Shown here one piece after another: positions 1 through 64,000 of a stretch of 64,000 nt of DNA (within the stretch, counting starts at the first letter, position 1; the number at the start of each line of letters is the position of its first letter). Under the pieces are notes generated by a model. The model searched no databases, was not told the origin of the DNA, and worked only from the letters and a program-made list of their open reading frames with translations. The DNA comes from Candidatus Peregrinibacteria bacterium. GTDB taxonomy: Bacteria > Patescibacteriota > Gracilibacteria > UBA1369 > LOWO2-01-FULL-3. The stretch is taken from positions 1-64,000 of the forward strand of contig JAPLYN010000002.1 of assembly GCA_026395515.1 (NCBI GenBank). Reading direction: 5' to 3'. Both the position numbers and the translations under genes were made by a program.

Positions 1-1211
1 ACAAGTTCATCAACCTGTTTTCCTGCCTCTGAGAGCATATCTTGTAATTCTGGCGTATTTCCTAGGATACCTGCATAACGATCGCCGAGAGCGACAGAAA
101 CAGCACCTGTAAGCGTCGCAATGCTTAGCATGTACTTAGGATCAAATTTCTGACCATAAGTAATTGCATCAGCAAGAATTAGGCGGCCCTCTCCATCAGT
201 ATTAGTGATCTCAACCGTATGACCGGAAAGCATTGTAATAATATCTGAAGGTCTGAAAGCTTTTGCATTAATCAAATTTTCAACAATTGGTGTAATCGCT
301 ACGACATTCTTCTTTATTCCAAATTTTTTCAATAAGCTCATTACTCCATAAACGGCAGCAGCACCGGCCATATCTTGGTGCATTGTTTCAATGCTACCTG
401 TGAGTTTAATATTGTATCCACCTGCATCAAAAACTACACCTTTACCGATAAGAACAATTGGTTTTTCTTTTGGATTGGAAGCTCCATTGTATTCCATTAC
501 TACACATTTCGGTTCATTGTCAGAACCCTGATTTACGGCTAGTACACCGCCCCAATGAGCCTTGGTGAATTCTTTAATTCCAAGAACATTAATTTTGTAT
601 TTATTATCCTTGGCAACTTTTTCAGCGGCCTTAGTCATATAATCAATAGTCACAACGTTTGAAGGATTGTTTACTAAATCTTTCACAAAGGTCACTGCCT
701 CGGCAACATCCTGAGCCTTAGAAGTCTTATATTCTAAATTCTTAGTATTTCCTTCGGTAATAAATTCAATTGTCTTAATAGCTGTGCTTGGCTTCTTACT
801 CTTATTCTTTTGAACGCCGACATCGTACTGAATCAGTAACAAACCTTCTGTTAATTCTTCGGCAAATTCTTCAAATTGTGGAAGCATTAAGAAAGAAAGA
901 TCTTCGCATTTTGTTTGCTTGCCAACTTTAGCAATTTTAGCGCCTAAAATTCTCGCCTTGTTTGCGGAAAGTTTTTCAAATTGACCAGCACCAATTATTA
1001 AAAGTTTTGGTGGGAAATTATTTTCATTAACGTGAGTAAAAAACACTTCACCAAAATCAGCTTTGAAATTTTCAGATTTTATAGCAAAAGAAATAAAATC
1101 TTTAACAACATTGTTGTACTGATTATTATTTTTCTTCAATTCTTCTTGAAAAACCGGAACCACAAATATTCCCTTGTCTAAGCCTAATTTCTTATTAAAT
1201 TGGATCTTCAT
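1..1211 (-). CDS. pepA: Leucyl aminopeptidase (M17 family), 3' part outside window
   Basis: Cytosolic aminopeptidase that removes N-terminal residues from peptides using two metal ions. The reading frame starts at 1211 (MKIQFNKKLGLD) and runs off the left edge, so the last part of the C-terminal domain is missing. The catalytic domain shows the M17 metal and active-site signature NTDGEGRLILADA and the preceding GKGVVFDAGG block, whose usual Lys/Asp context is conserved. It is the last gene seen in a leftward run after a Nudix gene, 24 bp away. Family assignment is secure; substrate range is not visible from sequence. Confidence 0.93.
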   Translation of the reverse strand, partial: MKIQFNKKLGLDKGIFVVPVFQEELKKNNNQYNNVVKDFISFAIKSENFKADFGEVFFTHVNENNFPPKLLIIGAGQFEKLSANKARILGAKIAKVGKQTKCEDLSFLMLPQFEEFAEELTEGLLLIQYDVGVQKNKSKKPSTAIKTIEFITEGNTKNLEYKTSKAQDVAEAVTFVKDLVNNPSNVVTIDYMTKAAEKVAKDNKYKINVLGIKEFTKAHWGGVLAVNQGSDNEPKCVVMEYNGASNPKEKPIVLIGKGVVFDAGGYNIKLTGSIETMHQDMAGAAAVYGVMSLLKKFGIKKNVVAITPIVENLINAKAFRPSDIITMLSGHTVEITNTDGEGRLILADAITYGQKFDPKYMLSIATLTGAVSVALGDRYAGILGNTPELQDMLSEAGKQVDEL

Positions 1212-1235
1212 TGTCTGCATTATAGCAGAGGAGTT

Positions 1236-1658
1236 TTATTCTCCCAAAAAGTTTTTTGCTTTTTTTACAAGATTTTTAGCATTATCAAAAGTGAGCTTAT
1301 TATATGCCGCTTCGTATGGAAGCCACTTATAATCATGATGCTCATGCGATAATTTTACTTTTTCCAAAGTAGTTTTTCCAAGAAAAAATACTACCTGTTT
1401 ATTGGAGATTTTTTTATTTCTACGATATTTATAAGAGATTTCTTCGCGGAATCCATCCACAAAATGCACATCAGCTATCCCCGTCTCTTCCAAAAGTTCG
1501 CGAGCAGCAGTTTGATGTTCCGTCTCATTTACTTCCACGTGACCCTTTACCAAATCCCAATGTCCGCTTGGATAATTCAAAAGTAGATAAAGATTAATTC
1601 CATCTTTTTCTCTGAATAGAACTACTCCACAAGATTTTTCGTCGTATTTGATTACCAT
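1236..1658 (-). CDS. Nudix hydrolase, Ap4A-hydrolase-like
   Basis: A 140-aa single-domain Nudix protein. The Nudix box is complete at about residues 39-61 (GHVEVNE, then REL, then EETGI), giving the Mg-binding REXXEE core. The N-terminus (KSCGVVLF) and compact length resemble bacterial bis(5'-nucleosyl)-tetraphosphatases (asymmetrical type), which cleave Ap4A and similar alarmones; this substrate is inferred from family resemblance. Its start overlaps the end of rnc by 7 bp, so the two are probably translationally coupled. Confidence 0.85.
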   Translation of the reverse strand: MVIKYDEKSCGVVLFREKDGINLYLLLNYPSGHWDLVKGHVEVNETEHQTAARELLEETGIADVHFVDGFREEISYKYRRNKKISNKQVVFFLGKTTLEKVKLSHEHHDYKWLPYEAAYNKLTFDNAKNLVKKAKNFLGE

Positions 1659-2341
1659 TCTTTTGCTTTTAAAGCGCTCTTTGCAGCTTCCTCTTCAGCC
1701 TTTTGTTTACTGCTTCCATTACCTTTCGCTATCAGTACGCCATTTATATAAGCACCCATGATAAAATTTTTGTCGTGATCTGGTCCGTGTTCTTCTAAAA
1801 CTTCGTAGTAAGGAGTGAAGTCTTCTTTCTCTTGGCAAATTTCTTGGAATTGAGATTTTGCGTCGATGTATTTACCTCCGGCAATAATCTCGTCTAATCT
1901 TGTAAGAATAAATTTGTTTATAAATCCTTCAGCAGCTTCATATCCATGCTCCAAATATATGGCACCAATAAGAGCTTCAAGGACATTAGCTAAAATATAT
2001 TTTTTGTCACGACCTCCGGATCTTTCTTCACCATTGCTAAGATAGAGATATTTTCCTAATTGAAGTGATTCGGAAATTTCTGCAAGGTGTTTTCCTTTTA
2101 CTAGGGCAGAACGGAAGGAAGTCATTTCTCCTTCATTCTTATCATCACATTTTTCAAAAAGATGCTTAGTAGCAGCTAATTCTAAAACGGCATCACCCAA
2201 AAATTCCATGCGCTCATTATCCTTGATACCTTCTCCCCTGTGTTCATTCACATAAGAACGATGCACAAAAGCATTATCAAGAAGTGCAAGATTTTCAAAC
2301 TTTACACCTATAATTTCCTCTAATTCCTTATAATTTTTCAT
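1652..2341 (-). CDS. rnc: Ribonuclease III
   Basis: Endonuclease that cuts double-stranded RNA in rRNA and mRNA maturation. The 229-aa protein has the RNase III signature ERMEFLGDAVLEL near residue 43 with its acidic catalytic residues, a second acidic cluster around residue 115, and a C-terminal double-stranded RNA-binding domain (about 160-226) ending in the KQKAEEEAAKSAL helix. Length is normal for the family. It overlaps nusB at its start and the Nudix gene at its end, which fits an rRNA-processing and antitermination operon. Confidence 0.96.
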   Translation of the reverse strand: MKNYKELEEIIGVKFENLALLDNAFVHRSYVNEHRGEGIKDNERMEFLGDAVLELAATKHLFEKCDDKNEGEMTSFRSALVKGKHLAEISESLQLGKYLYLSNGEERSGGRDKKYILANVLEALIGAIYLEHGYEAAEGFINKFILTRLDEIIAGGKYIDAKSQFQEICQEKEDFTPYYEVLEEHGPDHDKNFIMGAYINGVLIAKGNGSSKQKAEEEAAKSALKAKEW

Positions 2342-2777
2342 GATGTTTTTTCATCACACTACTCAAAACTCCGTTGATGAATTTCTGACTATTATTATCC
2401 CCGAAATGCTTCGCAATTTCAACAGCTTCGTTAATAGCTACCACAGGCGGAACTTCCTCCGAGAAAGCAATTTCATAAACACCAATTTCTAAAATAGCTC
2501 TATCAATACGAGCAATTTTATCTATTGGCCATTCTGGTGCAAACTCAGCAATTGTATCAAGAATTTCCTTATGATAAGCAACTACGCCTTCGAGAGTTTT
2601 TTTGGCGAATTCTTTTTCAGTAAGTTTTGGAGCAAATTCATTCAAAATAGAGGCTAAGATGTCCTGAGGATCAATCTCTTTAGCCTCGCTTTCACAACTG
2701 AATGGCCCCGTACGAAACTCCATCTCGAAAATGGTCTGCATTACGCATGTACGAGCAAGATGCCTATAACTAGCCAT
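2328..2777 (-). CDS. nusB: Transcription antitermination factor NusB
   Basis: A 149-aa all-alpha protein that, with NusE, binds boxA RNA in rRNA operons and suppresses termination. The N-terminus (ARTCVMQTIFEMEF) and the C-terminal block VVAINEAVEIAKHFGDNNSQKFINGVL are typical of NusB. It lies 3 bp from rpmF and overlaps rnc by 14 bp, so transcription and rRNA maturation functions are co-expressed. Confidence 0.94.
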   Translation of the reverse strand: MASYRHLARTCVMQTIFEMEFRTGPFSCESEAKEIDPQDILASILNEFAPKLTEKEFAKKTLEGVVAYHKEILDTIAEFAPEWPIDKIARIDRAILEIGVYEIAFSEEVPPVVAINEAVEIAKHFGDNNSQKFINGVLSSVMKKHHEKL

Positions 2778-2779
2778 AC

Positions 2780-3019
2780 TTAAGCTTTAATTTTTGTGAT
2801 CTTTTCGATCTTCTTCTTTTTGTCGATTACTTGGCGACCACGATATTTTCCGCAATCTGGACAAGCGCTATGAGCAACACATTTAGAACCACAGCTCTTA
2901 CATGTTACCAAAGTAGCGATGTTTACAAGCTTTCTCTGTGCTTTAGTCTTAAAACTTGCGTAACGACGTTTACCACGGGCTTTCGACGTTTTCTTCTTGG
3001 GTGTAGGATGTTTAGACAT
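2780..3019 (-). CDS. rpmF: 50S ribosomal protein L32
   Basis: A 79-aa ribosomal protein, the zinc-binding form of bL32: MSKHPTPKKKTSKARGKRR at the N-terminus and two CxxC pairs (CKSC and CPDC) for the zinc knuckle. A Lys-rich C-terminal tail makes it longer than the usual 57-60 aa. The position directly after yceD is the widely conserved yceD-rpmF pair. Confidence 0.96.
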   Translation of the reverse strand: MSKHPTPKKKTSKARGKRRYASFKTKAQRKLVNIATLVTCKSCGSKCVAHSACPDCGKYRGRQVIDKKKKIEKITKIKA

Positions 3020-3028
3020 ACGATTTAA

Positions 3029-3565
3029 TTATTTGAGTAGATCTTTAAGTGCTGCTAAAGGTTTGTATTCTTCTTCGAATTCCACGATTTTGCAATGACA
3101 ATCATTCTTATTCCTGTCCTTACCACAAACCGGGCATAGCCCTTTACAGCTTTTAGAGCATACTGGAATTAAAGGGAAATGCAAGATTATTTCTTGACGA
3201 AGGAACTCTCCTATGTCGATAGTTTGGTCTTTCTTATGCACAAGATATACATCGTTGACATCTACCTTCTCTGTCGACTCGTCTGGTGGAGTCATTAAAT
3301 ATTGTCTTTCAGCCATTTCCACGACTACCTCTTTATCTATTTTTTTAAGACATCTGTCGCACTCACATTCAACCATCACCTTCAGATCAGTCACCTTAGC
3401 ATTAAAACCATCTTCAATTTTCATAATCTCTACCTTTCCAGAAGTGTTTGAATCAAGTTTAACTCCTTCAAATTCAAGAGGAACCTCAAAAGAATAGGTT
3501 TCACGAGCACCAGTTGATGCCTCCATTAAAGGAGCTAAATTGAATATTAATGATGAATTGGACAT
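3029..3565 (-). CDS. yceD: YceD/DUF177 family protein
   Basis: A 178-aa member of DUF177 (YceD), a family encoded next to rpmF and implicated in 23S rRNA accumulation. The conserved central CxCDRCL motif is present (CECDRCLKKI, about residue 87), with the C-terminal Cys cluster VCSKSCKGLCPVCG that could bind zinc. It is 9 bp upstream of rpmF. Identification rests on the motif and gene order; the molecular role is not established by sequence alone. Confidence 0.9.
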   Translation of the reverse strand: MSNSSLIFNLAPLMEASTGARETYSFEVPLEFEGVKLDSNTSGKVEIMKIEDGFNAKVTDLKVMVECECDRCLKKIDKEVVVEMAERQYLMTPPDESTEKVDVNDVYLVHKKDQTIDIGEFLRQEIILHFPLIPVCSKSCKGLCPVCGKDRNKNDCHCKIVEFEEEYKPLAALKDLLK

Positions 3566-3584
3566 TTAATTTGGTTACAGTTGA

Positions 3585-4265
3585 TTAACGTCTATTCATA
3601 GACAAAATCAGGCGCAAAATGTACATGAATAAGTTAAAAATGTCCAAGTATAATATTAAAGCGGCGTCGATATAGCGATCTTCTGGGTATTGTTTGATTT
3701 TCTGAAAGTCGTAAGAAATGAATCCTGTGAAGATAAGTACTCCTACTCCAGAATAGAGCATTTCAGTAGTATTGCTCCAAGGAATAAAGATTCCGATTAG
3801 ACCTACTACTATCATTCCGATAAGGCCAATCATGAGAAAACCGCGTAATCCGGATAGGTCAATTTTTGTAGTCCATCCGAAAGCAGCAGTAGCTGTAAAC
3901 ATTAATCCAGTAGCAAGAAGTGCTTTAGTAAGAATTGCAACTCCGGCTGGCGTATGAGCCAAAACTCCAATAAGAGGAGCAGCTGTCACCCCAGTGATAA
4001 ATGTAAAAAGGATAAACATGAAGCGATTCAAAGGAATCTTAGTACTCCACATACGAGAAGTAAGGACAATTGCCAATTCGGCAATCATTACAACGTATAT
4101 AAGCGCAGGCTGTTGGTAGAAATAATCCATCCAATAAGTAGTGGTCACATACATACCAGCTGCGGAGCTCAAAATAGCCAAAGCAAAGAAAGTCATCACT
4201 TTGCCAAAAAATGTTGGTTCAATGCCAGTTCTAACGGAAGAAATATGGTTGTTGTTTTCGAACAT
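3585..4265 (-). CDS. Bax inhibitor-1 / YccA family membrane protein
   Basis: A 226-aa integral membrane protein with about seven hydrophobic helices after a short cytosolic N-terminus. The family (BI-1, YetJ/YccA) contains proton-sensitive calcium-leak channels and FtsH interactors. The closing region FISYDFQKIKQYPEDRYIDAALILYLDIFNLFMYIL keeps the acidic residues (two Asp in helices 6 and 7) seen in this family. It is first in the leftward operon; the next upstream gene, alr, is divergent. Confidence 0.88.
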   Translation of the reverse strand: MFENNNHISSVRTGIEPTFFGKVMTFFALAILSSAAGMYVTTTYWMDYFYQQPALIYVVMIAELAIVLTSRMWSTKIPLNRFMFILFTFITGVTAAPLIGVLAHTPAGVAILTKALLATGLMFTATAAFGWTTKIDLSGLRGFLMIGLIGMIVVGLIGIFIPWSNTTEMLYSGVGVLIFTGFISYDFQKIKQYPEDRYIDAALILYLDIFNLFMYILRLILSMNRR

Positions 4266-4324
4266 GTTCTTGATTGTTAATTAACTACTTCGTCAATTTA
4301 GGATTATAGGGAAATGTTTGCATT

Positions 4325-4353
4325 TTGACAACATGCTGGCTAAGCTTTGTATC
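4325..4353 (+). promoter_or_regulatory. Possible alr promoter, position conflicts with start
   Basis: TTGACA at 4325-4330, 17 bp, then TGTATC at 4348-4353, directly before the chosen ATG at 4354. The -35 is perfect but the -10 is weak. A start site about 7 bp further on would fall inside the gene, so either the promoter or the start codon choice is wrong. Confidence 0.3.
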
Positions 4354-5517
4354 ATGAATAATTTGAGCCGTGGTCTTAATTGGGTAGAGATTTCTAAAGA
4401 AGCATTGAGTAATAACGTGAAGCAATTTAGACGTATTATTGGAGATAGTGTTTTGTTGTGTCCCTGCGTGAAAGCCAATGCTTACGGACATGGTCTCGTG
4501 GAGTGCTCAAAAACTTTTATTGAGGCTGGAGCTAATTGGTTGGCGGTGAATTCATTGTATGAGGCTGAGATGTTGCGCCATGGTGAAGTAACAGCTCCGA
4601 TTTATATTTTGGGATATGTGGAAATGGCGGAATTACCAAGGGCGGTGGAATTGGAATGTAGACTCGTGGCTTATAATAAAGAAATGATTGAAGCATTAGG
4701 GGCTATTGGTAAGCCTGCGAAAATTCATATAAAAGTGGAGACTGGAAATAATAGACAGGGCGTCCTAATTAAAGATCTAATTGAATTTGTGGAATTTGTG
4801 AAAAGTTTTGTAAATATAGAAATAGAAGGACTCACTACTCATTTTGCGAATGTGGAGGATACGACAGATCATTCATATGCTGAGTTACAGTTGGCGAAAT
4901 TCAATGAAGGAATTAAAAAGCTTGAGAGCATAGGAGTGAATGTTCCTATTAAACATTGTGCCAATTCCGCTGCAGCTATTTTGTTTCCAAAAACTCATTT
5001 TCAATTAGTGAGAGTGGGCATTGCGAGCTATGGTATGTGGCCTGCTTCATATTTAAGCTCAGCAGTGGCTGAACCACATGCTTCGCGCTCGCGCCGTGCG
5101 CTCGCTGATCCTACTTTTATTCTTACGCCTGCACTGACTTGGAAAACAAAAATTGCTCAGATAAAAACTATTCCGGCCGGTGAATATATTGGTTATGGCT
5201 GCACTTATAAAACTGGTCATGAAACTCGTTTAGCAATTTTGCCTGTGGGATATTATGACGGATATGACAGAGGAATAAACGGAGGACATGTATTAATTCG
5301 CGGTAAACGTGCACCGGTGAGAGGCAGAGTTTGTATGAATATTATTATGGTGGAAGTGACAGATATTCCAGAGGCTAAACTTGAGGACGAAGTAATTCTA
5401 ATTGGCCGAAGTGGCGATGAGGAAATCAGCGCTGAACAATTCGGTAAATGGGCAGGCACAATTAATTACGAAGTGACGACAAGAATAAATGAAAGAGTAC
5501 CGAGAATTTTCGCTTAA
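4354..5517 (+). CDS. alr: Alanine racemase
   Basis: PLP enzyme that makes D-alanine for peptidoglycan. The PLP lysine lies in VKANAYGHG near residue 41, the substrate-contact motif SYGMWP is present, and the C-terminal domain has VRGRVCMNIIMVEVTDI with the family's conserved Met and Arg. From 4354 the protein is 387 aa, the usual length; an in-frame upstream ATG at 4318 would add 12 unlikely residues. A GC-rich in-frame stretch encoding HASRSRRALAD interrupts a normally variable loop near residue 245. The stop overlaps the stop of the converging ddl gene (shared TTAA). Confidence 0.93.
   Translation: MNNLSRGLNWVEISKEALSNNVKQFRRIIGDSVLLCPCVKANAYGHGLVECSKTFIEAGANWLAVNSLYEAEMLRHGEVTAPIYILGYVEMAELPRAVELECRLVAYNKEMIEALGAIGKPAKIHIKVETGNNRQGVLIKDLIEFVEFVKSFVNIEIEGLTTHFANVEDTTDHSYAELQLAKFNEGIKKLESIGVNVPIKHCANSAAAILFPKTHFQLVRVGIASYGMWPASYLSSAVAEPHASRSRRALADPTFILTPALTWKTKIAQIKTIPAGEYIGYGCTYKTGHETRLAILPVGYYDGYDRGINGGHVLIRGKRAPVRGRVCMNIIMVEVTDIPEAKLEDEVILIGRSGDEEISAEQFGKWAGTINYEVTTRINERVPRIFA
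5085..5105 (+). repeat. GCGCTCGC direct repeat in GC-rich patch inside alr
   Basis: GCGCTCGC occurs at 5085-5092 and again at 5098-5105 inside an almost pure G/C stretch (about 5078-5107) in an otherwise AT-rich gene. The reading frame is preserved. It resembles short palindromic or repeat elements that some bacteria carry inside genes; only the repeat itself is directly visible. Confidence 0.6.
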
Positions 5518-7898
5518 GAATTCTCAATAATTTTTTCCAAAAATTCCACCGGATACATTTTCGGATTTTCGGTTAGGGCTTGGTGAAAAATTACCGTAGA
5601 AGGAGTAAGCGCTGGAGTAGAATTGGCTTCTATAATCATTAGCTCCCCTGAGTTCACATCCATGAAGGCGTCAATACGAGCGTAACCGGAAATGCCAAGT
5701 TTTTTAGCAACAATTTCCATAAGGCGACGAGAATTTTCTATAGCTTTCAGCTTCACATAAGGTTGAGGAGGTGGAGTAATATTTACACCTGTTCCTCCTT
5801 GAAATTTTTCCTCGAGAGTGAGGACAGTGCCACGAGCAACAGTAAGACTAGGATTCATCGCTTTAATCTTCTCCCCTTTTCCATAAACTCCCATAGTAAT
5901 TTCTATTTGTCCGGAAATTCTCTGCCACTTCAATTTATTTTTAACAACAGCCACTTTATCGGTGTGAATGAATTGTTCGAACATCAAATTTTTTGGCCTA
6001 TTAATTGGCATTTCGAGCATATTCTGCTGACGTGGACCAAAAGTGAATTTTGGGACGCTGGTGATGCCTTTGTGAATAAGATCGATGTAGGTAATAAGAT
6101 CTTGAGCTTTAGTCAGCTTCACAATTCCGGTAGAACAGCCATCTTCTGGAGGTTTTACAATGATAGAATTATTTCCTAACTGATCCTTTAAATATTTCCA
6201 AAATTTTACTAATTCAGAATTTTTAAATTTAAGAAGTTTTTCTGTGCTTACTAACTCTTTTTTCGGAATATGAATCCCCTCTTTTTCTAAACCTTCAAGA
6301 ATTTTACCACTAGCGAATTTATCCATACACAAGCGAGAAGCGGCAGCACCTGAGCCATTAAATGGGATGTGTAATTTTTCGAGCATAGATTGCAATTCAC
6401 CATTTTCTCCGATTCCACCATGAAGTCCTATAAAGACGTACTGCGACTTTTTAATAAAATCATTAAGAGTCATTTTCTCAGGCACAAAAAGTTCTTCATT
6501 CAAATGTCCCGGCAAAGCGGCAAGTTTTTCCAAAACACGACGGCGCAAAGGCTGAAGTGTCTTTTCGGCATCTTGAGCAGCGCGACAACTTTCAGAAATT
6601 TCTTCAACCGTATGATTAAGAGTTTTTGAGTAAGGCAAGCGCCAAACCGTACGGTCATCTAGATCGAGCAAGTATGGATGTGGCTGATATTTTTTTGATT
6701 TACGAAGCTTGAGCCAAGCGTTGGTGCCGCTCATGACGGATACTTGGCGTTCAGAAGTTTTGCCACCAAAAATTACATTTATTGGTTTTTTATTTGCCTG
6801 TAGATTCTCGTGAATTTCTGGAAATTTTATGCCATATCTTTGGCAAGCATTGCGGACTACAAAATGAAGTAAATCACTATGACTAAATCCGACTTGAGAT
6901 GATTGGAGGAAAAGGAAGCTGTTCTGCTCCATACCACTGATTGGATTAAAATCGGAGAACCAAAGGTTCCCATCTTTCATGAGCCATCCATCGAAACGAG
7001 CGAAGTCTTTCATACCAAGACTTTGAAAAAGTTGCTCAGCCTGAATTTGAATCCTCTCAATAATTTCTGAAGAAAAACGTGGAGGACAATGATAAGTCAC
7101 TTGTCTAGTCGCGAGATATTTTTTACGAAAATCAAAGATTTGATTTTCTGAATAGTCTGTTTCAATTTCAGTAGGAAAAAGTGCTACGGGAAGACCAAAA
7201 CGATTTTGCAAAATAATCACCGTGAATTCTGTTCCTGTGCAAAATGGTTCCACGACAACTCGTGTATCAATACGTTTTTTGAAAATGTTTTCTGTCGCTT
7301 CTACCGCTTCTTCCACAGTTGAAACTGAATAGACTCCAATGCTAGAACCACCAGTGGCTGGCTTCACAATTGCGCGAGTAATTTTATGTTCTAGAAAAAA
7401 TTCCTGAATAATTTTCTTGAAAGTTTTTGGTTCGTGAATTTTTAGGACCGTAGAAGGCAAAGTATAAAAACCTTGCTGCTTGATGAACTCGTTGGAACGA
7501 TATTTATCAAAACAATTTCTACAAGCCGGACGATCTGAGCCAATGTATGGAATTTTATATTTTTCCAAAATGCTTTGAATTTCACCATCTTCACCAAAAG
7601 ATCCATGAATCACAGGAAAAACTATGTCTGTAGATTTTAGAAGCTTAACAAGAGAGGCCCTACTTAAGGGTTTAGAAGTTTGATTCAATTTGAAATCAAA
7701 ATCTGAAGGAGTATTGGAATAGAGCTGATCTCTAGAAATGGCGTATGGACGCTTGAAATGGTCAAAATATACCGGAACTACTTCGATGTCGTCGGAATAA
7801 AGATGATCACAAACTGAGCGCGCGGAATTCAAAGAGATACCTCTCTCCAATGAAGGTCCACCACATAAAACTGCGATTTTGAATTTATTTTCTTCCAT
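5514..7898 (-). CDS. ddl: Tandem (two-domain) D-alanine-D-alanine ligase fusion
   Basis: A 794-aa protein with two complete ligase halves; ordinary Ddl enzymes are 300-370 aa. Half 1 (about 1-360) starts GGPSLERGISLNS, has the ATP-grasp loop KPATGGSSIGV and ends with an altered metal motif SDFNPISGMEQNS. Half 2 (about 369-794) starts GGKTSERQVSVMSG, has KPPEDGCSTGI and ends IIEANSTPALTPS. Each half keeps the SER catalytic motif and the ATP-grasp Lys. The reaction joins two D-Ala for the peptidoglycan stem peptide. Convergent with alr, which supplies the substrate. Whether both halves are active, or one has changed substrate, cannot be decided here. Confidence 0.9.
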   Translation of the reverse strand: MEENKFKIAVLCGGPSLERGISLNSARSVCDHLYSDDIEVVPVYFDHFKRPYAISRDQLYSNTPSDFDFKLNQTSKPLSRASLVKLLKSTDIVFPVIHGSFGEDGEIQSILEKYKIPYIGSDRPACRNCFDKYRSNEFIKQQGFYTLPSTVLKIHEPKTFKKIIQEFFLEHKITRAIVKPATGGSSIGVYSVSTVEEAVEATENIFKKRIDTRVVVEPFCTGTEFTVIILQNRFGLPVALFPTEIETDYSENQIFDFRKKYLATRQVTYHCPPRFSSEIIERIQIQAEQLFQSLGMKDFARFDGWLMKDGNLWFSDFNPISGMEQNSFLFLQSSQVGFSHSDLLHFVVRNACQRYGIKFPEIHENLQANKKPINVIFGGKTSERQVSVMSGTNAWLKLRKSKKYQPHPYLLDLDDRTVWRLPYSKTLNHTVEEISESCRAAQDAEKTLQPLRRRVLEKLAALPGHLNEELFVPEKMTLNDFIKKSQYVFIGLHGGIGENGELQSMLEKLHIPFNGSGAAASRLCMDKFASGKILEGLEKEGIHIPKKELVSTEKLLKFKNSELVKFWKYLKDQLGNNSIIVKPPEDGCSTGIVKLTKAQDLITYIDLIHKGITSVPKFTFGPRQQNMLEMPINRPKNLMFEQFIHTDKVAVVKNKLKWQRISGQIEITMGVYGKGEKIKAMNPSLTVARGTVLTLEEKFQGGTGVNITPPPQPYVKLKAIENSRRLMEIVAKKLGISGYARIDAFMDVNSGELMIIEANSTPALTPSTVIFHQALTENPKMYPVEFLEKIIENS

Positions 7899-7909
7899 TT
7901 GTGTTAAAA

Positions 7910-7937
7910 AGTATAACAGCGAAAAGCTTTAATTCAA
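7910..7937 (-). promoter_or_regulatory. Promoter of ddl
   Basis: On the minus strand TTGAAT (7937-7932), 16 bp, TATACT (7915-7910), ending 11 bp before the ddl ATG (7898). The predicted 5' leader is only a few bases. An inverted repeat TTTGTC/GACAAA near 7954-7975 lies between this promoter and the divergent ftsA promoter and could be a shared operator. Confidence 0.6.
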
Positions 7938-8041
7938 GGCATTTTTTTAAGTTTTGTCAATTTTTCGACAAATTCCTGTAACTTTTTGCGATTTTGTCTA
8001 GTGTATGCCAAGGGCTCACTAATTAATTACTTCCAACTGTC

Positions 8042-8070
8042 TTGATTTTTACTCATCTTTTCCGTATATT
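8042..8070 (+). promoter_or_regulatory. Promoter of ftsA, nearly leaderless
   Basis: TTGATT at 8042-8047, 17 bp spacer, TATATT at 8065-8070. The expected start point (about 8077) is roughly 4 bp before ATG 8081, so the mRNA would carry almost no leader. This also decides the start: an in-frame upstream start at 8042 would overlap the -35. Confidence 0.65.
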
Positions 8071-8080
8071 TCACACACTT

Positions 8081-9331
8081 ATGAGACTTTTTCGTGGAAT
8101 CAAAAAAAGATCTAGCGAAGCCCACTTTTTAGCTTTAGATATCGGTACAGATTACGTGAAAGCTTTAATATGCGAGGCTGAAGGTACCAAAAAAGCCAAG
8201 GTTCTTGGTGTAGGGCGCAGACAACAGAAGCTTGGAGACATGAATAGTGGTGTTGTTACTGATATCGCTGCTGTTATTGCAAATTGCCATAGCGCTATTC
8301 GCGATGCGGAGAATATGGCTGGAGTAACAGCTGGAAAGATGATTATTGGTATTTCCGGAGAATTAGTAAAAGGAGCCACAATTACGACAAGTTATGTGAG
8401 AAGTGATGCAAATACTAAAATCGATTTGGCTGAATTGAAGAATATCGTGCACAAGGTTCAATGGAGAGCTTTCGACCAGGTAAGAAGCCAATTATCAGAA
8501 GAAACTGGATACAGTGAAATCGATGTAAAATTAGTGAATGCTGCGATCGTAGATGTAAGAATTGATGGATATAAAGTAATTAATCCTACTGGGTTCCAAG
8601 GTAAAGAAGTGACTTTGGGAATTTTCAATGCCTTTGCACCTTTGGTTCATTATGGAGCTTTGCAGACTATTGCCTGCGAAATTGATAAGGAGCTTTTGGC
8701 TATTGCCGCTGAACCATATGCTTTGACTAGATGTTTAGATGACGAAGGTCAGTTTGGAGCAATTTTCCTAGATGTAGGAGGTGGCACGACAAATGTAGCA
8801 GTGGTAAGAGATGGAACAGTAGAAGGTACAAAGATGTTCACGCTTGGCGGACGGACTTTTACAAAGAGACTTTCTCAATCATTGAATATTTCATTTAAAG
8901 AAGCTGAAGAGATCAAGATGCTTTACAGCGAAGATAAGCTTGAAAGACAGTCACACAAGATTGTACGCGAAGCCATGAAGAGCGATTGCGATGTATGGCT
9001 TTCAGGAGTAATTCTCTCTTTAGAATCTTTCCAGCACGTAGACGTATTGCCATCTAGAATTTATCTTTCTGGTGGTGGTGCTCATCTTCCTGAAATCAAA
9101 GAAACCTTAGAATCTATGGAATGGGTGAAGATGCTCCCATTCACAAGAAAACCTCAAATCAGTTTCCTCAACCCAAAAATGGTCACTAATGTTTCTGATG
9201 AAACAAAACTTTTAAAAGATCAGCAAGATATTATGCCGATGGCTTTGGCTAACCTTGCACTTGGCTTTATGGGCGAGGAACAGCCTCTTTCTAAACTTCT
9301 AAAGAAAGTGGTGCGCTTGATGCAAATATAA
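8081..9331 (+). CDS. ftsA: Cell division protein FtsA-like actin-fold ATPase
   Basis: A 416-aa actin-fold ATPase; FtsA tethers FtsZ to the membrane. Visible are phosphate-1 (LALDIGTDYVKALI), the SHS2-type region (about 75-190), phosphate-2 (FLDVGGGTTNVAVV) and the adenosine motif (IYLSGGGAHLPEI). The C-terminus (LSKLLKKVVRLMQI) is amphipathic, as expected for the FtsA membrane-targeting helix. PilM is related, but no pilus genes are nearby. Start at 8081 fits the promoter; the gene is 10 bp from the baseplate-J-like gene, suggesting co-transcription. Confidence 0.85.
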   Translation: MRLFRGIKKRSSEAHFLALDIGTDYVKALICEAEGTKKAKVLGVGRRQQKLGDMNSGVVTDIAAVIANCHSAIRDAENMAGVTAGKMIIGISGELVKGATITTSYVRSDANTKIDLAELKNIVHKVQWRAFDQVRSQLSEETGYSEIDVKLVNAAIVDVRIDGYKVINPTGFQGKEVTLGIFNAFAPLVHYGALQTIACEIDKELLAIAAEPYALTRCLDDEGQFGAIFLDVGGGTTNVAVVRDGTVEGTKMFTLGGRTFTKRLSQSLNISFKEAEEIKMLYSEDKLERQSHKIVREAMKSDCDVWLSGVILSLESFQHVDVLPSRIYLSGGGAHLPEIKETLESMEWVKMLPFTRKPQISFLNPKMVTNVSDETKLLKDQQDIMPMALANLALGFMGEEQPLSKLLKKVVRLMQI

Positions 9332-9341
9332 AGCAAACTAA

Positions 9342-11138
9342 ATGGTCGCTAAAAAAAAACAGAAAGAAGAGAAAATTGAAAAATTAGTGCCACCAAAAAA
9401 AGTGGTCTATGCGGAAATTGATGATGAAGTTACAACGCTCTACGATAAAGTTAAACAAACTAATTCAAAGGGAATTTATATTGTCGTGCCAAAGCGTGCG
9501 ATTCTTTTTCAAAGTTTAGTTAATTTACAAATTCTAAAAAGAAAAGCTGAAGATGATGGCAAAGAAATTTTCCTAATTACGAATGACAAAAACGGAATTC
9601 ACTTAGCTCAAAAAACCGGAATAGAAGTTTATGACAAAGCTAATCCAGAAGGCAAATCCTCACTTTTCGCATCGGAAGGAGAGGACCAAAAATTAAAAAT
9701 AACACCTTTAAAAGCGAGTATTAATGCCGTGGATGAAGAAGCTCCTACACGTATGGCCGAGAAAAAACTTTCTATTGGTGAAATTTTAAAAAAGATAAAA
9801 GGAAAAGCTTCAATTGATATTTCCAAGATTAAAACTGCCGAGAAAAAACAAGATCCCCTAAAGCCAAAATCTAAATTTGTAATCATCGCGCCTAATAGAC
9901 ATGCGTTGATTGCGATGGTTTCTATTACTTTGATTATATTATTGGTAATCATTTATGTGGCGCTTCCTGGTGTTACAATTTATCTCACTCCCACAGCTAG
10001 CGTACTGGAAAAATCTGTGAATATTACACTCGCTGATGCTCAAAGAAATCGAGCAGAATTAGAGACTCATCCATCTCATGAAATTGCTAGTTATCCAGTT
10101 TCCACAAAGGTTTCTAAAACAATTGTGCAATACGCAACTGGCAAAAAATTCTCTGATAAAGGAGCTAATGCGAGTGGAAACATTACTATTTACAATACTC
10201 TCAATACTGAACGTCCCCTGGTCAATCAGACACGTTTCCAAACTAAAGATGGTCTAGTCTTCAGAATTGCTGATGATATCGTAGTACCTGCAGCTGATAG
10301 CAAAGGCCCGGGGCAAATAGAGGCTTATGTGACTGCTGATCAGATAGATTCCACAGGATCAATCGTTGGGGCGCGCGGAAATATTGAGCCTACAAGATTT
10401 TTTTTACCGGGTTTAAAGGGAGATAATCAGGCTAAGGTATACGCCGAAAGTAAAGTGGCGATGAAAGGAGGAGTCACGGATTATACGACCTTTGTTACTA
10501 AACAAGATATTGATGCGGTAAAGACCAGAATTAAGGATGAGTTAACAAAAACAGCGATTGCGGAACTAAGGAAAGCAATAAAGGATAAAGCTACTTTAGC
10601 GGGACAAACTTCTACTTACGATCTGTTGCAAGGAGATAGCCAGGCAATTACTACTGGCGACGTGGCAATTCAAGTAGATGAGACTTTAGTAGATAAACAA
10701 GTTACAGAGTTTCAGGCAACAGGTACTATGGATGTAAGCGGTATTTATTATGATCACGATGCGATGTTGGAGATTTTGAAGGATGAACTTTTATTAAAGA
10801 AGAGTCCACAGAAAGAACTTCTAAGAATTAATGAAGGTTCCACGACTTATAGAATTTTCCAGAGAGATGAAGCGAGTGGAAAGATCAAAATTACGGCTAA
10901 CATAAAAGGTGTAGAGCAATTCCAAATCGATCCGGATAAAGAAAACGGTGCTCAATTACTCGAGAAAATTCGTGAGCATATTGCCGGATTGGATATTGAT
11001 GAAGCAAAAACTTACATTCAAAATCTCCCAGAGATAAATAAGGTGGAAATTAGTAGCTGGCCGGCTTGGTCCCCTACTATTCCGAGTTTGACTGATAATA
11101 TCAGTTTCAAGATTAGTGATGCTGTGGAGGCCCAGTAG
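9342..11138 (+). CDS. Single-pass membrane protein, baseplate-J/gp47-like
   Basis: 598 aa: a charged cytosolic N-terminal region (about 1-185), one transmembrane helix (about 188-210, ALIAMVSITLIILLVIIYVAL) and a large outer region. The outer part has blocks like GNITIYNTLNTERPLVNQTRF, VVPAADSKGPGQIEAYV and PGLKGDNQAKVYAES, the pattern of proteins annotated as baseplate J/gp47-like in Patescibacteria. It follows ftsA closely. A role in the cell envelope or in a surface machine is inference from topology; no other phage-tail gene is adjacent. Confidence 0.65.
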   Translation: MVAKKKQKEEKIEKLVPPKKVVYAEIDDEVTTLYDKVKQTNSKGIYIVVPKRAILFQSLVNLQILKRKAEDDGKEIFLITNDKNGIHLAQKTGIEVYDKANPEGKSSLFASEGEDQKLKITPLKASINAVDEEAPTRMAEKKLSIGEILKKIKGKASIDISKIKTAEKKQDPLKPKSKFVIIAPNRHALIAMVSITLIILLVIIYVALPGVTIYLTPTASVLEKSVNITLADAQRNRAELETHPSHEIASYPVSTKVSKTIVQYATGKKFSDKGANASGNITIYNTLNTERPLVNQTRFQTKDGLVFRIADDIVVPAADSKGPGQIEAYVTADQIDSTGSIVGARGNIEPTRFFLPGLKGDNQAKVYAESKVAMKGGVTDYTTFVTKQDIDAVKTRIKDELTKTAIAELRKAIKDKATLAGQTSTYDLLQGDSQAITTGDVAIQVDETLVDKQVTEFQATGTMDVSGIYYDHDAMLEILKDELLLKKSPQKELLRINEGSTTYRIFQRDEASGKIKITANIKGVEQFQIDPDKENGAQLLEKIREHIAGLDIDEAKTYIQNLPEINKVEISSWPAWSPTIPSLTDNISFKISDAVEAQ

Positions 11139-11164
11139 AAGGGCGAATGGCGCACTTTGACCTA

Positions 11165-11193
11165 TTGCAAAAAAGGTGTTTTTGTGTTAGAAT
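11165..11193 (+). promoter_or_regulatory. Promoter of the fibre-like secreted protein gene
   Basis: TTGCAA at 11165-11170, 17 bp spacer, TAGAAT at 11188-11193, about 29 bp before ATG 11223. The A-rich leader has no clear Shine-Dalgarno sequence. Confidence 0.55.
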
Positions 11194-11222
11194 TTAGGCA
11201 ATAAAAAAATAAAAATAAAAAC

Positions 11223-12371
11223 ATGAAAAACTCTCATTTAAAGAATTCTCTTATAGCTGCAGGAATTGCAGTTTTTGCCGGTGTCGTGACACTTGGTGCC
11301 AGCGTGGCAATCGGTGCTACACCAGCTCCTACACAGGATCCTGTAACGGCAAATGGCGTGGGACCAACTTTTACGACTGCCACTGTACTTGGAAATACAA
11401 CTATTGGTGGAATTCTAGACGTAGCAGGTTCAATTAAAAATACAGTTGGAGGTATCCTCCAAATTAACTCTCCTGGTGGACTAGATATAAATGCTCAAAT
11501 TAGAAATGATACAGTTGCAAATGCTCCTGTAATGTTCAATGACGCAAATGGTGTAGCCCTAAAAGCAGGAGATTTAGATGTTCAAGCTGGTTCTATTAAA
11601 AATACTGGAGATGGCATAGTTAAGCTAAATGGTAATGTAGATATTAGTGGAGTAATTAGAAATGAAGTTGTTGGAGGAGGACTTCCAGTAAAATTTAATG
11701 ACTCTAATGGTGTAGCTATACAAGCTGGAGATTTAGATATTCAGGCTGGTGGTATAACAAATACAGCCGGTACTACGGTTAAGGTTAAGGATAATTTGGA
11801 AGTAAACGCTGGAACTGGAATTAACACTTCAGTAAGCATTTATGGACCAAATACAAATGGCCAAACTTCTACTCTTAATTTAATGGATACAAATAACTAT
11901 ATCCAAGCTATATGGGGAGGCAATCTAACATTCGGTACTTGGAATGGAATTGATTTTAAGGTTAACCATAGCAATACCCCAACAATGAATATTAACGCTA
12001 ACGGCAATGTGGGAATTGGTACAACTTCTCCAGCAACAAAACTACAAGTTATTGGTGGTATTACAGGAACAAGTATTGGTAGATACTATAGGACTGAATC
12101 ATCAGTTTACAACACAATGCCAATAAACGGTGGTGTCCCTACACCTTTTAATGGAGTGGGATGCGCGGCTGGAAGCTATGCTGTGAGTTGTGGATTTGAT
12201 GTGTTTAAGGATCAGGCAGGAAATGAATATCAAGGTACAGGTATAAACACAAACGCTGTTGTTACCTTTAGTAGCTTATCAAGCTGCGCTTACGATATAT
12301 CAAATGCTACTGGAGTACTAAAATATGTTAAGTACTACGCAATGTGTTTTGATCCTACAACAAACAACTAA
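11223..12371 (+). CDS. Secreted fibre-like repeat protein
   Basis: 382 aa with an N-terminal signal or anchor helix (about 8-30, ending in ASVAIGATPAP). The middle is built from Gly/Asn/Asp-rich repeats: FNDANGVALKAGDLDVQAG and FNDSNGVAIQAGDLDIQAG are near copies, suggesting a beta-solenoid stalk. Near residue 260 it carries GNVGIGTTSPATKLQV, a motif common in phage tail fibres and bacterial adhesins. The C-terminal about 90 residues contain several Cys and may be a globular head. Likely displayed on the cell surface (inference). No LPXTG motif is seen at the end. Confidence 0.7.
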   Translation: MKNSHLKNSLIAAGIAVFAGVVTLGASVAIGATPAPTQDPVTANGVGPTFTTATVLGNTTIGGILDVAGSIKNTVGGILQINSPGGLDINAQIRNDTVANAPVMFNDANGVALKAGDLDVQAGSIKNTGDGIVKLNGNVDISGVIRNEVVGGGLPVKFNDSNGVAIQAGDLDIQAGGITNTAGTTVKVKDNLEVNAGTGINTSVSIYGPNTNGQTSTLNLMDTNNYIQAIWGGNLTFGTWNGIDFKVNHSNTPTMNINANGNVGIGTTSPATKLQVIGGITGTSIGRYYRTESSVYNTMPINGGVPTPFNGVGCAAGSYAVSCGFDVFKDQAGNEYQGTGINTNAVVTFSSLSSCAYDISNATGVLKYVKYYAMCFDPTTNN

Positions 12372-12907
12372 TTGAACTTTGGATTTTTGAGACAAATATT
12401 CTTAAAATCCTTATCTTTAAATAGGTCACATACGGATTTGTCCTTGCTTGCGTAAGCAGGGTCCCCAATGACATTCATCATACATTCTTGTTGAAAATTA
12501 CTGTCGGCTATTCCATTACAAATGGATACGTCGTGTTGATTCATAGCCTTCAGTGTCAATTTTTGTCTACTATCTAGAAGATTGTTGAATTTATTTTTCT
12601 GATCTATTGTAGCCTGTATCTGTATTGTACAACTATCAATTAGCTGCTTGTTTTTGATTGTTTTGCACAAAGAAATTTCCGATTTAGTTATGGCATCCCT
12701 TTTTATCATTTCATCCTTAATTGTTTGCTGACAATCATCTTTCAATGAAGCACCAATTATAGTGTCGCAGAGTTTAATATTTGTTGAACTTACTGCGTCT
12801 TTATAAATTTGATCATCAAGAACAGAAATTTTTGCTGGTGAGCTAGATCCACCACAAGCAGTCAAAAATACACCGGTCAAAAATAAGGCTGCGAGAGTTT
12901 TTTTCAT
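12368..12907 (-). CDS. Lipoprotein of unknown function
   Basis: 179 aa, with a signal peptide and lipobox at the N-terminus (FLTGVFLTACGGSSS, cleavage before Cys18). The mature part is helical and contains about ten spaced Cys in repeats such as LCDTI, LCKTI, ICNGI and VCDLF, suggesting two- or three-fold repeated units of about 40 residues linked by disulfides. No family was recognised. Its stop overlaps the stop of the converging fibre-like gene by 4 bp. Confidence 0.75.
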   Translation of the reverse strand: MKKTLAALFLTGVFLTACGGSSSPAKISVLDDQIYKDAVSSTNIKLCDTIIGASLKDDCQQTIKDEMIKRDAITKSEISLCKTIKNKQLIDSCTIQIQATIDQKNKFNNLLDSRQKLTLKAMNQHDVSICNGIADSNFQQECMMNVIGDPAYASKDKSVCDLFKDKDFKNICLKNPKFN

Positions 12908-12980
12908 ATAATATTTTTAGGAATGGGAAATGCTAAGAGGTTAGCTCTCTTAAGTTATTACAGACGGGAGTTTTTGGCAA

Positions 12981-13859
12981 CTATAATCCCAAAGACTTTC
13001 TGATAGCGTCAGCCTTGCTGGTATCCTCAGTTTTCTTTTGAGATTGGCTCCACTCGTGTTCGAGTTCCATCCATTCGTCAAAATGTTGCTGAGCAAGCTT
13101 CTCGAGCTGAGGTGCATGCTTCTTTGAAAGAGCGGCAAACTTCTGTTTCTCCTCTTCAAAAATGCGAACTAGCTCGTCGATTTGAGCCTGTTTTAGTTTT
13201 GGAATCGATTCAATAATCTTTTTTTTCTCATCTTTAGAAAGAGAAATAGAACCAGCTAATAATCTAATAAAATATTCATCGTCAAACTTCAAATCACTCT
13301 TTGGCGCAGTCACGTTTAATTTCGCTGGAAATTTAGTTCCCAATTGGAAATTTGCTGGAGTAGTATCTTCAGCTGGTGGCATTGGCGGATAACTAGGCAT
13401 TTGACCAGGCATTGCACCCTGTGGTGGCATTCCTGCACCCATTGGCATTTGACCGCCTTGTGGAGGAAAACCAGGCATTCCTTGTGGAGCTGGATATCCT
13501 GGAGGATACGCACCTGGTTGAGGGTAACCTTGTGGAGGCATTCCCTGAGGTGGCATTTGGCCTTGTGGTGGATAATAATAACCCATTGGAGGGTAACCTT
13601 GTTGTTGAGCGTATGGATCAAACATTGGTGGATATCCTGGAGGGTACGCACCTGGTTGTGGATAGCCTTGTGGAGGCATTCCCTGAGGTGGCATCGGAGG
13701 ATAACCAACAGGTGGCATTTGCTGACCCTGCTGACCTTGAGCACCTTGAACACTCTGAGCTCCCGCTTGCGCTGGAGGTGGAGTCATTGGTTTTGGAGGT
13801 TGTGCCTGAGCTGGTTTTTGACCCTGATTTGCGGCCGGATTTGTATTTTTTGGATCCAT
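12981..13859 (-). CDS. Pro/Gln/Gly-rich protein with conserved C-terminal helical module
   Basis: 292 aa. Residues about 1-165 are low complexity, rich in Pro, Gln, Gly, Met and Tyr, with repeats of PPQGMPPQGYPQPGAYPPGY. The C-terminal about 125 residues are charged and helical: KDEKKKIIESIPKLKQAQIDELVRIFEEEKQK. The same spacing of residues appears in the protein at 27311-27820, so this is a shared module. No signal peptide or membrane helix. Function unknown; a scaffold or condensate-like role would be speculation. Confidence 0.7.
   Translation of the reverse strand: MDPKNTNPAANQGQKPAQAQPPKPMTPPPAQAGAQSVQGAQGQQGQQMPPVGYPPMPPQGMPPQGYPQPGAYPPGYPPMFDPYAQQQGYPPMGYYYPPQGQMPPQGMPPQGYPQPGAYPPGYPAPQGMPGFPPQGGQMPMGAGMPPQGAMPGQMPSYPPMPPAEDTTPANFQLGTKFPAKLNVTAPKSDLKFDDEYFIRLLAGSISLSKDEKKKIIESIPKLKQAQIDELVRIFEEEKQKFAALSKKHAPQLEKLAQQHFDEWMELEHEWSQSQKKTEDTSKADAIRKSLGL
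13492..13694 (-). repeat. Two 65-bp direct repeats in the Pro/Gln-rich gene
   Basis: Copies at 13492-13556 and 13630-13694 differ at about 4 of 65 positions and encode the repeated block around GMPPQGYPQPGAYPPGY. This is an internal tandem duplication of coding sequence and could vary in copy number between strains. Confidence 0.8.
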
Positions 13860-13930
13860 AGGTTTTTATAGTCGTTAACTCTTATATTTTAACCACATTT
13901 CAGTAATTCTTCAAGGGACATTTAATAGAT

Positions 13931-13959
13931 TAGACAATTCAAAGGATTGTTTATAGAAT
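13931..13959 (+). promoter_or_regulatory. Promoter of tRNA-Val
   Basis: TAGACA at 13931-13936, 17 bp, TAGAAT at 13954-13959, 19 bp before the mature tRNA 5' end. Confidence 0.5.
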
Positions 13960-13978
13960 GTGGCGGCTAATTAAATAA

Positions 13979-14054
13979 GGGCGATTAGCTCAGTTGGTAG
14001 AGCGTCCGCTTGACTTGCGGAAGGCCAGTGGTTCGAACCCACTATCGCCCACCA
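13979..14054 (+). tRNA. tRNA-Val (GAC), CCA encoded
   Basis: 76 nt folding as a normal cloverleaf: acceptor GGGCGAT/ATCGCCC, D arm GCTC/GAGC, anticodon stem TCCGC/GCGGA with loop TTGACTT, T arm AGTGG-TTCGAAC-CCACT and encoded CCA. Anticodon GAC reads valine GUC/GUU codons. Position 37, normally a purine, is T here, which is unusual. Confidence 0.92.
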
Positions 14055-14060
14055 TGAAAA

Positions 14061-15230
14061 TTACATTTTTCTGTTCTCCAATTGTTCCAGCAAATTGCGG
14101 CGGATGTTTCCTGCGGTGATGCTTGTGCCAGAACCAGGAGCAGCGAGCTCAAATGGAACTTTATTATAGGCTGAAGTATAGATTACAACTTTATTTCCAT
14201 TGCCCTTGAGGCTTCCCAGTGGCGAATCCAATTTTTCTTCGCGGAGACCTAATTTAACAACAGGCTTACCATTCTCAATTTTCAAACTTGCCACATATCT
14301 CAAAGTTTTTCCTTCTTTTTTAGCAGCTTCAAATTTAGCAGCAATTTCATCATCAAAAATCTTGGATTTTGCCATAAATTCTTCCACTCCAATATCTGAT
14401 AATTCCCTAAATCCACCAGCCACAAATGGTTCCACTTCCACATCTTCCAAATTCACTTCGTAACCTGATGTTCTAGCTAAAATTACAATTTTCTTCGCCA
14501 CATCCATACCACTCAAATCATCGCGAGGATCTGGTTCTGTGTCCCCTGCCAATTTCAATTGTTTTACTGCTTCAGAAAAAGTGACCTTACCTTCGTATAA
14601 CAAATTACACATTTTGCCCAGAGTTCCAGAAAAACAGCCTTCTATGCTCTCTACGGTATCACTCATATCGAATCCATCTCTTAAAAATGGAACTGCGCCG
14701 GCACCTGCCATTACTGAACAACTATAGCCATATTTAGTTCTAAATTCTGTCAAAAGTTTGAAAACTTCCCATGAACTTTGTGCTACAGGAACTTTATTTG
14801 CCGTAACAATTCTTCCTCCATTTTCCATCACAGTCTGATGAAAACCGGTTAAATCACCGGCAGTCACATCAATAAATACAACATCTTCTATCAATCCTTG
14901 ATTGCGAATTACATCAAATAAATCCCCCAAAGTTGCACCTTCTTGATATCCTTTTTGTTCTCTTAGATAATCTCTAAGAGCTGTTCGTGGCTTTCCTTGG
15001 CTAGCGAGCTCTATATCTCGGGCCTGAAGTCTAGCAATAAGAGCAGGATCATTTTGAATACTCAATCCTCTTGGATCAACGAGAATTCCATCTCTGCTAG
15101 CTGTTGCTATTAAGTTTGTCGGATTCTTATGTTTATCTAAACCTGGAGCATCTTTCTCTGCTACTTCTCTGAGCAATTCAGTTCCAATGTTCCCTGTCGC
15201 TCCGAGCACTGCAATATTTTGTAGAGCCAT
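14061..15230 (-). CDS. hom: Homoserine dehydrogenase
   Basis: 389-aa NAD(P)-dependent enzyme converting aspartate semialdehyde to homoserine (threonine and methionine branch). It shows the N-terminal dinucleotide motif GATGNIGTEL, the junction VTANKVPVA, and the signature region EPDPRDDLSGMDVAKKIVILAR containing the catalytic Asp/Lys residues. There is no C-terminal ACT domain, so feedback control by threonine through ACT is not expected. The N-terminal region after the Rossmann motif is longer than usual. The gene is isolated from other amino acid genes and ends 7 bp after the tRNA-Val gene on the opposite strand. Confidence 0.88.
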   Translation of the reverse strand: MALQNIAVLGATGNIGTELLREVAEKDAPGLDKHKNPTNLIATASRDGILVDPRGLSIQNDPALIARLQARDIELASQGKPRTALRDYLREQKGYQEGATLGDLFDVIRNQGLIEDVVFIDVTAGDLTGFHQTVMENGGRIVTANKVPVAQSSWEVFKLLTEFRTKYGYSCSVMAGAGAVPFLRDGFDMSDTVESIEGCFSGTLGKMCNLLYEGKVTFSEAVKQLKLAGDTEPDPRDDLSGMDVAKKIVILARTSGYEVNLEDVEVEPFVAGGFRELSDIGVEEFMAKSKIFDDEIAAKFEAAKKEGKTLRYVASLKIENGKPVVKLGLREEKLDSPLGSLKGNGNKVVIYTSAYNKVPFELAAPGSGTSITAGNIRRNLLEQLENRKM

Positions 15231-15287
15231 ATTTGTAGTTAATAGTGGTTTCCGATTATAACGCCAACCAACTACAAGTCAAATGGC

Positions 15288-15995
15288 TTGTCAGAAGGCA
15301 AATTTGAAGATAACCTGCGCGTACCAACATATAAACCTATGGAACAACAAGACATTAGCCGTGAAGGAGTGACAATGGATAAGGTGTGGCAACTCGGAAG
15401 ACTTTTTCATACGAGAAATAATCATGCTATCGCGAAGGTAGAAAAATTTGCGAATATTGATATTCATAAATTGAATGAACTTCTTGGCACAAATTTCAAA
15501 GGTGTTATTTTGGATGTAGATGAATGCGTTTCTCCTCATCACGAAGAGGTTTTGGAAGAAAATGTTGATGCAATAATAGAGATGATAAATCAGGGAATTA
15601 AAATTGTGATTTTTTCTAATATGAAATTGAGCGATAGATATGTTCCTCTTATTTCTAAAGTAAAAGAAGCGACTGGATTTGAAATAAAGATTATTACTAG
15701 TAAACACGCCAAGCCGGATCCAAGAGGATTCGAAGAAAGCGTGGCGGCCTTGGAATTAAATGAAGGTGAAGATGCGCTGATGATTGGTGATAACTTTTTG
15801 ACTGATGGTGGATCAATAAGAGCAGGAATTCCCTTCATCAAAGTGAAGCCTATTAAGACTGAAAGTGAAGGCATTAAGGGCATGAAAAGATGGCCACAAC
15901 GAGGGCTTAGGGCTACATATTCAGGTGTCTCAAACCTATATGATTTAGTGGGTCAGAGAAAGGTCTTAAAAGACGAAGATTTCTTAAAGGAATAG
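15288..15995 (+). CDS. HAD-superfamily phosphatase, YqeG-like (subfamily IIIA)
   Basis: 235 aa from a TTG start, or 218 aa from the in-frame ATG at 15339. HAD motif I is ILDVDECVSP (DxDxx nucleophile), motif II is VIFSNM, and motif III/IV is HAKPDPRGF followed by MIGDNFLTDGG. This order and spacing match YqeG/PGP-like phosphatases. Substrate unknown. It is divergent from homoserine dehydrogenase with only about 57 bp between them. Confidence 0.8.
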   Translation: MSEGKFEDNLRVPTYKPMEQQDISREGVTMDKVWQLGRLFHTRNNHAIAKVEKFANIDIHKLNELLGTNFKGVILDVDECVSPHHEEVLEENVDAIIEMINQGIKIVIFSNMKLSDRYVPLISKVKEATGFEIKIITSKHAKPDPRGFEESVAALELNEGEDALMIGDNFLTDGGSIRAGIPFIKVKPIKTESEGIKGMKRWPQRGLRATYSGVSNLYDLVGQRKVLKDEDFLKE

Positions 15996-16020
15996 ACCAT
16001 CTATTATCCTCATCACTACG

Positions 16021-16049
16021 TTGATTTTTAGGCGTTTTTATTGTATAAT
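16021..16049 (+). promoter_or_regulatory. Promoter TTGATT-17-TATAAT
   Basis: TTGATT at 16021-16026, 17 bp, TATAAT at 16044-16049. It supports ATG 16074 as the start of the next small gene, giving a leader of about 18 nt; a start at 16041 would lie within the -10 region. Confidence 0.7.
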
Positions 16050-16073
16050 GATGTATTAGAAATAAAAACAAAA

Positions 16074-16334
16074 ATGTCTAAAAGTAAGCTCTGGAGGTTC
16101 AAAACATTCTTGATTGTATCAATGCTAGTATTGGTTGCTGTGGCAGCTACTCCTGCAAGTGCAGTGTATTTTTCAGATTCATTTGTTCAGGTCAAAAAAG
16201 TTCAGACAGAGACAGTAGTTGATCAACTATTCTCAATTCCAAATCTTATTTCAGAAAATCTTTCTAAATTAATAGGTGTGAATAAGGTAGAATTGGCTTC
16301 TTTCGGGAAAGCACAGATTTTAGGAAAATTTTAA
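16074..16334 (+). CDS. Small exported protein
   Basis: 86 aa: a positively charged N-terminus (MSKSKLWRFK), one hydrophobic segment (TFLIVSMLVLVAVAATPASA) ending in an ASA signal-peptidase-like site, and a short mature part of about 55 residues (VYFSDSFVQVKKVQTETVV). No family recognised. It has its own strong promoter and lies just before comF. Confidence 0.7.
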   Translation: MSKSKLWRFKTFLIVSMLVLVAVAATPASAVYFSDSFVQVKKVQTETVVDQLFSIPNLISENLSKLIGVNKVELASFGKAQILGKF

Positions 16335-16385
16335 GAAAATTTAATGTTTGCCTGCTAGCTTGTGGTTATTAATAAAAAAATAACC

Positions 16386-17096
16386 ATGAGATTAAATGCG
16401 ATTTTAGATTTTGTGTTCCCCAGAAAGTGCCTTGGATGCGACCGGGAAGAAGGATATTTGTGTAGTCTGTGTAGAGACAAAATTCAATTTCTGGAATTTC
16501 AATGCTGTCCGAAGTGTAGAAGAAAACAAAGTGATGGGAATTTTTGCAGCAAGAAGTGTGGGGAGAATTTTAATTTCGATCAGTTAATAGTCTGCCTTGA
16601 ATATTCCAAATCAAATTTGATTAGCAAGATGGTGGTGCAATTTAAATATAGATTCAGCGAAGAGCTGGTGGAAGTTCTGGGGAAAATAATGAAACATCAA
16701 TTGGCTGAATTTTCTCATGAATTCAGAAATGAGGACGGGGTTTTCCTCATTCCAGTGCCTCTAAGTCCTGGCAGACTAAAATTCCGAGGATTTAATCAGT
16801 CCATACTTTTGGCAAAATATTTGGAGAAAAATTTTAGCGGGATGAAAGTGTATGACTGCATGAAGAGAGAAGATGGCAGTGAGCAGCAAGCGGGGAAATT
16901 GCGAAATGAAAGATTAAAAAATTTGGAGAATAAAATAGCAATGAAAGAGGATTCAGGTGAAAATTTACGAGCGAAGAATGTAATTTTAATAGATGATATT
17001 GCGACGACCGGAACAACATTAAATGAATGCGCGAAGGTTTTGAAACTTGCAGGCGCAGATCATGTGTGTGGACTAGTCTTGGCCAGAGGAAAATGA
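16386..17096 (+). CDS. comF: ComF family protein (phosphoribosyltransferase fold)
   Basis: 236 aa. N-terminal Cys4-type zinc region (CLGC, CSLC, CPKC, then CSKKC) and a C-terminal phosphoribosyltransferase domain with the PRPP loop VILIDDIATTGTTLNE. ComF proteins are needed for natural DNA uptake in several bacteria, acting with ComFA/PriA at the inner membrane. The conserved RGFNQSILLAK block precedes the PRTase core. Start at ATG 16386; the frame also opens at a GTG 24 bp upstream. UGA is the stop codon. Confidence 0.9.
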   Translation: MRLNAILDFVFPRKCLGCDREEGYLCSLCRDKIQFLEFQCCPKCRRKQSDGNFCSKKCGENFNFDQLIVCLEYSKSNLISKMVVQFKYRFSEELVEVLGKIMKHQLAEFSHEFRNEDGVFLIPVPLSPGRLKFRGFNQSILLAKYLEKNFSGMKVYDCMKREDGSEQQAGKLRNERLKNLENKIAMKEDSGENLRAKNVILIDDIATTGTTLNECAKVLKLAGADHVCGLVLARGK

Positions 17097-17108
17097 TAGG
17101 ATAGGCGC

Positions 17109-18212
17109 ATGAAAATTGGAATTGATGCATCTCGTTATAAACATGCCGAAGCGACCGGAGTGGAATGGTACAGCTGGCATATTATTAATGGATTGATTGA
17201 AGAAATTGCTGATTCAAAAGAAGATGAGCTTATTCTGTATTCAAAAGTTAATTTAAAGATTGAAAAGAAAAATGTAGTGAATAAATTGTTAGCGGCGAAG
17301 AGATTGTGGACGTTGCGCTGCCTATCAAAGGAGATGTGGCAGAATCCTCCGGATGTTTTGTTTGTGCCGTCACATACTTTGCCGCTAAATTTGCCGAAAA
17401 AAAGTGTGATTACCATTCATGATGTGGCATTTAGACATCTGAAAAATGTTTATTCATTTTCTGAATATCATCACTTGAATTGGAGCACAAAAATGGCCGT
17501 AAAGAACGGCACGAAAATCATTGTGCCAAGTCAGGCGACCAAGGATGATTTGATAAAATTTTTTAATTGTAAGCCAGAAAAGGTGGTGGTAATCCCCCAC
17601 GGTTTTGAAAAGCCAAAAGAGGTAAATGAAGCGGAAATAATGAATAATTCAGAGATTTTTAAATATTTTGGAATCAATAAAGAAACTAAATATGCGCTGT
17701 TTGTGGGTAGACTTGAGAATAAAAAGAATCTCGTAAAACTGGTGGAAGCTTTTGGGAAATTTTCAGAGAAAAATCCAGATTATCAATTAATTTTAGCCGG
17801 TAAAAGAGGTTTGGGTTTTGAGAAAATATTGAAGATGGTTAATAAATTAAGACTGGCTGATAAAGTCATTATGCCGGGGTATATTACGGAAGAAGAAAAG
17901 GCTGTTCTTTATATGAATTGTCAGTTTTTTGTATTCCCTTCTCTGTATGAGGGGTTTGGATTGCCCCTACTAGAAGCCTTCCATTACGAGAAGGCTGTTC
18001 TTTGTTCAAATAATTCTTCTTTGCCAGAAGTTGGTGGAGAAGCGGCTCATTATGTGAATCCACAGAGCGCGGAAGAAATTGCTGAGGGCTTGGAAAAATT
18101 GGCGAATGATGAAAAATATAGAGAAGGCCTTGTTCAAAAGGGAAAAGAAAGATTAAAAACATTTAGTTGGAAAGAAGCTGTTAAAAAAACTTTATGGACA
18201 ATAAGGGAATAG
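17109..18212 (+). CDS. Glycosyltransferase family 4 protein
   Basis: 367 aa with two Rossmann-like domains. The C-terminal donor-binding half carries ALFVGRLENKKNLVKLVEAF and the EX7E-type motif PSLYEGFGLPLLEAF, the hallmark of GT4 retaining glycosyltransferases. N-terminal motif GIDASRYKHAEATGVEWYSW fits acceptor binding. Likely acts in envelope glycan synthesis at the cytosolic membrane face; the sugar is unknown. It is 12 bp after comF and overlaps polX by 19 bp. Confidence 0.9.
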   Translation: MKIGIDASRYKHAEATGVEWYSWHIINGLIEEIADSKEDELILYSKVNLKIEKKNVVNKLLAAKRLWTLRCLSKEMWQNPPDVLFVPSHTLPLNLPKKSVITIHDVAFRHLKNVYSFSEYHHLNWSTKMAVKNGTKIIVPSQATKDDLIKFFNCKPEKVVVIPHGFEKPKEVNEAEIMNNSEIFKYFGINKETKYALFVGRLENKKNLVKLVEAFGKFSEKNPDYQLILAGKRGLGFEKILKMVNKLRLADKVIMPGYITEEEKAVLYMNCQFFVFPSLYEGFGLPLLEAFHYEKAVLCSNNSSLPEVGGEAAHYVNPQSAEEIAEGLEKLANDEKYREGLVQKGKERLKTFSWKEAVKKTLWTIRE

Positions 18213-19924
18213 CTGCGGTGTTTGAAGAAATTGGTAATATGTTGGATATTAATGGCGCCGATTTTTTTCGTGTGAATGCTTACAGAAAGGCGGCAAGGAC
18301 TGTGGAGAATCTAGCAATTGATTTGAGACAAATTGTAGATAGAAATCCTCAAGAGTTAGATAAAATACCGGGCATTGGAAAAGTTTTAAAAGAAAAAATA
18401 ATTGAGTTAATACAGACTGGAAAGTGTAAAGAGCACGAAGAAATGAAAAACAACTTCCCACCAGGATTATTGGAGATGATGAATTTACGTGGAGTGGGAC
18501 CGAAAAAAATTAAACTGTTTTTTTCTGAATTGAAAATTACAAATATTAAACAGCTCAAGGAAGCCGCGGAAAAGCATCAACTTCGTGGTCTGGAAAAAAT
18601 GGGTGAAAAGAGTGAAGAAGAAATTCTGAAGGCAATTGAAGAATATAGCAGTTTCTCCAGTACAAGACACCTAATAGATGAATCATTACAGGAGGCGGAA
18701 AGATATGTGGAGTATATGAAAAAATGTGCTGACGTGCAGCAAATTCAATATGCTGGAAGCTTGAGAAGATGGCAGGAAACTATTGGAGATATAGATATTT
18801 TAGTCACAGTAAAAGATCCAGGAAAGAGTCACGAAAAAGTTATTAAATATTTCACTGAATATAAGGAGATATTGAAGGTTGTGGCTGTAGGTGAAACTAG
18901 ATCAGCCATCATTCTTCAAAGTGGTATTAATGTGGATTTACGAGTGGTGGCGGAAGAGAGTTTCGGAGCGGCTTTGCATTATTTCACAGGTGATAAAAAC
19001 CATAATGTGAAGATTCGTGATTTGGCGAAAAAGAAGGGTTTAAAAGTGAATGAATATGGAGTTTTCAAAGGAGAGAAATCAATCGGTGGAAAGACAGAAG
19101 AAGAAATATTTAAGGCGGTAGGACTACCATTTATTATCCCTGAACTCCGCAAAAATGATGGAGAAATTGAATATGGACTCGAACATAAATCATTCCCAAA
19201 ATTCATTGAACTTTCAGATATAAAATCGGATCTTCATAGTCATTCTACTTATAGTGACGGAAAGAATTCTATAGAGGAAATGGCAGGAGTTTTCATAGAG
19301 AAAGGATACGAATATTTCGCGGTCACTGACCACTCTTCCATCATGGGAGTAACTGGCGGAATGGGCAGTAAAGAAATAAAAGAACAGTGGGCAGAAATAG
19401 ATAAATTAAATAAAAAATTAAAGGGCAAAATTCACATTCTAAAAGGTTGCGAAGTGGATATTCTAAAAAATGGAGAATTGGATTTCAGTGATGAAATTTT
19501 GAAACAATTGGATGTGGTAATTATTAGCGCTCATATGTTCAATAGGATGACATACGATGAACAGACTAAACGTCTGCTTACTGCAATTGAGAATCCGTAT
19601 GCAATGATACTCGCCCACCCTACTGGTAGACTGATAAATAAACGTGCTGAAATGGAATTTGATATGGAGAAAATTATCGAAGCCTGCGTGCAAAATAAAG
19701 TCGCACTTGAAATTAATGCCAATCCAAATCGTCTAGATTTAACAGATAAATATGTGCGAATTGCAAAAGCTAAAGGAGCGAGGTTTGTGATCAATACGGA
19801 TTCACACGGTCTAGAACAACCTGATTTCATGAAATTCGGAGTTGGCATGGCGCGTCGTGGTTGGCTTATAAAAGAGGATGTATTAAATACAAGAAATTTT
19901 GCCAAGTTTGACACCTGGTTTTAG
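18194..19924 (+). CDS. polX: DNA polymerase/3'-5' exonuclease PolX
   Basis: 576 aa, the full PolX length. An N-terminal helix-hairpin-helix region (KIPGIGKVLKEKI and LRGVGPKKIKLFF) is followed by the X-family polymerase core with YAGSLRRWQETIGDIDILV (catalytic Asp pair) and a C-terminal PHP domain (SDLHSHSTYSDGKNS, AVTDHS, LAHPTGR, NTDSHG) providing 3'-5' exonuclease activity. A base-excision repair polymerase. Translation is probably coupled to the upstream glycosyltransferase because of the overlap. Confidence 0.95.
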   Translation: MDNKGIAAVFEEIGNMLDINGADFFRVNAYRKAARTVENLAIDLRQIVDRNPQELDKIPGIGKVLKEKIIELIQTGKCKEHEEMKNNFPPGLLEMMNLRGVGPKKIKLFFSELKITNIKQLKEAAEKHQLRGLEKMGEKSEEEILKAIEEYSSFSSTRHLIDESLQEAERYVEYMKKCADVQQIQYAGSLRRWQETIGDIDILVTVKDPGKSHEKVIKYFTEYKEILKVVAVGETRSAIILQSGINVDLRVVAEESFGAALHYFTGDKNHNVKIRDLAKKKGLKVNEYGVFKGEKSIGGKTEEEIFKAVGLPFIIPELRKNDGEIEYGLEHKSFPKFIELSDIKSDLHSHSTYSDGKNSIEEMAGVFIEKGYEYFAVTDHSSIMGVTGGMGSKEIKEQWAEIDKLNKKLKGKIHILKGCEVDILKNGELDFSDEILKQLDVVIISAHMFNRMTYDEQTKRLLTAIENPYAMILAHPTGRLINKRAEMEFDMEKIIEACVQNKVALEINANPNRLDLTDKYVRIAKAKGARFVINTDSHGLEQPDFMKFGVGMARRGWLIKEDVLNTRNFAKFDTWF

Positions 19925-19935
19925 TCCAGTATAAT
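19908..19935 (+). promoter_or_regulatory. Strong promoter for lipoprotein, inside end of polX
   Basis: TTGACA at 19908-19913, 16 bp, TATAAT at 19930-19935: consensus boxes. The -35 lies in the last codons of polX. Leader to ATG 19964 is about 22 nt. Confidence 0.75.
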
Positions 19936-19963
19936 CAGATCACTTAATTCCTAATACTTTTAT

Positions 19964-20425
19964 ATGAAAAAGTTATTAACTGGTTTAATTCTCATTCCAG
20001 TTGCATTGATCGGATGCACAGGCCAAAAGCCAGAGAAAGATCGTTTTATCAACGCTACTAAAGAAATCACATGCTTAGTTCTAAAGGCTACTGATTTATT
20101 TGATCCAGCATTAGAGAACAAATCTAAAGATATTTTCAAGAACTACGGTTTCAATCCTGATGATGATAAGTCTATGCAAGCTCTTGCTGATAAATACAAG
20201 GACGATGCTGAAGTGAAGACTGCTGTAGAAGGTGCAGTGAAAGAATGCGGTGGTGCTGATCTTACAAAGAAACTTGAGGGAATAACAGGAACTACAACTC
20301 CTGCTAAGACTGAAGAAAAGACAGAACCAAAAACAGAAGCTAAGACTGAGTCTAAGACAGATGCTAAGACTGATGCTACTGTTAAAACTCCAGCTAAGAC
20401 AACAACTCCTGCAACTACAAAATAG
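19964..20425 (+). CDS. Lipoprotein with Lys/Thr/Glu-rich tail
   Basis: 153 aa. Signal peptide with lipobox (ILIPVALIGCTGQ, Cys18), a small helical domain (about 25-105) with two Cys (CLVLK and ECGG), then a low-complexity tail of KTE/KTD/TPAKT repeats from about residue 110. Such tails may span the cell wall (inference). It has a consensus promoter and a strong terminator, so it is a highly expressed single-gene unit. Function unknown. Confidence 0.8.
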   Translation: MKKLLTGLILIPVALIGCTGQKPEKDRFINATKEITCLVLKATDLFDPALENKSKDIFKNYGFNPDDDKSMQALADKYKDDAEVKTAVEGAVKECGGADLTKKLEGITGTTTPAKTEEKTEPKTEAKTESKTDAKTDATVKTPAKTTTPATTK

Positions 20426-20464
20426 TTCTGAGCTTGTTTAAGATCTGAAATTTAAGTAAATTGA

Positions 20465-20489
20465 GGGCGACAAGGTGTCGCCCTTTTTT
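20465..20489 (+). terminator. Rho-independent terminator after lipoprotein
   Basis: Perfect 8-bp stem GGGCGACA/TGTCGCCC with a 3-nt loop (20465-20483), then T6 (20484-20489). The next gene starts 16 bp later. Confidence 0.92.
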
Positions 20490-20504
20490 ATTCCTCATTC
20501 TCAT

Positions 20505-21596
20505 ATGAAGGTAGCAATTGTACATGATTTTCTGCTCAAACTAGGAGGTGCCGAAAGAGTTGTAAAAACTTTAGCGGATATTTTTCCTAAGGCTCCAATT
20601 TATACTTTGCTATATGATGAAAAAGCTACAGGCCATGTATTCCCAAAGGAAAGAGTGAGAACTTCATTCTTACAGGATTATCCTAAATTTATTCGCAAAC
20701 GATATCGTTTTCTTATTCATAAAATGCCGAGAGCAATTGAAGAACTCGACTTGGATGAATTCGATTTGGTGATTAGCTCCAGCACCGCTTTTTCTCATGG
20801 AATAATAACTAAATTAAACACTAAACATATTTGTTATTGTCACTCCCCTATGCGCTACGCTTGGGATTGGGCCAATGAATATAGAGAAGAAAATAATTTG
20901 AATGGTTTGAAGGGACTTTTATATGCACCATTGATTAAATATTTAAGAGAGTGGGATAGAATAGCTGCAGATAGACCAGATCTATATATTTCTAATTCGG
21001 CGAATGTTCAGAACCGCTTGAAAGAATATTACCAAGAAGAGAGTGAAATTATTTATCCACCGGTTAATGTAGAGAGATTTAGAGCAAAAGGTCACAGTGA
21101 AAATTATTTTTTAATTGTCTCTACCCTAACTCCGTATAAAAAAATTGATCTTGCCGTGCAACTTTTCAATAAGATAGGCCGTAAACTCGTCATTATCGGG
21201 GAAGGTCCTCACAGAAAATATTTAGAAAATATTGCCGGAGATAATATTGAATTTTTGGGATTCAAAGATGACAGAACGGTGAAGGAATATATGGAAAATT
21301 GTAGAGCTTTAATTTTTCCTGGCGAAGAAGATTTTGGAATTACTCCTGTCGAAGCCATGGCCTGTGGTAAGCCAGTTTTGGCATATGGCAAAGGTGGAGT
21401 TACCGAAAGTGTAGTTTCTGGAAAAACTGGAGAATTCTTCTTTGAACCAAATGTAGAATCGATGGAAGATGGACTAGCTAGATTGATGTACAACGAAAAG
21501 TTTTATAAACCTCAAACTATAAGAAAGCATGCCTTCGAATTCTCGAGAGAAGTTTTTGAAAAAAAGTTGATGCAAAAAATTCGCAAGTTATGTTAG
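20505..21596 (+). CDS. Glycosyltransferase family 4 protein
   Basis: 363 aa from ATG 20505; an upstream frame opening at 20475 lies in the terminator and is rejected. N-terminal MKVAIVHDFLLKLGGAERVV is typical of GT4 enzymes; the donor half has SEIIYPPVNVERF and FPGEEDFGITPVEAMACGKPVLAYGKGG, the EX7E block. Probably mannosyl- or similar transferase in envelope polysaccharide synthesis (inference). It is 25 bp upstream of dnaX. Confidence 0.9.
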   Translation: MKVAIVHDFLLKLGGAERVVKTLADIFPKAPIYTLLYDEKATGHVFPKERVRTSFLQDYPKFIRKRYRFLIHKMPRAIEELDLDEFDLVISSSTAFSHGIITKLNTKHICYCHSPMRYAWDWANEYREENNLNGLKGLLYAPLIKYLREWDRIAADRPDLYISNSANVQNRLKEYYQEESEIIYPPVNVERFRAKGHSENYFLIVSTLTPYKKIDLAVQLFNKIGRKLVIIGEGPHRKYLENIAGDNIEFLGFKDDRTVKEYMENCRALIFPGEEDFGITPVEAMACGKPVLAYGKGGVTESVVSGKTGEFFFEPNVESMEDGLARLMYNEKFYKPQTIRKHAFEFSREVFEKKLMQKIRKLC

Positions 21597-21620
21597 TATG
21601 CAGTTCCACTAAAGAATCAT

Positions 21621-23171
21621 ATGGAGGAAATCTCTTTATATCGCAAATATAGACCGCATAATTTTGATAACTTGGTCGGCCAAGACCATGTGAAAATTAC
21701 TTTAATGAATGCCTTTAAATCTGGGCATGTTTCTCATGCTTATTTATTTACTGGTCCTCGTGGTACAGGAAAGACTTCGACGGCGAGACTTCTAGCTAAG
21801 GCCTTGAATTGTACTAATTTAAAAGACGGTTTCGAACCTTGCGGCGAATGCGAATTCTGTAAGGAAATTGGAGAAGGGAGATTGATTGATCTTATTGAGA
21901 TTGATGCTGCTTCTAATCGAGGTATTGATGAAGTTCGTGATTTGAAAGAAAAAATAAATTTTGCACCTACAAGATCAAAGGTAAAAGTATATATCATCGA
22001 CGAGGTACATATGATGACGAAGGAAGCTTTCAATGCACTTTTGAAGACTTTGGAAGAACCTCCTGCTCATGCCTATTTTATTTTAGCGACGACTGAGGCT
22101 CATAAGATCCCTGAGACTATTATTTCACGTTGTCAGAGGTTTGATTTCAAAAGGATTACCACTAAGGCATTGATGACTAGATTGGGCTATATCGCTCAGT
22201 TAGAGGGTATTGCTGCTGAGGCCGATGCGTTAGAGGCAATTAGCAAATACGTAGATGGTGGACTCAGAGATGCAATCGGATTACTTGAGCAGTTAACACT
22301 GGATAACAAGTTGAATTTGGAAAGAGTGCAGGGATTATTGGGAATCAGCGGATTGAGTTTACTGGAAAATATGTACGATGCCTTGATGAACAATAAAACC
22401 AAGGAAGCCTTAGTGATCGTAAATGAACTACACATACAAGGCAGCGACTTCAGACAATTTTCTCATGAATTTATAGATCTATTGAGAAATAAAATGCTTG
22501 AGGCAATGAACGCAGATAACAGAAGGAACGTGGCGAGAGCAATAAAGATGATTGAAGTTTTCCAAAAAGCTCAGCTTCGTCTAGATGCTGATATTCCACA
22601 GCTTGCTTTGGAGATTGCAGTAATTGAACTTACAAATAACTTGGAGGAATTCCAAACTTTGAAAGCGGAGCCTAGAGTAGAAACAAAACCAGTTGAAAGA
22701 GTGGCAGAAAGAGCTCCTGAAAGAGTTGCAGAAAAACCTGTGGAGAAAATAATTTCAAAACCAGTCGAAGTTGCAAAAGAAGTGAGCAGTGCCCCAATAG
22801 ATTTGAATATGGAAAATATTCTAAAAAATTGGCCAAGAGTTGTGGAAAGAATAAAAACTCCATCTCTAAAAAATTCTCTAAAAAATGGTAAGCCTGTGAG
22901 CCTAGATGGTGCTGAATTAACTTTGCAATTTGCTACAAATTTTCACAAAGACAAAGTATTTGAATCAGCGCATCGTATTGAGCTAGAAGGAGTGATGCAA
23001 GAAATTTTCAAACATGGAATGAAAGCTGCTTTTTTAGTGAAGACAGTTGAGATGAAATCAGTTGTAGAAGATGAACCACCTGCTCATAATAGATATGAAG
23101 AACCACCAGCACCAGATAGCAGTGCAGTAGATGAAGCTTTAGAAATCTTTGGTGGGCAAGTGATGGAATAA
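21621..23171 (+). CDS. dnaX: DNA polymerase III subunit gamma/tau
   Basis: 516 aa clamp-loader ATPase. N-terminal YRPHNFDNLVGQ, Walker A GPRGTGKTST, a four-Cys zinc module starting with the Cys of ALNCTNL (then CGECEFC), the DEVHM Walker B and sensor 1 ATTEAHKIPETIISRCQ with the arginine finger. A Pro/Glu/Val/Lys-rich linker (about 350-390) leads to a C-terminal domain resembling the tau region. It loads the beta clamp in replication. Its stop abuts the stop of the converging ligA gene. Confidence 0.95.
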   Translation: MEEISLYRKYRPHNFDNLVGQDHVKITLMNAFKSGHVSHAYLFTGPRGTGKTSTARLLAKALNCTNLKDGFEPCGECEFCKEIGEGRLIDLIEIDAASNRGIDEVRDLKEKINFAPTRSKVKVYIIDEVHMMTKEAFNALLKTLEEPPAHAYFILATTEAHKIPETIISRCQRFDFKRITTKALMTRLGYIAQLEGIAAEADALEAISKYVDGGLRDAIGLLEQLTLDNKLNLERVQGLLGISGLSLLENMYDALMNNKTKEALVIVNELHIQGSDFRQFSHEFIDLLRNKMLEAMNADNRRNVARAIKMIEVFQKAQLRLDADIPQLALEIAVIELTNNLEEFQTLKAEPRVETKPVERVAERAPERVAEKPVEKIISKPVEVAKEVSSAPIDLNMENILKNWPRVVERIKTPSLKNSLKNGKPVSLDGAELTLQFATNFHKDKVFESAHRIELEGVMQEIFKHGMKAAFLVKTVEMKSVVEDEPPAHNRYEEPPAPDSSAVDEALEIFGGQVME

Positions 23172-25245
<2,074 letters not shown>

Positions 25246-25261
25246 TAGGAGATTAATTCAA

Positions 25262-25645
25262 ATGATTATGAGTGATACAAATCGGCAAACAGCAGTATTC
25301 AAAGATGAGCAAACTCAGAAAGAGCTCAATGCTCCATTGAAATACGAGGGTAGCTCGCAAAATAAAGATTTTTTGGAGAAACTGGTGAAGCTGATGAATG
25401 ATGGCAAAATCGAAGTTTATAAGCCTGATACTCTAATGAATCATGAAGTTTATGACAAATTGGAACAATCAGCGAAAGGAAAAGCTGATTATGAAGCAAT
25501 GAATTTATTGCATGTGATCAGAGAAATTAAAGGTTTATATGATGCAGGATACAAAGATACTTATCAGATAGATAACCTTGTAGAAAAATTGAGAGTCACA
25601 AAAGAGAGACTCGAGAGGCAAGGAGGAGATATATTTATAATCTAG
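25262..25645 (+). CDS. Uncharacterised small cytosolic protein
   Basis: 127 aa from ATG 25262 (MIMSDTNRQTAVF), or 125 aa from 25268. Charged and helical with no signal peptide, membrane helix or Cys. Core region NKDFLEKLVKLMNDGKIEVYKPDTLMNHEVYDKL then LHVIREIKGLYDAGY. No family recognised. First of a three-gene group with its own promoter; 6 bp to the next gene, so the group is likely an operon. Confidence 0.7.
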   Translation: MIMSDTNRQTAVFKDEQTQKELNAPLKYEGSSQNKDFLEKLVKLMNDGKIEVYKPDTLMNHEVYDKLEQSAKGKADYEAMNLLHVIREIKGLYDAGYKDTYQIDNLVEKLRVTKERLERQGGDIFII

Positions 25646-25651
25646 AAACAT

Positions 25652-27271
25652 ATGGGAGGCACACCAGAAGTTAGACAACCAGAAGCTCCAAAGCCAGACG
25701 CTAAAGCTGCACCAAAGGCGAACCAAGAAAAACCTGTAGTTGCTGCTGGGACAGAAGCGCGTGGACAAAAGGCAGACGAGATAGCAAAAGGTACTGTATC
25801 AAAAGCTCCAGAAGCTCCTAAACCTGAAGTTACAAAACCAGGAGAAACTCCAGAGCCTGCCGGTACACCAATGCCTCCTGAAGCACCTAAACCTGCTGAA
25901 GCCGCAAAAGCTCCAGAGGCAACTTATGCCAATCCCGAAGATTTGCCAAGAAACCAATGGACTGAAAGCTATTATGCTCTACTAGCCCAAATGAAAGCTA
26001 ATTCATCATTGAATGGTCCAATGACTCTATTCGCATTAGCTGCGCTAAGATTGGCTGCTAAATACAGCAAATATATGGATATGATTCCTGGTTCATTTGA
26101 GAAAGACATTGATAGTTCAACTGTCACAATTGATAAAGATAAAGCCGAAAAATTAGCAGATGAACATTTGAAATTTTTAAAGAAAACAAAGGAGGAAAAA
26201 GAAAAGGCTGAGGCAGATACAAAAAAAGCCTTAATGGATCTTGATGCTTCAGAAAAAGCTGCAGGACGTACATTAGGAGCAGAAAAAGCATCTACAAAAT
26301 TTGTTGCAAAGATGCTCTGGAACAATGATGAGTTTGAAGATACCTCTACCCTTTCTGCAAGTCTGATTAACACAACAAAGTTTGGAGTTTCTCTCTACAA
26401 AAAAGAGACGATGGATGACTTGGTAAAGCAATCATCTATTGAGGGAGGAACTTTATTAATTTTTATTCCCCATCCAACGACAGCAGATAAAGCAGTTGCC
26501 TATGCTACTGGAGTGGCCGATGAGTTCAAATACTATGATTCGACCGACTCAGCAAATCCAGTTAAAACTTTTAAACTAAGTGATCAAGATTCAATTCTTC
26601 ATAAAGTTGGAGTACAAACCTTGATGATTTTGGCTCCACAGGTACAAGCATTTAAAGATTCTAAAGAAGTTCTTTCTCCTGAAGATATTGAAAAAAAGAC
26701 TCAAGAGGCTCTTGATAAAACCTCAACAGATAATGCAACTATTGCTAAAGATATTGAAGAAAATAAAAAGAATCCTAATGAAGAAAAATCAAAATCACTA
26801 AAGGCACAAGCCTTAGCTACTTTCACAGAAGCTGATGATTTGTTCAAGAAAATGACGACTGAAGCTAATAAAGACGAATTAAATGTAGCTAAATTAGGCG
26901 AGGCAGAAGCTGCCGCTAAAACGATATCTGAAGCTCCTGGAGCAACACCTCAGGATAAAGCCAAATATGATGAAGCAGTTAAAAAAACAACTGCTGCAAG
27001 AAAATTCCAAGCAAATTTGCAACAACTAGAAAAAATCAGAAATGATGCAAAGAAAAATTGTGATGATGTTGGGGTGGATACAAAACCTACACCTACAGCT
27101 CCGGCTGTACAGCCAGCGACTGCACCAGGTGTACAAGCCTCTGTTCCTAAAGTTGAGCAGGCTCCTGCTGCTCAGGCACCCGCCGCAGAACCAAGTAAAG
27201 AGTCAAAAGCCGCATGGGAAACATTGAAGGGATTGGCTGATAGTGTCATGAATATTTTCAAAAAGAAATAA
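25652..27271 (+). CDS. Large Ala/Pro/Lys-rich cytosolic protein of unknown function
   Basis: 539 aa. Residues about 1-90 are low complexity (PEAPKPDAKAAPKANQ and similar). A middle domain (about 95-330) includes NQWTESYYALLAQMKANSS and GGTLLIFIPHPTTADKAVAY and has globular composition. Residues about 340-470 are charged helix and probably coiled coil; the C-terminus is again Pro/Ala-rich, ending in a Lys cluster. No signal peptide or membrane helix. Not recognised; its place between two other unknowns of one operon suggests a common lineage-specific role. Confidence 0.65.
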   Translation: MGGTPEVRQPEAPKPDAKAAPKANQEKPVVAAGTEARGQKADEIAKGTVSKAPEAPKPEVTKPGETPEPAGTPMPPEAPKPAEAAKAPEATYANPEDLPRNQWTESYYALLAQMKANSSLNGPMTLFALAALRLAAKYSKYMDMIPGSFEKDIDSSTVTIDKDKAEKLADEHLKFLKKTKEEKEKAEADTKKALMDLDASEKAAGRTLGAEKASTKFVAKMLWNNDEFEDTSTLSASLINTTKFGVSLYKKETMDDLVKQSSIEGGTLLIFIPHPTTADKAVAYATGVADEFKYYDSTDSANPVKTFKLSDQDSILHKVGVQTLMILAPQVQAFKDSKEVLSPEDIEKKTQEALDKTSTDNATIAKDIEENKKNPNEEKSKSLKAQALATFTEADDLFKKMTTEANKDELNVAKLGEAEAAAKTISEAPGATPQDKAKYDEAVKKTTAARKFQANLQQLEKIRNDAKKNCDDVGVDTKPTPTAPAVQPATAPGVQASVPKVEQAPAAQAPAAEPSKESKAAWETLKGLADSVMNIFKKK

Positions 27272-27310
27272 CCGATTGTTTTTAAAACCAAATAGCATAA
27301 AATAAGAAAG

Positions 27311-27820
27311 ATGGCAGATACAACAACAACTCAAACAGCAGCAACCGTGGGCAGTACCATGACAAGCCAGAAAGGCGTGAAACAAGGTATGGCTGGAAGT
27401 GACGGTATTGTAGTGGATAAGAATAAATCACAAGAACAGTACATTACTGATGCTGAAGCCAAATACATTGTCCCTGCAATCGTCAGAGAAAAGTTTCCAG
27501 ACCTTGTTAAATTGATTTACGAAACTGAATCAATGAATGAGGAAGAGCGCGAATATTGGCTACAGATTATGCCAATTATGAGCGAGGAACAGATTGTAAA
27601 ATTCAGAGAAATTTTGGTAAACGAAAGAGACCAATTGGCTAAGCTTGATAAAGAATACAATCAAGAAATGAGCCGTATTGATACTAAAGCTCCTGTACAA
27701 CCTCTAGACGAGACGAAACGTCTGGAAGAAATCAATAAGATCAAGGCCGCTGAGGCAGCTCAGAATACAAAAGAGACTGGGGAAGAAGAAGCCCTACTTG
27801 GCCAGCTTAATAATCTTTAA
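27311..27820 (+). CDS. Helical protein with module shared with the 12981-13859 gene
   Basis: 169 aa: a Thr/Ala-rich N-terminus (about 1-40), then a charged helical module (about 55-115) with EEREYWLQIMPIMSEEQIVKFREIL. Residue spacing matches the C-terminal module of the Pro/Gln-rich protein at 12981-13859 (EEK, I-IP-M, QI, LxxIxxxE, L-KL-K). No signal peptide. Function unknown; possibly a protein-interaction module used by several envelope- or lineage-specific proteins (inference). Confidence 0.65.
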   Translation: MADTTTTQTAATVGSTMTSQKGVKQGMAGSDGIVVDKNKSQEQYITDAEAKYIVPAIVREKFPDLVKLIYETESMNEEEREYWLQIMPIMSEEQIVKFREILVNERDQLAKLDKEYNQEMSRIDTKAPVQPLDETKRLEEINKIKAAEAAQNTKETGEEEALLGQLNNL

Positions 27821-27828
27821 TTAAGTAC

Positions 27829-28743
27829 TTATTCTATAGACTTTCCGTTCTTGCCTATTAGTTTTGCTGTAACTATCAATCTCTTCAAGTTAGTTCCAAC
27901 TGGAGTACAAGTAATGAGAGTGATTCTGTCGTCAGGAGTTTGTTTCAGAACCTCAATGTTATCAGGTAAAACAACTTTGATATCGTTCACTTCGTAGAGA
28001 TATTTATCCTGATTGTAATAGACTACTATTCTATCCCCTTTTACCACATCGTGAAGAAGGGCAAAAACATCCTTAAACTGACCTGGATCCCATGGAAAAT
28101 ATGAGCTATGACCAGTAATCACCACATTTCCAGTCTGACCAGGTAGACTGGTGCCAGGATAATGAACTACTCCATCTTGTAGAGCCTTCTGCATTTCCTT
28201 TTCTAGAGCTTCCCAATCACGTTTTATCAAGCTATCACTGCTCACTTTTACGATAGGAATGTTCTGATCAATTCTAGGAATAATAATACGGTCATCAGAT
28301 GGAGCAATTTCCATTTCTAAAGGTGGAATTTGCTTCTTTTGAATAGTTGGATCGCTACTAGTCTGTAAATTCTGATTATTATAAACAACTGGTTTATTCT
28401 CGACTAATTGGGTTAGAGGGCTAACACTCTTAGATCCGAACCAATCGTTCAATTGCTTGTTTACAATCTGATAATAGGCCGACCAGTTCAAGATTAGGAA
28501 ACCAATAACAAGAATAATAAAACTAGCCAATAATTGGCGTCCAGCATCCTTAAATACGGTTTTAAGATCGCGTTTTTCTAGATAGGGAGCTTCGTCTTCT
28601 TGTTGAAGATGATGCTGAATTACTGAACGATGAATAGCCCCAGCAGAATCAGCATTAACAGATACGGGAGCATCTAAATGCAACTTGAAATGATGATCTT
28701 TCCTTAGATCTTCTTCCTTGAATTTAGGTGTTTCTTCGCTCAT
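27829..28743 (-). CDS. Sortase with cytosolic N-terminal extension
   Basis: 304 aa. Residues 1-68 are hydrophilic and cytosolic, followed by a transmembrane helix (about 69-91, SFIILVIGFLILNWSAYY) and an outer sortase domain. Catalytic His is in VVITGHSSYFPW, catalytic Cys in ITLITCTPVGTN, and the Arg in LKRLIV. Sortases attach proteins carrying a sorting motif to cell wall or to each other. No clear LPXTG-type substrate was found in the window. The class cannot be fixed; the domain resembles class D/E-like sortases of Patescibacteria. Confidence 0.88.
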   Translation of the reverse strand: MSEETPKFKEEDLRKDHHFKLHLDAPVSVNADSAGAIHRSVIQHHLQQEDEAPYLEKRDLKTVFKDAGRQLLASFIILVIGFLILNWSAYYQIVNKQLNDWFGSKSVSPLTQLVENKPVVYNNQNLQTSSDPTIQKKQIPPLEMEIAPSDDRIIIPRIDQNIPIVKVSSDSLIKRDWEALEKEMQKALQDGVVHYPGTSLPGQTGNVVITGHSSYFPWDPGQFKDVFALLHDVVKGDRIVVYYNQDKYLYEVNDIKVVLPDNIEVLKQTPDDRITLITCTPVGTNLKRLIVTAKLIGKNGKSIE

Positions 28744-28881
28744 TTAAATGTTTAAAATCTTATCATTATACCTGATTTGGGGTATTTTTTCAATCTAAAG
28801 ACCCTAAAAGGACGAATAAGGCTAAAATTTGCCTAAATTAGACTATTCTGGCATACTTAAAGTCACATTTTCATAGAAATC

Positions 28882-31209
28882 ATGGCCACTATTTCTTACG
28901 AAAAATATTTCAGCATCTCCGCAATAACGGATCAAATAAAGACTTATTTGGCAAATTTCGATGCGAAAAAATTTGTAAAATCCTTTGAATTTGCCGAAGA
29001 GGCTCATCGTGGACAAATTCGCAAAGACGGAAAAACACCGTATATTGCCCATCCAATGGAAGTCGTGAAGATACTCATGTCCCTTCATGCAGATGAGGAA
29101 ACTCTAATCAGTGCCATCTTGCATGATGTACCAGAGGATACAACAAGAACAATAGAAGAAATTAAGGCCACATTCGGAGACAAGGTGGCTTTTTTAGTTG
29201 ATGGCGTTACCAAACTTTCCAAGGTGCACTATCAAAATGACATGCCCCAACATCAGGTTGAATCCTTGAAGAAGCTCTTTCTTCATAGCGGTGAAGATCT
29301 GAGAGTAATTTTGATCAAATTAGCGGATCGTCTTCATAACATGAGAACACTCGGCAATTTGAAGGATAACAATAAGAGACTACGTATTTCTCGGGAGACT
29401 CTGGAAATTTATGTCCCAATTGCCAACCTTCTTGGCATTCAAGATATAAAATATAAGCTTGAAGATTTGTGTTTCAAATACATTTTCCCATCTGAATATG
29501 AAACTCTAGAAAAAAATCGCAAAAAGAGTGATTCAAGAAGAGCTCAACTAGCACAAAATTTCAATGATTCTCTCGAAGAATGTTGCAGAGAAAGCGGAGT
29601 AGAAGTAAAAATAAGCAGAAAAAATAAAAGCTTGTACAGCATCTATAAAAAAATATCAGCCATTGGCAAATCTGCTGATGATATAGACGATAGAATTGCA
29701 GTAAAAATTAGCGTAAAAGATGTGAAAGACTGCTATCACGTTCTTGGAGTAATTCACAGTAAATTTGTTCCAATAAATGACAGATTTAGAGATTACATAG
29801 CTAATCCAAAAAGTAATGGATATCAAAGTCTTCATACCACAGTATTTGGTGTGGATGGAGTGATGACGGAGATTCAGATAAAAACTGAAAAAATGGATTT
29901 CGATGCGGACTATGGAATTGCCGCAAATTTCTTCGAAGACAATAATCCAATATCTGATGAGAAACGTTCAAAATGGGTAAATAAAATTCTAGAAATGGAA
30001 AATCATCAGCAAAATAGTGATGATTTCTTACACAATATAAAAGCTGATATTTTTGAAGATAGAATATTCGTCTTTTCACCTAAGGGTATGCCAATTGATT
30101 TACCCAAAGGAGCTACAGCATTGGACTTCGCATATTCAATACACAGTGACGTAGGAAATTACGCTTTGAAAGCAGATATAAGCGGTAAGATGAAACCAAT
30201 AAGTGCCACTCTGAGAACTGGAGATGTCGTGAAGATATTGGTTGCAAAAAGACCTACGGCTGAACTTTCCTGGTTATCTTTGGTAAAGACAAATGCTGCA
30301 AAAAATAAGATTCTTGAATATTTCAAAACTGTTAACAAAAGTAAGAAAATTTCTGAAGGCTTCAAATTGCTTCAAAAGGAGTTTGATATTGCGGGACTTG
30401 GACTGGTGGAGAATATTAATTTCAAAAAATTAATCTCAAAAATAAGCGATTTAAGCGGTCAAAGTTATGAGAATAAACAAGAAATATTCGCAGCTATTTC
30501 TGAAGGAAAAATTCGCACAGCAGATATATCAAGATATGTAGCAAGTTCATCATTTAAAAAAGTGGATGGACAACCAGTAAGAGTAAATCTTCGCATTGTG
30601 GCAAAAAATAGATTTGGTTTACTTAGAGATATTTCCGAAGTTTTATACAAAAATGTTTTAGATATATTTAGCTTAAAAGGATGGGCATCAAAGTATGAAG
30701 TAGATGCTTTTTTCAATGTGGAAATTCTTGTCCCAGATCTTGAAACTATTAGTCATATATTTGATGAATTGGAACAAGTGGATGGTGTAACCGGGGTATA
30801 TAGATTATCTGGTCGGGGAATTCTATTATTTAGCATTGCTGCTTCATTGACAGCTCTTATCTGGATAGGCCATGGATTTATAATCAAGCTGATAACTCTT
30901 TCGCCTCTTGGCTTAGATCATCCTATGCTGGCTGATTTTGTGATTTATTTAGGTTTGTTGATTTTGATAATAGCAGTTTTGTTTATGAGAAATTTAGCTC
31001 AGAAATACTTTCCACTCATGAGAAAAAAGAGACTATTATGGATACTCACTTTTATAATTCCAGTGGCGGCGACAATAGTTCTTTTCGAAGAGACTCTTTA
31101 TTTCGATCTACACCTAAGCTGGATAACAACTCTTGTAGAGATATGTTTCATCTATGCTTATCTTCTTATAAGCTATGTGAACTACACAAAGACTATGAAG
31201 CAAACTTAA
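28882..31209 (+). CDS. rel: RelA/SpoT (p)ppGpp synthetase/hydrolase with C-terminal membrane bundle
   Basis: 775 aa. The HD hydrolase domain (about 30-190) keeps the HDVPEDT motif at residue 81; the synthetase domain (about 235-350) has YKKISAIGKSADDIDDRIAV and NPKSNGYQSLHTTVFG; a TGS domain (about 392-453) and an ACT-like domain (about 565-640) follow. Unusually, four hydrophobic segments then follow (about 647-670, 682-702, 718-735, 747-768), which would anchor this stringent-response enzyme in the membrane. Makes and degrades the alarmone (p)ppGpp. The 3' end overlaps ychF tail-to-tail by 17 bp. Confidence 0.93.
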   Translation: MATISYEKYFSISAITDQIKTYLANFDAKKFVKSFEFAEEAHRGQIRKDGKTPYIAHPMEVVKILMSLHADEETLISAILHDVPEDTTRTIEEIKATFGDKVAFLVDGVTKLSKVHYQNDMPQHQVESLKKLFLHSGEDLRVILIKLADRLHNMRTLGNLKDNNKRLRISRETLEIYVPIANLLGIQDIKYKLEDLCFKYIFPSEYETLEKNRKKSDSRRAQLAQNFNDSLEECCRESGVEVKISRKNKSLYSIYKKISAIGKSADDIDDRIAVKISVKDVKDCYHVLGVIHSKFVPINDRFRDYIANPKSNGYQSLHTTVFGVDGVMTEIQIKTEKMDFDADYGIAANFFEDNNPISDEKRSKWVNKILEMENHQQNSDDFLHNIKADIFEDRIFVFSPKGMPIDLPKGATALDFAYSIHSDVGNYALKADISGKMKPISATLRTGDVVKILVAKRPTAELSWLSLVKTNAAKNKILEYFKTVNKSKKISEGFKLLQKEFDIAGLGLVENINFKKLISKISDLSGQSYENKQEIFAAISEGKIRTADISRYVASSSFKKVDGQPVRVNLRIVAKNRFGLLRDISEVLYKNVLDIFSLKGWASKYEVDAFFNVEILVPDLETISHIFDELEQVDGVTGVYRLSGRGILLFSIAASLTALIWIGHGFIIKLITLSPLGLDHPMLADFVIYLGLLILIIAVLFMRNLAQKYFPLMRKKRLLWILTFIIPVAATIVLFEETLYFDLHLSWITTLVEICFIYAYLLISYVNYTKTMKQT

Positions 31210-32287
31210 AGTGCATTACGTCTCCATCACGAACGACGTACTCTTTACCTTCTAGGCCCATTTTGCCTTGTTCTCTAGCTCCGGCTTCACCGTTGTATTT
31301 AACAAAATCTTCCCAGAAAATAACTTCGGCTTTTACAAATCCTTTCTCAAAATCTGTATGAATCACTCCTGCTGCTTGTGGAGCAAGAGTGCCCTTCTTG
31401 ATAGTCCAAGCACGAGTTTCCATCTGGCCAGAAGTAAAATAGGTCATAAGCCCCAAAGTATTGTAGGCTGATCTAATCAAATGATTTAAACCGGTTTCTT
31501 TAATGTTCAGATCCTTTAGATAATCCCCCACTTCAGCTTCGTTTAATTGTCCTAATTCTTCCTCAAGTTTTGCGCAAATTGGAATTATTTTTTCTTGATC
31601 ACTAACTCCAAGAACTTCAGCATATTTAGCTACATCAATGCTTCCCAATTCTGACTCTGGGACGTTGATGATGTATAAATTTGGCTTCATAGTAAGGAGA
31701 TGCAAATCATTCAAAGCATCTCTTTCTTCATCTGTAAGATCTATATTGATGGCCAAAGTTCCAGATTGCATACCCTTCAAAACCTTATTCAATAATTCAG
31801 CATAAGCTTTTTTATCTTTGTCTCCTGACTTAGCATCAGAATCAGCTTTTTTCGCACGATTCTCTAAAGTCTGAATGTCACAAAGTAAAAGTTCTGATTC
31901 AATAACTTCTTTATCAAGTTTTGGATTAATTCCTCCATGAACGTGAGTAATATTTGGATCATCAAAAATTCTAACTACATGTCCAATTGCATTACACTCA
32001 CGAATATGTGAAAGAAATTTATTACCAAGACCTTCCCCCACACTTGCTCCTTTCACTAAACCAGCCACATCTACGAATTCTACTACAGCAGGAAGAATCT
32101 TTTCTGAACCAGAGATCTTGGACAACTCCTGAAGACGATGATCTGGAACTTCAACAATTCCCACGTTTGGATCAATAGTACAGAAAGGATAGTTTGCGGC
32201 ATTAGCACTTTTTGTACGAGTAAGAGCATTGAATAAAGTAGATTTTCCCACGTTTGGTAGGCCGACGATGGCGATTTTGAGAGACAT
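31193..32287 (-). CDS. ychF: Ribosome-binding GTPase/ATPase YchF
   Basis: 364 aa, the standard length of this Obg-related P-loop NTPase, which prefers ATP. G1 is [16 protein letters not shown]3 is [20 protein letters not shown], and the G4 position carries NVPE in place of NKxD, as in YchF. The C-terminal TGS domain ends [17 protein letters not shown]. Binds the ribosome and affects translation and stress responses. Six bp separate it from aroD. Confidence 0.95.
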
Positions 32288-32292
32288 GAGAT

Positions 32293-32940
32293 TTAGTTAT
32301 TTGATTTTATAATTTTCTTTAATTCTTTGAGAGTTAGCTGCCCTGGAGCGGTGCTCTCTTTCTTATCTAGAGGCGCATACATTAAATAATTACCCACTAA
32401 ATGTCCAGCAATCCTAGTAAGGCGACCATGCTTCCCCATACAAAGACAAATGGCTTTTTTGCCTTTAGCGGATAATTGGCTAAGTAGACCGAGCATTCTT
32501 AAGGAATCAGCAAGTTTGTTGGCCTTAGTCGCGACTTTTGCAATATCAGCACCTTTTGTAAACATTAATTCAATGAGGGTTTCTAACTCACTTTGCGGAG
32601 GTGTTTTTTCAAAATTATGACTAGAAATTATTAGCTGAATTTTTGGAAATTTTTCTTTAATTTTTGCGAGAATATTTTTGTCAGTCGATACATCAAAATC
32701 GATGTATTTGATATTTTCAATTACAGACAGAATGTGGCTAATTTTTGAAATATCAATTTTGGTGACCTTATAGAGCAAATCTTTTGCTGAGCACGTAGAG
32801 ATCTGAAGCTCGTTTTGAGCATTGAGATCTTTTATCTCATCGAACCAAATCTCCACAACGTCAGCCTCCTTTTCGGCTTTCTTAAGCACTAAAAGGACTT
32901 CCTTGGTTTTGGATTTATTAATTGGAATGCAAAGCTTCAT
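32293..32940 (-). CDS. aroD: 3-Dehydroquinate dehydratase, type I
   Basis: 215 aa. Type I enzyme that dehydrates 3-dehydroquinate through a Schiff base. The catalytic His is in IISSHNFEKTPP and the Schiff-base Lys in DIAKVATKA; GKHGRLTRIAG and the C-terminal APGQLT loop close the active site. No other shikimate gene is in the window. Directly upstream is a structured leader with a terminator 13 bp before the ATG, suggesting transcription attenuation. Confidence 0.9.
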   Translation of the reverse strand: MKLCIPINKSKTKEVLLVLKKAEKEADVVEIWFDEIKDLNAQNELQISTCSAKDLLYKVTKIDISKISHILSVIENIKYIDFDVSTDKNILAKIKEKFPKIQLIISSHNFEKTPPQSELETLIELMFTKGADIAKVATKANKLADSLRMLGLLSQLSAKGKKAICLCMGKHGRLTRIAGHLVGNYLMYAPLDKKESTAPGQLTLKELKKIIKSNN

Positions 32941-33157
32941 GGATTCAATCTATAAAAAAATGACCCGAGTAGCAAATTTTAATATGCCGTCGAGTCATTT
33001 TTTTCGATACCTCTTGAGAAGCAAAAGCCTTTCAAAAGAATATCAGAGGGTTGCTTTCTATAGGATCCGAAGATTCTAGAGAAAACGGTGCAAAAGTGAG
33101 AAAGTCTTGGGAGATGAGATCGTGGGATCTAACCACCCCTGACTCAGTCTCAATTGC
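32941..33157 (-). ncRNA. Structured leader RNA upstream of aroD (candidate attenuator or riboswitch)
   Basis: A minus-strand promoter starts a non-coding leader of about 215 nt. In transcript order it shows a hairpin around AGATC-CCAC-GATCT (33126 region), a long hairpin capped by a C(UUCG)G tetraloop (33056-33083, 10 of 12 pairs), a third hairpin (about 33010-33050) and an intrinsic terminator (33004-32954) ending 13 bp before aroD. The early segment GAGTCA (33145-33140) can pair with TGACTC in the terminator's first arm, giving a possible antiterminator. No known riboswitch or T-box signature was recognised. It could also be a free small RNA. Confidence 0.55.
32954..33004 (-). terminator. 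Intrinsic terminator in the aroD leader
   Basis: Stem arms AAAAAAATGAC and GTCATTTTTTT enclose a loop of about 29 nt with further CGA/TCG pairing. On the minus strand the T7 run is followed 13 bp later by the aroD ATG. The symmetrical A/T runs make it bidirectional. Confidence 0.75.
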
Positions 33158-33163
33158 AATATA

Positions 33164-33192
33164 ATAATACCATTTTTCCGTCGAAAAATCAA
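33164..33192 (-). promoter_or_regulatory. Promoter of the aroD leader
   Basis: Minus strand TTGATT (33192-33187), 17 bp, TATTAT (33169-33164), the same architecture as other promoters in the window. Confidence 0.6.
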
Positions 33193-33202
33193 GGCCTTGT
33201 AC

Positions 33203-33230
33203 TTCATTTTATTACAAACCTTAGTATAAT
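33203..33230 (+). promoter_or_regulatory. Promoter of small Thr/Ala-rich lipoprotein
   Basis: TTCATT at 33203-33208, 16 bp, TATAAT at 33225-33230; leader of about 44 nt to ATG 33281. Confidence 0.55.
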
Positions 33231-33280
33231 TTTTGACCAGTGGTGCACAAGTACCATTTTAACAATTAACCAAAAACAAT

Positions 33281-33484
33281 ATGAAGAAATTCATTGTTAG
33301 CCTAGCTACACTTAGCATGGCTGCTCTTCTCTTCACTGCTTGCAACAGCGGTGGAACAACAGCTACTCCAGCTGCTACAACTCCAGCAACTACTACTACA
33401 GTAACTCCAGATGCTAAGACACCAGCTGCTACAACTCCTGCAGCTACTACTCCTGCTACAACAACAACTACTACAACTAAATAA
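33281..33484 (+). CDS. Very small lipoprotein with Thr/Ala/Pro tail
   Basis: 67 aa: signal peptide and lipobox (MAALLFTACNSGG, Cys21), and a mature part made only of Thr, Ala, Pro and a few other residues (TPAATTPATTTT). There is no room for a folded domain, so it is either a cell-wall-spanning filler or a lipid-anchored glycosylation scaffold (inference). Own promoter and terminator indicate strong independent expression. Confidence 0.75.
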   Translation: MKKFIVSLATLSMAALLFTACNSGGTTATPAATTPATTTTVTPDAKTPAATTPAATTPATTTTTTTK

Positions 33485-33507
33485 TTTTAGTTTAGTGTTT
33501 GATACAA

Positions 33508-33536
33508 AAAAGACCTCGAGCAATCGGGGTCTTTTT
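33508..33536 (+). terminator. Rho-independent terminator
   Basis: AAAAGACC (33508-33515) pairs with GGTCTTTT (33528-33535), then further T. It ends the lipoprotein unit and also faces the hpf gene end. Confidence 0.85.
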
Positions 33537-33557
33537 AGTTCCATTAGGAATGAGAAA

Positions 33558-33944
33558 TTATTGTAAGAGTTCGTCGCTTACCATGAGTGGATCGGCAACT
33601 TTTGCAGATTCCTCTCTAATTGAACGGTGGGCACGATCATGGCGTAGGCCAGCTAATTGTTTTTTTATTTGAGCAACTAATCTGTCCTTTGATAGATCTA
33701 CAGCTTTAGAAATTTGGTGACTAGCTTCTGTTGCCACTAAAGTTTTTGTCGGCATTGTAAGGCAAAGCTCTACTTGGAAAGCATCGTGTTTATCAAATTT
33801 CTCGATAGCAACTTTTAGGATGGTGGCGTCTTGTGAAAACTTGGTTAGGAGTTGTTCTATAGCTGGGACCTTTTGATTAACGTATTCGACGAAAGCTCCT
33901 TCTTCTTTTTTGTTTAGGTTTTTCTGAAAGAAAGTGATTTCCAT
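33558..33944 (-). CDS. hpf: Ribosome hibernation factor HPF/RaiA-like
   Basis: 128 aa from ATG 33944 (MEITFFQKNLNKKEEGAFVEYV); longer frames upstream add an atypical leader. The beta-alpha-beta core shows VAIEKFDKHDAFQVELCLTMPTKTLVATEASHQISKAVD and LVAQIKKQL. The short form lacks the dimerising C-terminal domain of long HPF, so it is like HPF or RaiA. It binds the small subunit and inactivates ribosomes in starvation, which fits with the (p)ppGpp enzyme in the same window. Confidence 0.82.
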   Translation of the reverse strand: MEITFFQKNLNKKEEGAFVEYVNQKVPAIEQLLTKFSQDATILKVAIEKFDKHDAFQVELCLTMPTKTLVATEASHQISKAVDLSKDRLVAQIKKQLAGLRHDRAHRSIREESAKVADPLMVSDELLQ

Positions 33945-34030
33945 AAGCCAAATTGTTAAATGATAAGTGCGAAGCAACTTCAATTATACTACTATGTAAA
34001 ATAAGCGCAATTTGATAGAATCCGTTTAAC

Positions 34031-34963
34031 ATGATTAATATTGCTCAGACAAAAAGATTACTGGCTCCTGAATTGGTTAAACGATTAGAGACAAGCTACA
34101 ACCAATTTGTGCTTGAAAATATTCTAAAAGGTTTCGCGACAGAACGTTCACCTGTTATTAGAATTAATACACTGAAAACAGATAAGCAGATCATGATGAA
34201 CACCTTCAGGGAAATGAATGTGAGATTTGAAAGAATCCCCTTTTTGCCTGATTCCCTAATTATCATGAATCAGAATGAAAAGTTTTTCGAAAAATTGCCG
34301 ATGTATATCAAAGGCGAAATATATTTTCAGGGTATCTCTTCTCAGCTACCGCCATTATTCTTAGATCCTAAGCCGGGCGAGAAGGTTTTGGATATGTGTG
34401 CTGCTCCTGGTTCTAAAACCACTCAAATGGCCATTCAAATGAAGAATGAAGGGCAGATAGTGGCGAATGAGAAAGATCAAATACGTTTTGAAAAATTAAA
34501 ATATAATTTAGCTAAACAAGGAATTAAAATAGCAGAAGTAATTCAAGGAGATGGCGGAGAGTTGGGAGAAAAATATGCCGGACATTTTGATAAAGTACTT
34601 TTGGATGCACCGTGCTCAGCGGAAGGAAGAATGAACATGGAAGAACCACGCACTTATAAATTTTGGTCAGAAAAAGTAGTAGGTCAAAATGCAAAATTGC
34701 AGAGAAGACTTTTTAGGTCAGCGGTGAAAGTATTGAAGCCAGGAGGCATATTGGTTTACTCGACTTGTACGCTGGCACCTCAGGAAAATGAGATTTTGGT
34801 AAAGAATGCACTAGAAGAATTCAAAGGAGTAATAGTACAGGAAAAATTCGATTTAGATTTCAAATTTAAATTACCATTATTTGAAGGACTTACAGGAATG
34901 GTAAAAGCAATGCCGAGTAAAATTTCAGAGGGATTCTTTGTGGCTAAGTTTAAAAAACTTTAG
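34031..34963 (+). CDS. RsmB/NOP-family RNA (cytosine-5) methyltransferase
   Basis: 310 aa. SAM-binding motif I is VLDMCAAPGSKTTQMA; the two catalytic Cys are in LLDAPCSAEGRM and YSTCTLAPQENE, as in RsmB, RsmF and NOP2. It lacks an N-terminal NusB-like domain and a C-terminal PUA extension, so it is a short form. Probably methylates rRNA; the exact position cannot be assigned. It is 35 bp upstream of the Mg ATPase. Confidence 0.9.
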   Translation: MINIAQTKRLLAPELVKRLETSYNQFVLENILKGFATERSPVIRINTLKTDKQIMMNTFREMNVRFERIPFLPDSLIIMNQNEKFFEKLPMYIKGEIYFQGISSQLPPLFLDPKPGEKVLDMCAAPGSKTTQMAIQMKNEGQIVANEKDQIRFEKLKYNLAKQGIKIAEVIQGDGGELGEKYAGHFDKVLLDAPCSAEGRMNMEEPRTYKFWSEKVVGQNAKLQRRLFRSAVKVLKPGGILVYSTCTLAPQENEILVKNALEEFKGVIVQEKFDLDFKFKLPLFEGLTGMVKAMPSKISEGFFVAKFKKL

Positions 34964-34997
34964 AACGTGCTAAAATTCAAACATAAACAAACATCAA

Positions 34998-37532
34998 ATG
35001 CTCGAAAAAATAAATAAAAGCTTATTGGATTTTGCACGAGAAGATGTGCAGGATATTTTGAAGGAGTTTCAGACTAAGCATGAAGGTCTTACTAATCAAG
35101 AAGTTGGTGATCGTTTGCAGAAATTTGGAAAGAATATTTTGGTTGAAGAAGTAAAGTCACATTGGTTATTAAAATATTTTTGTGAGTTTAAAAATCCATT
35201 AATTATAATTCTTCTTTTTGCAGCGGTATTCTCTTTTGCTGTTGGAGAAGAAATTGATGCAGGAATCGTAGGTGGCATAGTTCTATTCAGTACTCTTTTG
35301 AATTTCTTCCAGGAATTTAAAGCTAATAAAGCGGCAGAGAAACTCGAAGAAAGATTGCAGACGAAAGTAGCGGTTATTAGAAATGGACAAGAGGTGGAAG
35401 TTAATTTCAAAAAAATTGTGCCGGGAGATATTCTGATTCTAAATGCAGGAGATCTAATTCCAGCAGATGCTAGAGTAATTGAATCAAAAGACTTCTTCGT
35501 GAATCAATCATCTTTAACAGGAGAATCTTATCCAACTGAGAAAACTACAGAGGCTTTAACTGGTGCAGCGATGTCTTTGGGTGAATTGAAAAACGTTGTT
35601 TTTTCAGGAAGTAATGTAATTTCCGGATCAGTAAAGGCGGTAATTCTAAAAACTGGTAAAGATACTGAATTTGGAAAAATTGCCAAGGACCTTCAGGGAG
35701 CAGATATCGATAGTGAATTCGTCAGAGGCGTGAATAAATTCAGTCTTTTCATCCTAAAGATAACGGTGATTTTTGTAATTTTCATTTTCTTCTTTAATTC
35801 ATATTTCAAGAATGGTGGGATTTTCGAATCTTTCATGTTTGCGATTGCTGTGGCGGTGGGACTGACTCCGGAGCTATTGCCAATGATCCTTTCTGTAACT
35901 ATGGGAAATGGATCAATTAAAATGGCGGAGAAAGGTGTTATTGTGAAAAAACTTTCAGCAATTCCAAATTTTGGAAGCATGGATATTTTGTGTACAGACA
36001 AAACTGGAACTCTCACCGAGGACCACATTGAGCTAGTGAAATACGTGGATGTAGAAGGGAAAGATGACGAGAGTGTACTCCTCGCTGCTTACTTAAATAG
36101 CGCTTATCAGACAGGCATTAAGAGTCCGATGGATGATGCTGTTTTAAGACATGAAAAAATTGAAATCAAAGATTACAAAAAAATTGATGAAGTTCCTTTC
36201 GATTTCGTGAGAAAGAAAATGAGTGTGGTAGTGGAAAAAGATGGAGTGCGTTTTATGATTACAAAAGGCGCACCGGAAGAAGTTCTCAAATCTTCTACCA
36301 TTGAATCTGTTCATCATTCAAAAATCTTGAAAATTTATGAAGAACTAAGCGCTCAAGGATATAGAGTGCTCTCAATAGCCCGAAAAGAAGTGCACAAAGA
36401 CCGTGAAGTTTATGAAGTTGATGAAGAGAAGGAAATGACTTTGCTAGGATATATTGCTTTCTTTGATCCGGCTAAAAAAGAGGCTAAAGAAACAATTAGA
36501 GAAATAAATAAAAAGGGTGTGGAGATCAAAATTATCACTGGCGATAACGAATTAGTTACAAAGAAAATTTGTCAGGAATTGGATGTGGTAGTGAAAGGTG
36601 TGATGCTGGGACAAGACATTGATGCTATGACGGATGATGCGCTGAGAGTAATGGTAGAAAAAACTACTGTTTTTGCGAGATTCTCTCCTGATGAGAAGAA
36701 TAGAATTATTCTCGCTCTAAAGGCTAATGGTCATGTAGTGGGATATATGGGTGATGGAATTAATGACGCGCCTTCTCTGAAAACTGCGGACGTGGGCATC
36801 TCTGTAGAAAATGCTGTAGATGTGGCGAAAGAATCGGCGGAAATAATTTTGACTCACAAGAGTTTGAAGGAGTTGCTGGATGGAATAATTGAAGGAAGAA
36901 AAACTTTTGCGAACTCGATGAAGTATTTAATGATGGGAATTAGTTCCAACTTTGGAAATATGTTTAGTGTGTTGGGAGCGGTGGTAATTTTGCCTTTTTT
37001 GCCGATGTTACCTACTCAAATTTTGCTAAATAATTTATTGTACGATATTTCTCAGATTGCTATTCCAAAAGATAATGTAGATGAGGAATACATTGCTCTG
37101 CCAAAGAGATGGGACATGAAATTCATTAAGAAATTCATGATTGTTTTTGGACTTATCAGTTCAATATATGACTTTGCAACTTTTGGATTCTTGTACTTCA
37201 TGTTGCACTCAAATGAAGCAGTCTTTAGGACGGGATGGTTTTTGGAATCAATGGCTACACAGGTATTAATTATTCACTTCATCAGAACAAGAAAACTTCC
37301 ATTTATCCAGAGCACAGCACATCCTTTATTGATTGCTACGACTTTGGGAATTGTTGTAATTGCTTGGGTATTACCGTTTACTCCTTTGGCTAATATCCTA
37401 GGATTTGCACCATTGAGCCCATATATTTTACTTGGACTCGCGGCAATAGTTACGGCTTATTTAATTACAGTAGAAATTGCGAAAAGATTTTTCTACTCAT
37501 CTAGCACTACTAAATTGGCTGCTGAGGGATGA
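34998..37532 (+). CDS. P-type cation ATPase, Mg-transporting (MgtA-like, P3B)
   Basis: 844 aa. Phosphorylation motif DKTGTLT (Asp about 334) in the context LSAIPNFGSMDILCTDKTGTLTED, which matches MgtA/MgtB. Also present: the TGES-like LTGESYPTEK, the nucleotide-binding KGAPEEV and the hinge GDGINDAPSLKTADVGI. About ten membrane helices are distributed as in P3B ATPases, with the N-terminal KIGxNxL-like region. Likely imports Mg2+. The stop overlaps the converging znuB gene by 36 bp. Confidence 0.9.
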   Translation: MLEKINKSLLDFAREDVQDILKEFQTKHEGLTNQEVGDRLQKFGKNILVEEVKSHWLLKYFCEFKNPLIIILLFAAVFSFAVGEEIDAGIVGGIVLFSTLLNFFQEFKANKAAEKLEERLQTKVAVIRNGQEVEVNFKKIVPGDILILNAGDLIPADARVIESKDFFVNQSSLTGESYPTEKTTEALTGAAMSLGELKNVVFSGSNVISGSVKAVILKTGKDTEFGKIAKDLQGADIDSEFVRGVNKFSLFILKITVIFVIFIFFFNSYFKNGGIFESFMFAIAVAVGLTPELLPMILSVTMGNGSIKMAEKGVIVKKLSAIPNFGSMDILCTDKTGTLTEDHIELVKYVDVEGKDDESVLLAAYLNSAYQTGIKSPMDDAVLRHEKIEIKDYKKIDEVPFDFVRKKMSVVVEKDGVRFMITKGAPEEVLKSSTIESVHHSKILKIYEELSAQGYRVLSIARKEVHKDREVYEVDEEKEMTLLGYIAFFDPAKKEAKETIREINKKGVEIKIITGDNELVTKKICQELDVVVKGVMLGQDIDAMTDDALRVMVEKTTVFARFSPDEKNRIILALKANGHVVGYMGDGINDAPSLKTADVGISVENAVDVAKESAEIILTHKSLKELLDGIIEGRKTFANSMKYLMMGISSNFGNMFSVLGAVVILPFLPMLPTQILLNNLLYDISQIAIPKDNVDEEYIALPKRWDMKFIKKFMIVFGLISSIYDFATFGFLYFMLHSNEAVFRTGWFLESMATQVLIIHFIRTRKLPFIQSTAHPLLIATTLGIVVIAWVLPFTPLANILGFAPLSPYILLGLAAIVTAYLITVEIAKRFFYSSSTTKLAAEG

Positions 37533-38306
37533 AACAAAGAAAATCAAGATGGCAATGAGTGTAATTGTTCCTCCACTGGCCCATCCAAGATAGTAAGCTC
37601 CAAAGAGACCGGAGATGACCGAGAAGATAGAAATAATCACGGAGATTATTAATGTTTTCAAAAAACTTTTTTTAAATTGCATCGCTGCGAGTACTGGAAT
37701 TACCATCAAAGCACCAACTAGTAGTATTCCAACTATTCTCATTGAGAGTGAAACAATAATTGCTGCCAATACAACTAATATCTGATTGAGACGGCGAACT
37801 GGCAGACCGCTCACGATTGCTAATTCTTCATCTAGAGAAATGGCAAAAAGTTGGCGATAGATCAAAATTATCGTAAAGAGAACTACAAATCCTAAAACTA
37901 AAATAAGTACCAAATCAGTAGGAGTAACAGTAGCAATGCTTCCAAAAAGAACACTAGAGAGATTCAAATTTATTCCTTTGGAGGCGCTGATCAATACTGA
38001 AGCAAGTGCGAGACCTCCTGATAAAAAGATAGCGAGGCCGGCTTCCCCTAGAACCTTACCAGAGCTGCGTAATTTCTCCACAGTGAGTGCAGTGGTAATG
38101 GACAAGACAAGTGCGGCCAAGACTGGTTGCAGGCCTAATAGAAATGCTCCAGCAACACCAGCTAGTGACACATGCGCCAAAGTATCGGCCATGAAGGAAT
38201 ATCTGCGAGTTACAAGAAATATTCCAACTAGTGGCGCAATGACAGCTATTGCGAGACCGGCCACAAAAGCTCTGACCATGAAATCGTAATTAAATATTTC
38301 AAGCAT
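37497..38306 (-). CDS. znuB: Zinc/manganese ABC transporter permease
   Basis: 269 aa with about eight or nine membrane helices; family ABC-3 (ZnuB/MntB). Begins MLEIFNYDFMVRAFVAGLAIAVIAPLVGIFLVTRRYSFMADTLAHVSLAGVA, typical of this family. It overlaps the ATPase gene by 8 bp and is last in the zur-znuA-znuC-znuB operon. Zinc versus manganese specificity cannot be read from the permease alone. Confidence 0.92.
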   Translation of the reverse strand: MLEIFNYDFMVRAFVAGLAIAVIAPLVGIFLVTRRYSFMADTLAHVSLAGVAGAFLLGLQPVLAALVLSITTALTVEKLRSSGKVLGEAGLAIFLSGGLALASVLISASKGINLNLSSVLFGSIATVTPTDLVLILVLGFVVLFTIILIYRQLFAISLDEELAIVSGLPVRRLNQILVVLAAIIVSLSMRIVGILLVGALMVIPVLAAMQFKKSFLKTLIISVIISIFSVISGLFGAYYLGWASGGTITLIAILIFFVSSLSSQFSSAR

Positions 38307-39069
38307 GGTCGTGGTGGTGATGAATAATTGTCTTATCAGAGCCGTAAAGAGCTTTCAAAATTTCTTCGCTGTTGTGTTTCATATCATCGTGTTTGCAGGT
38401 GGAAACCAATTCCCTATTCAAACAAAGAACGGAATCTACTTCTTTAGCAACTGCTTCAATATCATGAGAAACAATAATGATTGTCATCTCATGCCATTGG
38501 TTTAGATCTTTTAAAAGTGAGTAAAAATTCTTTGTAGCTTTAATATCTACGCCGGTTGTTGGCTCATCGAGAATTAGGATGGATGGCTCGGAAGCGAGAG
38601 CTCTGGCAATAAAGACGCGCTGTTTTTCTCCTCCTGATAAATTATCGATTGAACGATTACGAAATTTTTCAACGTCAGTATCGAGCATGGCGGTTTCGAT
38701 GGCTTTGAGATCAGATTTTTTGAAGTGTCCACCAATTCCTATATTACTTAGCCTTCCGCTCGTTACTACTTCTTCCACGGTTGCAGGACATTGAATATTC
38801 GCCTGCACAATGCGCTGAGGCACATAGCCAATTTTTCCCTTACGGCGAGCTTTTTCAGGAGTGAGTCCATGAATACGCACTTTACCTTTTTGAGGAGAAG
38901 TGAGCCCAGTAATTAACTTCAAAAGTGTAGTTTTACCTCCGCCGTTTGGTCCGATAAGACCTACATACTCCCCTGCTTTTATTTCAAAAGAAACATTATC
39001 CAAAACTTTATTGTCTTGGTAAGTGTAAGAAATTGATTCTACTTTTATGGCGATGTCTTTTATTTGCAT
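38299..39069 (-). CDS. znuC: Zinc/manganese ABC transporter ATP-binding protein
   Basis: 256 aa ABC ATPase. Walker A GPNGGGKTTLL, signature LSGGEKQRV, Walker B SILILDEPTTGVD, switch His in IIVSHD. The C-terminus ends in a His-rich tail (IIHHHHDHA) that could bind zinc and sense metal. It overlaps znuA by 10 bp and znuB by 8 bp. Confidence 0.94.
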   Translation of the reverse strand: MQIKDIAIKVESISYTYQDNKVLDNVSFEIKAGEYVGLIGPNGGGKTTLLKLITGLTSPQKGKVRIHGLTPEKARRKGKIGYVPQRIVQANIQCPATVEEVVTSGRLSNIGIGGHFKKSDLKAIETAMLDTDVEKFRNRSIDNLSGGEKQRVFIARALASEPSILILDEPTTGVDIKATKNFYSLLKDLNQWHEMTIIIVSHDIEAVAKEVDSVLCLNRELVSTCKHDDMKHNSEEILKALYGSDKTIIHHHHDHA

Positions 39070-39938
39070 TGCAAAGCTATACGTAAATTTTTGAGATTTT
39101 CTTGCATTAGAATCAGGTAGTCTTTGCCGAGTTTGGCTTCATCTTGAGTTACTCCTTCAATTGGATTTAATACGAGAGATTTCGCGCCAATTTCCTTAGC
39201 AATTGTATCTGATAATTTAGGACTTACTAAAGTCTCAAAGAATATATATTTAATGTTATTTTTCTTAGCGAGATCAGAGAGATCAGCCAGACTCTTTGGA
39301 GATGGTTCCTCATCAGGAGAAATTCCGGCAATTGGCATGCTACCAAAATTATATTGCTCAGACATGTAGTTGAAAGCGTCGTGAGAAGTGATGATTTTTC
39401 TAAGTTGGCATTCTTTTAGACCATCTTTGAATTCTTGATCGAGTCCTTTGAGGTCATTAATGAGACCGGCGGCGTTTAGCTTATATTTATCAGTGTTAAT
39501 TGGATCGGCCTGAATAAAAGCATCGCGAACCACTTCTACTTCACTTACAAAATTTATTGGGTTTAACCATACGTGAGGATCTTGACCATTTATTTGAATT
39601 TTATCGGTCGCTTTCACGGTGAGAATATTCTTTAAATTCTTGGATGCATTGTCCGCCCAGCTATCTATACCGTATCCACTCATAATGAATACTTTTGAAT
39701 CACTGATTGCTGCAAGATCTTGAGGAGTAGGTTCGTAATCATGAGGTTCCACTCCACCAGGAGTAATTTGAGTCACTTTCACGAGCTTTCCTCCAACTTT
39801 CTGGGCAACAAAAGCTAGTGGATAAAAACTTGCCGTAACCTTCATTGGCTCAGGCTTCTTATTATCTAGCTGTTGAATTTTGCCAGATGAGCATCCGGTT
39901 AATGTAATGAGTAGTATTGCGGCGATAAATTTCTTCAT
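39060..39938 (-). CDS. znuA: Metal-binding lipoprotein of ABC transporter (ZnuA/MntC type)
   Basis: 292 aa. Lipobox ITLTGCSSG (Cys16). Cluster A-1 metal ligands are visible: His in GGVEPHDYEPT, His in QDPHVWLNP, His in IITSHDAFNYM and an acidic ligand in ISPDEEPSPKSL. It lacks the long His-rich loop of many zinc-specific ZnuA proteins, so manganese is possible, but the Zur-like regulator in the operon favours zinc. Confidence 0.9.
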   Translation of the reverse strand: MKKFIAAILLITLTGCSSGKIQQLDNKKPEPMKVTASFYPLAFVAQKVGGKLVKVTQITPGGVEPHDYEPTPQDLAAISDSKVFIMSGYGIDSWADNASKNLKNILTVKATDKIQINGQDPHVWLNPINFVSEVEVVRDAFIQADPINTDKYKLNAAGLINDLKGLDQEFKDGLKECQLRKIITSHDAFNYMSEQYNFGSMPIAGISPDEEPSPKSLADLSDLAKKNNIKYIFFETLVSPKLSDTIAKEIGAKSLVLNPIEGVTQDEAKLGKDYLILMQENLKNLRIALQCK

Positions 39939-39946
39939 AATTTTTT

Positions 39947-40381
39947 TTATTTATTACAAGATGCGCATTTACCTAAGAATTCAAAGTAATGATTTTGAAT
40001 TTCAAAACTAGGATTTTTGGCGCGAATAGATTTAATAAAATCAGTGTCATCCAGATGAATCTCCTCTACTTTGTGGCACTTTTCACAAACTAATTGATGA
40101 TGACAATGCTGCTCTTTTTTACATTCAAAATCCTTACAGCAGAGATATCCGTTTTGCTCTTTTATGAAATGAATAAGTCCGAGTTTTTGAAAAGCTTCAA
40201 GAATGCGATAAACCGTAGAGGTATCGATGGAGGCTTTCATTTTCTTAGATTCTGCTGCTATCTCATAGGCGTTCAAACTCTTCTTTGACTTGGAGAGAAT
40301 ATCAAGAACGCAGCAACGAGAGCTGGTGATCTTGAAGCCGTTTTCTTTGAGTTTACTGATTGAATGTTCCCTGAAATCCAT
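39947..40381 (-). CDS. zur: Fur-family regulator (Zur-like)
   Basis: 144 aa. N-terminal winged helix (SKLKENGFKITSSRCCVLDIL), the Fur-family metal site QHCHHQLVCEKCHKVEEI and a second C-terminal CxxC pair (GKCASCNK) for structural zinc. First gene of the metal-uptake operon and, given the palindrome over its promoter, probably autoregulated. Zur is preferred over Fur or PerR because it controls a ZnuABC-type transporter. Confidence 0.88.
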   Translation of the reverse strand: MDFREHSISKLKENGFKITSSRCCVLDILSKSKKSLNAYEIAAESKKMKASIDTSTVYRILEAFQKLGLIHFIKEQNGYLCCKDFECKKEQHCHHQLVCEKCHKVEEIHLDDTDFIKSIRAKNPSFEIQNHYFEFLGKCASCNK

Positions 40382-40384
40382 AAC

Positions 40385-40397
40385 GCAATACTATTGC
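40385..40397 (-). promoter_or_regulatory. Zur-box-like operator over the zur promoter
   Basis: Perfect 6-1-6 palindrome GCAATA-C-TATTGC, 4-16 bp before the zur ATG. On the minus strand TTGCTT, 16 bp, TAGTAT forms the promoter, so the palindrome covers the -10 box. The -10 ends about 7 bp from ATG, so the transcript is probably leaderless. Confidence 0.65.
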
Positions 40398-40422
40398 ATT
40401 TAGAATTAAAAGCAAGAGAATG

Positions 40423-41310
40423 TTACTTTTTAGTAATCTTGGAAGAAAAATAAGCGCCTATTACTATTACTAAAACTCCAATGATTTGGAAATTATTTGG
40501 AATCTCTTTATAAAAAAGGACTAAGAATATTAAACTAAAAATTGGATAAGTCATGAGGAGAAAAACTGCTTTAGAGATGGGCAATTTCTTCAAACCTTTA
40601 TACCAAAGAGTATTCACTAACCCTAAAAATAAAATTCCGTTCAAGGCTACATAAGGCCAAAAACCAACTAGTGACGTAATCATCTTACTCGAATCTTCAA
40701 AAATAAAACTCATTAGGAGCAGGAATATTCCACTAAACAAATAGCGAAGAGCTAATAAATTTTCTGGAGAAATATGTTCGAGAGCTTTTTTTCCAAAATG
40801 ATTTCCAAAAGGTAGAAAGATCGTACAAATTATCACTATGAAATCGCCAAGATTCAGCTCTCCTCCTTTAAATAAAATTATTAATGCTCCGCTTAATACA
40901 AAAACTCCTCCCAATATTTTATTCAAAGTAGTTTTTTCTCCAAAGAAAGGGGTAATTAAAATCGTAAAAATAATCTCTGAAAGCATTAGAGCAGAGGTGT
41001 TTATTCCACTGGTCAATTTTGAACCTATAAACATCAATCCATAAGAAAGTGTTGAGGTGAAAATCGCTACGCCTATAGCCCAAGGTAGGGCTTTGCGATT
41101 AAAAATATTATGAAAATCTTTCTTTAGAAGGCTGAGTACGAGCGCCGTAAAGCCTCCAACTATGATTGAGGTCGCTCCAAAAAATAAAGGCTGAAAATGC
41201 TGAGATCCTTTATTAACAAGAATTGGGAACATTCCCCAAAAGACTGCAACAATCAAGATCGTAATTGTGCCGATAGTTTCCTGACTTCTTGGTTTAGAGA
41301 AAAAGGCCAT
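40423..41310 (-). CDS. EamA/DMT-superfamily transporter
   Basis: 295 aa from ATG 41310 (MAFFSKPRSQETIG), with ten predicted membrane helices in two EamA repeats. A longer frame from 41412 would read through the promoter (TATACT on the minus strand near 41319) and is rejected. DMT-family proteins export metabolites or amino acids; substrate unknown. This is the last host gene before the integrated element. Confidence 0.87.
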   Translation of the reverse strand: MAFFSKPRSQETIGTITILIVAVFWGMFPILVNKGSQHFQPLFFGATSIIVGGFTALVLSLLKKDFHNIFNRKALPWAIGVAIFTSTLSYGLMFIGSKLTSGINTSALMLSEIIFTILITPFFGEKTTLNKILGGVFVLSGALIILFKGGELNLGDFIVIICTIFLPFGNHFGKKALEHISPENLLALRYLFSGIFLLLMSFIFEDSSKMITSLVGFWPYVALNGILFLGLVNTLWYKGLKKLPISKAVFLLMTYPIFSLIFLVLFYKEIPNNFQIIGVLVIVIGAYFSSKITKK

Positions 41311-41514
41311 ATGGGGACAGTATAGCATAGAAGAGATGGTGCTCCATCGTAGAGGATGTTCGGACTGGATTTGAAGGCATGCAAAGTGTGAAGTGGCCAG
41401 AAATGTCGTCACTGGCGCCGTGAGTGTTCGCCAACTAATTCAAACAGCACATATGTAGTGTGAAAATAAATTGAAGATATTTTTGAAATCGTACAAGTCG
41501 AAGTACATGACGTG

Positions 41515-41543
41515 TTGACTAAAGAAATGGTATTGTGATAAAT
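41515..41543 (+). promoter_or_regulatory. Promoter of small RNA at element left end
   Basis: TTGACT at 41515-41520, 17 bp, ATAAAT at 41538-41543. Confidence 0.4.
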
Positions 41544-41549
41544 AGAAGG

Positions 41550-41634
41550 ACCTATGAGTGGTTAATTCTCTCAACTCACCACCTCACCTCACATTGTTTT
41601 TGAAGCCTTGATTAAATATTAATCAGGGCTTTTT
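41550..41634 (+). ncRNA. Candidate 85-nt small RNA
   Basis: Starts about 7 bp after the promoter at 41515-41543, contains the left arm of a 31-bp inverted repeat and ends at a strong terminator (41604-41634). Its 3' part is antisense to the end of the 53-aa gene on the minus strand, so it could regulate that gene. No reading frame longer than a few codons. Confidence 0.45.
41604..41634 (+). terminator. Rho-independent terminator of small RNA
   Basis: AGCC-T-TGATTAA pairs with TTAATCA-G-GGCT (12 bp with one wobble), 3-nt loop, then T run to 41634. It overlaps the stop codon of the opposite-strand 53-aa gene. Confidence 0.75.
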
Positions 41635-41773
41635 CCCGTACAACTACCACCTGTATTTCTACCGATAGTTTTGTACTAACAACGGGCCTTCCATCTTGGT
41701 AATGCGTAACAAGATCGTAACCTTGCTGCATTCTTTCAACGAAAGGTCTCAGAGCTTCTTCTCTCATTAGCAT
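41612..41773 (-). CDS. Small protein (53 aa) of unknown function
   Basis: MLMREEALRPFVERMQQG at the N-terminus, then DLVTHYQDGRPVVSTKLSV and a Val-rich strand. Start 41773 is chosen because a consensus promoter lies just upstream (41792-41820) with a dyad in its spacer; a longer frame from 41812 would overlap that promoter. Charged, probably alpha/beta, no membrane helix. Size and apparent autoregulatory operator suggest a small regulator or antitoxin-like protein, but no family was recognised. Confidence 0.5.
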   Translation of the reverse strand: MLMREEALRPFVERMQQGYDLVTHYQDGRPVVSTKLSVEIQVVVVREKALINI

Positions 41774-41791
41774 GAGCGTAGAAGTTAAGAT

Positions 41792-41820
41792 ATAAAATGT
41801 CCTTACGGACAAGTTGTCAA
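41792..41820 (-). promoter_or_regulatory. Promoter with operator-like dyad for the 53-aa gene
   Basis: Minus strand TTGACA (41820-41815), 17 bp, TTTTAT (41797-41792). The spacer contains the dyad TGTCC-TTAC-GGACA (41798-41811), well placed for a repressor. The start point is about 12 nt before ATG 41773. Confidence 0.6.
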
Positions 41821-41909
41821 TCCGGTTAGGCTGTACATTTTACCCTGAGAGGTGAGGTTGTGACTTAAGAGAACTAATTGTTAATGAGCTAAAAAAGACT
41901 ATATCTCAC

Positions 41910-41968
41910 AGACCTAGGAGAGAAGTTTCCTCCTCTTTGGAAGAGTATTGCTACCCCTCCTATGGTCT
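41910..41968. repeat. Hairpin in gene-free stretch 41878-42107
   Basis: AGACC-TAGGAG (41910-41920) pairs with CTCCTA-T-GGTCT (41957-41968), one bulged base, with inner AGAG/CTCT pairing. The rest of this stretch shows T-rich runs but no recognised gene or terminator. Confidence 0.5.
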
Positions 41969-42107
41969 ATGACATACAGCCTTTTTCTCTTAGTTTCCTA
42001 ATTTTTTAAGCTCTGCTAACCATATTTTAGATCTGTGGAACAGTTATTTTGACTTGTTCAGGTCTCTGAGTATTTTTTATCACCAGTCCAAATTTAAATC
42101 AAGGGAA

Positions 42108-43268
42108 TTAAGTGTTGATTGCCCCAAAAAGATGCACAATCGCAATTATATCTAAAACAAATAGGAAAATAGCACTGATATAAACATTGACCATTGCTCT
42201 ATTAACTGTCTTTTGTGCCTCCTTCATCTCCTCCATTTCACTCTTCGTTGGTTCATTATTTAATAATTTTCTTATGCGTTTAAATTCCGCATCTATAAAG
42301 AAAATATTTCTTGTGTTAGTTTTGCCTTGTGACATCAAAAACCCTTGTAAATTGGAGTAAATCAAAATAAGGATTGAGACGGCAATTACCTGAAAACTTT
42401 CGTACACCTTACTGTAAATTGCTAATACAAACCAAATTGAAATCAGGTTGGCAATAATGGTCCAAACATACCCTAACCAATGCCAATAACTCTTCTTTTT
42501 AGTTTCTTTGTTATCAACGTTGGAATTTTTTGCTTTTTCGTTTAACAACTCATCTATATGTTCGAGAATAAATGGGCTTTTCCTGAATTCATATTCCGAC
42601 ATGCCGATGTATGTTGGAGAATCTTCATTGAATAGAGATTTTTTTAGCTTTTCTACGTACTCTTCTTTTTTCCCGTATTTAGATGCTTTTCTTTGTTCTT
42701 CGGTCAATTCCCAGTATTCTTTTATTTCTTCTTTTTCTGTCTCTGTATCGGGATACCATATCCATGCCCCCTCCTCACCTCTATGAACCTGCAAACCTTT
42801 GGCGTCCTCTTTAACTAACTCTTCTACTTTAGCAACGCCTGCTTTTAGTCTTTGCTCCGCCTTCCTGAGAAATCTTCTGTATTCACTTTTTGAAATAATC
42901 TCTGGATGTTTAGATAAAATAAAAAATATTTCCGTATAACCTCCTGCAATGTGCATCTTATGCCACTCAAGTTCTTTTTCTAAATCTTTAGTAATTGGTC
43001 CAACAATTACACCATCTCTGACTGTATATTGTCGGCGTGGTTCTTCTAAATGAGGTTCTGAAGAAGATTCTAACAATCTGATAGATACTTCTATCGGATC
43101 AGTAGAAATTTTATACTGATATGTCTGATGGTTCCACCAAGCATCATCTTTAATACTTCCCTCTACTTCAAATTCTTTTCTGTCAGGGAAAAAATCAATT
43201 GTTGTAACATCATATTGATCATCAATAACAATCTGATTGTCTTCATCTATAACTTCTATTTTTCTCAT
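42108..43268 (-). CDS. Membrane protein of unknown function
   Basis: 386 aa. A long hydrophilic N-terminal region (about 1-255) rich in Glu, Lys and Tyr (for example YWELTEEQRKASKYGKKEEYVEKL) precedes two hydrophobic stretches forming two or three helices at about 265-310 (WTIIANLISIWFVLAIY, FQVIAVSILILIYSNL) and one at the C-terminus (VYISAIFLFVLDIIAIVHLF). No family recognised. Last gene of the leftward five-gene membrane operon, 10 bp after the preceding gene. Confidence 0.7.
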   Translation of the reverse strand: MRKIEVIDEDNQIVIDDQYDVTTIDFFPDRKEFEVEGSIKDDAWWNHQTYQYKISTDPIEVSIRLLESSSEPHLEEPRRQYTVRDGVIVGPITKDLEKELEWHKMHIAGGYTEIFFILSKHPEIISKSEYRRFLRKAEQRLKAGVAKVEELVKEDAKGLQVHRGEEGAWIWYPDTETEKEEIKEYWELTEEQRKASKYGKKEEYVEKLKKSLFNEDSPTYIGMSEYEFRKSPFILEHIDELLNEKAKNSNVDNKETKKKSYWHWLGYVWTIIANLISIWFVLAIYSKVYESFQVIAVSILILIYSNLQGFLMSQGKTNTRNIFFIDAEFKRIRKLLNNEPTKSEMEEMKEAQKTVNRAMVNVYISAIFLFVLDIIAIVHLFGAINT

Positions 43269-43278
43269 AAAAATTTTG

Positions 43279-43506
43279 TTATATAAGTTGTATATAGACT
43301 ATAATGGCAAATAAAATCAGCATTATCGTTACACAACCAAATGTGGTTCTGTGATAAATTCTGTTATAAAGAGCCTTTTTAGGGTTTGTGAACCATCCGA
43401 ATCCTCGCGGAGCCTTAACCCCGAGCGAATGTCTAATAACCCTCCTAATTGAGGTTCTAGCGGCAATTCTCTTTCTCAATGATGGCCTTCTAATGCCAAA
43501 TTTCAT
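43279..43506 (-). CDS. Small basic protein with C-terminal membrane anchor
   Basis: 75 aa: a very basic N-terminus (MKFGIRRPSLRKRIAARTS, then IRRVIRHSLGVKAPRGFGW), a motif TNPKKALYNRIYHRTT and one C-terminal hydrophobic helix (VTIMLILFAIIVYIQLI). The NPKKAxYNxxYxxTT pattern resembles small basic proteins found on mobile elements of Firmicutes and Patescibacteria (memory of the pattern, not a database match). The basic part could bind nucleic acid or acidic lipid at the membrane. Confidence 0.65.
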   Translation of the reverse strand: MKFGIRRPSLRKRIAARTSIRRVIRHSLGVKAPRGFGWFTNPKKALYNRIYHRTTFGCVTIMLILFAIIVYIQLI

Positions 43507-43518
43507 GGGTGCTAATCT

Positions 43519-43839
43519 TTAGGAATTATGGAAAACAAATATTATAAACCAGGCCATAACCAATCCATCTAAAAATGAAAATAGTATGCATGATAAAGCT
43601 CCTAATAGGATGCTTTTTAGAAAGTCATTTTTGGGATATTTCACCTTTTCTTTAACCCAGTAATAGAAATAACAAGCTGCTATTATGGATGCTAAACCAA
43701 CTGCTGTCGAAAGTGTTTTTACATTTTCATTTGACCAGGTGGCCTTGGAAATACCAGACCACATGAAACCTCCTATCCAAAACCAAGCATAGCCACCTCC
43801 TTTTTTTTTAGCCGATTTTTGTTCAGTTTCTTTTTCCAT
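43519..43839 (-). CDS. Small membrane protein (three helices)
   Basis: 106 aa; basic N-terminus (KETEQKSAKKKGGGYAWFW) and about three hydrophobic helices (around 18-32, 43-62, 78-104: FLKSILLGALSCILFSFLDGLVMAWFIIFVF). No family recognised; 12 bp from the next gene in the operon. Confidence 0.6.
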   Translation of the reverse strand: MEKETEQKSAKKKGGGYAWFWIGGFMWSGISKATWSNENVKTLSTAVGLASIIAACYFYYWVKEKVKYPKNDFLKSILLGALSCILFSFLDGLVMAWFIIFVFHNS

Positions 43840-43844
43840 ATAGA

Positions 43845-44054
43845 TTATTTAATGTTATTTTTACCTAGAATTATGTAATAAAAAGCTTTTCTTATAAGTA
43901 TGAGTATTGAAGCTATAATTATCACGCCCCATATAAATACATCCACTCTAACCTGAGATAAAAGCAATAAAAATACCCCAGAAATGAGACATAGAACTAT
44001 ATATAATACTTTTGCAAATCTGAACCAGGCCTTTTCTTCTAATTGATGCTTCAT
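43845..44054 (-). CDS. Small membrane protein (two helices)
   Basis: 69 aa; MKHQLEEKAWFRFAKVLY then two hydrophobic helices (about 15-33 and 37-55) and a basic C-terminus. Both termini probably lie on the cytosolic side. Six bp from the gene after it in the operon; function unknown. Confidence 0.6.
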   Translation of the reverse strand: MKHQLEEKAWFRFAKVLYIVLCLISGVFLLLLSQVRVDVFIWGVIIIASILILIRKAFYYIILGKNNIK

Positions 44055-44065
44055 GTTTATTACGT

Positions 44066-45103
44066 TTAGTATTTTTGTATATTCTGCTGAGCGTCTTTAA
44101 ACTTATCGGATCTGGTTTTTAATGATGTGCTTAAATAAGCATTATAATCACTTGTTGATTTGGTTTCTTGCTGCAAAAGCTCATTATATTTACTCAAAGC
44201 TTGATTATTGTTAAAAACCACCTTCCCACTAGAAACGTCGAATTTATCATTATTATTAATAAGAAAATCTAAGAAAGAAATCTCCGCATCTATATGAGCC
44301 AAAATGAGATTTTTCATTTTCTCGTTTTCGTCTTTCCTTTGATCAAATGATTGATTAAAACCGTCAATAGTATCCTTAATGAATTGAGATTGATCTTTTG
44401 ATTTCAAGTTATTCATGTCTTCATCAAACATTTTAACCGTAGAAGAGTATTCATTAAAATAGCTGTTACTGATGTCTTTAGATTCCAGATAACTGTTTTC
44501 ACTAGATTTTAGTCTGGAAATATCTTTAAAATCGTTGATTGATTCTAACGTGATTATTTTGTTTTGGCTCTCTAAATAGTTTTTGCCTAATGTGCTAAAC
44601 TTTGCGAGATAGTTAATAAAAACTTTACCGATCTCGCTCTTTATTGGTTCATTTTGGTTTCCCAATTCTACTGTGCCGTCAGAATTAAGCTTAACCCCGC
44701 TAACAATATTTTTAATATCATTAATTGCCTCCTTGTTTTGGAAGTTAATTGATATTGCATCTTTTTGAATAAACCACATTAAACCTAGGACTATAATTGC
44801 TAAAACAGCCCCATTAATAAATTTTATCCTATTTTTTTTAAAATCTTCTTCCAGCACCTTTGTACATGCCTTGTATGCTACTATTGATAGTAAAAAAGGA
44901 AAAAGGGCACTTCCAATCATGAAGCCAATTGCTCCACCAGAGGTGTCTCCAAGTATTATCGGTGAAGACAAAGCTCCAATAATCAATGATCCAACTATAA
45001 TCATTATTAGTATCATTTTGTTAGTTGCTTTTGATTTTTCATCTAGAAGGATGGTTTTCTTTGCTTGTGATTCATTCATGTTGAAATTGATAGGAAATAT
45101 CAC
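44066..45103 (-). CDS. Membrane protein with large outer helical domain
   Basis: 345 aa (337 from the alternative ATG at 45079). Three N-terminal membrane helices (about 30-52, 56-80, 95-115: MILIMIIVGSLIIGALSS, IGSALFPFLLSIVAYKA, NGAVLAIIVLGLMWFI), then about 230 residues that are hydrophilic, Asn/Ser/Lys-rich and probably coiled coil (FSTLGKNYLESQNKIITLESI). First gene of the leftward operon, starting in the dyad-rich divergent region. Not recognised; a surface or channel-associated role is inference. Confidence 0.65.
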   Translation of the reverse strand: MIFPINFNMNESQAKKTILLDEKSKATNKMILIMIIVGSLIIGALSSPIILGDTSGGAIGFMIGSALFPFLLSIVAYKACTKVLEEDFKKNRIKFINGAVLAIIVLGLMWFIQKDAISINFQNKEAINDIKNIVSGVKLNSDGTVELGNQNEPIKSEIGKVFINYLAKFSTLGKNYLESQNKIITLESINDFKDISRLKSSENSYLESKDISNSYFNEYSSTVKMFDEDMNNLKSKDQSQFIKDTIDGFNQSFDQRKDENEKMKNLILAHIDAEISFLDFLINNNDKFDVSSGKVVFNNNQALSKYNELLQQETKSTSDYNAYLSTSLKTRSDKFKDAQQNIQKY

Positions 45104-45116
45104 GCAAAAGAAGGAC

Positions 45117-45247
45117 GGCGTGGTTCATCCATGTGTAACCCCCTTTTCAGGCGGTAACCATTGGCACGCCGCCCATCATTACGCCAATGGCGTTGATGAG
45201 CGACACACCTGAAGTTACAGGGGGATTTGATACACTGGATGAACGCC
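45117..45247. repeat. Dyad-rich divergent control region (possible origin or operator)
   Basis: Nested inverted repeats between the leftward membrane operon and the rightward replication genes. Outer arms share TCATCCA, GTGT and CCCCCT blocks (45122-45150 with 45204-45241); an inner perfect repeat CCATTGGC (45158-45165)/GCCAATGG (45183-45190) competes with CATCA-CGCC/GGCG-TGATG around 45176-45200. GC content is above the surroundings. Fits a replication origin, a repressor site or two overlapping leader hairpins. Confidence 0.6.
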
Positions 45248-45285
45248 TGAATACTACCATGATCTGTCTAAAAACCAAATAAACC

Positions 45286-45313
45286 TTGCCTACACCTGCA
45301 ATAGAGTTAAAAT
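45286..45313 (+). promoter_or_regulatory. Promoter of the rightward element genes
   Basis: TTGCCT at 45286-45291, 16 bp, TAAAAT at 45308-45313; about 6 nt leader to ATG 45326. Confidence 0.5.
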
Positions 45314-45325
45314 TGGTTTATTAAT

Positions 45326-46993
45326 ATGAAAAATGAGAATAAGGACTTAGTCCTAAATAAAAATCAGCTTCTAACCCTAAGAGACCTTAGACTGTATTCT
45401 TTTAATAGGGGTCTGCCTTTTGTGGAAGAATTTTACGAGTCGTTAGTCAAAGAAAGTTTTTTAACTCCATTGTTAATTGAAGGTACTGAACAATATTTCA
45501 GCCCTCATCAATTAGCAGTTGTTGCTCGCTTAAAAGAGAATATAGTGGTTGATAATAAGTTGCGTTACCCAAAACCAGTATGCTGGCAAGGAACAGGAAA
45601 TGATCAACATGAGGTAAGGGCAATTTGTTGGGGAAGTGCTTACGTTCCCGAGAGTGATTTTAAGGGTATTTTTGATTGGATTGACTGCTTAACAAAATTT
45701 CTAAAAGTCATTCATTCCTTACCTGCTTTGTCATCTTATAAGATCCCAGAAGAAAAACTTGGCGCGTTTCGAGACTCGGCTAATCTCTGTTTTGATTTTT
45801 CGCCCGTTAAAGATAAAGAATGCGCAAAAATTATTGAACTTTTTGGATTGGATGCCGATATGCTATTTCAACTTAGGTGGGGCATAGGCATTTTTGCCTA
45901 TCAGATTGATCCATTAGAAGCATGGTTTTATTATTTATCAAAACACTCACGGCGCGACAAAGACAAATTTAAAGGTGAAGCAAGACTTACTCAGGAGTTG
46001 TATTATATTGACCAATTGATCAAGGATTTTATGGAAGTTCTTTTTGGCCCTCAAAAGGAGATACCAGTTATTATGAAGGAGGCAAGAGGCCTTGGGATGA
46101 GGCTGGATGACGAGTTTATTGCTGGAACTGATTTTGGATCTCTGAGGGAAGGACTAAATTTGTTCAAAGAGTGGTGCGGTATGGACAAACACAAGCACTA
46201 CCTAATTGAAAATATCGAGGCAAAAATTCAAGATTTTGCTCAATCTCTAACTAATTTTGAAAAAAAATTTGGAAATGATTTCCACATTCCAAATGCTATT
46301 CCCTTTAACCCTAAAAAATCATCTGAGTGGGCTCTGAAGGACCTTCCTGCTGAATACACGAAATTTTTTGGAAAAGATCCAGTTACGGAAGAAGACGTTT
46401 CAGATGCAGTATATGATTATTTGCATTATTTGAACCGAAGTTTATCAAATATGATGTCCATGGTGGAGACAAAATTGGATGATGAATATAACAAGCTATG
46501 GAATGAAAGAAATTCATTGGGCCAGAATCGTCGTTGGACAAAGGAACTAGACCATGAACTTGGTGAAAAAATTAGAAAAATCGAAAAAACAAGAAATGGA
46601 TTTTATGAGATTGAAAATAAATCAAATAGGGTTTTATGCTACCACTGCGGAGACAATCCGGTAAGAGTTTTTGACAGGCTGAATCGACCCGAAGATCTTT
46701 TGTGCGATGTTTGTATTCAAACAACAAAACAATTAGCTCTTGCCAATAATGAGGCTGAAAGAAAAATGTTCAAGAAAAGAGAAATGGGGCGCTGGGTATG
46801 TGATAAATGTGGTACGCTTCTTCATAAATTCAGCAATAGAAACACCTTTATTGCTGAAGGTAAAAATGGCAACACTCCTGTTATTACTTTGAAATATGGA
46901 TCCGTTGAAATGGTTGTAAGGTGTAGAGGAACGGAGCACAGCGAATGTGGCTACGTGAATAAAAGAACATTCAATTTCGGATGGGTAAAATAG
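45326..46993 (+). CDS. Unknown protein with C-terminal zinc ribbons
   Basis: 555 aa. The N-terminal about 430 residues are helical and unrecognised (blocks VCWQGTGNDQHEVRAICWGSAYVP and KEWCGMDKHKHYLIENIEAKI). The C-terminus has one zinc-ribbon-like module (CYHCGDNP then LCDVC, about residues 438-463) and a second (VCDKCGTLLHKF then CRGTEHSECGY, about 490-545). No signal peptide. First gene on the rightward side of the control region, followed by its own promoter-and-terminator segment. It could be a nucleic-acid-binding protein of the element (inference). Confidence 0.65.
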   Translation: MKNENKDLVLNKNQLLTLRDLRLYSFNRGLPFVEEFYESLVKESFLTPLLIEGTEQYFSPHQLAVVARLKENIVVDNKLRYPKPVCWQGTGNDQHEVRAICWGSAYVPESDFKGIFDWIDCLTKFLKVIHSLPALSSYKIPEEKLGAFRDSANLCFDFSPVKDKECAKIIELFGLDADMLFQLRWGIGIFAYQIDPLEAWFYYLSKHSRRDKDKFKGEARLTQELYYIDQLIKDFMEVLFGPQKEIPVIMKEARGLGMRLDDEFIAGTDFGSLREGLNLFKEWCGMDKHKHYLIENIEAKIQDFAQSLTNFEKKFGNDFHIPNAIPFNPKKSSEWALKDLPAEYTKFFGKDPVTEEDVSDAVYDYLHYLNRSLSNMMSMVETKLDDEYNKLWNERNSLGQNRRWTKELDHELGEKIRKIEKTRNGFYEIENKSNRVLCYHCGDNPVRVFDRLNRPEDLLCDVCIQTTKQLALANNEAERKMFKKREMGRWVCDKCGTLLHKFSNRNTFIAEGKNGNTPVITLKYGSVEMVVRCRGTEHSECGYVNKRTFNFGWVK

Positions 46994-46995
46994 GT

Positions 46996-47024
46996 TTGTC
47001 GTATATAACTATGGAAGGTATAAT
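46996..47024 (+). promoter_or_regulatory. Promoter TTGTCG-17-TATAAT
   Basis: TTGTCG at 46996-47001, 17 bp, TATAAT at 47019-47024; expected start about 47031. Confidence 0.55.
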
Positions 47025-47030
47025 TACCTC

Positions 47031-47126
47031 GAAAAATTAGAAGCAGGTCCGGCCTGCCAAGACAATCGATAGAAAGGGTTGTCAGTTAGTTCCAGTTTAT
47101 CTGGTGCTACCTGACAGCCCTTTTTT
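47031..47126 (+). ncRNA. Candidate small RNA or attenuated leader before the replication operon
   Basis: Between its own promoter and terminator: hairpin GCAGG-TCCGG-CCTGC (47043-47057), then a terminator. The terminator ends 22 bp before the sigma-like gene, so it may act as an attenuator for the downstream replication operon or release a short RNA of about 95 nt. Confidence 0.5.
47075..47126 (+). terminator. Rho-independent terminator with inner hairpin
   Basis: AGGG-T-TGTCAG (47075-47085) pairs with CTGACA-G-CCCT (47111-47121); inner CCAG/CTGG pair (47092-47095/47101-47104); T6 from 47121. Confidence 0.85.
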
Positions 47127-47148
47127 AATTTTTTAACAAAATGAATAT

Positions 47149-47469
47149 ATGAATGAGAATACCGCATTCCTCCGCCACGAGGACGACATAGTGGCAAAAG
47201 CAAAGCACTTCCAAATTCCTGGATATGACTGGGAGGACATTGCTCAAGAGCTGAGAATTGCTTTATGGCGCAAATTGCCAAAATTTTTAGCAAAAAAAGC
47301 TTCCGAGCGAACATTTGCCGATAGAATAATGAGAAGTCGGATTATTGATCTAAACAGAACTGCAAATCGGCAGAAAAGGTTTTTAGATAATAACCATCTT
47401 TCTTATGAGGATTTAGCAGAAAAAGAATTTTATTTAAAAGATGATTTTAACAACCAAACTTATGAATGA
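47149..47469 (+). CDS. Sigma-70 region-2-like protein lacking region 4
   Basis: 106 aa. A region-2-like segment (about 25-80) contains YDWEDIAQELRIALWRKL and FADRIMRSRIIDLNRTANRQKR, resembling the core-binding and -10-recognition helices of sigma-70 proteins found on phages and mobile elements. There is no region 4 helix-turn-helix, so it is unlikely to act as a full sigma factor; it may contact RNA polymerase or be a regulator. First gene of the replication operon, overlapping the DUF5659 gene by 8 bp. Confidence 0.6.
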   Translation: MNENTAFLRHEDDIVAKAKHFQIPGYDWEDIAQELRIALWRKLPKFLAKKASERTFADRIMRSRIIDLNRTANRQKRFLDNNHLSYEDLAEKEFYLKDDFNNQTYE

Positions 47470-47716
47470 TCGCTACTTTAGAACGTCTAGCTTTTACCCT
47501 GCCGCTTTTTTGCTAGCCAAAGGGGCAGAACTTGTAAACATAGACAAAATTACTGATTCGAGACGTGCTAGTTTTGTCTTTTGTGATCCAGCTCAATGTG
47601 AAGATTGGCTGCATGTCTTTAATTTTGGAAAAGATGATGAGGGAGATGCCGTAGTTGATGCCAGAAAAATGGTTGTTGCTATCAAGACACTTAAAGAGAA
47701 ACTTTACCAAAACTAA
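47462..47716 (+). CDS. DUF5659-like small protein
   Basis: 84 aa from ATG 47462 (MNDRYFRTSSFYPAAFLLAKG), overlapping the previous gene. Motifs YFRTSSFYPAAFLLAKGAEL, RASFVFCDPAQCEDW and AIKTLKEKLY fit the DUF5659 pattern, seen often on mobile elements; function unknown. A longer in-frame start at 47441 is less likely because of the typical family start. Confidence 0.65.
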   Translation: MNDRYFRTSSFYPAAFLLAKGAELVNIDKITDSRRASFVFCDPAQCEDWLHVFNFGKDDEGDAVVDARKMVVAIKTLKEKLYQN

Positions 47717-47877
47717 TGCAACTTACACCGGAAGCAATTCAGGAGTTTAAACGAGCCTTTGAGCTGGATTTCCCAGGACAAGAAATTAGCTCTGAGGAAG
47801 CGGAAGCCATGGGCCAACGCTTAATCTTACTTTTCTCCGTAATTTACCAACCAATTCCCAAAAATGACCATAAATAA
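47716..47877 (+). CDS. Small helical protein (53 aa)
   Basis: Read directly from the sequence: MQLTPEAIQEFKRAFELD, then GQEISSEEAEAMGQRLILLF and a short tail IYQPIPKNDHK. The start ATG overlaps the stop of the preceding gene and its end overlaps the start of the primase-like gene by 14 bp. The pattern TxEAIxEFK...EAxxMxxRLLxLF resembles small proteins common on Patescibacteria mobile elements (recollection, not a search). Possibly a partner of the neighbouring primase-like protein. Confidence 0.65.
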   Translation: MQLTPEAIQEFKRAFELDFPGQEISSEEAEAMGQRLILLFSVIYQPIPKNDHK

Positions 47878-48490
47878 TTTATCCGAAGAAACAATCGACT
47901 ACCTTCAAGAATTTGAAGAAAAATGGCGAAAATCTCGGCATCGCTTCTCCGAGACTGAATTGCTGGATGTTTTTGGTGATTCCATTGAAGAAATTTGTAT
48001 TGATAAGATTAAAGAGCTTAAAGATCTACGGAATGAGTTGATCCTGGAAATTAAAAGGTTGGGGCAAGAAGTTGATGGGTGTGATGATTTTAAAGTAATG
48101 ATGAGAAGAGAGTGCATTATTCACTTCATGATTAAGCCACTCCAAGAAATCGAGAGAAAAATCTATTATTTTGAAAGGCTAAAAGCTAAGAAAACCGTAA
48201 AACTCAAAGCGCATAAAGGCCAACTAAAAGATGCAGATATTGAAAGGGCACGTAACGTACCAATTGTGGATGTTGCCGAAACTCACCTGGGCCAATTACG
48301 AAAAACTGGCAAAAGCTATGTAACTAGATGCCCCTTCCACCAGGATAATTCCCCTTCTTTTAATCTATATACAGAATCAAACCGATTTTACTGTTTCGGC
48401 TGCAATGCTACCGGTGACGTCATTACTTTTGTTCAAAAACTTTTAAATCACGACTTTAAGTCGGCAGTTCTTTATCTCTTAAACAAATAA
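47864..48490 (+). CDS. CHC2 zinc-finger primase-like protein
   Basis: 208 aa. The N-terminal about 120 residues are helical, likely coiled coil. The C-terminal about 75 residues are a DnaG-type CHC2 zinc finger: VPIVDVAETHLGQLRKTGK, CPFH (about residue 156), SPSFNLYTESNRFYCFGC and GDVITFVQ. There is no TOPRIM catalytic domain in this frame, so it probably recognises DNA for an element-encoded primase/helicase. Followed at 2 bp by a helicase-like ATPase. Confidence 0.78.
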   Translation: MTINNLSEETIDYLQEFEEKWRKSRHRFSETELLDVFGDSIEEICIDKIKELKDLRNELILEIKRLGQEVDGCDDFKVMMRRECIIHFMIKPLQEIERKIYYFERLKAKKTVKLKAHKGQLKDADIERARNVPIVDVAETHLGQLRKTGKSYVTRCPFHQDNSPSFNLYTESNRFYCFGCNATGDVITFVQKLLNHDFKSAVLYLLNK

Positions 48491-48492
48491 AT

Positions 48493-50184
48493 ATGCCAAA
48501 TGAAGATGAAAAATCAGAAGAGAGGTTGGATCAAATACTCAAAAAAGATTCTAAAAAACATGATGGTGAAAAGGAAGAACATGAGACTGCCACGGATAAA
48601 TTGATCAAATTAGTCGATGATGACAACTGTAAACTCTTCCATGATCAGTTTAATGAGCCTTATGCTCATTTGCTTATCAATGACCACTGGGAAACCTGGA
48701 AACTAAAGAGTAAGCAGTTTAAACGATGGCTTTGCTCACAATTTTGGGAGTTATATACCAAAGCTCCCAGCTCCAATGCAATAATGTCCGCCCTAACAAT
48801 TTTAGAAGGTAAGGCGTGTTTTAATGGTGAAGAAATAGCCTTGGAAAATCGCATTGCGCACCGTGATGGTGAAATTTGGTATGACTTAGCAAATAAAAAT
48901 TGGCAAGCAGTTAAAATAACAGCAAATGGCTGGGAAATAGTTGATCGTCCCCCAATCCTTTTCAGAAGATATTCTCATCAACAAGAGCAAGTTTTACCAG
49001 TTAAAGACACTGGGGATTTAGAAAAATTTACTTATTTTGTTAATCTTGCTCAACCAGAACAGATGAAGCTGTTGTTGGTATATGTTGTTTCTTGTTTTAT
49101 TCCTGACATTGCTCATCCAATACCAATTTTGTATGGACCTCAAGGCGCTTCTAAGACCACCCTTGGACGTATGCTAAGATCTCTGATCGATCCATCAAGC
49201 GTAGGCGTACTTTCCCTGCCTACGTCAGTAAATGATCTCATACAGCAAATTTCACATCACTGGTTTGCTTTCTTTGATAATGTAACCACTATGACCGATT
49301 GGGCATCAGATTCTTTATGTCGCGCTGTGACAGGTGAAGGTTTTTCTAAACGTGAACTTTACTCAGATGATGATGATATTATTTATAATTTCCGTCGTTG
49401 TGTTGGTTTAAATGGTATCAATGTTGCCGCTAAGAAGCCTGATCTTTTGGATAGAGGTATTTTACTTAAACTGGAACGTATAACTGGTGATAAACGCAAA
49501 GGAGAGCGAGATCTTTGGAAAGAGTTCAATGAATTAAAGCCTGTTATGCTTGGCGGTATTTTCGATGCACTTTCAAAGGCTATGAAGCTGCACGATAGTA
49601 TAAAACTAGATCAGATCCCACGTATGGCTGATTTCACTATTTGGGGCTGCGCTATTGCGGAGGCACTGAGGTTTTCTCAGGCTGAATTTTTACAAATCTA
49701 CTATACCAATATTGGTCAGCAAAACGATGAGGCTATAGAGGAAAGTTCCGTTGCGATGGCTATTTTGTCATTTATGGCAAACCGTACCGAATGGGAAGGT
49801 AGTGCTTCTATACTATTTGAAAAACTCGAGGCCATCGCTGAAGATGAAAACTTAAATGACAGAGGATCCGACTGGCCAGGGTCTGCCAGCGCTCTTTCAA
49901 GGTCCATAAATCAAATGAGCGCTAACCTAGTGGAAAAGAATATTTATATTGAGTTGCGAAAAGGTAGTAATGGTCAAAGAGCTATTAGAATTCAAAAAAA
50001 TGCAAAAAATACTGCCGAAGACGCCACTGCTGCCACTCCTGAAGAAATAAACGAGATAATGGGTGGCGAGATAGTAGATGACGTGGCGCCACCGGCAACA
50101 ATGTCGCCACCGACCAGTTACGTTCCAGCACCAAAAAAAGACGGCAGTGGCGCAAGTGGCGGCAATTCTGACTTACCTTTTTAA
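48493..50184 (+). CDS. P-loop ATPase, helicase-like replication protein
   Basis: 563 aa. Central ATPase: Walker A GPQGASKTTLG (about residue 214), Walker-B-like HWFAFFDNVT (about 256-265), then VGLNGINVAAKKPDLLDRGI, the sensor region. This resembles phage/plasmid replicative helicases of the D5/SF3-like group that pair with primases. The N-terminal part (1-170) is unrecognised and the C-terminus (about 515-563) is low complexity, Ala/Pro/Gly-rich. Probably drives element replication (inference from the primase neighbour). Confidence 0.72.
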   Translation: MPNEDEKSEERLDQILKKDSKKHDGEKEEHETATDKLIKLVDDDNCKLFHDQFNEPYAHLLINDHWETWKLKSKQFKRWLCSQFWELYTKAPSSNAIMSALTILEGKACFNGEEIALENRIAHRDGEIWYDLANKNWQAVKITANGWEIVDRPPILFRRYSHQQEQVLPVKDTGDLEKFTYFVNLAQPEQMKLLLVYVVSCFIPDIAHPIPILYGPQGASKTTLGRMLRSLIDPSSVGVLSLPTSVNDLIQQISHHWFAFFDNVTTMTDWASDSLCRAVTGEGFSKRELYSDDDDIIYNFRRCVGLNGINVAAKKPDLLDRGILLKLERITGDKRKGERDLWKEFNELKPVMLGGIFDALSKAMKLHDSIKLDQIPRMADFTIWGCAIAEALRFSQAEFLQIYYTNIGQQNDEAIEESSVAMAILSFMANRTEWEGSASILFEKLEAIAEDENLNDRGSDWPGSASALSRSINQMSANLVEKNIYIELRKGSNGQRAIRIQKNAKNTAEDATAATPEEINEIMGGEIVDDVAPPATMSPPTSYVPAPKKDGSGASGGNSDLPF

Positions 50185-50194
50185 CTTAAAAAAC

Positions 50195-50572
50195 ATGCAA
50201 TGTAACTTTATAAAAAGCGATGGGAAGCCGTGCAACGCAAAAGCAATAATGAATAGCGAGCATTGTTATTTTCATAGCACCAACATAACTGAGGAGGAGC
50301 GTAAAGAAGCTCAATCGAAGGGTGGAAAAGCAAATGCAATAACAGTCCAAGATCCATTACCTCCTGTGACTATCAACGGTGTGAAAGACGTCGTAAAACT
50401 TCTTGAGAGCACAATCAACGATGTTCGGTCTGGTCAATTGGATGTAAAGATTGGGAACTGTATTGGTGTTCTATCTGGACAGCTTATTAAGGCTCTTGAA
50501 ATAGCAAATATCGCCAGCAGGGTTGAAATCATTGAACGTGCAATTCTGGAGAAACGAACAAAATATCTTTAA
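50195..50572 (+). CDS. Small zinc-binding protein of mobile elements
   Basis: 125 aa from ATG 50195 (MQCNFIKSDGKPCNAKAIMNSEHCYFHS); the longer frame from 50078 overlaps the helicase gene and is rejected. The N-terminal Cys/Cys/Cys/His module (C3, C13, C23, H26) could bind zinc; KGGKA follows. The C-terminal part (PPVTINGVKDVVKLLESTINDVRSGQLD) is helical and recurs in proteins annotated on phages and plasmids. Function unknown. Confidence 0.68.
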   Translation: MQCNFIKSDGKPCNAKAIMNSEHCYFHSTNITEEERKEAQSKGGKANAITVQDPLPPVTINGVKDVVKLLESTINDVRSGQLDVKIGNCIGVLSGQLIKALEIANIASRVEIIERAILEKRTKYL

Positions 50573-50582
50573 CACTTTATTT

Positions 50583-50978
50583 ATGGAATGGGATTTTACA
50601 ACATCACAGGTAAGCATAGGAGAAGTGGATTATAAGCTCGAGGACTTCTTGCGGGATCTTCGGGTAGAGACAGATACCAATTTCCCAAAATACAATGACG
50701 AGCAAAAAGAAAGACTTTTTAAGCTATTTTATGGAGTAATGTACTTTAAGTTCAACGGCCATGATGGCAAAGAAATAGGTAAAACATTCAATGTTGACCC
50801 AGAGTTTGTAGAAATTATTGTGAACGAAAATAAAGCGAATATTGAAATGCTTGGTGCAATTATTATGAATGTGTTTTTGAAAAACCTACAAGATACAAAC
50901 GGGATGCTATCTGACGCAGAAAATTTGTGTCTTATGAATGCCGGGCTGCGACGTTTCCACACACAACATAACCTTTAA
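50583..50978 (+). CDS. Uncharacterised small protein
   Basis: 131 aa from ATG 50583 (MEWDFTTSQVSIGEVDYKLEDFLRD). Acidic helical protein with a possible helix-turn-helix-like segment around residue 60 (GHDGKEIGKTFNVDPEFVEIIVNENK), which could be a small sigma-like or regulatory fold. No family recognised. Ten bp after the zinc-binding protein; the next gene starts 1 bp after its stop. Confidence 0.6.
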   Translation: MEWDFTTSQVSIGEVDYKLEDFLRDLRVETDTNFPKYNDEQKERLFKLFYGVMYFKFNGHDGKEIGKTFNVDPEFVEIIVNENKANIEMLGAIIMNVFLKNLQDTNGMLSDAENLCLMNAGLRRFHTQHNL

Positions 50979-50979
50979 C

Positions 50980-51810
50980 ATGAAAGATTTTAATTTTAAA
51001 AAAATGGCTCCAGATATGAGTTTTCAAGATAAGGTAAAACTACTTTTTGCTGATTGGAACCTAAGGAAAGGCACTCATGGCAAAGAGAGATTGATTACAT
51101 TGCAAGAAGAGAAAGCTATGATTGATGACATTCAGAAGAAGAACCAAATTGATGCATATAATAGGTTAGTCGATCTATACAATATGAGCAATTTTTTGGT
51201 GCTTGATATACAAACATCAATATTGAGTTTGAAATTGTCTATGGAGAAGATTCGCGCACAGGCTTTAGCCATAGTTTTACATGGACAATCAATTGATCAG
51301 TTAGAGACTTTGATTTTTACAATCTCTGATAGTCAGACTAAATCCATAAAGGAGCTTGAGAAAAAAATAAAAACAAACACATGGAATGGATTACTTTCGC
51401 TTTTTCAACCACAGGATGGACCTGAGTCACTGGAAACTCGGGAGCCAAATCACAACATTCAGATGCTTTTTGAGAGACTTGTTAAATCCACTAAGGCTCT
51501 ACTGAGGAACCTTTACTCCTCAGCTTATATTATAGAGAAATCTCAAATTGATTTTCTAAGGATGGAACAACAAGAGTTAATACTGGAGGCGAAAGAACAA
51601 ATTAGATATGTAGAAGAGTTGGATGGGCTTTTAGGTATTTTAACTATCTATAAAAAGCATTACGAGCTTGGCTTAATGCGAAAAGAAAACTTTACTCGGC
51701 CTATTTTTCTTGAAATGATGCTGGATTATAAGAAGGTTTTTCAACTAACAGATGAGGAAAAGAGTGAAGTCGAAGCAGAAATCGATAAATATATTGATGA
51801 ACATAACTGA
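50980..51810 (+). CDS. Uncharacterised helical protein
   Basis: 276 aa (MKDFNFKKMAPDMSFQDKVKLL). Almost entirely charged helix, probably coiled coil (SQTKSIKELEKKIKTN, QQELILEAKEQIRYVEELDGLL), without membrane segment, signal peptide or Cys. No family recognised. Last gene of the rightward operon before the recombinase promoter. Confidence 0.6.
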   Translation: MKDFNFKKMAPDMSFQDKVKLLFADWNLRKGTHGKERLITLQEEKAMIDDIQKKNQIDAYNRLVDLYNMSNFLVLDIQTSILSLKLSMEKIRAQALAIVLHGQSIDQLETLIFTISDSQTKSIKELEKKIKTNTWNGLLSLFQPQDGPESLETREPNHNIQMLFERLVKSTKALLRNLYSSAYIIEKSQIDFLRMEQQELILEAKEQIRYVEELDGLLGILTIYKKHYELGLMRKENFTRPIFLEMMLDYKKVFQLTDEEKSEVEAEIDKYIDEHN

Positions 51811-51846
51811 CCCCCCTCCCCCATTACTTAAGTTATGAATGAATAC

Positions 51847-51874
51847 TTACTTTAATTATAAAAATGATTATAAT
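51847..51874 (+). promoter_or_regulatory. Recombinase promoter
   Basis: TTACTT at 51847-51852, 16 bp, TATAAT at 51869-51874. The start (about 51881) falls at the first arm of the pseudoknot-capable leader. Confidence 0.6.
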
Positions 51875-51881
51875 GAACTTA

Positions 51882-51989
51882 CACTCCAACATTTCAGTAA
51901 TAACTCCAAGGACATTTTATTGTTGCCCGAGATGGGCGACTGTGCCAACAATGTGTCCTTTGGGAAACTGAGTTGGAGTGTCACAGTCG
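51882..51989 (+). other. Recombinase leader with two interlocking inverted repeats
   Basis: Arm A1 (51882-51925, CACTCCAAC then CAAGGACA and TTGTTG blocks) pairs imperfectly with A2 (51946-51980, CAACAATG, TGTCCTT, GTTGGAGTG). In A's loop, CGACTGTG (51937-51944) pairs perfectly with CACAGTCG (51982-51989) outside A, giving an H-type pseudoknot or two mutually exclusive folds. A T5 run at 51993-51997 follows, so fold B could act as a weak terminator. Likely regulates recombinase expression. Confidence 0.55.
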
Positions 51990-52028
51990 TCCTTTTTGGG
52001 CGTTACTACCTATCAAAACTTAGTTTTC

Positions 52029-54548
52029 ATGAAATACTTTCTCTACTGCCGTAAATCAACAGAAGAAAAGGACCGACAAATCCTATCTCTTGAATCTCAA
52101 AAAGAGGAGGTCAGAAGCAGATTTCCTGATATTCAAATTGTTGAAATGGAAGCAGAGTCAAAAAGTGCTTTCAAACCATACGAACGTCCGATTTTCGCAA
52201 AGATGCTTGAACGAATAAAGAAGGGTGAAGCTCAAGGTATTGTATGCTGGGACCCAAGCCGTCTTTCAAGAAATCCATTGGATGCGGCTATGATCATACA
52301 TTTCCTTGATACCGGAGTACTAAAAGACCTTAAGTTCTGTAACTTTCATTTTGATAATTCTCCAGAAGGAAAGATGATGCTGAATTTTTCATTGTCCCAA
52401 TCTAAGTATTCGTCGGACAAGCTGAGCAAAGATGTAAAACGAGGAATGATAAAAAAATGTAGGAATGGATGGAGACCTAATGTATCACCTATTGGTTATC
52501 TTAATGACCCACGTGGACTGAAAGGTGAAAGACAAATCTTGGTAGATCCAGACCGTTTTGATTTAACTAAGAAGATGTGGACTATGCTGTTATCAGGCAG
52601 ATATTCAGTAAAAGACATTTGGAATATAGCAACGAAAGATTGGCACTTTGTCCCACTACGAGGAAAATCATTGGCTCTATGTACTCTTTACTCAATGTTT
52701 ACTAATCCGTTTTACTATGGAGAATTTGAATGGGATGGCGAATGGCATATTGGGAAACATAAGCCAATGATAGAAAAAGAAGAATTTGATCGGGTCCAAT
52801 TGATTCTTGGTAGAAAAGGTAAGCAAAGACCACAAAAACACAGATTCTCTTTTACAGGTTTAATTAAATGTGGCCACTGCGGTTGCTGTATTACAGCCGA
52901 ACAAAGATTAAAGACTTTGAAGAAAACGAAAGAAGTAAAAGTTTATTCTTACTACAAATGCACTCACCGCTCTGCATCAATCAAGTGTCACGAGCTATCT
53001 GTTTCTCAGGAAGAACTTGAGAAACAGGTTGTTGAATTACTTGAGACCTTAACTATTCTAGAAAACTTGATGAAGGTTACGGTTAAGTATTTGCAAAAAT
53101 ATAATGTGGTTGAGAACGCAGACCGTGGAAAGGTTCAGTCTTCACTACAAGAGGCATATAACGGTTGCACTAAAAGGATTGAGAACTTATTGAACCTTTA
53201 CATCTCCCCTGCTAATTCCGATAAAGGTATTCTTACTGAGGAAGAGTTCAAAAGCCAAAAAATGAGCTTACTTCAAGAGAAGGCGGATATTGAGTCGAAA
53301 ATCAGGGCATGTGAGGAGCGACTGAACACCCATCTAGAGTTAACTGAAAAGACTTTTGAATTTGCTGCCTATGCTAAGTACCGATTCGATCATGGCGATA
53401 TTGATGATAAAAGAGTCATTATGCAGGCTTTAGGTCAGAACTTTTTATTGAAAGACCAGAAACTTACTCTGGAACTAGATAAGTCGTTAATGACTATAAA
53501 AAATGGCATGGAAAAGATAAACTCGCTAGAACCTACGTTCTCACCGACTTTAGAGGCATTAGAAAGCCCTAAAACGGTGATTGTTAAATTGTGGTGCCGA
53601 GGGGCAGAATCGGACTGCCTACACAAGGATTTTCAATCCTCTGCTCTACCAATGAGCTACCCCGGCACGATGAAAGTCGTGAAAACTTACGAAGCCGATT
53701 TTAACGGGGTTTCTCATAAATGGCAATCTTTTATGGTTGTTTTCGAGGAGAATTTGCATTTTCCTCTGTATTTAGCTAAATTTAGACCCATGAATAAGAA
53801 GAAAATTGTAGTAAAACTAGGCACAAACTCAATGACCAAGGACGATGGAACACTTGATCAAGCGCTAATTAAAAAGCTGGTAAAACAGATTGCTGACTTA
53901 AAAGAGAACTTTGACGTGCTGCTAGTGTCATCTGGAGCGATGGGTTGTGGACGCAGCATTATTAAGAAGAAACTGAACTATGACGAAGTCACTACTCGCC
54001 AGGTTTATGCAGTAGTGGGACAAGTAAGATTAATGGAACTTTATGCTAATCTTTTCGGAGAACATGGGCGCGTGGTGGCCCAGATGCTTGCGACAAAAGA
54101 GGACTTCACAAACAGAAGTCATATTCTCAATACAAAGAATTGTATCGATTCCCTATTCCATGAAGAAATTATTCCGGTAATGAATGAAAATGATTTTGTG
54201 TGTATCGAGGAATTAATGTTTACGGATAATGATGAGTTGGCATTGATGGTTTCTAAGATGATTTTCGCAGATATGCTGATTATTTTGAGCAATGTGGATG
54301 GAGTGTATGATTCTGAGAAAAAAGTAATTAAGGAAGTGGCGGCTGACGAAGTGATGCCACTAAGTATTGTTTCCAGCGAGAAATCCTCTTTTGGAAAAGG
54401 TGGAATGCAAAATAAATTTACTGTGGCTCAGCTAGCTGCGAAAAATGGCACAACTGTATTTATTACAAATAGCAAAGAGGAGAATGTTATTACGAGAATT
54501 TGTAATGGCGAAACCGTTGGCACAAAATTTCTTCCATTAAAATCCTAG
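52029..54548 (+). CDS. Large serine recombinase; open frame continues through tRNA-Phe into proB
   Basis: Start ATG 52029 (MKYFLYCRKSTEEKD); a start at 51978 would lie in the leader structure. Resolvase domain with catalytic Ser in CRKST (Ser10) and SRLSRNPL; Recombinase domain (ISPIGYLNDPRG region) and zinc ribbon (CGHCGCC then CTHRSASIKC); then coiled coil. Recombinase-type sequence ends near residue 520 (53590). The same frame then crosses antisense tRNA-Phe (CRGAESDCLHKDFQSS) and continues into the whole of ProB. The element was probably integrated by this enzyme. The fused product is unlikely to be the functional form because proB has its own promoter. Confidence 0.85.
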   Translation: MKYFLYCRKSTEEKDRQILSLESQKEEVRSRFPDIQIVEMEAESKSAFKPYERPIFAKMLERIKKGEAQGIVCWDPSRLSRNPLDAAMIIHFLDTGVLKDLKFCNFHFDNSPEGKMMLNFSLSQSKYSSDKLSKDVKRGMIKKCRNGWRPNVSPIGYLNDPRGLKGERQILVDPDRFDLTKKMWTMLLSGRYSVKDIWNIATKDWHFVPLRGKSLALCTLYSMFTNPFYYGEFEWDGEWHIGKHKPMIEKEEFDRVQLILGRKGKQRPQKHRFSFTGLIKCGHCGCCITAEQRLKTLKKTKEVKVYSYYKCTHRSASIKCHELSVSQEELEKQVVELLETLTILENLMKVTVKYLQKYNVVENADRGKVQSSLQEAYNGCTKRIENLLNLYISPANSDKGILTEEEFKSQKMSLLQEKADIESKIRACEERLNTHLELTEKTFEFAAYAKYRFDHGDIDDKRVIMQALGQNFLLKDQKLTLELDKSLMTIKNGMEKINSLEPTFSPTLEALESPKTVIVKLWCRGAESDCLHKDFQSSALPMSYPGTMKVVKTYEADFNGVSHKWQSFMVVFEENLHFPLYLAKFRPMNKKKIVVKLGTNSMTKDDGTLDQALIKKLVKQIADLKENFDVLLVSSGAMGCGRSIIKKKLNYDEVTTRQVYAVVGQVRLMELYANLFGEHGRVVAQMLATKEDFTNRSHILNTKNCIDSLFHEEIIPVMNENDFVCIEELMFTDNDELALMVSKMIFADMLIILSNVDGVYDSEKKVIKEVAADEVMPLSIVSSEKSSFGKGGMQNKFTVAQLAAKNGTTVFITNSKEENVITRICNGETVGTKFLPLKS
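53592..53666 (-). tRNA. tRNA-Phe (GAA), CCA encoded; integration site
   Basis: 75-nt cloverleaf on the minus strand: acceptor GCCGGGG/CCTCGGC, D arm GCTC/GAGC, anticodon stem GAGGA/TCCTT with loop TTGAAAA (anticodon GAA), T stem GGCAG/CTGCC, discriminator A, CCA encoded. The T loop TCCGATT carries C at position 55, normally U. Its 3' end faces the element. Confidence 0.9.
53754..53782 (+). promoter_or_regulatory. proB promoter, leaderless
   Basis: TTGCAT at 53754-53759, 17 bp, TAAATT at 53777-53782. ATG 53790 is 7 bp beyond the -10, so transcription would start at or next to the start codon. It shows proB is expressed independently of the recombinase. Confidence 0.6.
53790..54548 (+). CDS. 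proB: Glutamate 5-kinase
   Basis: 252 aa, the amino acid kinase domain alone (no PUA domain). Begins MNKKKIVVKLGTNSM, with substrate loops LLVSSGAMGCGR and the phosphate-binding GKGGMQNKF. First enzyme of proline synthesis, phosphorylating glutamate. Start at 53790 is set by the promoter. Followed at 3 bp by proC. The frame is open upstream into the element recombinase. Confidence 0.93.
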   Translation: MNKKKIVVKLGTNSMTKDDGTLDQALIKKLVKQIADLKENFDVLLVSSGAMGCGRSIIKKKLNYDEVTTRQVYAVVGQVRLMELYANLFGEHGRVVAQMLATKEDFTNRSHILNTKNCIDSLFHEEIIPVMNENDFVCIEELMFTDNDELALMVSKMIFADMLIILSNVDGVYDSEKKVIKEVAADEVMPLSIVSSEKSSFGKGGMQNKFTVAQLAAKNGTTVFITNSKEENVITRICNGETVGTKFLPLKS

Positions 54549-54551
54549 ACT

Positions 54552-55295
54552 ATGAAAAAAATCTGCATAGTCGGAATGGGAAATATGGGAAAAGCGATGA
54601 TGGATATATTAAGTGAGCGTGGCGGTTTTGAGCTGAGTGGATGCGAAAAGAGCGACGATATGAACAAAAAATTGGAACAAGCGGAAGTTGTGATCATTGC
54701 GGTGAAGCCTCAGGTATTTGGAGAATTGGCTAAAAGTATCACGGTAGATATGCGTGGTAAAGTGGTTATTTCTATTATGGCTGGAATTGGAATTGAAAAA
54801 ATTAAGGCTGCGCTGAAAACAGATAAAGTGATTAGGACACTGCCAAATCTAGCTTTGAAAGTCGGACAGTCTTTAACTATTTGGAAAACTACTGAAGAAA
54901 TTGCTGATGATGAAAAAGCTTTGGCGAAAGAAATTTTGATGAGTTTTGGAAAGGAAATGGAAGTGGACGATGAATCAAAAATTAGTTCAATAGGAGTGGT
55001 AAGTGGCTGCGGTCCAGGATTTATTGCCTATTTCGGTGAACAAATGGCAGGATTCCTAATGAAGCAAGGTTTATCTGAAGAAGAAGCGGAAAAAGTAACA
55101 AGACAAACATTAATTGGAACTGGAGAAGTGGTAAAAAGGAATAATTGGAATTTAACTGATATGAGAAAAAAAGTTAGTTCCAAAGGAGGACTGACTGAAG
55201 CTGGAGTGAATGCGATGGAAGCAGAAGGTTTGGGCAAAGTTTTTGAGAAAGGTGGAGATGCGGCATTAAAAAGAAACGAAGAGTTAAACAAATAA
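54552..55295 (+). CDS. proC: Pyrroline-5-carboxylate reductase
   Basis: 247 aa. Rossmann motif ICIVGMGNMGKAM at the N-terminus, ISIMAGIGIEKIK and the C-terminal KVSSKGGLTEAGVNAMEAEG block. It reduces P5C to proline with NAD(P)H. Between proB and proA, with 1-3 bp gaps, so co-translated. Confidence 0.95.
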   Translation: MKKICIVGMGNMGKAMMDILSERGGFELSGCEKSDDMNKKLEQAEVVIIAVKPQVFGELAKSITVDMRGKVVISIMAGIGIEKIKAALKTDKVIRTLPNLALKVGQSLTIWKTTEEIADDEKALAKEILMSFGKEMEVDDESKISSIGVVSGCGPGFIAYFGEQMAGFLMKQGLSEEEAEKVTRQTLIGTGEVVKRNNWNLTDMRKKVSSKGGLTEAGVNAMEAEGLGKVFEKGGDAALKRNEELNK

Positions 55296-55296
55296 A

Positions 55297-56562
55297 ATGA
55301 GTGAATTAAATCTACAAAAAGCTTTAGAAAAAGTGCAGGCAGCAAGCCGCAAATTCGTGATGGCGGAAGAAAAAGTTGTAAATGAGGTGATGATGAAATT
55401 AGCGGAGTTGCTAGAAAAAAACGTAGCGAAGATTTTGATTGAGAACGAAAAAGATTTAGCAAAGATGGATAAGAGTGATGCGATGTATGACAGAGTTTTA
55501 TTGAATGGAAAAAGGATTCAGGCGATGGCGGCGAGCGTGAAAGAAATTACTGGCCATGACTCCCCTGTCGGAATTGAACTCGAACACAAAGTGCTAGAAA
55601 ATGGCTTGGACTTGAGAAAAGTGAGTGTGCCATTTGGAGTTGTTGGCTGTATTTTTGAGGCGAGACCAAATGTAGTGATTGATATTTTTGCCCTTTGTTT
55701 TAAATCTAGAAATGCCTGCGTGATGAAGGGCGGCTCTCAGTCTGAAAATTCAAATGGGGTTTTGGCGGAGATAATTTTAGAGGCGATTGAAGAGGGACGT
55801 GGAAAAAATTTATTTATGATCGATTTACTTTTACTTTTGAAAAATGACCGCGAACTTTTGTCTGAATTCATGAAGCAAGATAAATATGTAGATGTATTAA
55901 TTCCACGAGGTGGACAAGGTTTAATTAAATTTGTGCGTGAAAATTCCATGATCCCGGTGATAGAGACTGGAGCTGGAGTGGTACATACTTATTTCGATGA
56001 AGAAGGAGATTGGGAAAAAGGAAGAGAGATAGTTTTCAACGCTAAGGTAAGCCGTCCAAGCGTATGCAATGCATTAGACACTTTGATTATTCACAATTCA
56101 AGATTGAAAGATTTGCAAAGAATTGTAAGACCGATGGAAGAAAAAAAGGTGGAAATTTTTGCGGATGAAGAAGCTTATAAAATTCTGGACGGAAATTATT
56201 CGAAAGATCTTTTACACAAAGCTAGTGAAGAAAATTTTGGCATGGAATACTTGTCGTTAAAAATGGCGGTAAAGACTGTTAATAGTTTAGATGAAGCTTT
56301 GGAGCACATTGCGGATTTCGGTTCTAAACATAGCGAATCGATAATTACCGAGGATAGAGAGAGCGCAGAAAAATTTTTGAAAGCCGTGGATGCAGCTTGT
56401 GTATATGTAAATACTTCCACAAGATTCACTGATGGCGGAGAATTTGGTTTAGGAGCGGAAGTCGGCATAAGCACACAAAAACTCCATGCTCGTGGCCCAA
56501 TGGGAATAAAAGAACTCACAAGTTACAAATGGATTGTGAGAGGAAATGGCCAAGTAAGATAA
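55297..56562 (+). CDS. proA: Gamma-glutamyl phosphate reductase
   Basis: 421 aa aldehyde-dehydrogenase-fold enzyme reducing glutamyl phosphate to glutamate semialdehyde. Motifs VPFGVVGCIFEARPNVV, KGGSQSENSN and the catalytic Cys in SRPSVCNALDT; EVGISTQKLHARGPMG at the end is typical of ProA. Completes a full glutamate-to-proline pathway in this operon. Confidence 0.95.
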   Translation: MSELNLQKALEKVQAASRKFVMAEEKVVNEVMMKLAELLEKNVAKILIENEKDLAKMDKSDAMYDRVLLNGKRIQAMAASVKEITGHDSPVGIELEHKVLENGLDLRKVSVPFGVVGCIFEARPNVVIDIFALCFKSRNACVMKGGSQSENSNGVLAEIILEAIEEGRGKNLFMIDLLLLLKNDRELLSEFMKQDKYVDVLIPRGGQGLIKFVRENSMIPVIETGAGVVHTYFDEEGDWEKGREIVFNAKVSRPSVCNALDTLIIHNSRLKDLQRIVRPMEEKKVEIFADEEAYKILDGNYSKDLLHKASEENFGMEYLSLKMAVKTVNSLDEALEHIADFGSKHSESIITEDRESAEKFLKAVDAACVYVNTSTRFTDGGEFGLGAEVGISTQKLHARGPMGIKELTSYKWIVRGNGQVR

Positions 56563-56624
56563 TAGTTTTATTTTGGAAGGGCTGATGTGATATATTTTTT
56601 GCAGTATTTTCTTATACTCATTCC

Positions 56625-57719
56625 ATGGTTGATAAACAAAAATTAAAGAAGTTGGCGGACATTATTGCCAACTATTCTATTGCAGTAAAAAAAGGTGAAA
56701 AGATTTTAATTCGTGCTTATGGTTTCGATGGTTTTCCTTTAGTTAAAGAGCTTTATCGCGAATGTATCAAAGCTGGTGCGATTCAAGTGGATGTAAAATT
56801 TGGCCATGATGAATTGAGCAAAATTTTCTTTGATCATGCTAATAAAGAGCAAATGGAATACCTCAGCGACTTGGATAAAAAAGTGGCGGATAGTTATGAT
56901 GCGATGGTACAAATCGTGGCCGATGCCAATCCTTATGAAATGAGCGACGTAGATATTAAAAAAGTTTATGCAGTACAAAAATCTCGCAAAATCATTGGGG
57001 ACATTTTGCATACAAAGCGCTGGTGTCTTTTCTATTATCCGAATGTGGCGTCAGCGATGTTGGCAAAGAAAAGTTTGGAAGAATGGGAGGAATTTGTGTT
57101 CAACACTTGCCTACTAGATTGGAAACAAGTTGAAAAAATGGAGATAAAATTCAAGGAGTTAATGTTGAAAGTGAAGGATGTGAGAATTACTGGAAAGGAA
57201 ACTGATCTTACTTTGTCCATCGCTGGTCAGAAGTGGAAAACTTGCTGTGGAAAGCGCAATTTGCCAGATGGAGAAATTTTCACAGCACCGATAAAGACCT
57301 CGGTGAATGGAGTGATTCGTTACAATGTGCCGACTCATTATCAGTCACAAGATTTTGATTGGGTGAAGTTGTGGTTGAAGGATGGAAAAGTAATAAAAGA
57401 AGAATCAAACAACCAAAAAGCTGTGACAGAAATTCTAGATACTGATGCTGGATCTCGCTATTATGGAGAGTTTGCTTTTGGTTTGAATGACATGATTAAG
57501 CAAGGCACACGCCAAATTTTATTCGATGAGAAAATGGGAAAAAGTCTGCATATGGCTCTAGGACGATGCTACGAAGAATGTCCAAACGGCAATGATTCCA
57601 GCGTGCATTGGGATTTAATTTATCGTTTTGCTTGGGCCGAAGCAGAAATATATTTCGACGGCAAAAAAGTATATTCGAAAAATAAATGGATAGATAAAAA
57701 GTTTGGTTTTTTGAACTAA
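56625..57719 (+). CDS. M29 family metallo-aminopeptidase
   Basis: 364 aa, full length for M29 (AmpS/PepS, T family). Begins KLKKLADIIANYSIAVKKGEKILI; metal-ligand region FTAPIKTSVNGVIRYN, EILDTDAGSRYYGEFAFGLN, and C-terminal HMALGRCYEECPNGNDSSVHWDLI holding His and Asp ligands. Dizinc or dicobalt exopeptidase in the cytosol. Stands alone, with only a short gap after proA. Confidence 0.92.
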   Translation: MVDKQKLKKLADIIANYSIAVKKGEKILIRAYGFDGFPLVKELYRECIKAGAIQVDVKFGHDELSKIFFDHANKEQMEYLSDLDKKVADSYDAMVQIVADANPYEMSDVDIKKVYAVQKSRKIIGDILHTKRWCLFYYPNVASAMLAKKSLEEWEEFVFNTCLLDWKQVEKMEIKFKELMLKVKDVRITGKETDLTLSIAGQKWKTCCGKRNLPDGEIFTAPIKTSVNGVIRYNVPTHYQSQDFDWVKLWLKDGKVIKEESNNQKAVTEILDTDAGSRYYGEFAFGLNDMIKQGTRQILFDEKMGKSLHMALGRCYEECPNGNDSSVHWDLIYRFAWAEAEIYFDGKKVYSKNKWIDKKFGFLN

Positions 57720-57722
57720 GAC

Positions 57723-58187
57723 TTAGGCCTGCTTGGATTCAAGCGCAGAGATGCGTTCATTCAAGTCCTGGATTTGCCCATCAAATTTTACGTCTCTATA
57801 GTTTGTTATTTCAACAGTTCTATTCAATTTATTCAGATCAGCCTTAACGTCTGCAAGATCAAGGCATATTTTATTTAAGCGCAATTCAATGTTTGTCACT
57901 CGCTCTTCCAGCTTAGAAATTCTATCGTCAAACCAATTCTGTAAATGCAAAAAACCTATACTTGTTGCGGCGGCTAAATCATCGAAATTTTCCTCCATTT
58001 TCTCAAATCGTTGATCCATCTTTTCAAATCTTCTATCTATTGCATAGAATCTTAGATCGATTTGATCAAATCTTTCCTCCATCTTTTCGAATCTTCTATC
58101 TACCGATTCGAATCCTTGTTTCATCTGGACCGCCAGATTCTCTATTGATTTTGCTAACGTTGTAATTGTCATCGTTGTCTTTTTCAT
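57723..58187 (-). CDS. Coiled-coil protein with RFE repeats
   Basis: 154 aa from ATG 58187 (MKKTTMTITTLAKSIENLA). Repeats of RRFEKMEERFDQIDLRFYA and RRFEKMDQRFEKMEE give a seven-residue coiled coil (about 25-75); further coiled coil extends to the C-terminus (ERVTNIELRLNKICLDLADV). No membrane helix. Similar RFE/MDxRF proteins are common in Patescibacteria (recollection); function unknown. Stop lies 3 bp from the stop of the converging M29 gene. Confidence 0.72.
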   Translation of the reverse strand: MKKTTMTITTLAKSIENLAVQMKQGFESVDRRFEKMEERFDQIDLRFYAIDRRFEKMDQRFEKMEENFDDLAAATSIGFLHLQNWFDDRISKLEERVTNIELRLNKICLDLADVKADLNKLNRTVEITNYRDVKFDGQIQDLNERISALESKQA

Positions 58188-58434
58188 ATGTTGTTGGGTT
58201 TTGAATAATAAATTGTTTTTTATAATTTGCAAATATTTTAGCCGTCAAAGTTAAAATATTCTTAAATTAATTCTAAATTTTTTCTAAATTATTTAGCGTG
58301 AAGCAATACGAGACTTGACAATTTTTAAAAATCAGTACGCAGTAAATCAAACTTACCATTGTCATATCAAGAAGTTTCCAATAAACTCCCTGTTCGTGAA
58401 GGTCTTGTAACTCCCCTCCAAAGCAATTTGAGAG

Positions 58435-58451
58435 CGGTCGAAGTTCGACCG
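58435..58451. repeat. Perfect 17-bp palindrome
   Basis: CGGTCGAA-G-TTCGACCG, 8-1-8 perfect. Lies just before the GC-rich patch in a gene-poor stretch (58188-58551) that otherwise shows AT-rich sequence and a TTGACA (58460-58465) without a clear -10. Candidate protein-binding or recombination site. Confidence 0.75.
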
Positions 58452-58551
58452 TTCACAATTTGACAACAAGGGTAGTAACAGATTTTCACGTTACAGCAAA
58501 TAACAACACCTCGAACAACTCGAGGTTTCACCGACAGGAGATAGATTCAGA

Positions 58552-58842
58552 ATGAGAATTTCACAGTCCCAGATGGCCAAAGGCCTCGAGCGGATCACCT
58601 GCACCGAATGTGACCGTCCGCACAAGCTCCAACGCAAGGATCTCGACGACCACCTGCGCTCTATCCAGGGCAAGGGTGATCGCAATCCGCGTCAACTGAG
58701 TCCGTCCAGCAGCGTGCCTGCAAACCGTGGCACGCGCATCGCGACTGAGCAGGAGACCCGCGTCCGCAACATGCGCCGCGCATGGAACCACGTGCCGGCA
58801 GATCACATGCCGGAAGAGATCCGTCAGGCCCTCGGTCTCTAG
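58552..58842 (+). CDS. Mini zinc-finger-like protein 1
   Basis: 96 aa. Motif TCTECDRPHKLQRKDLDDHL gives Cys17, Cys20, His24 and His34, i.e. C-x2-C-x3-H-x9-H, a possible zinc knuckle. The rest is basic and low in hydrophobics, with VPADHMPEEIRQALGL at the end. AGGAG lies 11 bp before the ATG, and a stable hairpin (ACCTCGA/TCGAGGT, 58508-58526) precedes it. GC-rich codons unlike all neighbours. No family recognised. Confidence 0.65.
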   Translation: MRISQSQMAKGLERITCTECDRPHKLQRKDLDDHLRSIQGKGDRNPRQLSPSSSVPANRGTRIATEQETRVRNMRRAWNHVPADHMPEEIRQALGL

Positions 58843-58859
58843 GACAAGTTCATCAACCC

Positions 58860-58877
58860 AAGGCGCTGCGGCGCCTT
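58860..58877 (+). repeat. Hairpin between the two mini zinc-finger genes
   Basis: AAGGCGC (58860-58866) pairs perfectly with GCGCCTT (58871-58877), tetraloop TGCG, followed by TCAC. Too few T for a strong terminator; perhaps an mRNA stability or partial termination element. Confidence 0.7.
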
Positions 58878-58898
58878 TCACTGAGGAGAAGAAGTCGA

Positions 58899-59054
58899 AT
58901 GTCGAAGAACAAGGACCCCCGTGGCAAGAAGAATGCCGGTACCGGCCTCGTCACCTGCACCGAATGCACGCCTTACCACAAGGTGTTGAAGTCGGCGTTT
59001 CCCGCTCACCTGGATCAGGTGCGGCGGGACATGAAGCTCCGTCTCCGCCGCTAG
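58899..59054 (+). CDS. Mini zinc-finger-like protein 2
   Basis: 51 aa. LVTCTECTPYHKVLKSAFP and then AHL give Cys20, Cys23, His27 and His37: exactly the same C-x2-C-x3-H-x9-H spacing as the gene before it, in the context GLxx(V/I)TCTECxxxHK. The two are therefore paralogues by tandem duplication. Basic N-terminus MSKNKDPRGKKN. GAGGAG lies 11 bp before the ATG. GC-rich; too short to be certain, but the shared motif and SD support it. Confidence 0.65.
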   Translation: MSKNKDPRGKKNAGTGLVTCTECTPYHKVLKSAFPAHLDQVRRDMKLRLRR

Positions 59055-59132
59055 GCAGCCTGCACAATCAATCCGCATGGCGATGACCCCTTCACTGGGC
59101 GAGCTCCGCGGAAGGTGACCAAGAACTCGGTG

Positions 59133-59233
59133 GGGTAGTAATGTGAATAGATTTTCGAGAAGGATTGCTGCGACGTGGCGAAAGCCACAGTCAAAGCGCC
59201 GTCCCGGACCTCGAACCTCTATAATTACTACCC
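59133..59233 (+). ncRNA. 101-nt foldable unit with perfect 10-bp terminal inverted repeats
   Basis: GGGTAGTAAT (59133-59142) pairs with ATTACTACCC (59224-59233). Inside, TAGA..TTCGAG pairs with CTCGAA..TCTA, and GAC-GTGGC-GAAA-GCCAC-A-GTC forms an apical hairpin with a GNRA tetraloop. The whole unit folds as one long structured element. It may be a structured RNA or the end of a mobile unit; no reading frame or known RNA family was recognised. Confidence 0.5.
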
Positions 59234-59244
59234 TGCCAGTTCTT

Positions 59245-60009
59245 TCAAGGTGTGATAAAAAGCACTACCGGACAATGATCAGAGCCCATGACTTCAGGCA
59301 AATGATAACAATCTTTCACCATGCTGCGAGCGTTTTTTGAGCAGAAAAAATAATCAATTCTCCAGCCCACATTTCTATATCTCGCACCACCGCGCATACT
59401 CCACCAAGTGTAACACTCTGGAGTTTTGTTGAATTCGCGGAAACAATCAATGAATCCATGGTCTACTAATTTATCTAGCCATCGGCGTTCAATTGGCAGA
59501 AAACCTGAAATCATTTCATTTTCTTTTGGACGAGCAAGATCGATTTCTTTGTGCGCCGTATTGTAATCTCCAGTAATAAAAAGTTTCTTCCCTTCCTTCA
59601 CGCATTTATCAAAATACTTCAAAGCTTCATCGTAGAAAGCCATTTTATAATCCAATCTTTCCTGATCTCTCTGACCATTAGGAAAATAAATATTTATAAA
59701 AACAAAATCTCCATAATCGGCAATTTGTGTGCGCCCTTCTGAATCAAATTTCTCCACACCAAAACCATTCAAAATCTCATAAGGCTGAACTTTCGTATAA
59801 ATAGCTGTGCCAGAATATCCCTTCCTTTGAGCTGGATTAAAATAGGCGTGATAATGATCGGGAGCCAAAAGTTCCTTGCTGAATTGGTGCTCGTGTCCCT
59901 TAATCTCCTGCAGCCCAATAACGTCTGGCTTCTCTTTGTGCAGCCATTTTATAAAGCCTTTTTTTTCGGCAGCTCGAAGTCCGTTTACGTTCCAAGAAAT
60001 TAATTTCAT
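59245..60009 (-). CDS. xth: Exodeoxyribonuclease III / AP endonuclease
   Basis: 254 aa EEP-family nuclease. Begins MKLISWNVNGLRAAEKKGF; motifs PDVIGLQEIKG, ITGDYNTAHKEIDLA, RIDYFFCS and the catalytic GSDHCPVVL. Cuts abasic DNA and trims 3' ends in base-excision repair; could work with PolX and LigA, also in this window. Its stop is 11 bp from the 101-nt foldable unit. Confidence 0.94.
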   Translation of the reverse strand: MKLISWNVNGLRAAEKKGFIKWLHKEKPDVIGLQEIKGHEHQFSKELLAPDHYHAYFNPAQRKGYSGTAIYTKVQPYEILNGFGVEKFDSEGRTQIADYGDFVFINIYFPNGQRDQERLDYKMAFYDEALKYFDKCVKEGKKLFITGDYNTAHKEIDLARPKENEMISGFLPIERRWLDKLVDHGFIDCFREFNKTPECYTWWSMRGGARYRNVGWRIDYFFCSKNARSMVKDCYHLPEVMGSDHCPVVLFITP

Positions 60010-60105
60010 AAATGCATCTTAAATTAAAAAAGAAAATTTAACAAAAACTTTGAATATATATCTGCTTGGTCTATAATTCGCAGGCATATAACTAACTCAT
60101 TTCAT

Positions 60106-60879
60106 ATGACACTTAATGATAAAAACGCTAAAGGTGTGATTGCGGCGATACTCTTTGCGGCTGTAGCAATTTCTGGTTCTCTAGTATTTTTTGGAGTCAA
60201 AATTTCTAATGGCAATTTAACAGATGATGTTTTGCAGGCAAAAGTTTTCAAGGGTATAGATGCATACATTGCTAAAGAACAGGCTAAGTCTGCTGATGCA
60301 CAAGCTGAAGCTGCTAAACCTAAATTCGTTACTGGAGATTTTACTGATGACGATGCTGTACTTGGTGACAAGAATGCACCAGTAACTATCGTGGAATTTT
60401 CAGACTATCAATGTCCTTATTGCGGAATTTTCGAGAATGAATCTTATCCAAAAATTAAAAGCCAATATATAGACACAGGGAAAGCAAAATTAGTATTCCG
60501 TGACTTCCCTCTTAGCTTCCACCCATATGCTTATCCTTCAGCTCTTTTTGCTGAATGTGCTAGAAGCATTTCAAAGAATCCTGATGCTGATTACTACAAA
60601 GTGCACGATAAATTATTCGAGACAGTTCAGAATGGAAAATTTGATTATGATGTAATGAGTAAATTTGCTGTAGGTCTAGGTTTGAATAAGAGTGAGCTCA
60701 AAAAATGTTTTGATAGCGATAAGTTCAAAGACGAAATTGCTGCTGATCAGAAAGCAGGTCAAAGCGCAGGAATAACTGGTACTCCAGGATTCATTATCAA
60801 TGGACAGATTATCAGCGGTGCTCAACCATTTGAAAAATTCCAAGCAGTAATTGATCCAATATTAAAGACAACAAAATAA
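60106..60879 (+). CDS. DsbA/DsbG-like thiol oxidoreductase, membrane anchored
   Basis: 257 aa. N-terminal hydrophobic anchor (about 8-30, GVIAAILFAAVAISGSLVFFGV), then linker and thioredoxin-fold domain with the CPYC active site in FSDYQCPYCGIFE and the cis-Pro region GITGTPGFIINGQ. Forms or isomerises disulfides of exported proteins outside the membrane; the Cys-rich lipoproteins in the window could be substrates (inference). Three bp upstream of bcp. Confidence 0.92.
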   Translation: MTLNDKNAKGVIAAILFAAVAISGSLVFFGVKISNGNLTDDVLQAKVFKGIDAYIAKEQAKSADAQAEAAKPKFVTGDFTDDDAVLGDKNAPVTIVEFSDYQCPYCGIFENESYPKIKSQYIDTGKAKLVFRDFPLSFHPYAYPSALFAECARSISKNPDADYYKVHDKLFETVQNGKFDYDVMSKFAVGLGLNKSELKKCFDSDKFKDEIAADQKAGQSAGITGTPGFIINGQIISGAQPFEKFQAVIDPILKTTK

Positions 60880-60881
60880 TT

Positions 60882-61364
60882 ATGGCAGACTTAGTAAATA
60901 AAAAGGCACCTGATTTCAAACTAAAAGATCAGGATGATGAAGTGAGATCTTTGGCTGATTATAAAGGCCAGTGGATTCTATTATATTTTTATCCGAAGGA
61001 TGCTACTCCTGGATGCACAATAGAGGCTCAGTGTTTTAGAGATAAATTAAATTACTTGAGAAAACTAGGCGTACAAGTTTTGGGTGTGAGTGCTGACAGC
61101 ACAGAGTCTCACAGAAAATTTGTAATGGCTCAAAAATTGAACTTCCCTTTGCTTTCAGATGAAGATAAAAAGGTAATCAATAAATATGGCGTGTGGACAG
61201 AAAAATCCATGTATGGAAAAACTTACATGGGAATTCGTAGAGATTCATTCCTAATTGATAGAGAAGGAAAAATCGTAAAGCATTACATCAAAGTATCCCC
61301 TAGCGATCATCCGGATGAGGTTGCTAGAGACGTGAAGGCTTTGGATGAAGCAGCTCAGGAATAA
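60882..61364 (+). CDS. bcp: Thioredoxin-dependent peroxiredoxin (BCP/PrxQ)
   Basis: 160 aa. Peroxidatic Cys in PKDATPGCTIEAQCF; the second Cys (EAQC), five residues later, matches the resolving Cys of the PrxQ type. Conserved Arg in YGVWTEK...GIRRDSFLID. Removes peroxides using reduced thioredoxin. Co-transcribed with the DsbA-like gene. Stop codon abuts the converging dihydrofolate reductase gene. Confidence 0.94.
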   Translation: MADLVNKKAPDFKLKDQDDEVRSLADYKGQWILLYFYPKDATPGCTIEAQCFRDKLNYLRKLGVQVLGVSADSTESHRKFVMAQKLNFPLLSDEDKKVINKYGVWTEKSMYGKTYMGIRRDSFLIDREGKIVKHYIKVSPSDHPDEVARDVKALDEAAQE

Positions 61365-61883
61365 TTATTTCGTGTAGAGGAGGAAGTCGTAATTGATTCC
61401 GTTTTCTTCGTCGGAACCTAGTTTTTGTGGCTCTTTGAATGCGGCTGGAATTTCTGGAAAGAAAGTATCGCAATCAAAAGTCTTGTGAACTTTTGTAAGG
61501 AATACTCCGGTGAGACGAGGATCGTTTATAAATTCTTTGAATATTTGGCCGCCTCCAAGAACAAAGATTTTTTCTATATTGTCATCAGCCAAAGCAATGG
61601 CGTCATCTATTGAAGTGCAGACTTCTGCGCCTTCGGCAGTGAGACCGGCGTGACGAGTGAGTACTACATTGCGGCGATTTGGAAGAGGACGGAATTCGGA
61701 AAGTAGAGAATCCCAAGTCTTATGACCCATGATAACCATATTCTGTTTAGCAGGATCTTCGGTCTTGCGAGTGGTATCGCGAAAATACTTGTACTCTTTG
61801 CGGAGTTTCCAAGGCAGATGGCCGGCTTTGCCAATACCGTGATGCTCATCGGCAGCGACTATCATGTAGATGGGATGTTTCAT
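61365..61883 (-). CDS. folA: Dihydrofolate reductase
   Basis: 172 aa. Motifs [19 protein letters not shown] and [11 protein letters not shown], with [13 protein letters not shown] for NADPH binding; the substrate Asp/Glu position is Glu- or Asp-like within [12 protein letters not shown]. Regenerates tetrahydrofolate used up by thymidylate synthase, whose gene overlaps its start by 4 bp. Confidence 0.93.
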
Positions 61884-62698
61884 ACAGCTATAGGAAACTT
61901 AATGAACTTTTCGTGTTCGTAACCTTCTAAGGTGAAGTCTTCGAATTTTAGATCCCAGAAAGGTTTCTTCGCAATTGTAAGAGTTGAAAGTTTATGAGTA
62001 GGACGAGTGATTTGTTCCTTTAATCCTTCAATATGATTGCTGTAAATGTGAGCATCACCAATTGTATGTACAAAAATTCCAGGGATAAGATTACATTCTT
62101 GAGACATCATCATGAGAAGAGTGGCATAGCTGGCGATATTGTAAGGAACACCAAGAGCGATGTCCGCACTACGCTGATATAATTGCAAATCAAGACGACC
62201 ATTAGTCACGTAAAACTGAAAGAGAGTATGACATGGAGGCAAAGCCATTTTTTCAATATCTGCCACGTTCCATCCACTCACAATAATTCTGCGAGAATCT
62301 GGATTTTTCTTTATAGTATCTATTACATTCTGGATTTGATCGACGTGAGTTTTTTTGAATAAACCAGGATGCTCAGGATCTTCTACAAACTTTTCCCACT
62401 TCCTCCACTGATATCCATAAATAGGACCGAGCTCACCGTCTTCTTTAGCCCAAGGATCCCATATCGGTGTGTGTTGAGTAAGATCATCGTTAATGTTAGT
62501 CGCACCGCGTAAGAACCAAAGCAATTCCCTCACAATGGCACCGTAGCTAACCTTCTTCGTAGTCACCATAGGAAAACCTTCACGAAGATCATATTTTTTT
62601 TGAGCGCCGAATACAGAAATAGTACCTGTACCAGTACGGTCAGATTTTTGTTCGCCGTTTTCGAGGACTTCACGGACTAGGTCTAAATATTGTTTCAT
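61880..62698 (-). CDS. thyA: Thymidylate synthase
   Basis: 272 aa. Catalytic Cys in [13 protein letters not shown], Arg in [11 protein letters not shown], and [25 protein letters not shown] is the dUMP-binding segment. Makes dTMP from dUMP and methylene-tetrahydrofolate. The gene sits between dcd (upstream, 5 bp) and folA (downstream, overlapping). Confidence 0.97.
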
Positions 62699-62703
62699 GG
62701 GCG

Positions 62704-63288
62704 CTATTTATTTATCTTGGCATCAGCGGCTTCTCTTTCTTCTAAGCCCACATGGTTTCTGTCTTTATCTTGAAATACACGGCTACCTACAGTTACTTTC
62801 TGTCCTTGGTATTTACCCATGTAAGGATTTTCAGCAGCCTGATCCATGCTGCAGAATACTAATTGGCATATACGTTTTCCAGCTTGCAATTTTATTGGAA
62901 GTGATCCGGCGTTATACAATTCGAGGGTAATTCTGCCCTTGAATCCTGGGTCTACCCAGCCGGCATTCTGTATAAATAAGCCAATTCTTCCAATTGAACT
63001 TCTTCCCTCAACAAAAGCTGTAAGATTATTAGGCACTTCTACGTACTCTTGTGTAGTCGCGAGCAGAAATGAATGTGGTGGAATTGTGATTGAATCGCTA
63101 GTGATCTCACGATACTTGATCTCGGCATCGAGAGTGATAATATCCATTTGGTTATCCTCGACCAACAAAAAATGATCACCGAGACGGCAATCGATAGAAG
63201 CCGGTTGAATAGATTTCTCATCTATAGGAGTAACAACTAATTCACCTGTAGCAATCATGCCCTTAAGAGTTTTGTCAGAAAGAATCAT
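62704..63288 (-). CDS. dcd: dCTP deaminase
   Basis: 194 aa trimeric dUTPase-fold protein. [32 protein letters not shown] contains the active-site and nucleotide-binding residues; [16 protein letters not shown] is typical. Produces dUTP (or dUMP if bifunctional) from dCTP to feed ThyA. The bifunctional DCD-DUT form cannot be excluded. First gene of the dcd-thyA-folA operon. Confidence 0.93.
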
Positions 63289-63352
63289 AGGATTTTGTCA
63301 AATAATTAGCGACTTGAATATAAATTAAAATTAAAATTTAACCAAATCAAAA

Positions 63353-64000
63353 ATGGAAAAAAAAGATCCAATCTTGATCGGAGCAGTTTCCGGCGGTGTT
63401 ACTTCTCTGATCGTAGCAATCGTTTTCACAAGTTTTGTACCGCAAATGAGTAATGGTAGGAATTCTGAAGGGTTTTTAAAAAGTTTTATAGGAGACTCCG
63501 CTGCATCTGTAGGAATAAAGGGTCCGGCGGGAAGTCAGGAACAAATGGTGGTAGATGCGGTAAAAAAAGCTAAGCCATCGGTAGTTTCTGTAATTATTAC
63601 TAAGGATGTGCCAGTTTTAGAGAAATACTATACTGACCCTTTTGGTGGTGGCCAATCTGGAGGCAATGATCCATTTGGTGGCTCAAATCCATTTGGAGGT
63701 TTTGGTTTCCAAATTCCACAATACAGACAGAATGGAACTGAAAAGAAAGAAGTAGGTGGAGGTTCTGGATTTATAGTATCAAGTGATGGATACATTGTGA
63801 CAAATAAACACGTAGTATCTGATCCAAAAGCTGAATACACAGTTTTCATTGGAGAGGATAAGAAAAAATATACAGCTAAAGTAGTTTCTACTGATCCTAT
63901 GAATGATATTGCTGTGATAAAAATTGATGCGACAGATTTACCTTATCTTGATTTTGCAGATTCTGATCATTTAGATGTAGGACAAACTGCGATCGCTATT
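63353..64000 (+). CDS. HtrA/DegP-type serine protease, 3' part outside window
   Basis: First 216 residues seen. N-terminal membrane anchor (about 8-28, GAVSGGVTSLIVAIVFTSF), a Gly/Phe/Pro-rich loop with repeats (NDPFGGSNPFGGFGFQ), then the trypsin-like domain with catalytic His in GYIVTNKHVV and catalytic Asp in MNDIAVIKI. The Ser motif and PDZ domain(s) lie beyond the window end. Degrades misfolded envelope proteins. Confidence 0.93.
   Translation, partial: MEKKDPILIGAVSGGVTSLIVAIVFTSFVPQMSNGRNSEGFLKSFIGDSAASVGIKGPAGSQEQMVVDAVKKAKPSVVSVIITKDVPVLEKYYTDPFGGGQSGGNDPFGGSNPFGGFGFQIPQYRQNGTEKKEVGGGSGFIVSSDGYIVTNKHVVSDPKAEYTVFIGEDKKKYTAKVVSTDPMNDIAVIKIDATDLPYLDFADSDHLDVGQTAIAI

Follow-up and report, generated by a model that had tools for sequence, protein, structure and literature searches.

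A GC-rich element at about 58390-59245 of the window (the whole 64-kb stretch of DNA that was analysed) places two very fast-changing genes between nearly unchanging RNA ends at one fixed site, an undescribed arrangement. The element looks like a small RNA-protein system. In the preferred reading, which is held tentatively, it is a small transcription unit with structured ends, and its paralogous mini zinc fingers are predicted to bind structured RNA. At the amino acid level, the mini proteins change about 30 times faster than the neighbouring enzyme, within a nearly frozen RNA frame. This contrast poses a testable question, namely whether the mini fingers read the very RNA on which they are encoded or whether that RNA acts as a docking site for genes that can be exchanged.

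Genomic site and distribution

The genome carrying the window (G000, about 1.3 Mb in six contigs) was placed with Candidatus Peribacteria, which are tiny, symbiont-like bacteria. The element is present there as a single copy, downstream of a gene at 56625-57719 that presumably encodes an M29 aminopeptidase. It is flanked on one side by what we take to be a coiled-coil gene (57723-58232, minus strand) and on the other by the presumed exoIII (59245-60009, minus strand), all three names coming from reading the protein sequences. When 60 related genomes were searched at the DNA level, the locus turned up in two further species of the genus, a close relative of G000 represented by the MAG contig CALRGJ010000006.1 (G002) and a third species (G003). 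The order was the same in all three species: 5' hairpin, ORF1, GC-rich inter-ORF hairpin, ORF2, kink-turn-like hairpin, 3' hairpin and exoIII. Since these two other assemblies carry orthologous copies with both ORFs, misassembly, which the initial annotation had considered, was excluded, and the same copies at the same locus refute contamination. The coiled-coil gene, which shows heptad-like repeats, has a longer version in G002 and could not be recognised in G003.

In a search of 84,980 species genomes, close protein relatives were found on the G002 contig only. In 380 genomes of the phylum, the 3' domain, searched with a covariance model, and the proteins, searched with a profile, gave nothing convincing beyond the three copies; three further protein hits (E 0.016-0.036) were treated as noise. 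With laxer filters, the covariance model found nothing convincing outside the three copies in the 30 genomes of the family. Among the genomes searched, the element is restricted to one genus. Another genome of this genus, G001, retains just the 5' hairpin core and the TTACTACCCT end. Its spacer of about 290 nt was considered as a short version of the RNA and rejected, the middle being a multi-copy palindromic MITE, and G001 is therefore regarded as a decayed remnant. This MITE-like repeat (about 160 bp, CGTTACGAACTTTTAC..., L014:205-368 in G001) is multi-copy and is also found in about ten further genera of the order. No insert separates the M29 gene from exoIII in G011. At the same site G010, from another genus, carries an insert that is likewise GC-rich and well folded but unrelated. 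The G010 insert (L019:1287-1880, minus strand, about 560 bp) shows a promoter of the TTGACA type, a tiny ORF preceded by a Shine-Dalgarno sequence and a terminator-like hairpin, and no sequence match to it was found in the rest of the order.

As the initial annotation had stated, the patch is the most GC-rich part of the window: its top 500-bp GC is 0.62, which exceeds the average for the remaining window (0.375, sd 0.028) by almost nine standard deviations. The next-highest value is 0.524 at 13341. This second peak corresponds to a repetitive Pro/Gly/Gln-rich protein (12981-13859, minus strand) and is no foreign patch. Elsewhere in the window, a single open frame at 51978-54548 starts as a serine-recombinase-like protein, passes through an antisense tRNA (53595-53666) and continues as a glutamate-5-kinase-like protein; apparently, an integrase was inserted at the tRNA upstream of proB.

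Structured ends and coding middle

The features of the element are as follows.

58315-58320, plus strand: possible -35 box TTGACA; TTGAC is kept in G002 and the -10 is weak; tentative, since the promoter scan does not call it
58390-58496, plus strand: 5' RNA domain, one long imperfect hairpin of about 107 nt, CUGU.CGUGAAGGUCU...AGAUUUUCACG..ACAG, with the same fold in G000, G002 and G003
58469-58478, plus strand: AGGGTAGTAA copy b, within the 5' domain, predicted to pair either with the nearby ACTCCCC or with copy d
58510-58526, plus strand: small leader hairpin CCTCGAACAACTCGAGG; G002 and G003 bear a different hairpin there
58536-58540, plus strand: Shine-Dalgarno AGGAG of ORF1, in a CAGGAG context common to all three species
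58552-58842, plus strand: ORF1, 96 aa, putative zinc knuckle CTEC-DRP-H-x9-H
58860-58877, plus strand: inter-ORF hairpin AAGGCGC-TGC-GGCGCCTT; G002 and G003 have a GGCGC..GCGCC hairpin at the corresponding position
58883-58888, plus strand: Shine-Dalgarno GAGGAG of ORF2, read from the sequence
58899-59054, plus strand: ORF2, 51 aa, putative zinc knuckle CTEC-TPY-H-x9-H, paralogue of ORF1
59072-59112, plus strand: kink-turn-like hairpin UCCGC..GGC-GAU-GAC-CCC..GGG-C-GA-GCY..GCGGA, recognised by eye from its G.A/A.G pattern
59124-59241, plus strand: 3' RNA domain, hairpin of about 110 nt with tip GUGGC-GAAA-GCCAC, closed by GGGTAGTAAT/ATTACTACCC, from folding and comparison
59133-59142, plus strand: GGGTAGTAAT copy c, 5' arm of the 3' terminal hairpin
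59225-59234, plus strand as TTACTACCCT (= AGGGTAGTAA on the minus strand): copy d, predicted to pair with c or b
59240-59245, plus strand: TTCTTT tail that follows the 3' hairpin and adjoins the stop codon of exoIII; may be an intrinsic terminator

Judged from sequence comparison, RNA structure is conserved at both ends of the element. The structured domains make up its outer 280 nt or so and change far less than the ORFs: between G000 and G002, 86 nt are identical in the 5' domain, starting at 58395, and a 121-nt run is without change in the 3' domain. Against dinucleotide shuffles, folding gave z -5.6 for the whole element and z -4.6 for 59050-59240. The three-species comparison showed a compensatory change from G-C to A-U in the 5' domain and two compensatory pairs at the tip of the 3' hairpin (A-U to G-C and G-C to A-U), to which the core hairpin kept in G001 adds one more, seen by inspection. 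In the alignment with G003, several base pairs of the 3' hairpin cannot form, although G003 itself folds into a similar hairpin. This covariation, with three compensatory pairs and a fourth in the G001 core, is thin because there are only three full copies. The unchanged 86-nt and 121-nt runs, set against an exoIII dS of 0.59, are the stronger evidence. The terminator scan misses the TTCTTT-tailed hairpin because the hairpin is too long.

The initial annotation had placed the patch at 58469-59234, framed by AGGGTAGTAA repeats. The patch and its repeats are real, but the boundaries were too narrow, and the frame proper, two structured RNA domains, had been missed. Within the patch, GGGTAGTAA occurs three times versus 0.2 expected (1 of 100 shuffles reaches 3), all three sites are retained in G002 and G003, and none was found elsewhere in the 64-kb window. 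The first GGGTAGTAA is part of the 5' domain. Since its predicted duplex energies are -9.6 kcal/mol for a:b (local ACTCCCC) and -15.3 kcal/mol for b:d (distal TTACTACCC), alternative pairing, local or distal, would be possible.

The kink-turn pattern, a 3-nt bulge with G.A and A.G pairs between two helices, was found at the sequence level in all three species with the consensus GGC-GAU-GA-C-CCC / GGG-C-GA-GCY, and a GU to GC change is kept in G003. A kink-turn is able to fold without L7Ae; L7Ae itself was dropped as a candidate partner, as no gene of its family was found in the genome. The same hairpin pattern matched four viral contigs, while a scrambled control pattern matched none. These matches are a lead only, because about two chance hits are expected in the viral collection by our own estimate. 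In L102 (6600-7200), in L105 (mirror and near-identical) and in L103 (1760-2285), long, apparently noncoding stretches hold the same kink-turn-like hairpin with extra stem pairing, and no Rfam family was recognised in them; the L103 stretch adjoins a tyrosine-recombinase-like gene. Patterns of the 5' domain had no match in the viral collection. Exact 19-mers shared with viral L018, L106 and L107, inside ordinary coding genes, and a 17-residue match to L002 were dismissed as chance.

The two related adjacent genes of the initial annotation stood up to analysis. Both have AGGAG/GAGGAG sites about 10-11 nt 5' of their starts, and the shared C-x2-C-x3-H-x9-H motif occurs in exactly 2 of 558 open stretches of at least 40 codons in six frames across the whole window, namely ORF1 and ORF2. 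The two Cys and the last His are present in all six proteins (two ORFs, three species) and the middle His in five; in G003 ORF1 there is Phe at this position with a His beside it, the only ligand loss seen among the homologues. Third codon positions are more variable than the others in ORF1 (p = 0.0008) and in ORF2 (p = 0.036), so both look translated, with a weaker case for ORF2. In these sequence comparisons, protein-level selection is shown for ORF1, and support is weaker for ORF2. The C-terminal helices of ORF1 (RNMR..HVPA.HMP.EIR) are conserved in G002. AlphaFold2, run with two-sequence alignments and of modest confidence, predicted a beta-beta-alpha core for ORF1 (pLDDT 60) and ORF2 (pLDDT 76). 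The motif would be a zinc-binding site, and the mini proteins are probably zinc knuckles that bind RNA. 'Mini zinc-finger system', as the cassette had been described, is fair for the ORFs and omits the RNA, its most constrained part.

Between G000 and G002, the ORFs share 48-65% of their DNA sequence. ORF1 keeps 59% amino acid identity (dN 0.36, dS 1.0, dN/dS about 0.36) and ORF2 40% (dN 0.71, dS 2.2, dN/dS about 0.33), the ORF dS values being near saturation at this divergence, while exoIII keeps 98% (dN 0.012, dS 0.59). GC3 in G000 reaches 0.73 in ORF1 and 0.63 in the longer frame containing ORF2; the orthologues in G002 and G003 have 0.75-0.84, and ten neighbouring genes 0.24-0.42. RNA structure within the ORFs does not explain their GC-richness, because folding was no stronger than in synonymous shuffles (z +0.1 to -1.6). 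Therefore, the cargo is either exchanged for sequence from a GC-rich pool or kept GC-rich by some selection.

Weighing of the explanations

In the preferred reading, one transcript of about 850-900 nt would be made from a site that is fixed, in one Peribacteria genus, between the gene for the M29 aminopeptidase and exoIII. The ends of this RNA fold into two long conserved hairpin domains, the second including the kink-turn-like hairpin, and its middle encodes two paralogous mini proteins with a putative zinc site in a predicted beta-beta-alpha core. The proteins may recognise structured RNA, the folded ends of the transcript that encodes them being the most likely target; the outcome would be autoregulation or a small RNP. 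The rapid divergence of the ORFs would suggest an arms-race or a selfish or accessory role rather than housekeeping. Cassette exchange is nearly as likely and compatible with the preferred reading, although still somewhat doubtful in its own right. Here a resident RNA dock would hold a foreign, phage-like, GC-rich two-gene cargo, swapped by recombination at the conserved ends, within which GGGTAGTAA direct repeats stand at 58470 and 59133. The G000/G002 identical runs end just past copy b and resume exactly at copy c, the ORF dS exceeds that of exoIII, and the high GC3 of the ORFs recurs in all three species unexplained by folding. At the same place, G001 has no cargo, G011 no insert and G010 a different GC-rich insert. 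However, the kink-turn-like hairpin between the repeats is also conserved, which speaks against the simple version, and the searches found no integrase or transposase beside the element, no second copy and no donor. A new kind of minimal bacterial RNP element, with nearly invariant RNA ends, one dock, swappable cargo and fast-evolving mini fingers packaging or regulating their own RNA, is unlikely.

Somewhat less probable still is an ordinary operon of small proteins that control their own expression, bounded by a structured leader at the 5' end and by a terminator; the proteins would be DNA-binding regulators recognising GGGTAGTAA. Retention of the three sites in all copies, the small zinc-finger-like proteins and the terminator-like 3' hairpin with its TTCTTT tail are consistent with it, but conservation extends along entire paired stems with compensatory changes, which DNA sites do not need, and the window holds no further GGGTAGTAA. 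It is very unlikely that the patch represents chiefly a large ornate noncoding RNA similar to GOLLD, ROOL or OLE, with the ORFs as passengers or linker. The strong overall fold and the kink-turn-like hairpin, also found in the viral noncoding stretches, would suit such an RNA; the ORFs, on the other hand, are under coding selection and not extra-structured, no large RNA matched in Rfam at E up to 5, and chance alone could account for part of the viral hits.

Comparison with known families and systems

As had been claimed for the ORFs, no recognised family was found: Rfam, Pfam, NCBIfam, PHROG and PADLOC gave no match above cut-off for the element or its ORFs. Rfam returned three chance-level matches on the patch (E 0.4-4.7, searched up to 5), with similar results for the relatives and the whole window. 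In the literature searched, no paper combined Peribacteria with structured RNA. A transposon or MITE was rejected, as the element is a single copy in G000 and its ORFs have no transposase family match above cut-off, and so were a self-splicing group I/II intron (no Rfam intron match), a type III toxin-antitoxin (no tandem repeat array in 58200-59400 and no PADLOC match) and a phage or plasmid origin (no credible DNA or protein match). The element is not a misfiled copy of tmRNA or RNase P RNA, good versions of both being present elsewhere in the genome.

For the proteins, the best PDB match of the profile by hmmsearch was the Sgf11 zinc finger 2lo2 (E 2.8e-4), with 3m99 at E 0.0015. The C-x2-C knuckle and the helix ...L..H are shared with this C-x2-C..H-x3-C finger, but the mini proteins lack the last Cys (0 of 6) and have an extra His after the knuckle. 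Classical C2H2 fingers (C-x2-C-x12-H-x3-5-H) do not fit, as the His follows C-x2-C after 13 residues with no second His 3-5 later, and Pfam zf-C2HC_2 matched the ORF proteins at E 1.2 only. The H-x9-H geometry recalls the CHHC fingers (CPX4HX9HX3C) of U11-48K, GTSF1 and TRM13, which bind structured RNA and are reported from eukaryotes only (PMC9539491). The spacing is shared, as is the beta-beta-alpha finger of about 40 aa predicted for the mini proteins. The top Foldseek match of the ORF2 fold was 2vy4 (U11-48K CHHC), which is insignificant at E 4.2 (VIA Z 3.2, rmsd 3.2, 36 residues). CHHC fingers read C-x5-H-x9-H-x3-C, whereas the mini proteins have C-x2-C-x3-H-x9-H, with one finger per protein and without Cys at either the sixth position ahead of the first His or the fourth position past the second. 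Since they fail the CHHC motif, the likeness is a functional lead and not membership.

For the RNA, the element shares with GOLLD, ROOL and OLE a length of hundreds of nucleotides, an elaborate conserved fold, a kink-turn (OLE) and a GOLLD-like size (PMC12286853). It differs from them in being chromosomal, not tRNA-linked and equipped with two translated-looking ORFs, and it matched neither their covariance models nor that of any other Rfam family. With bacterial operons autoregulated through structured leaders, it has in common a long conserved leader hairpin 5' of a small protein gene, but it adds a larger conserved 3' domain, and its ORFs change far faster than its RNA.
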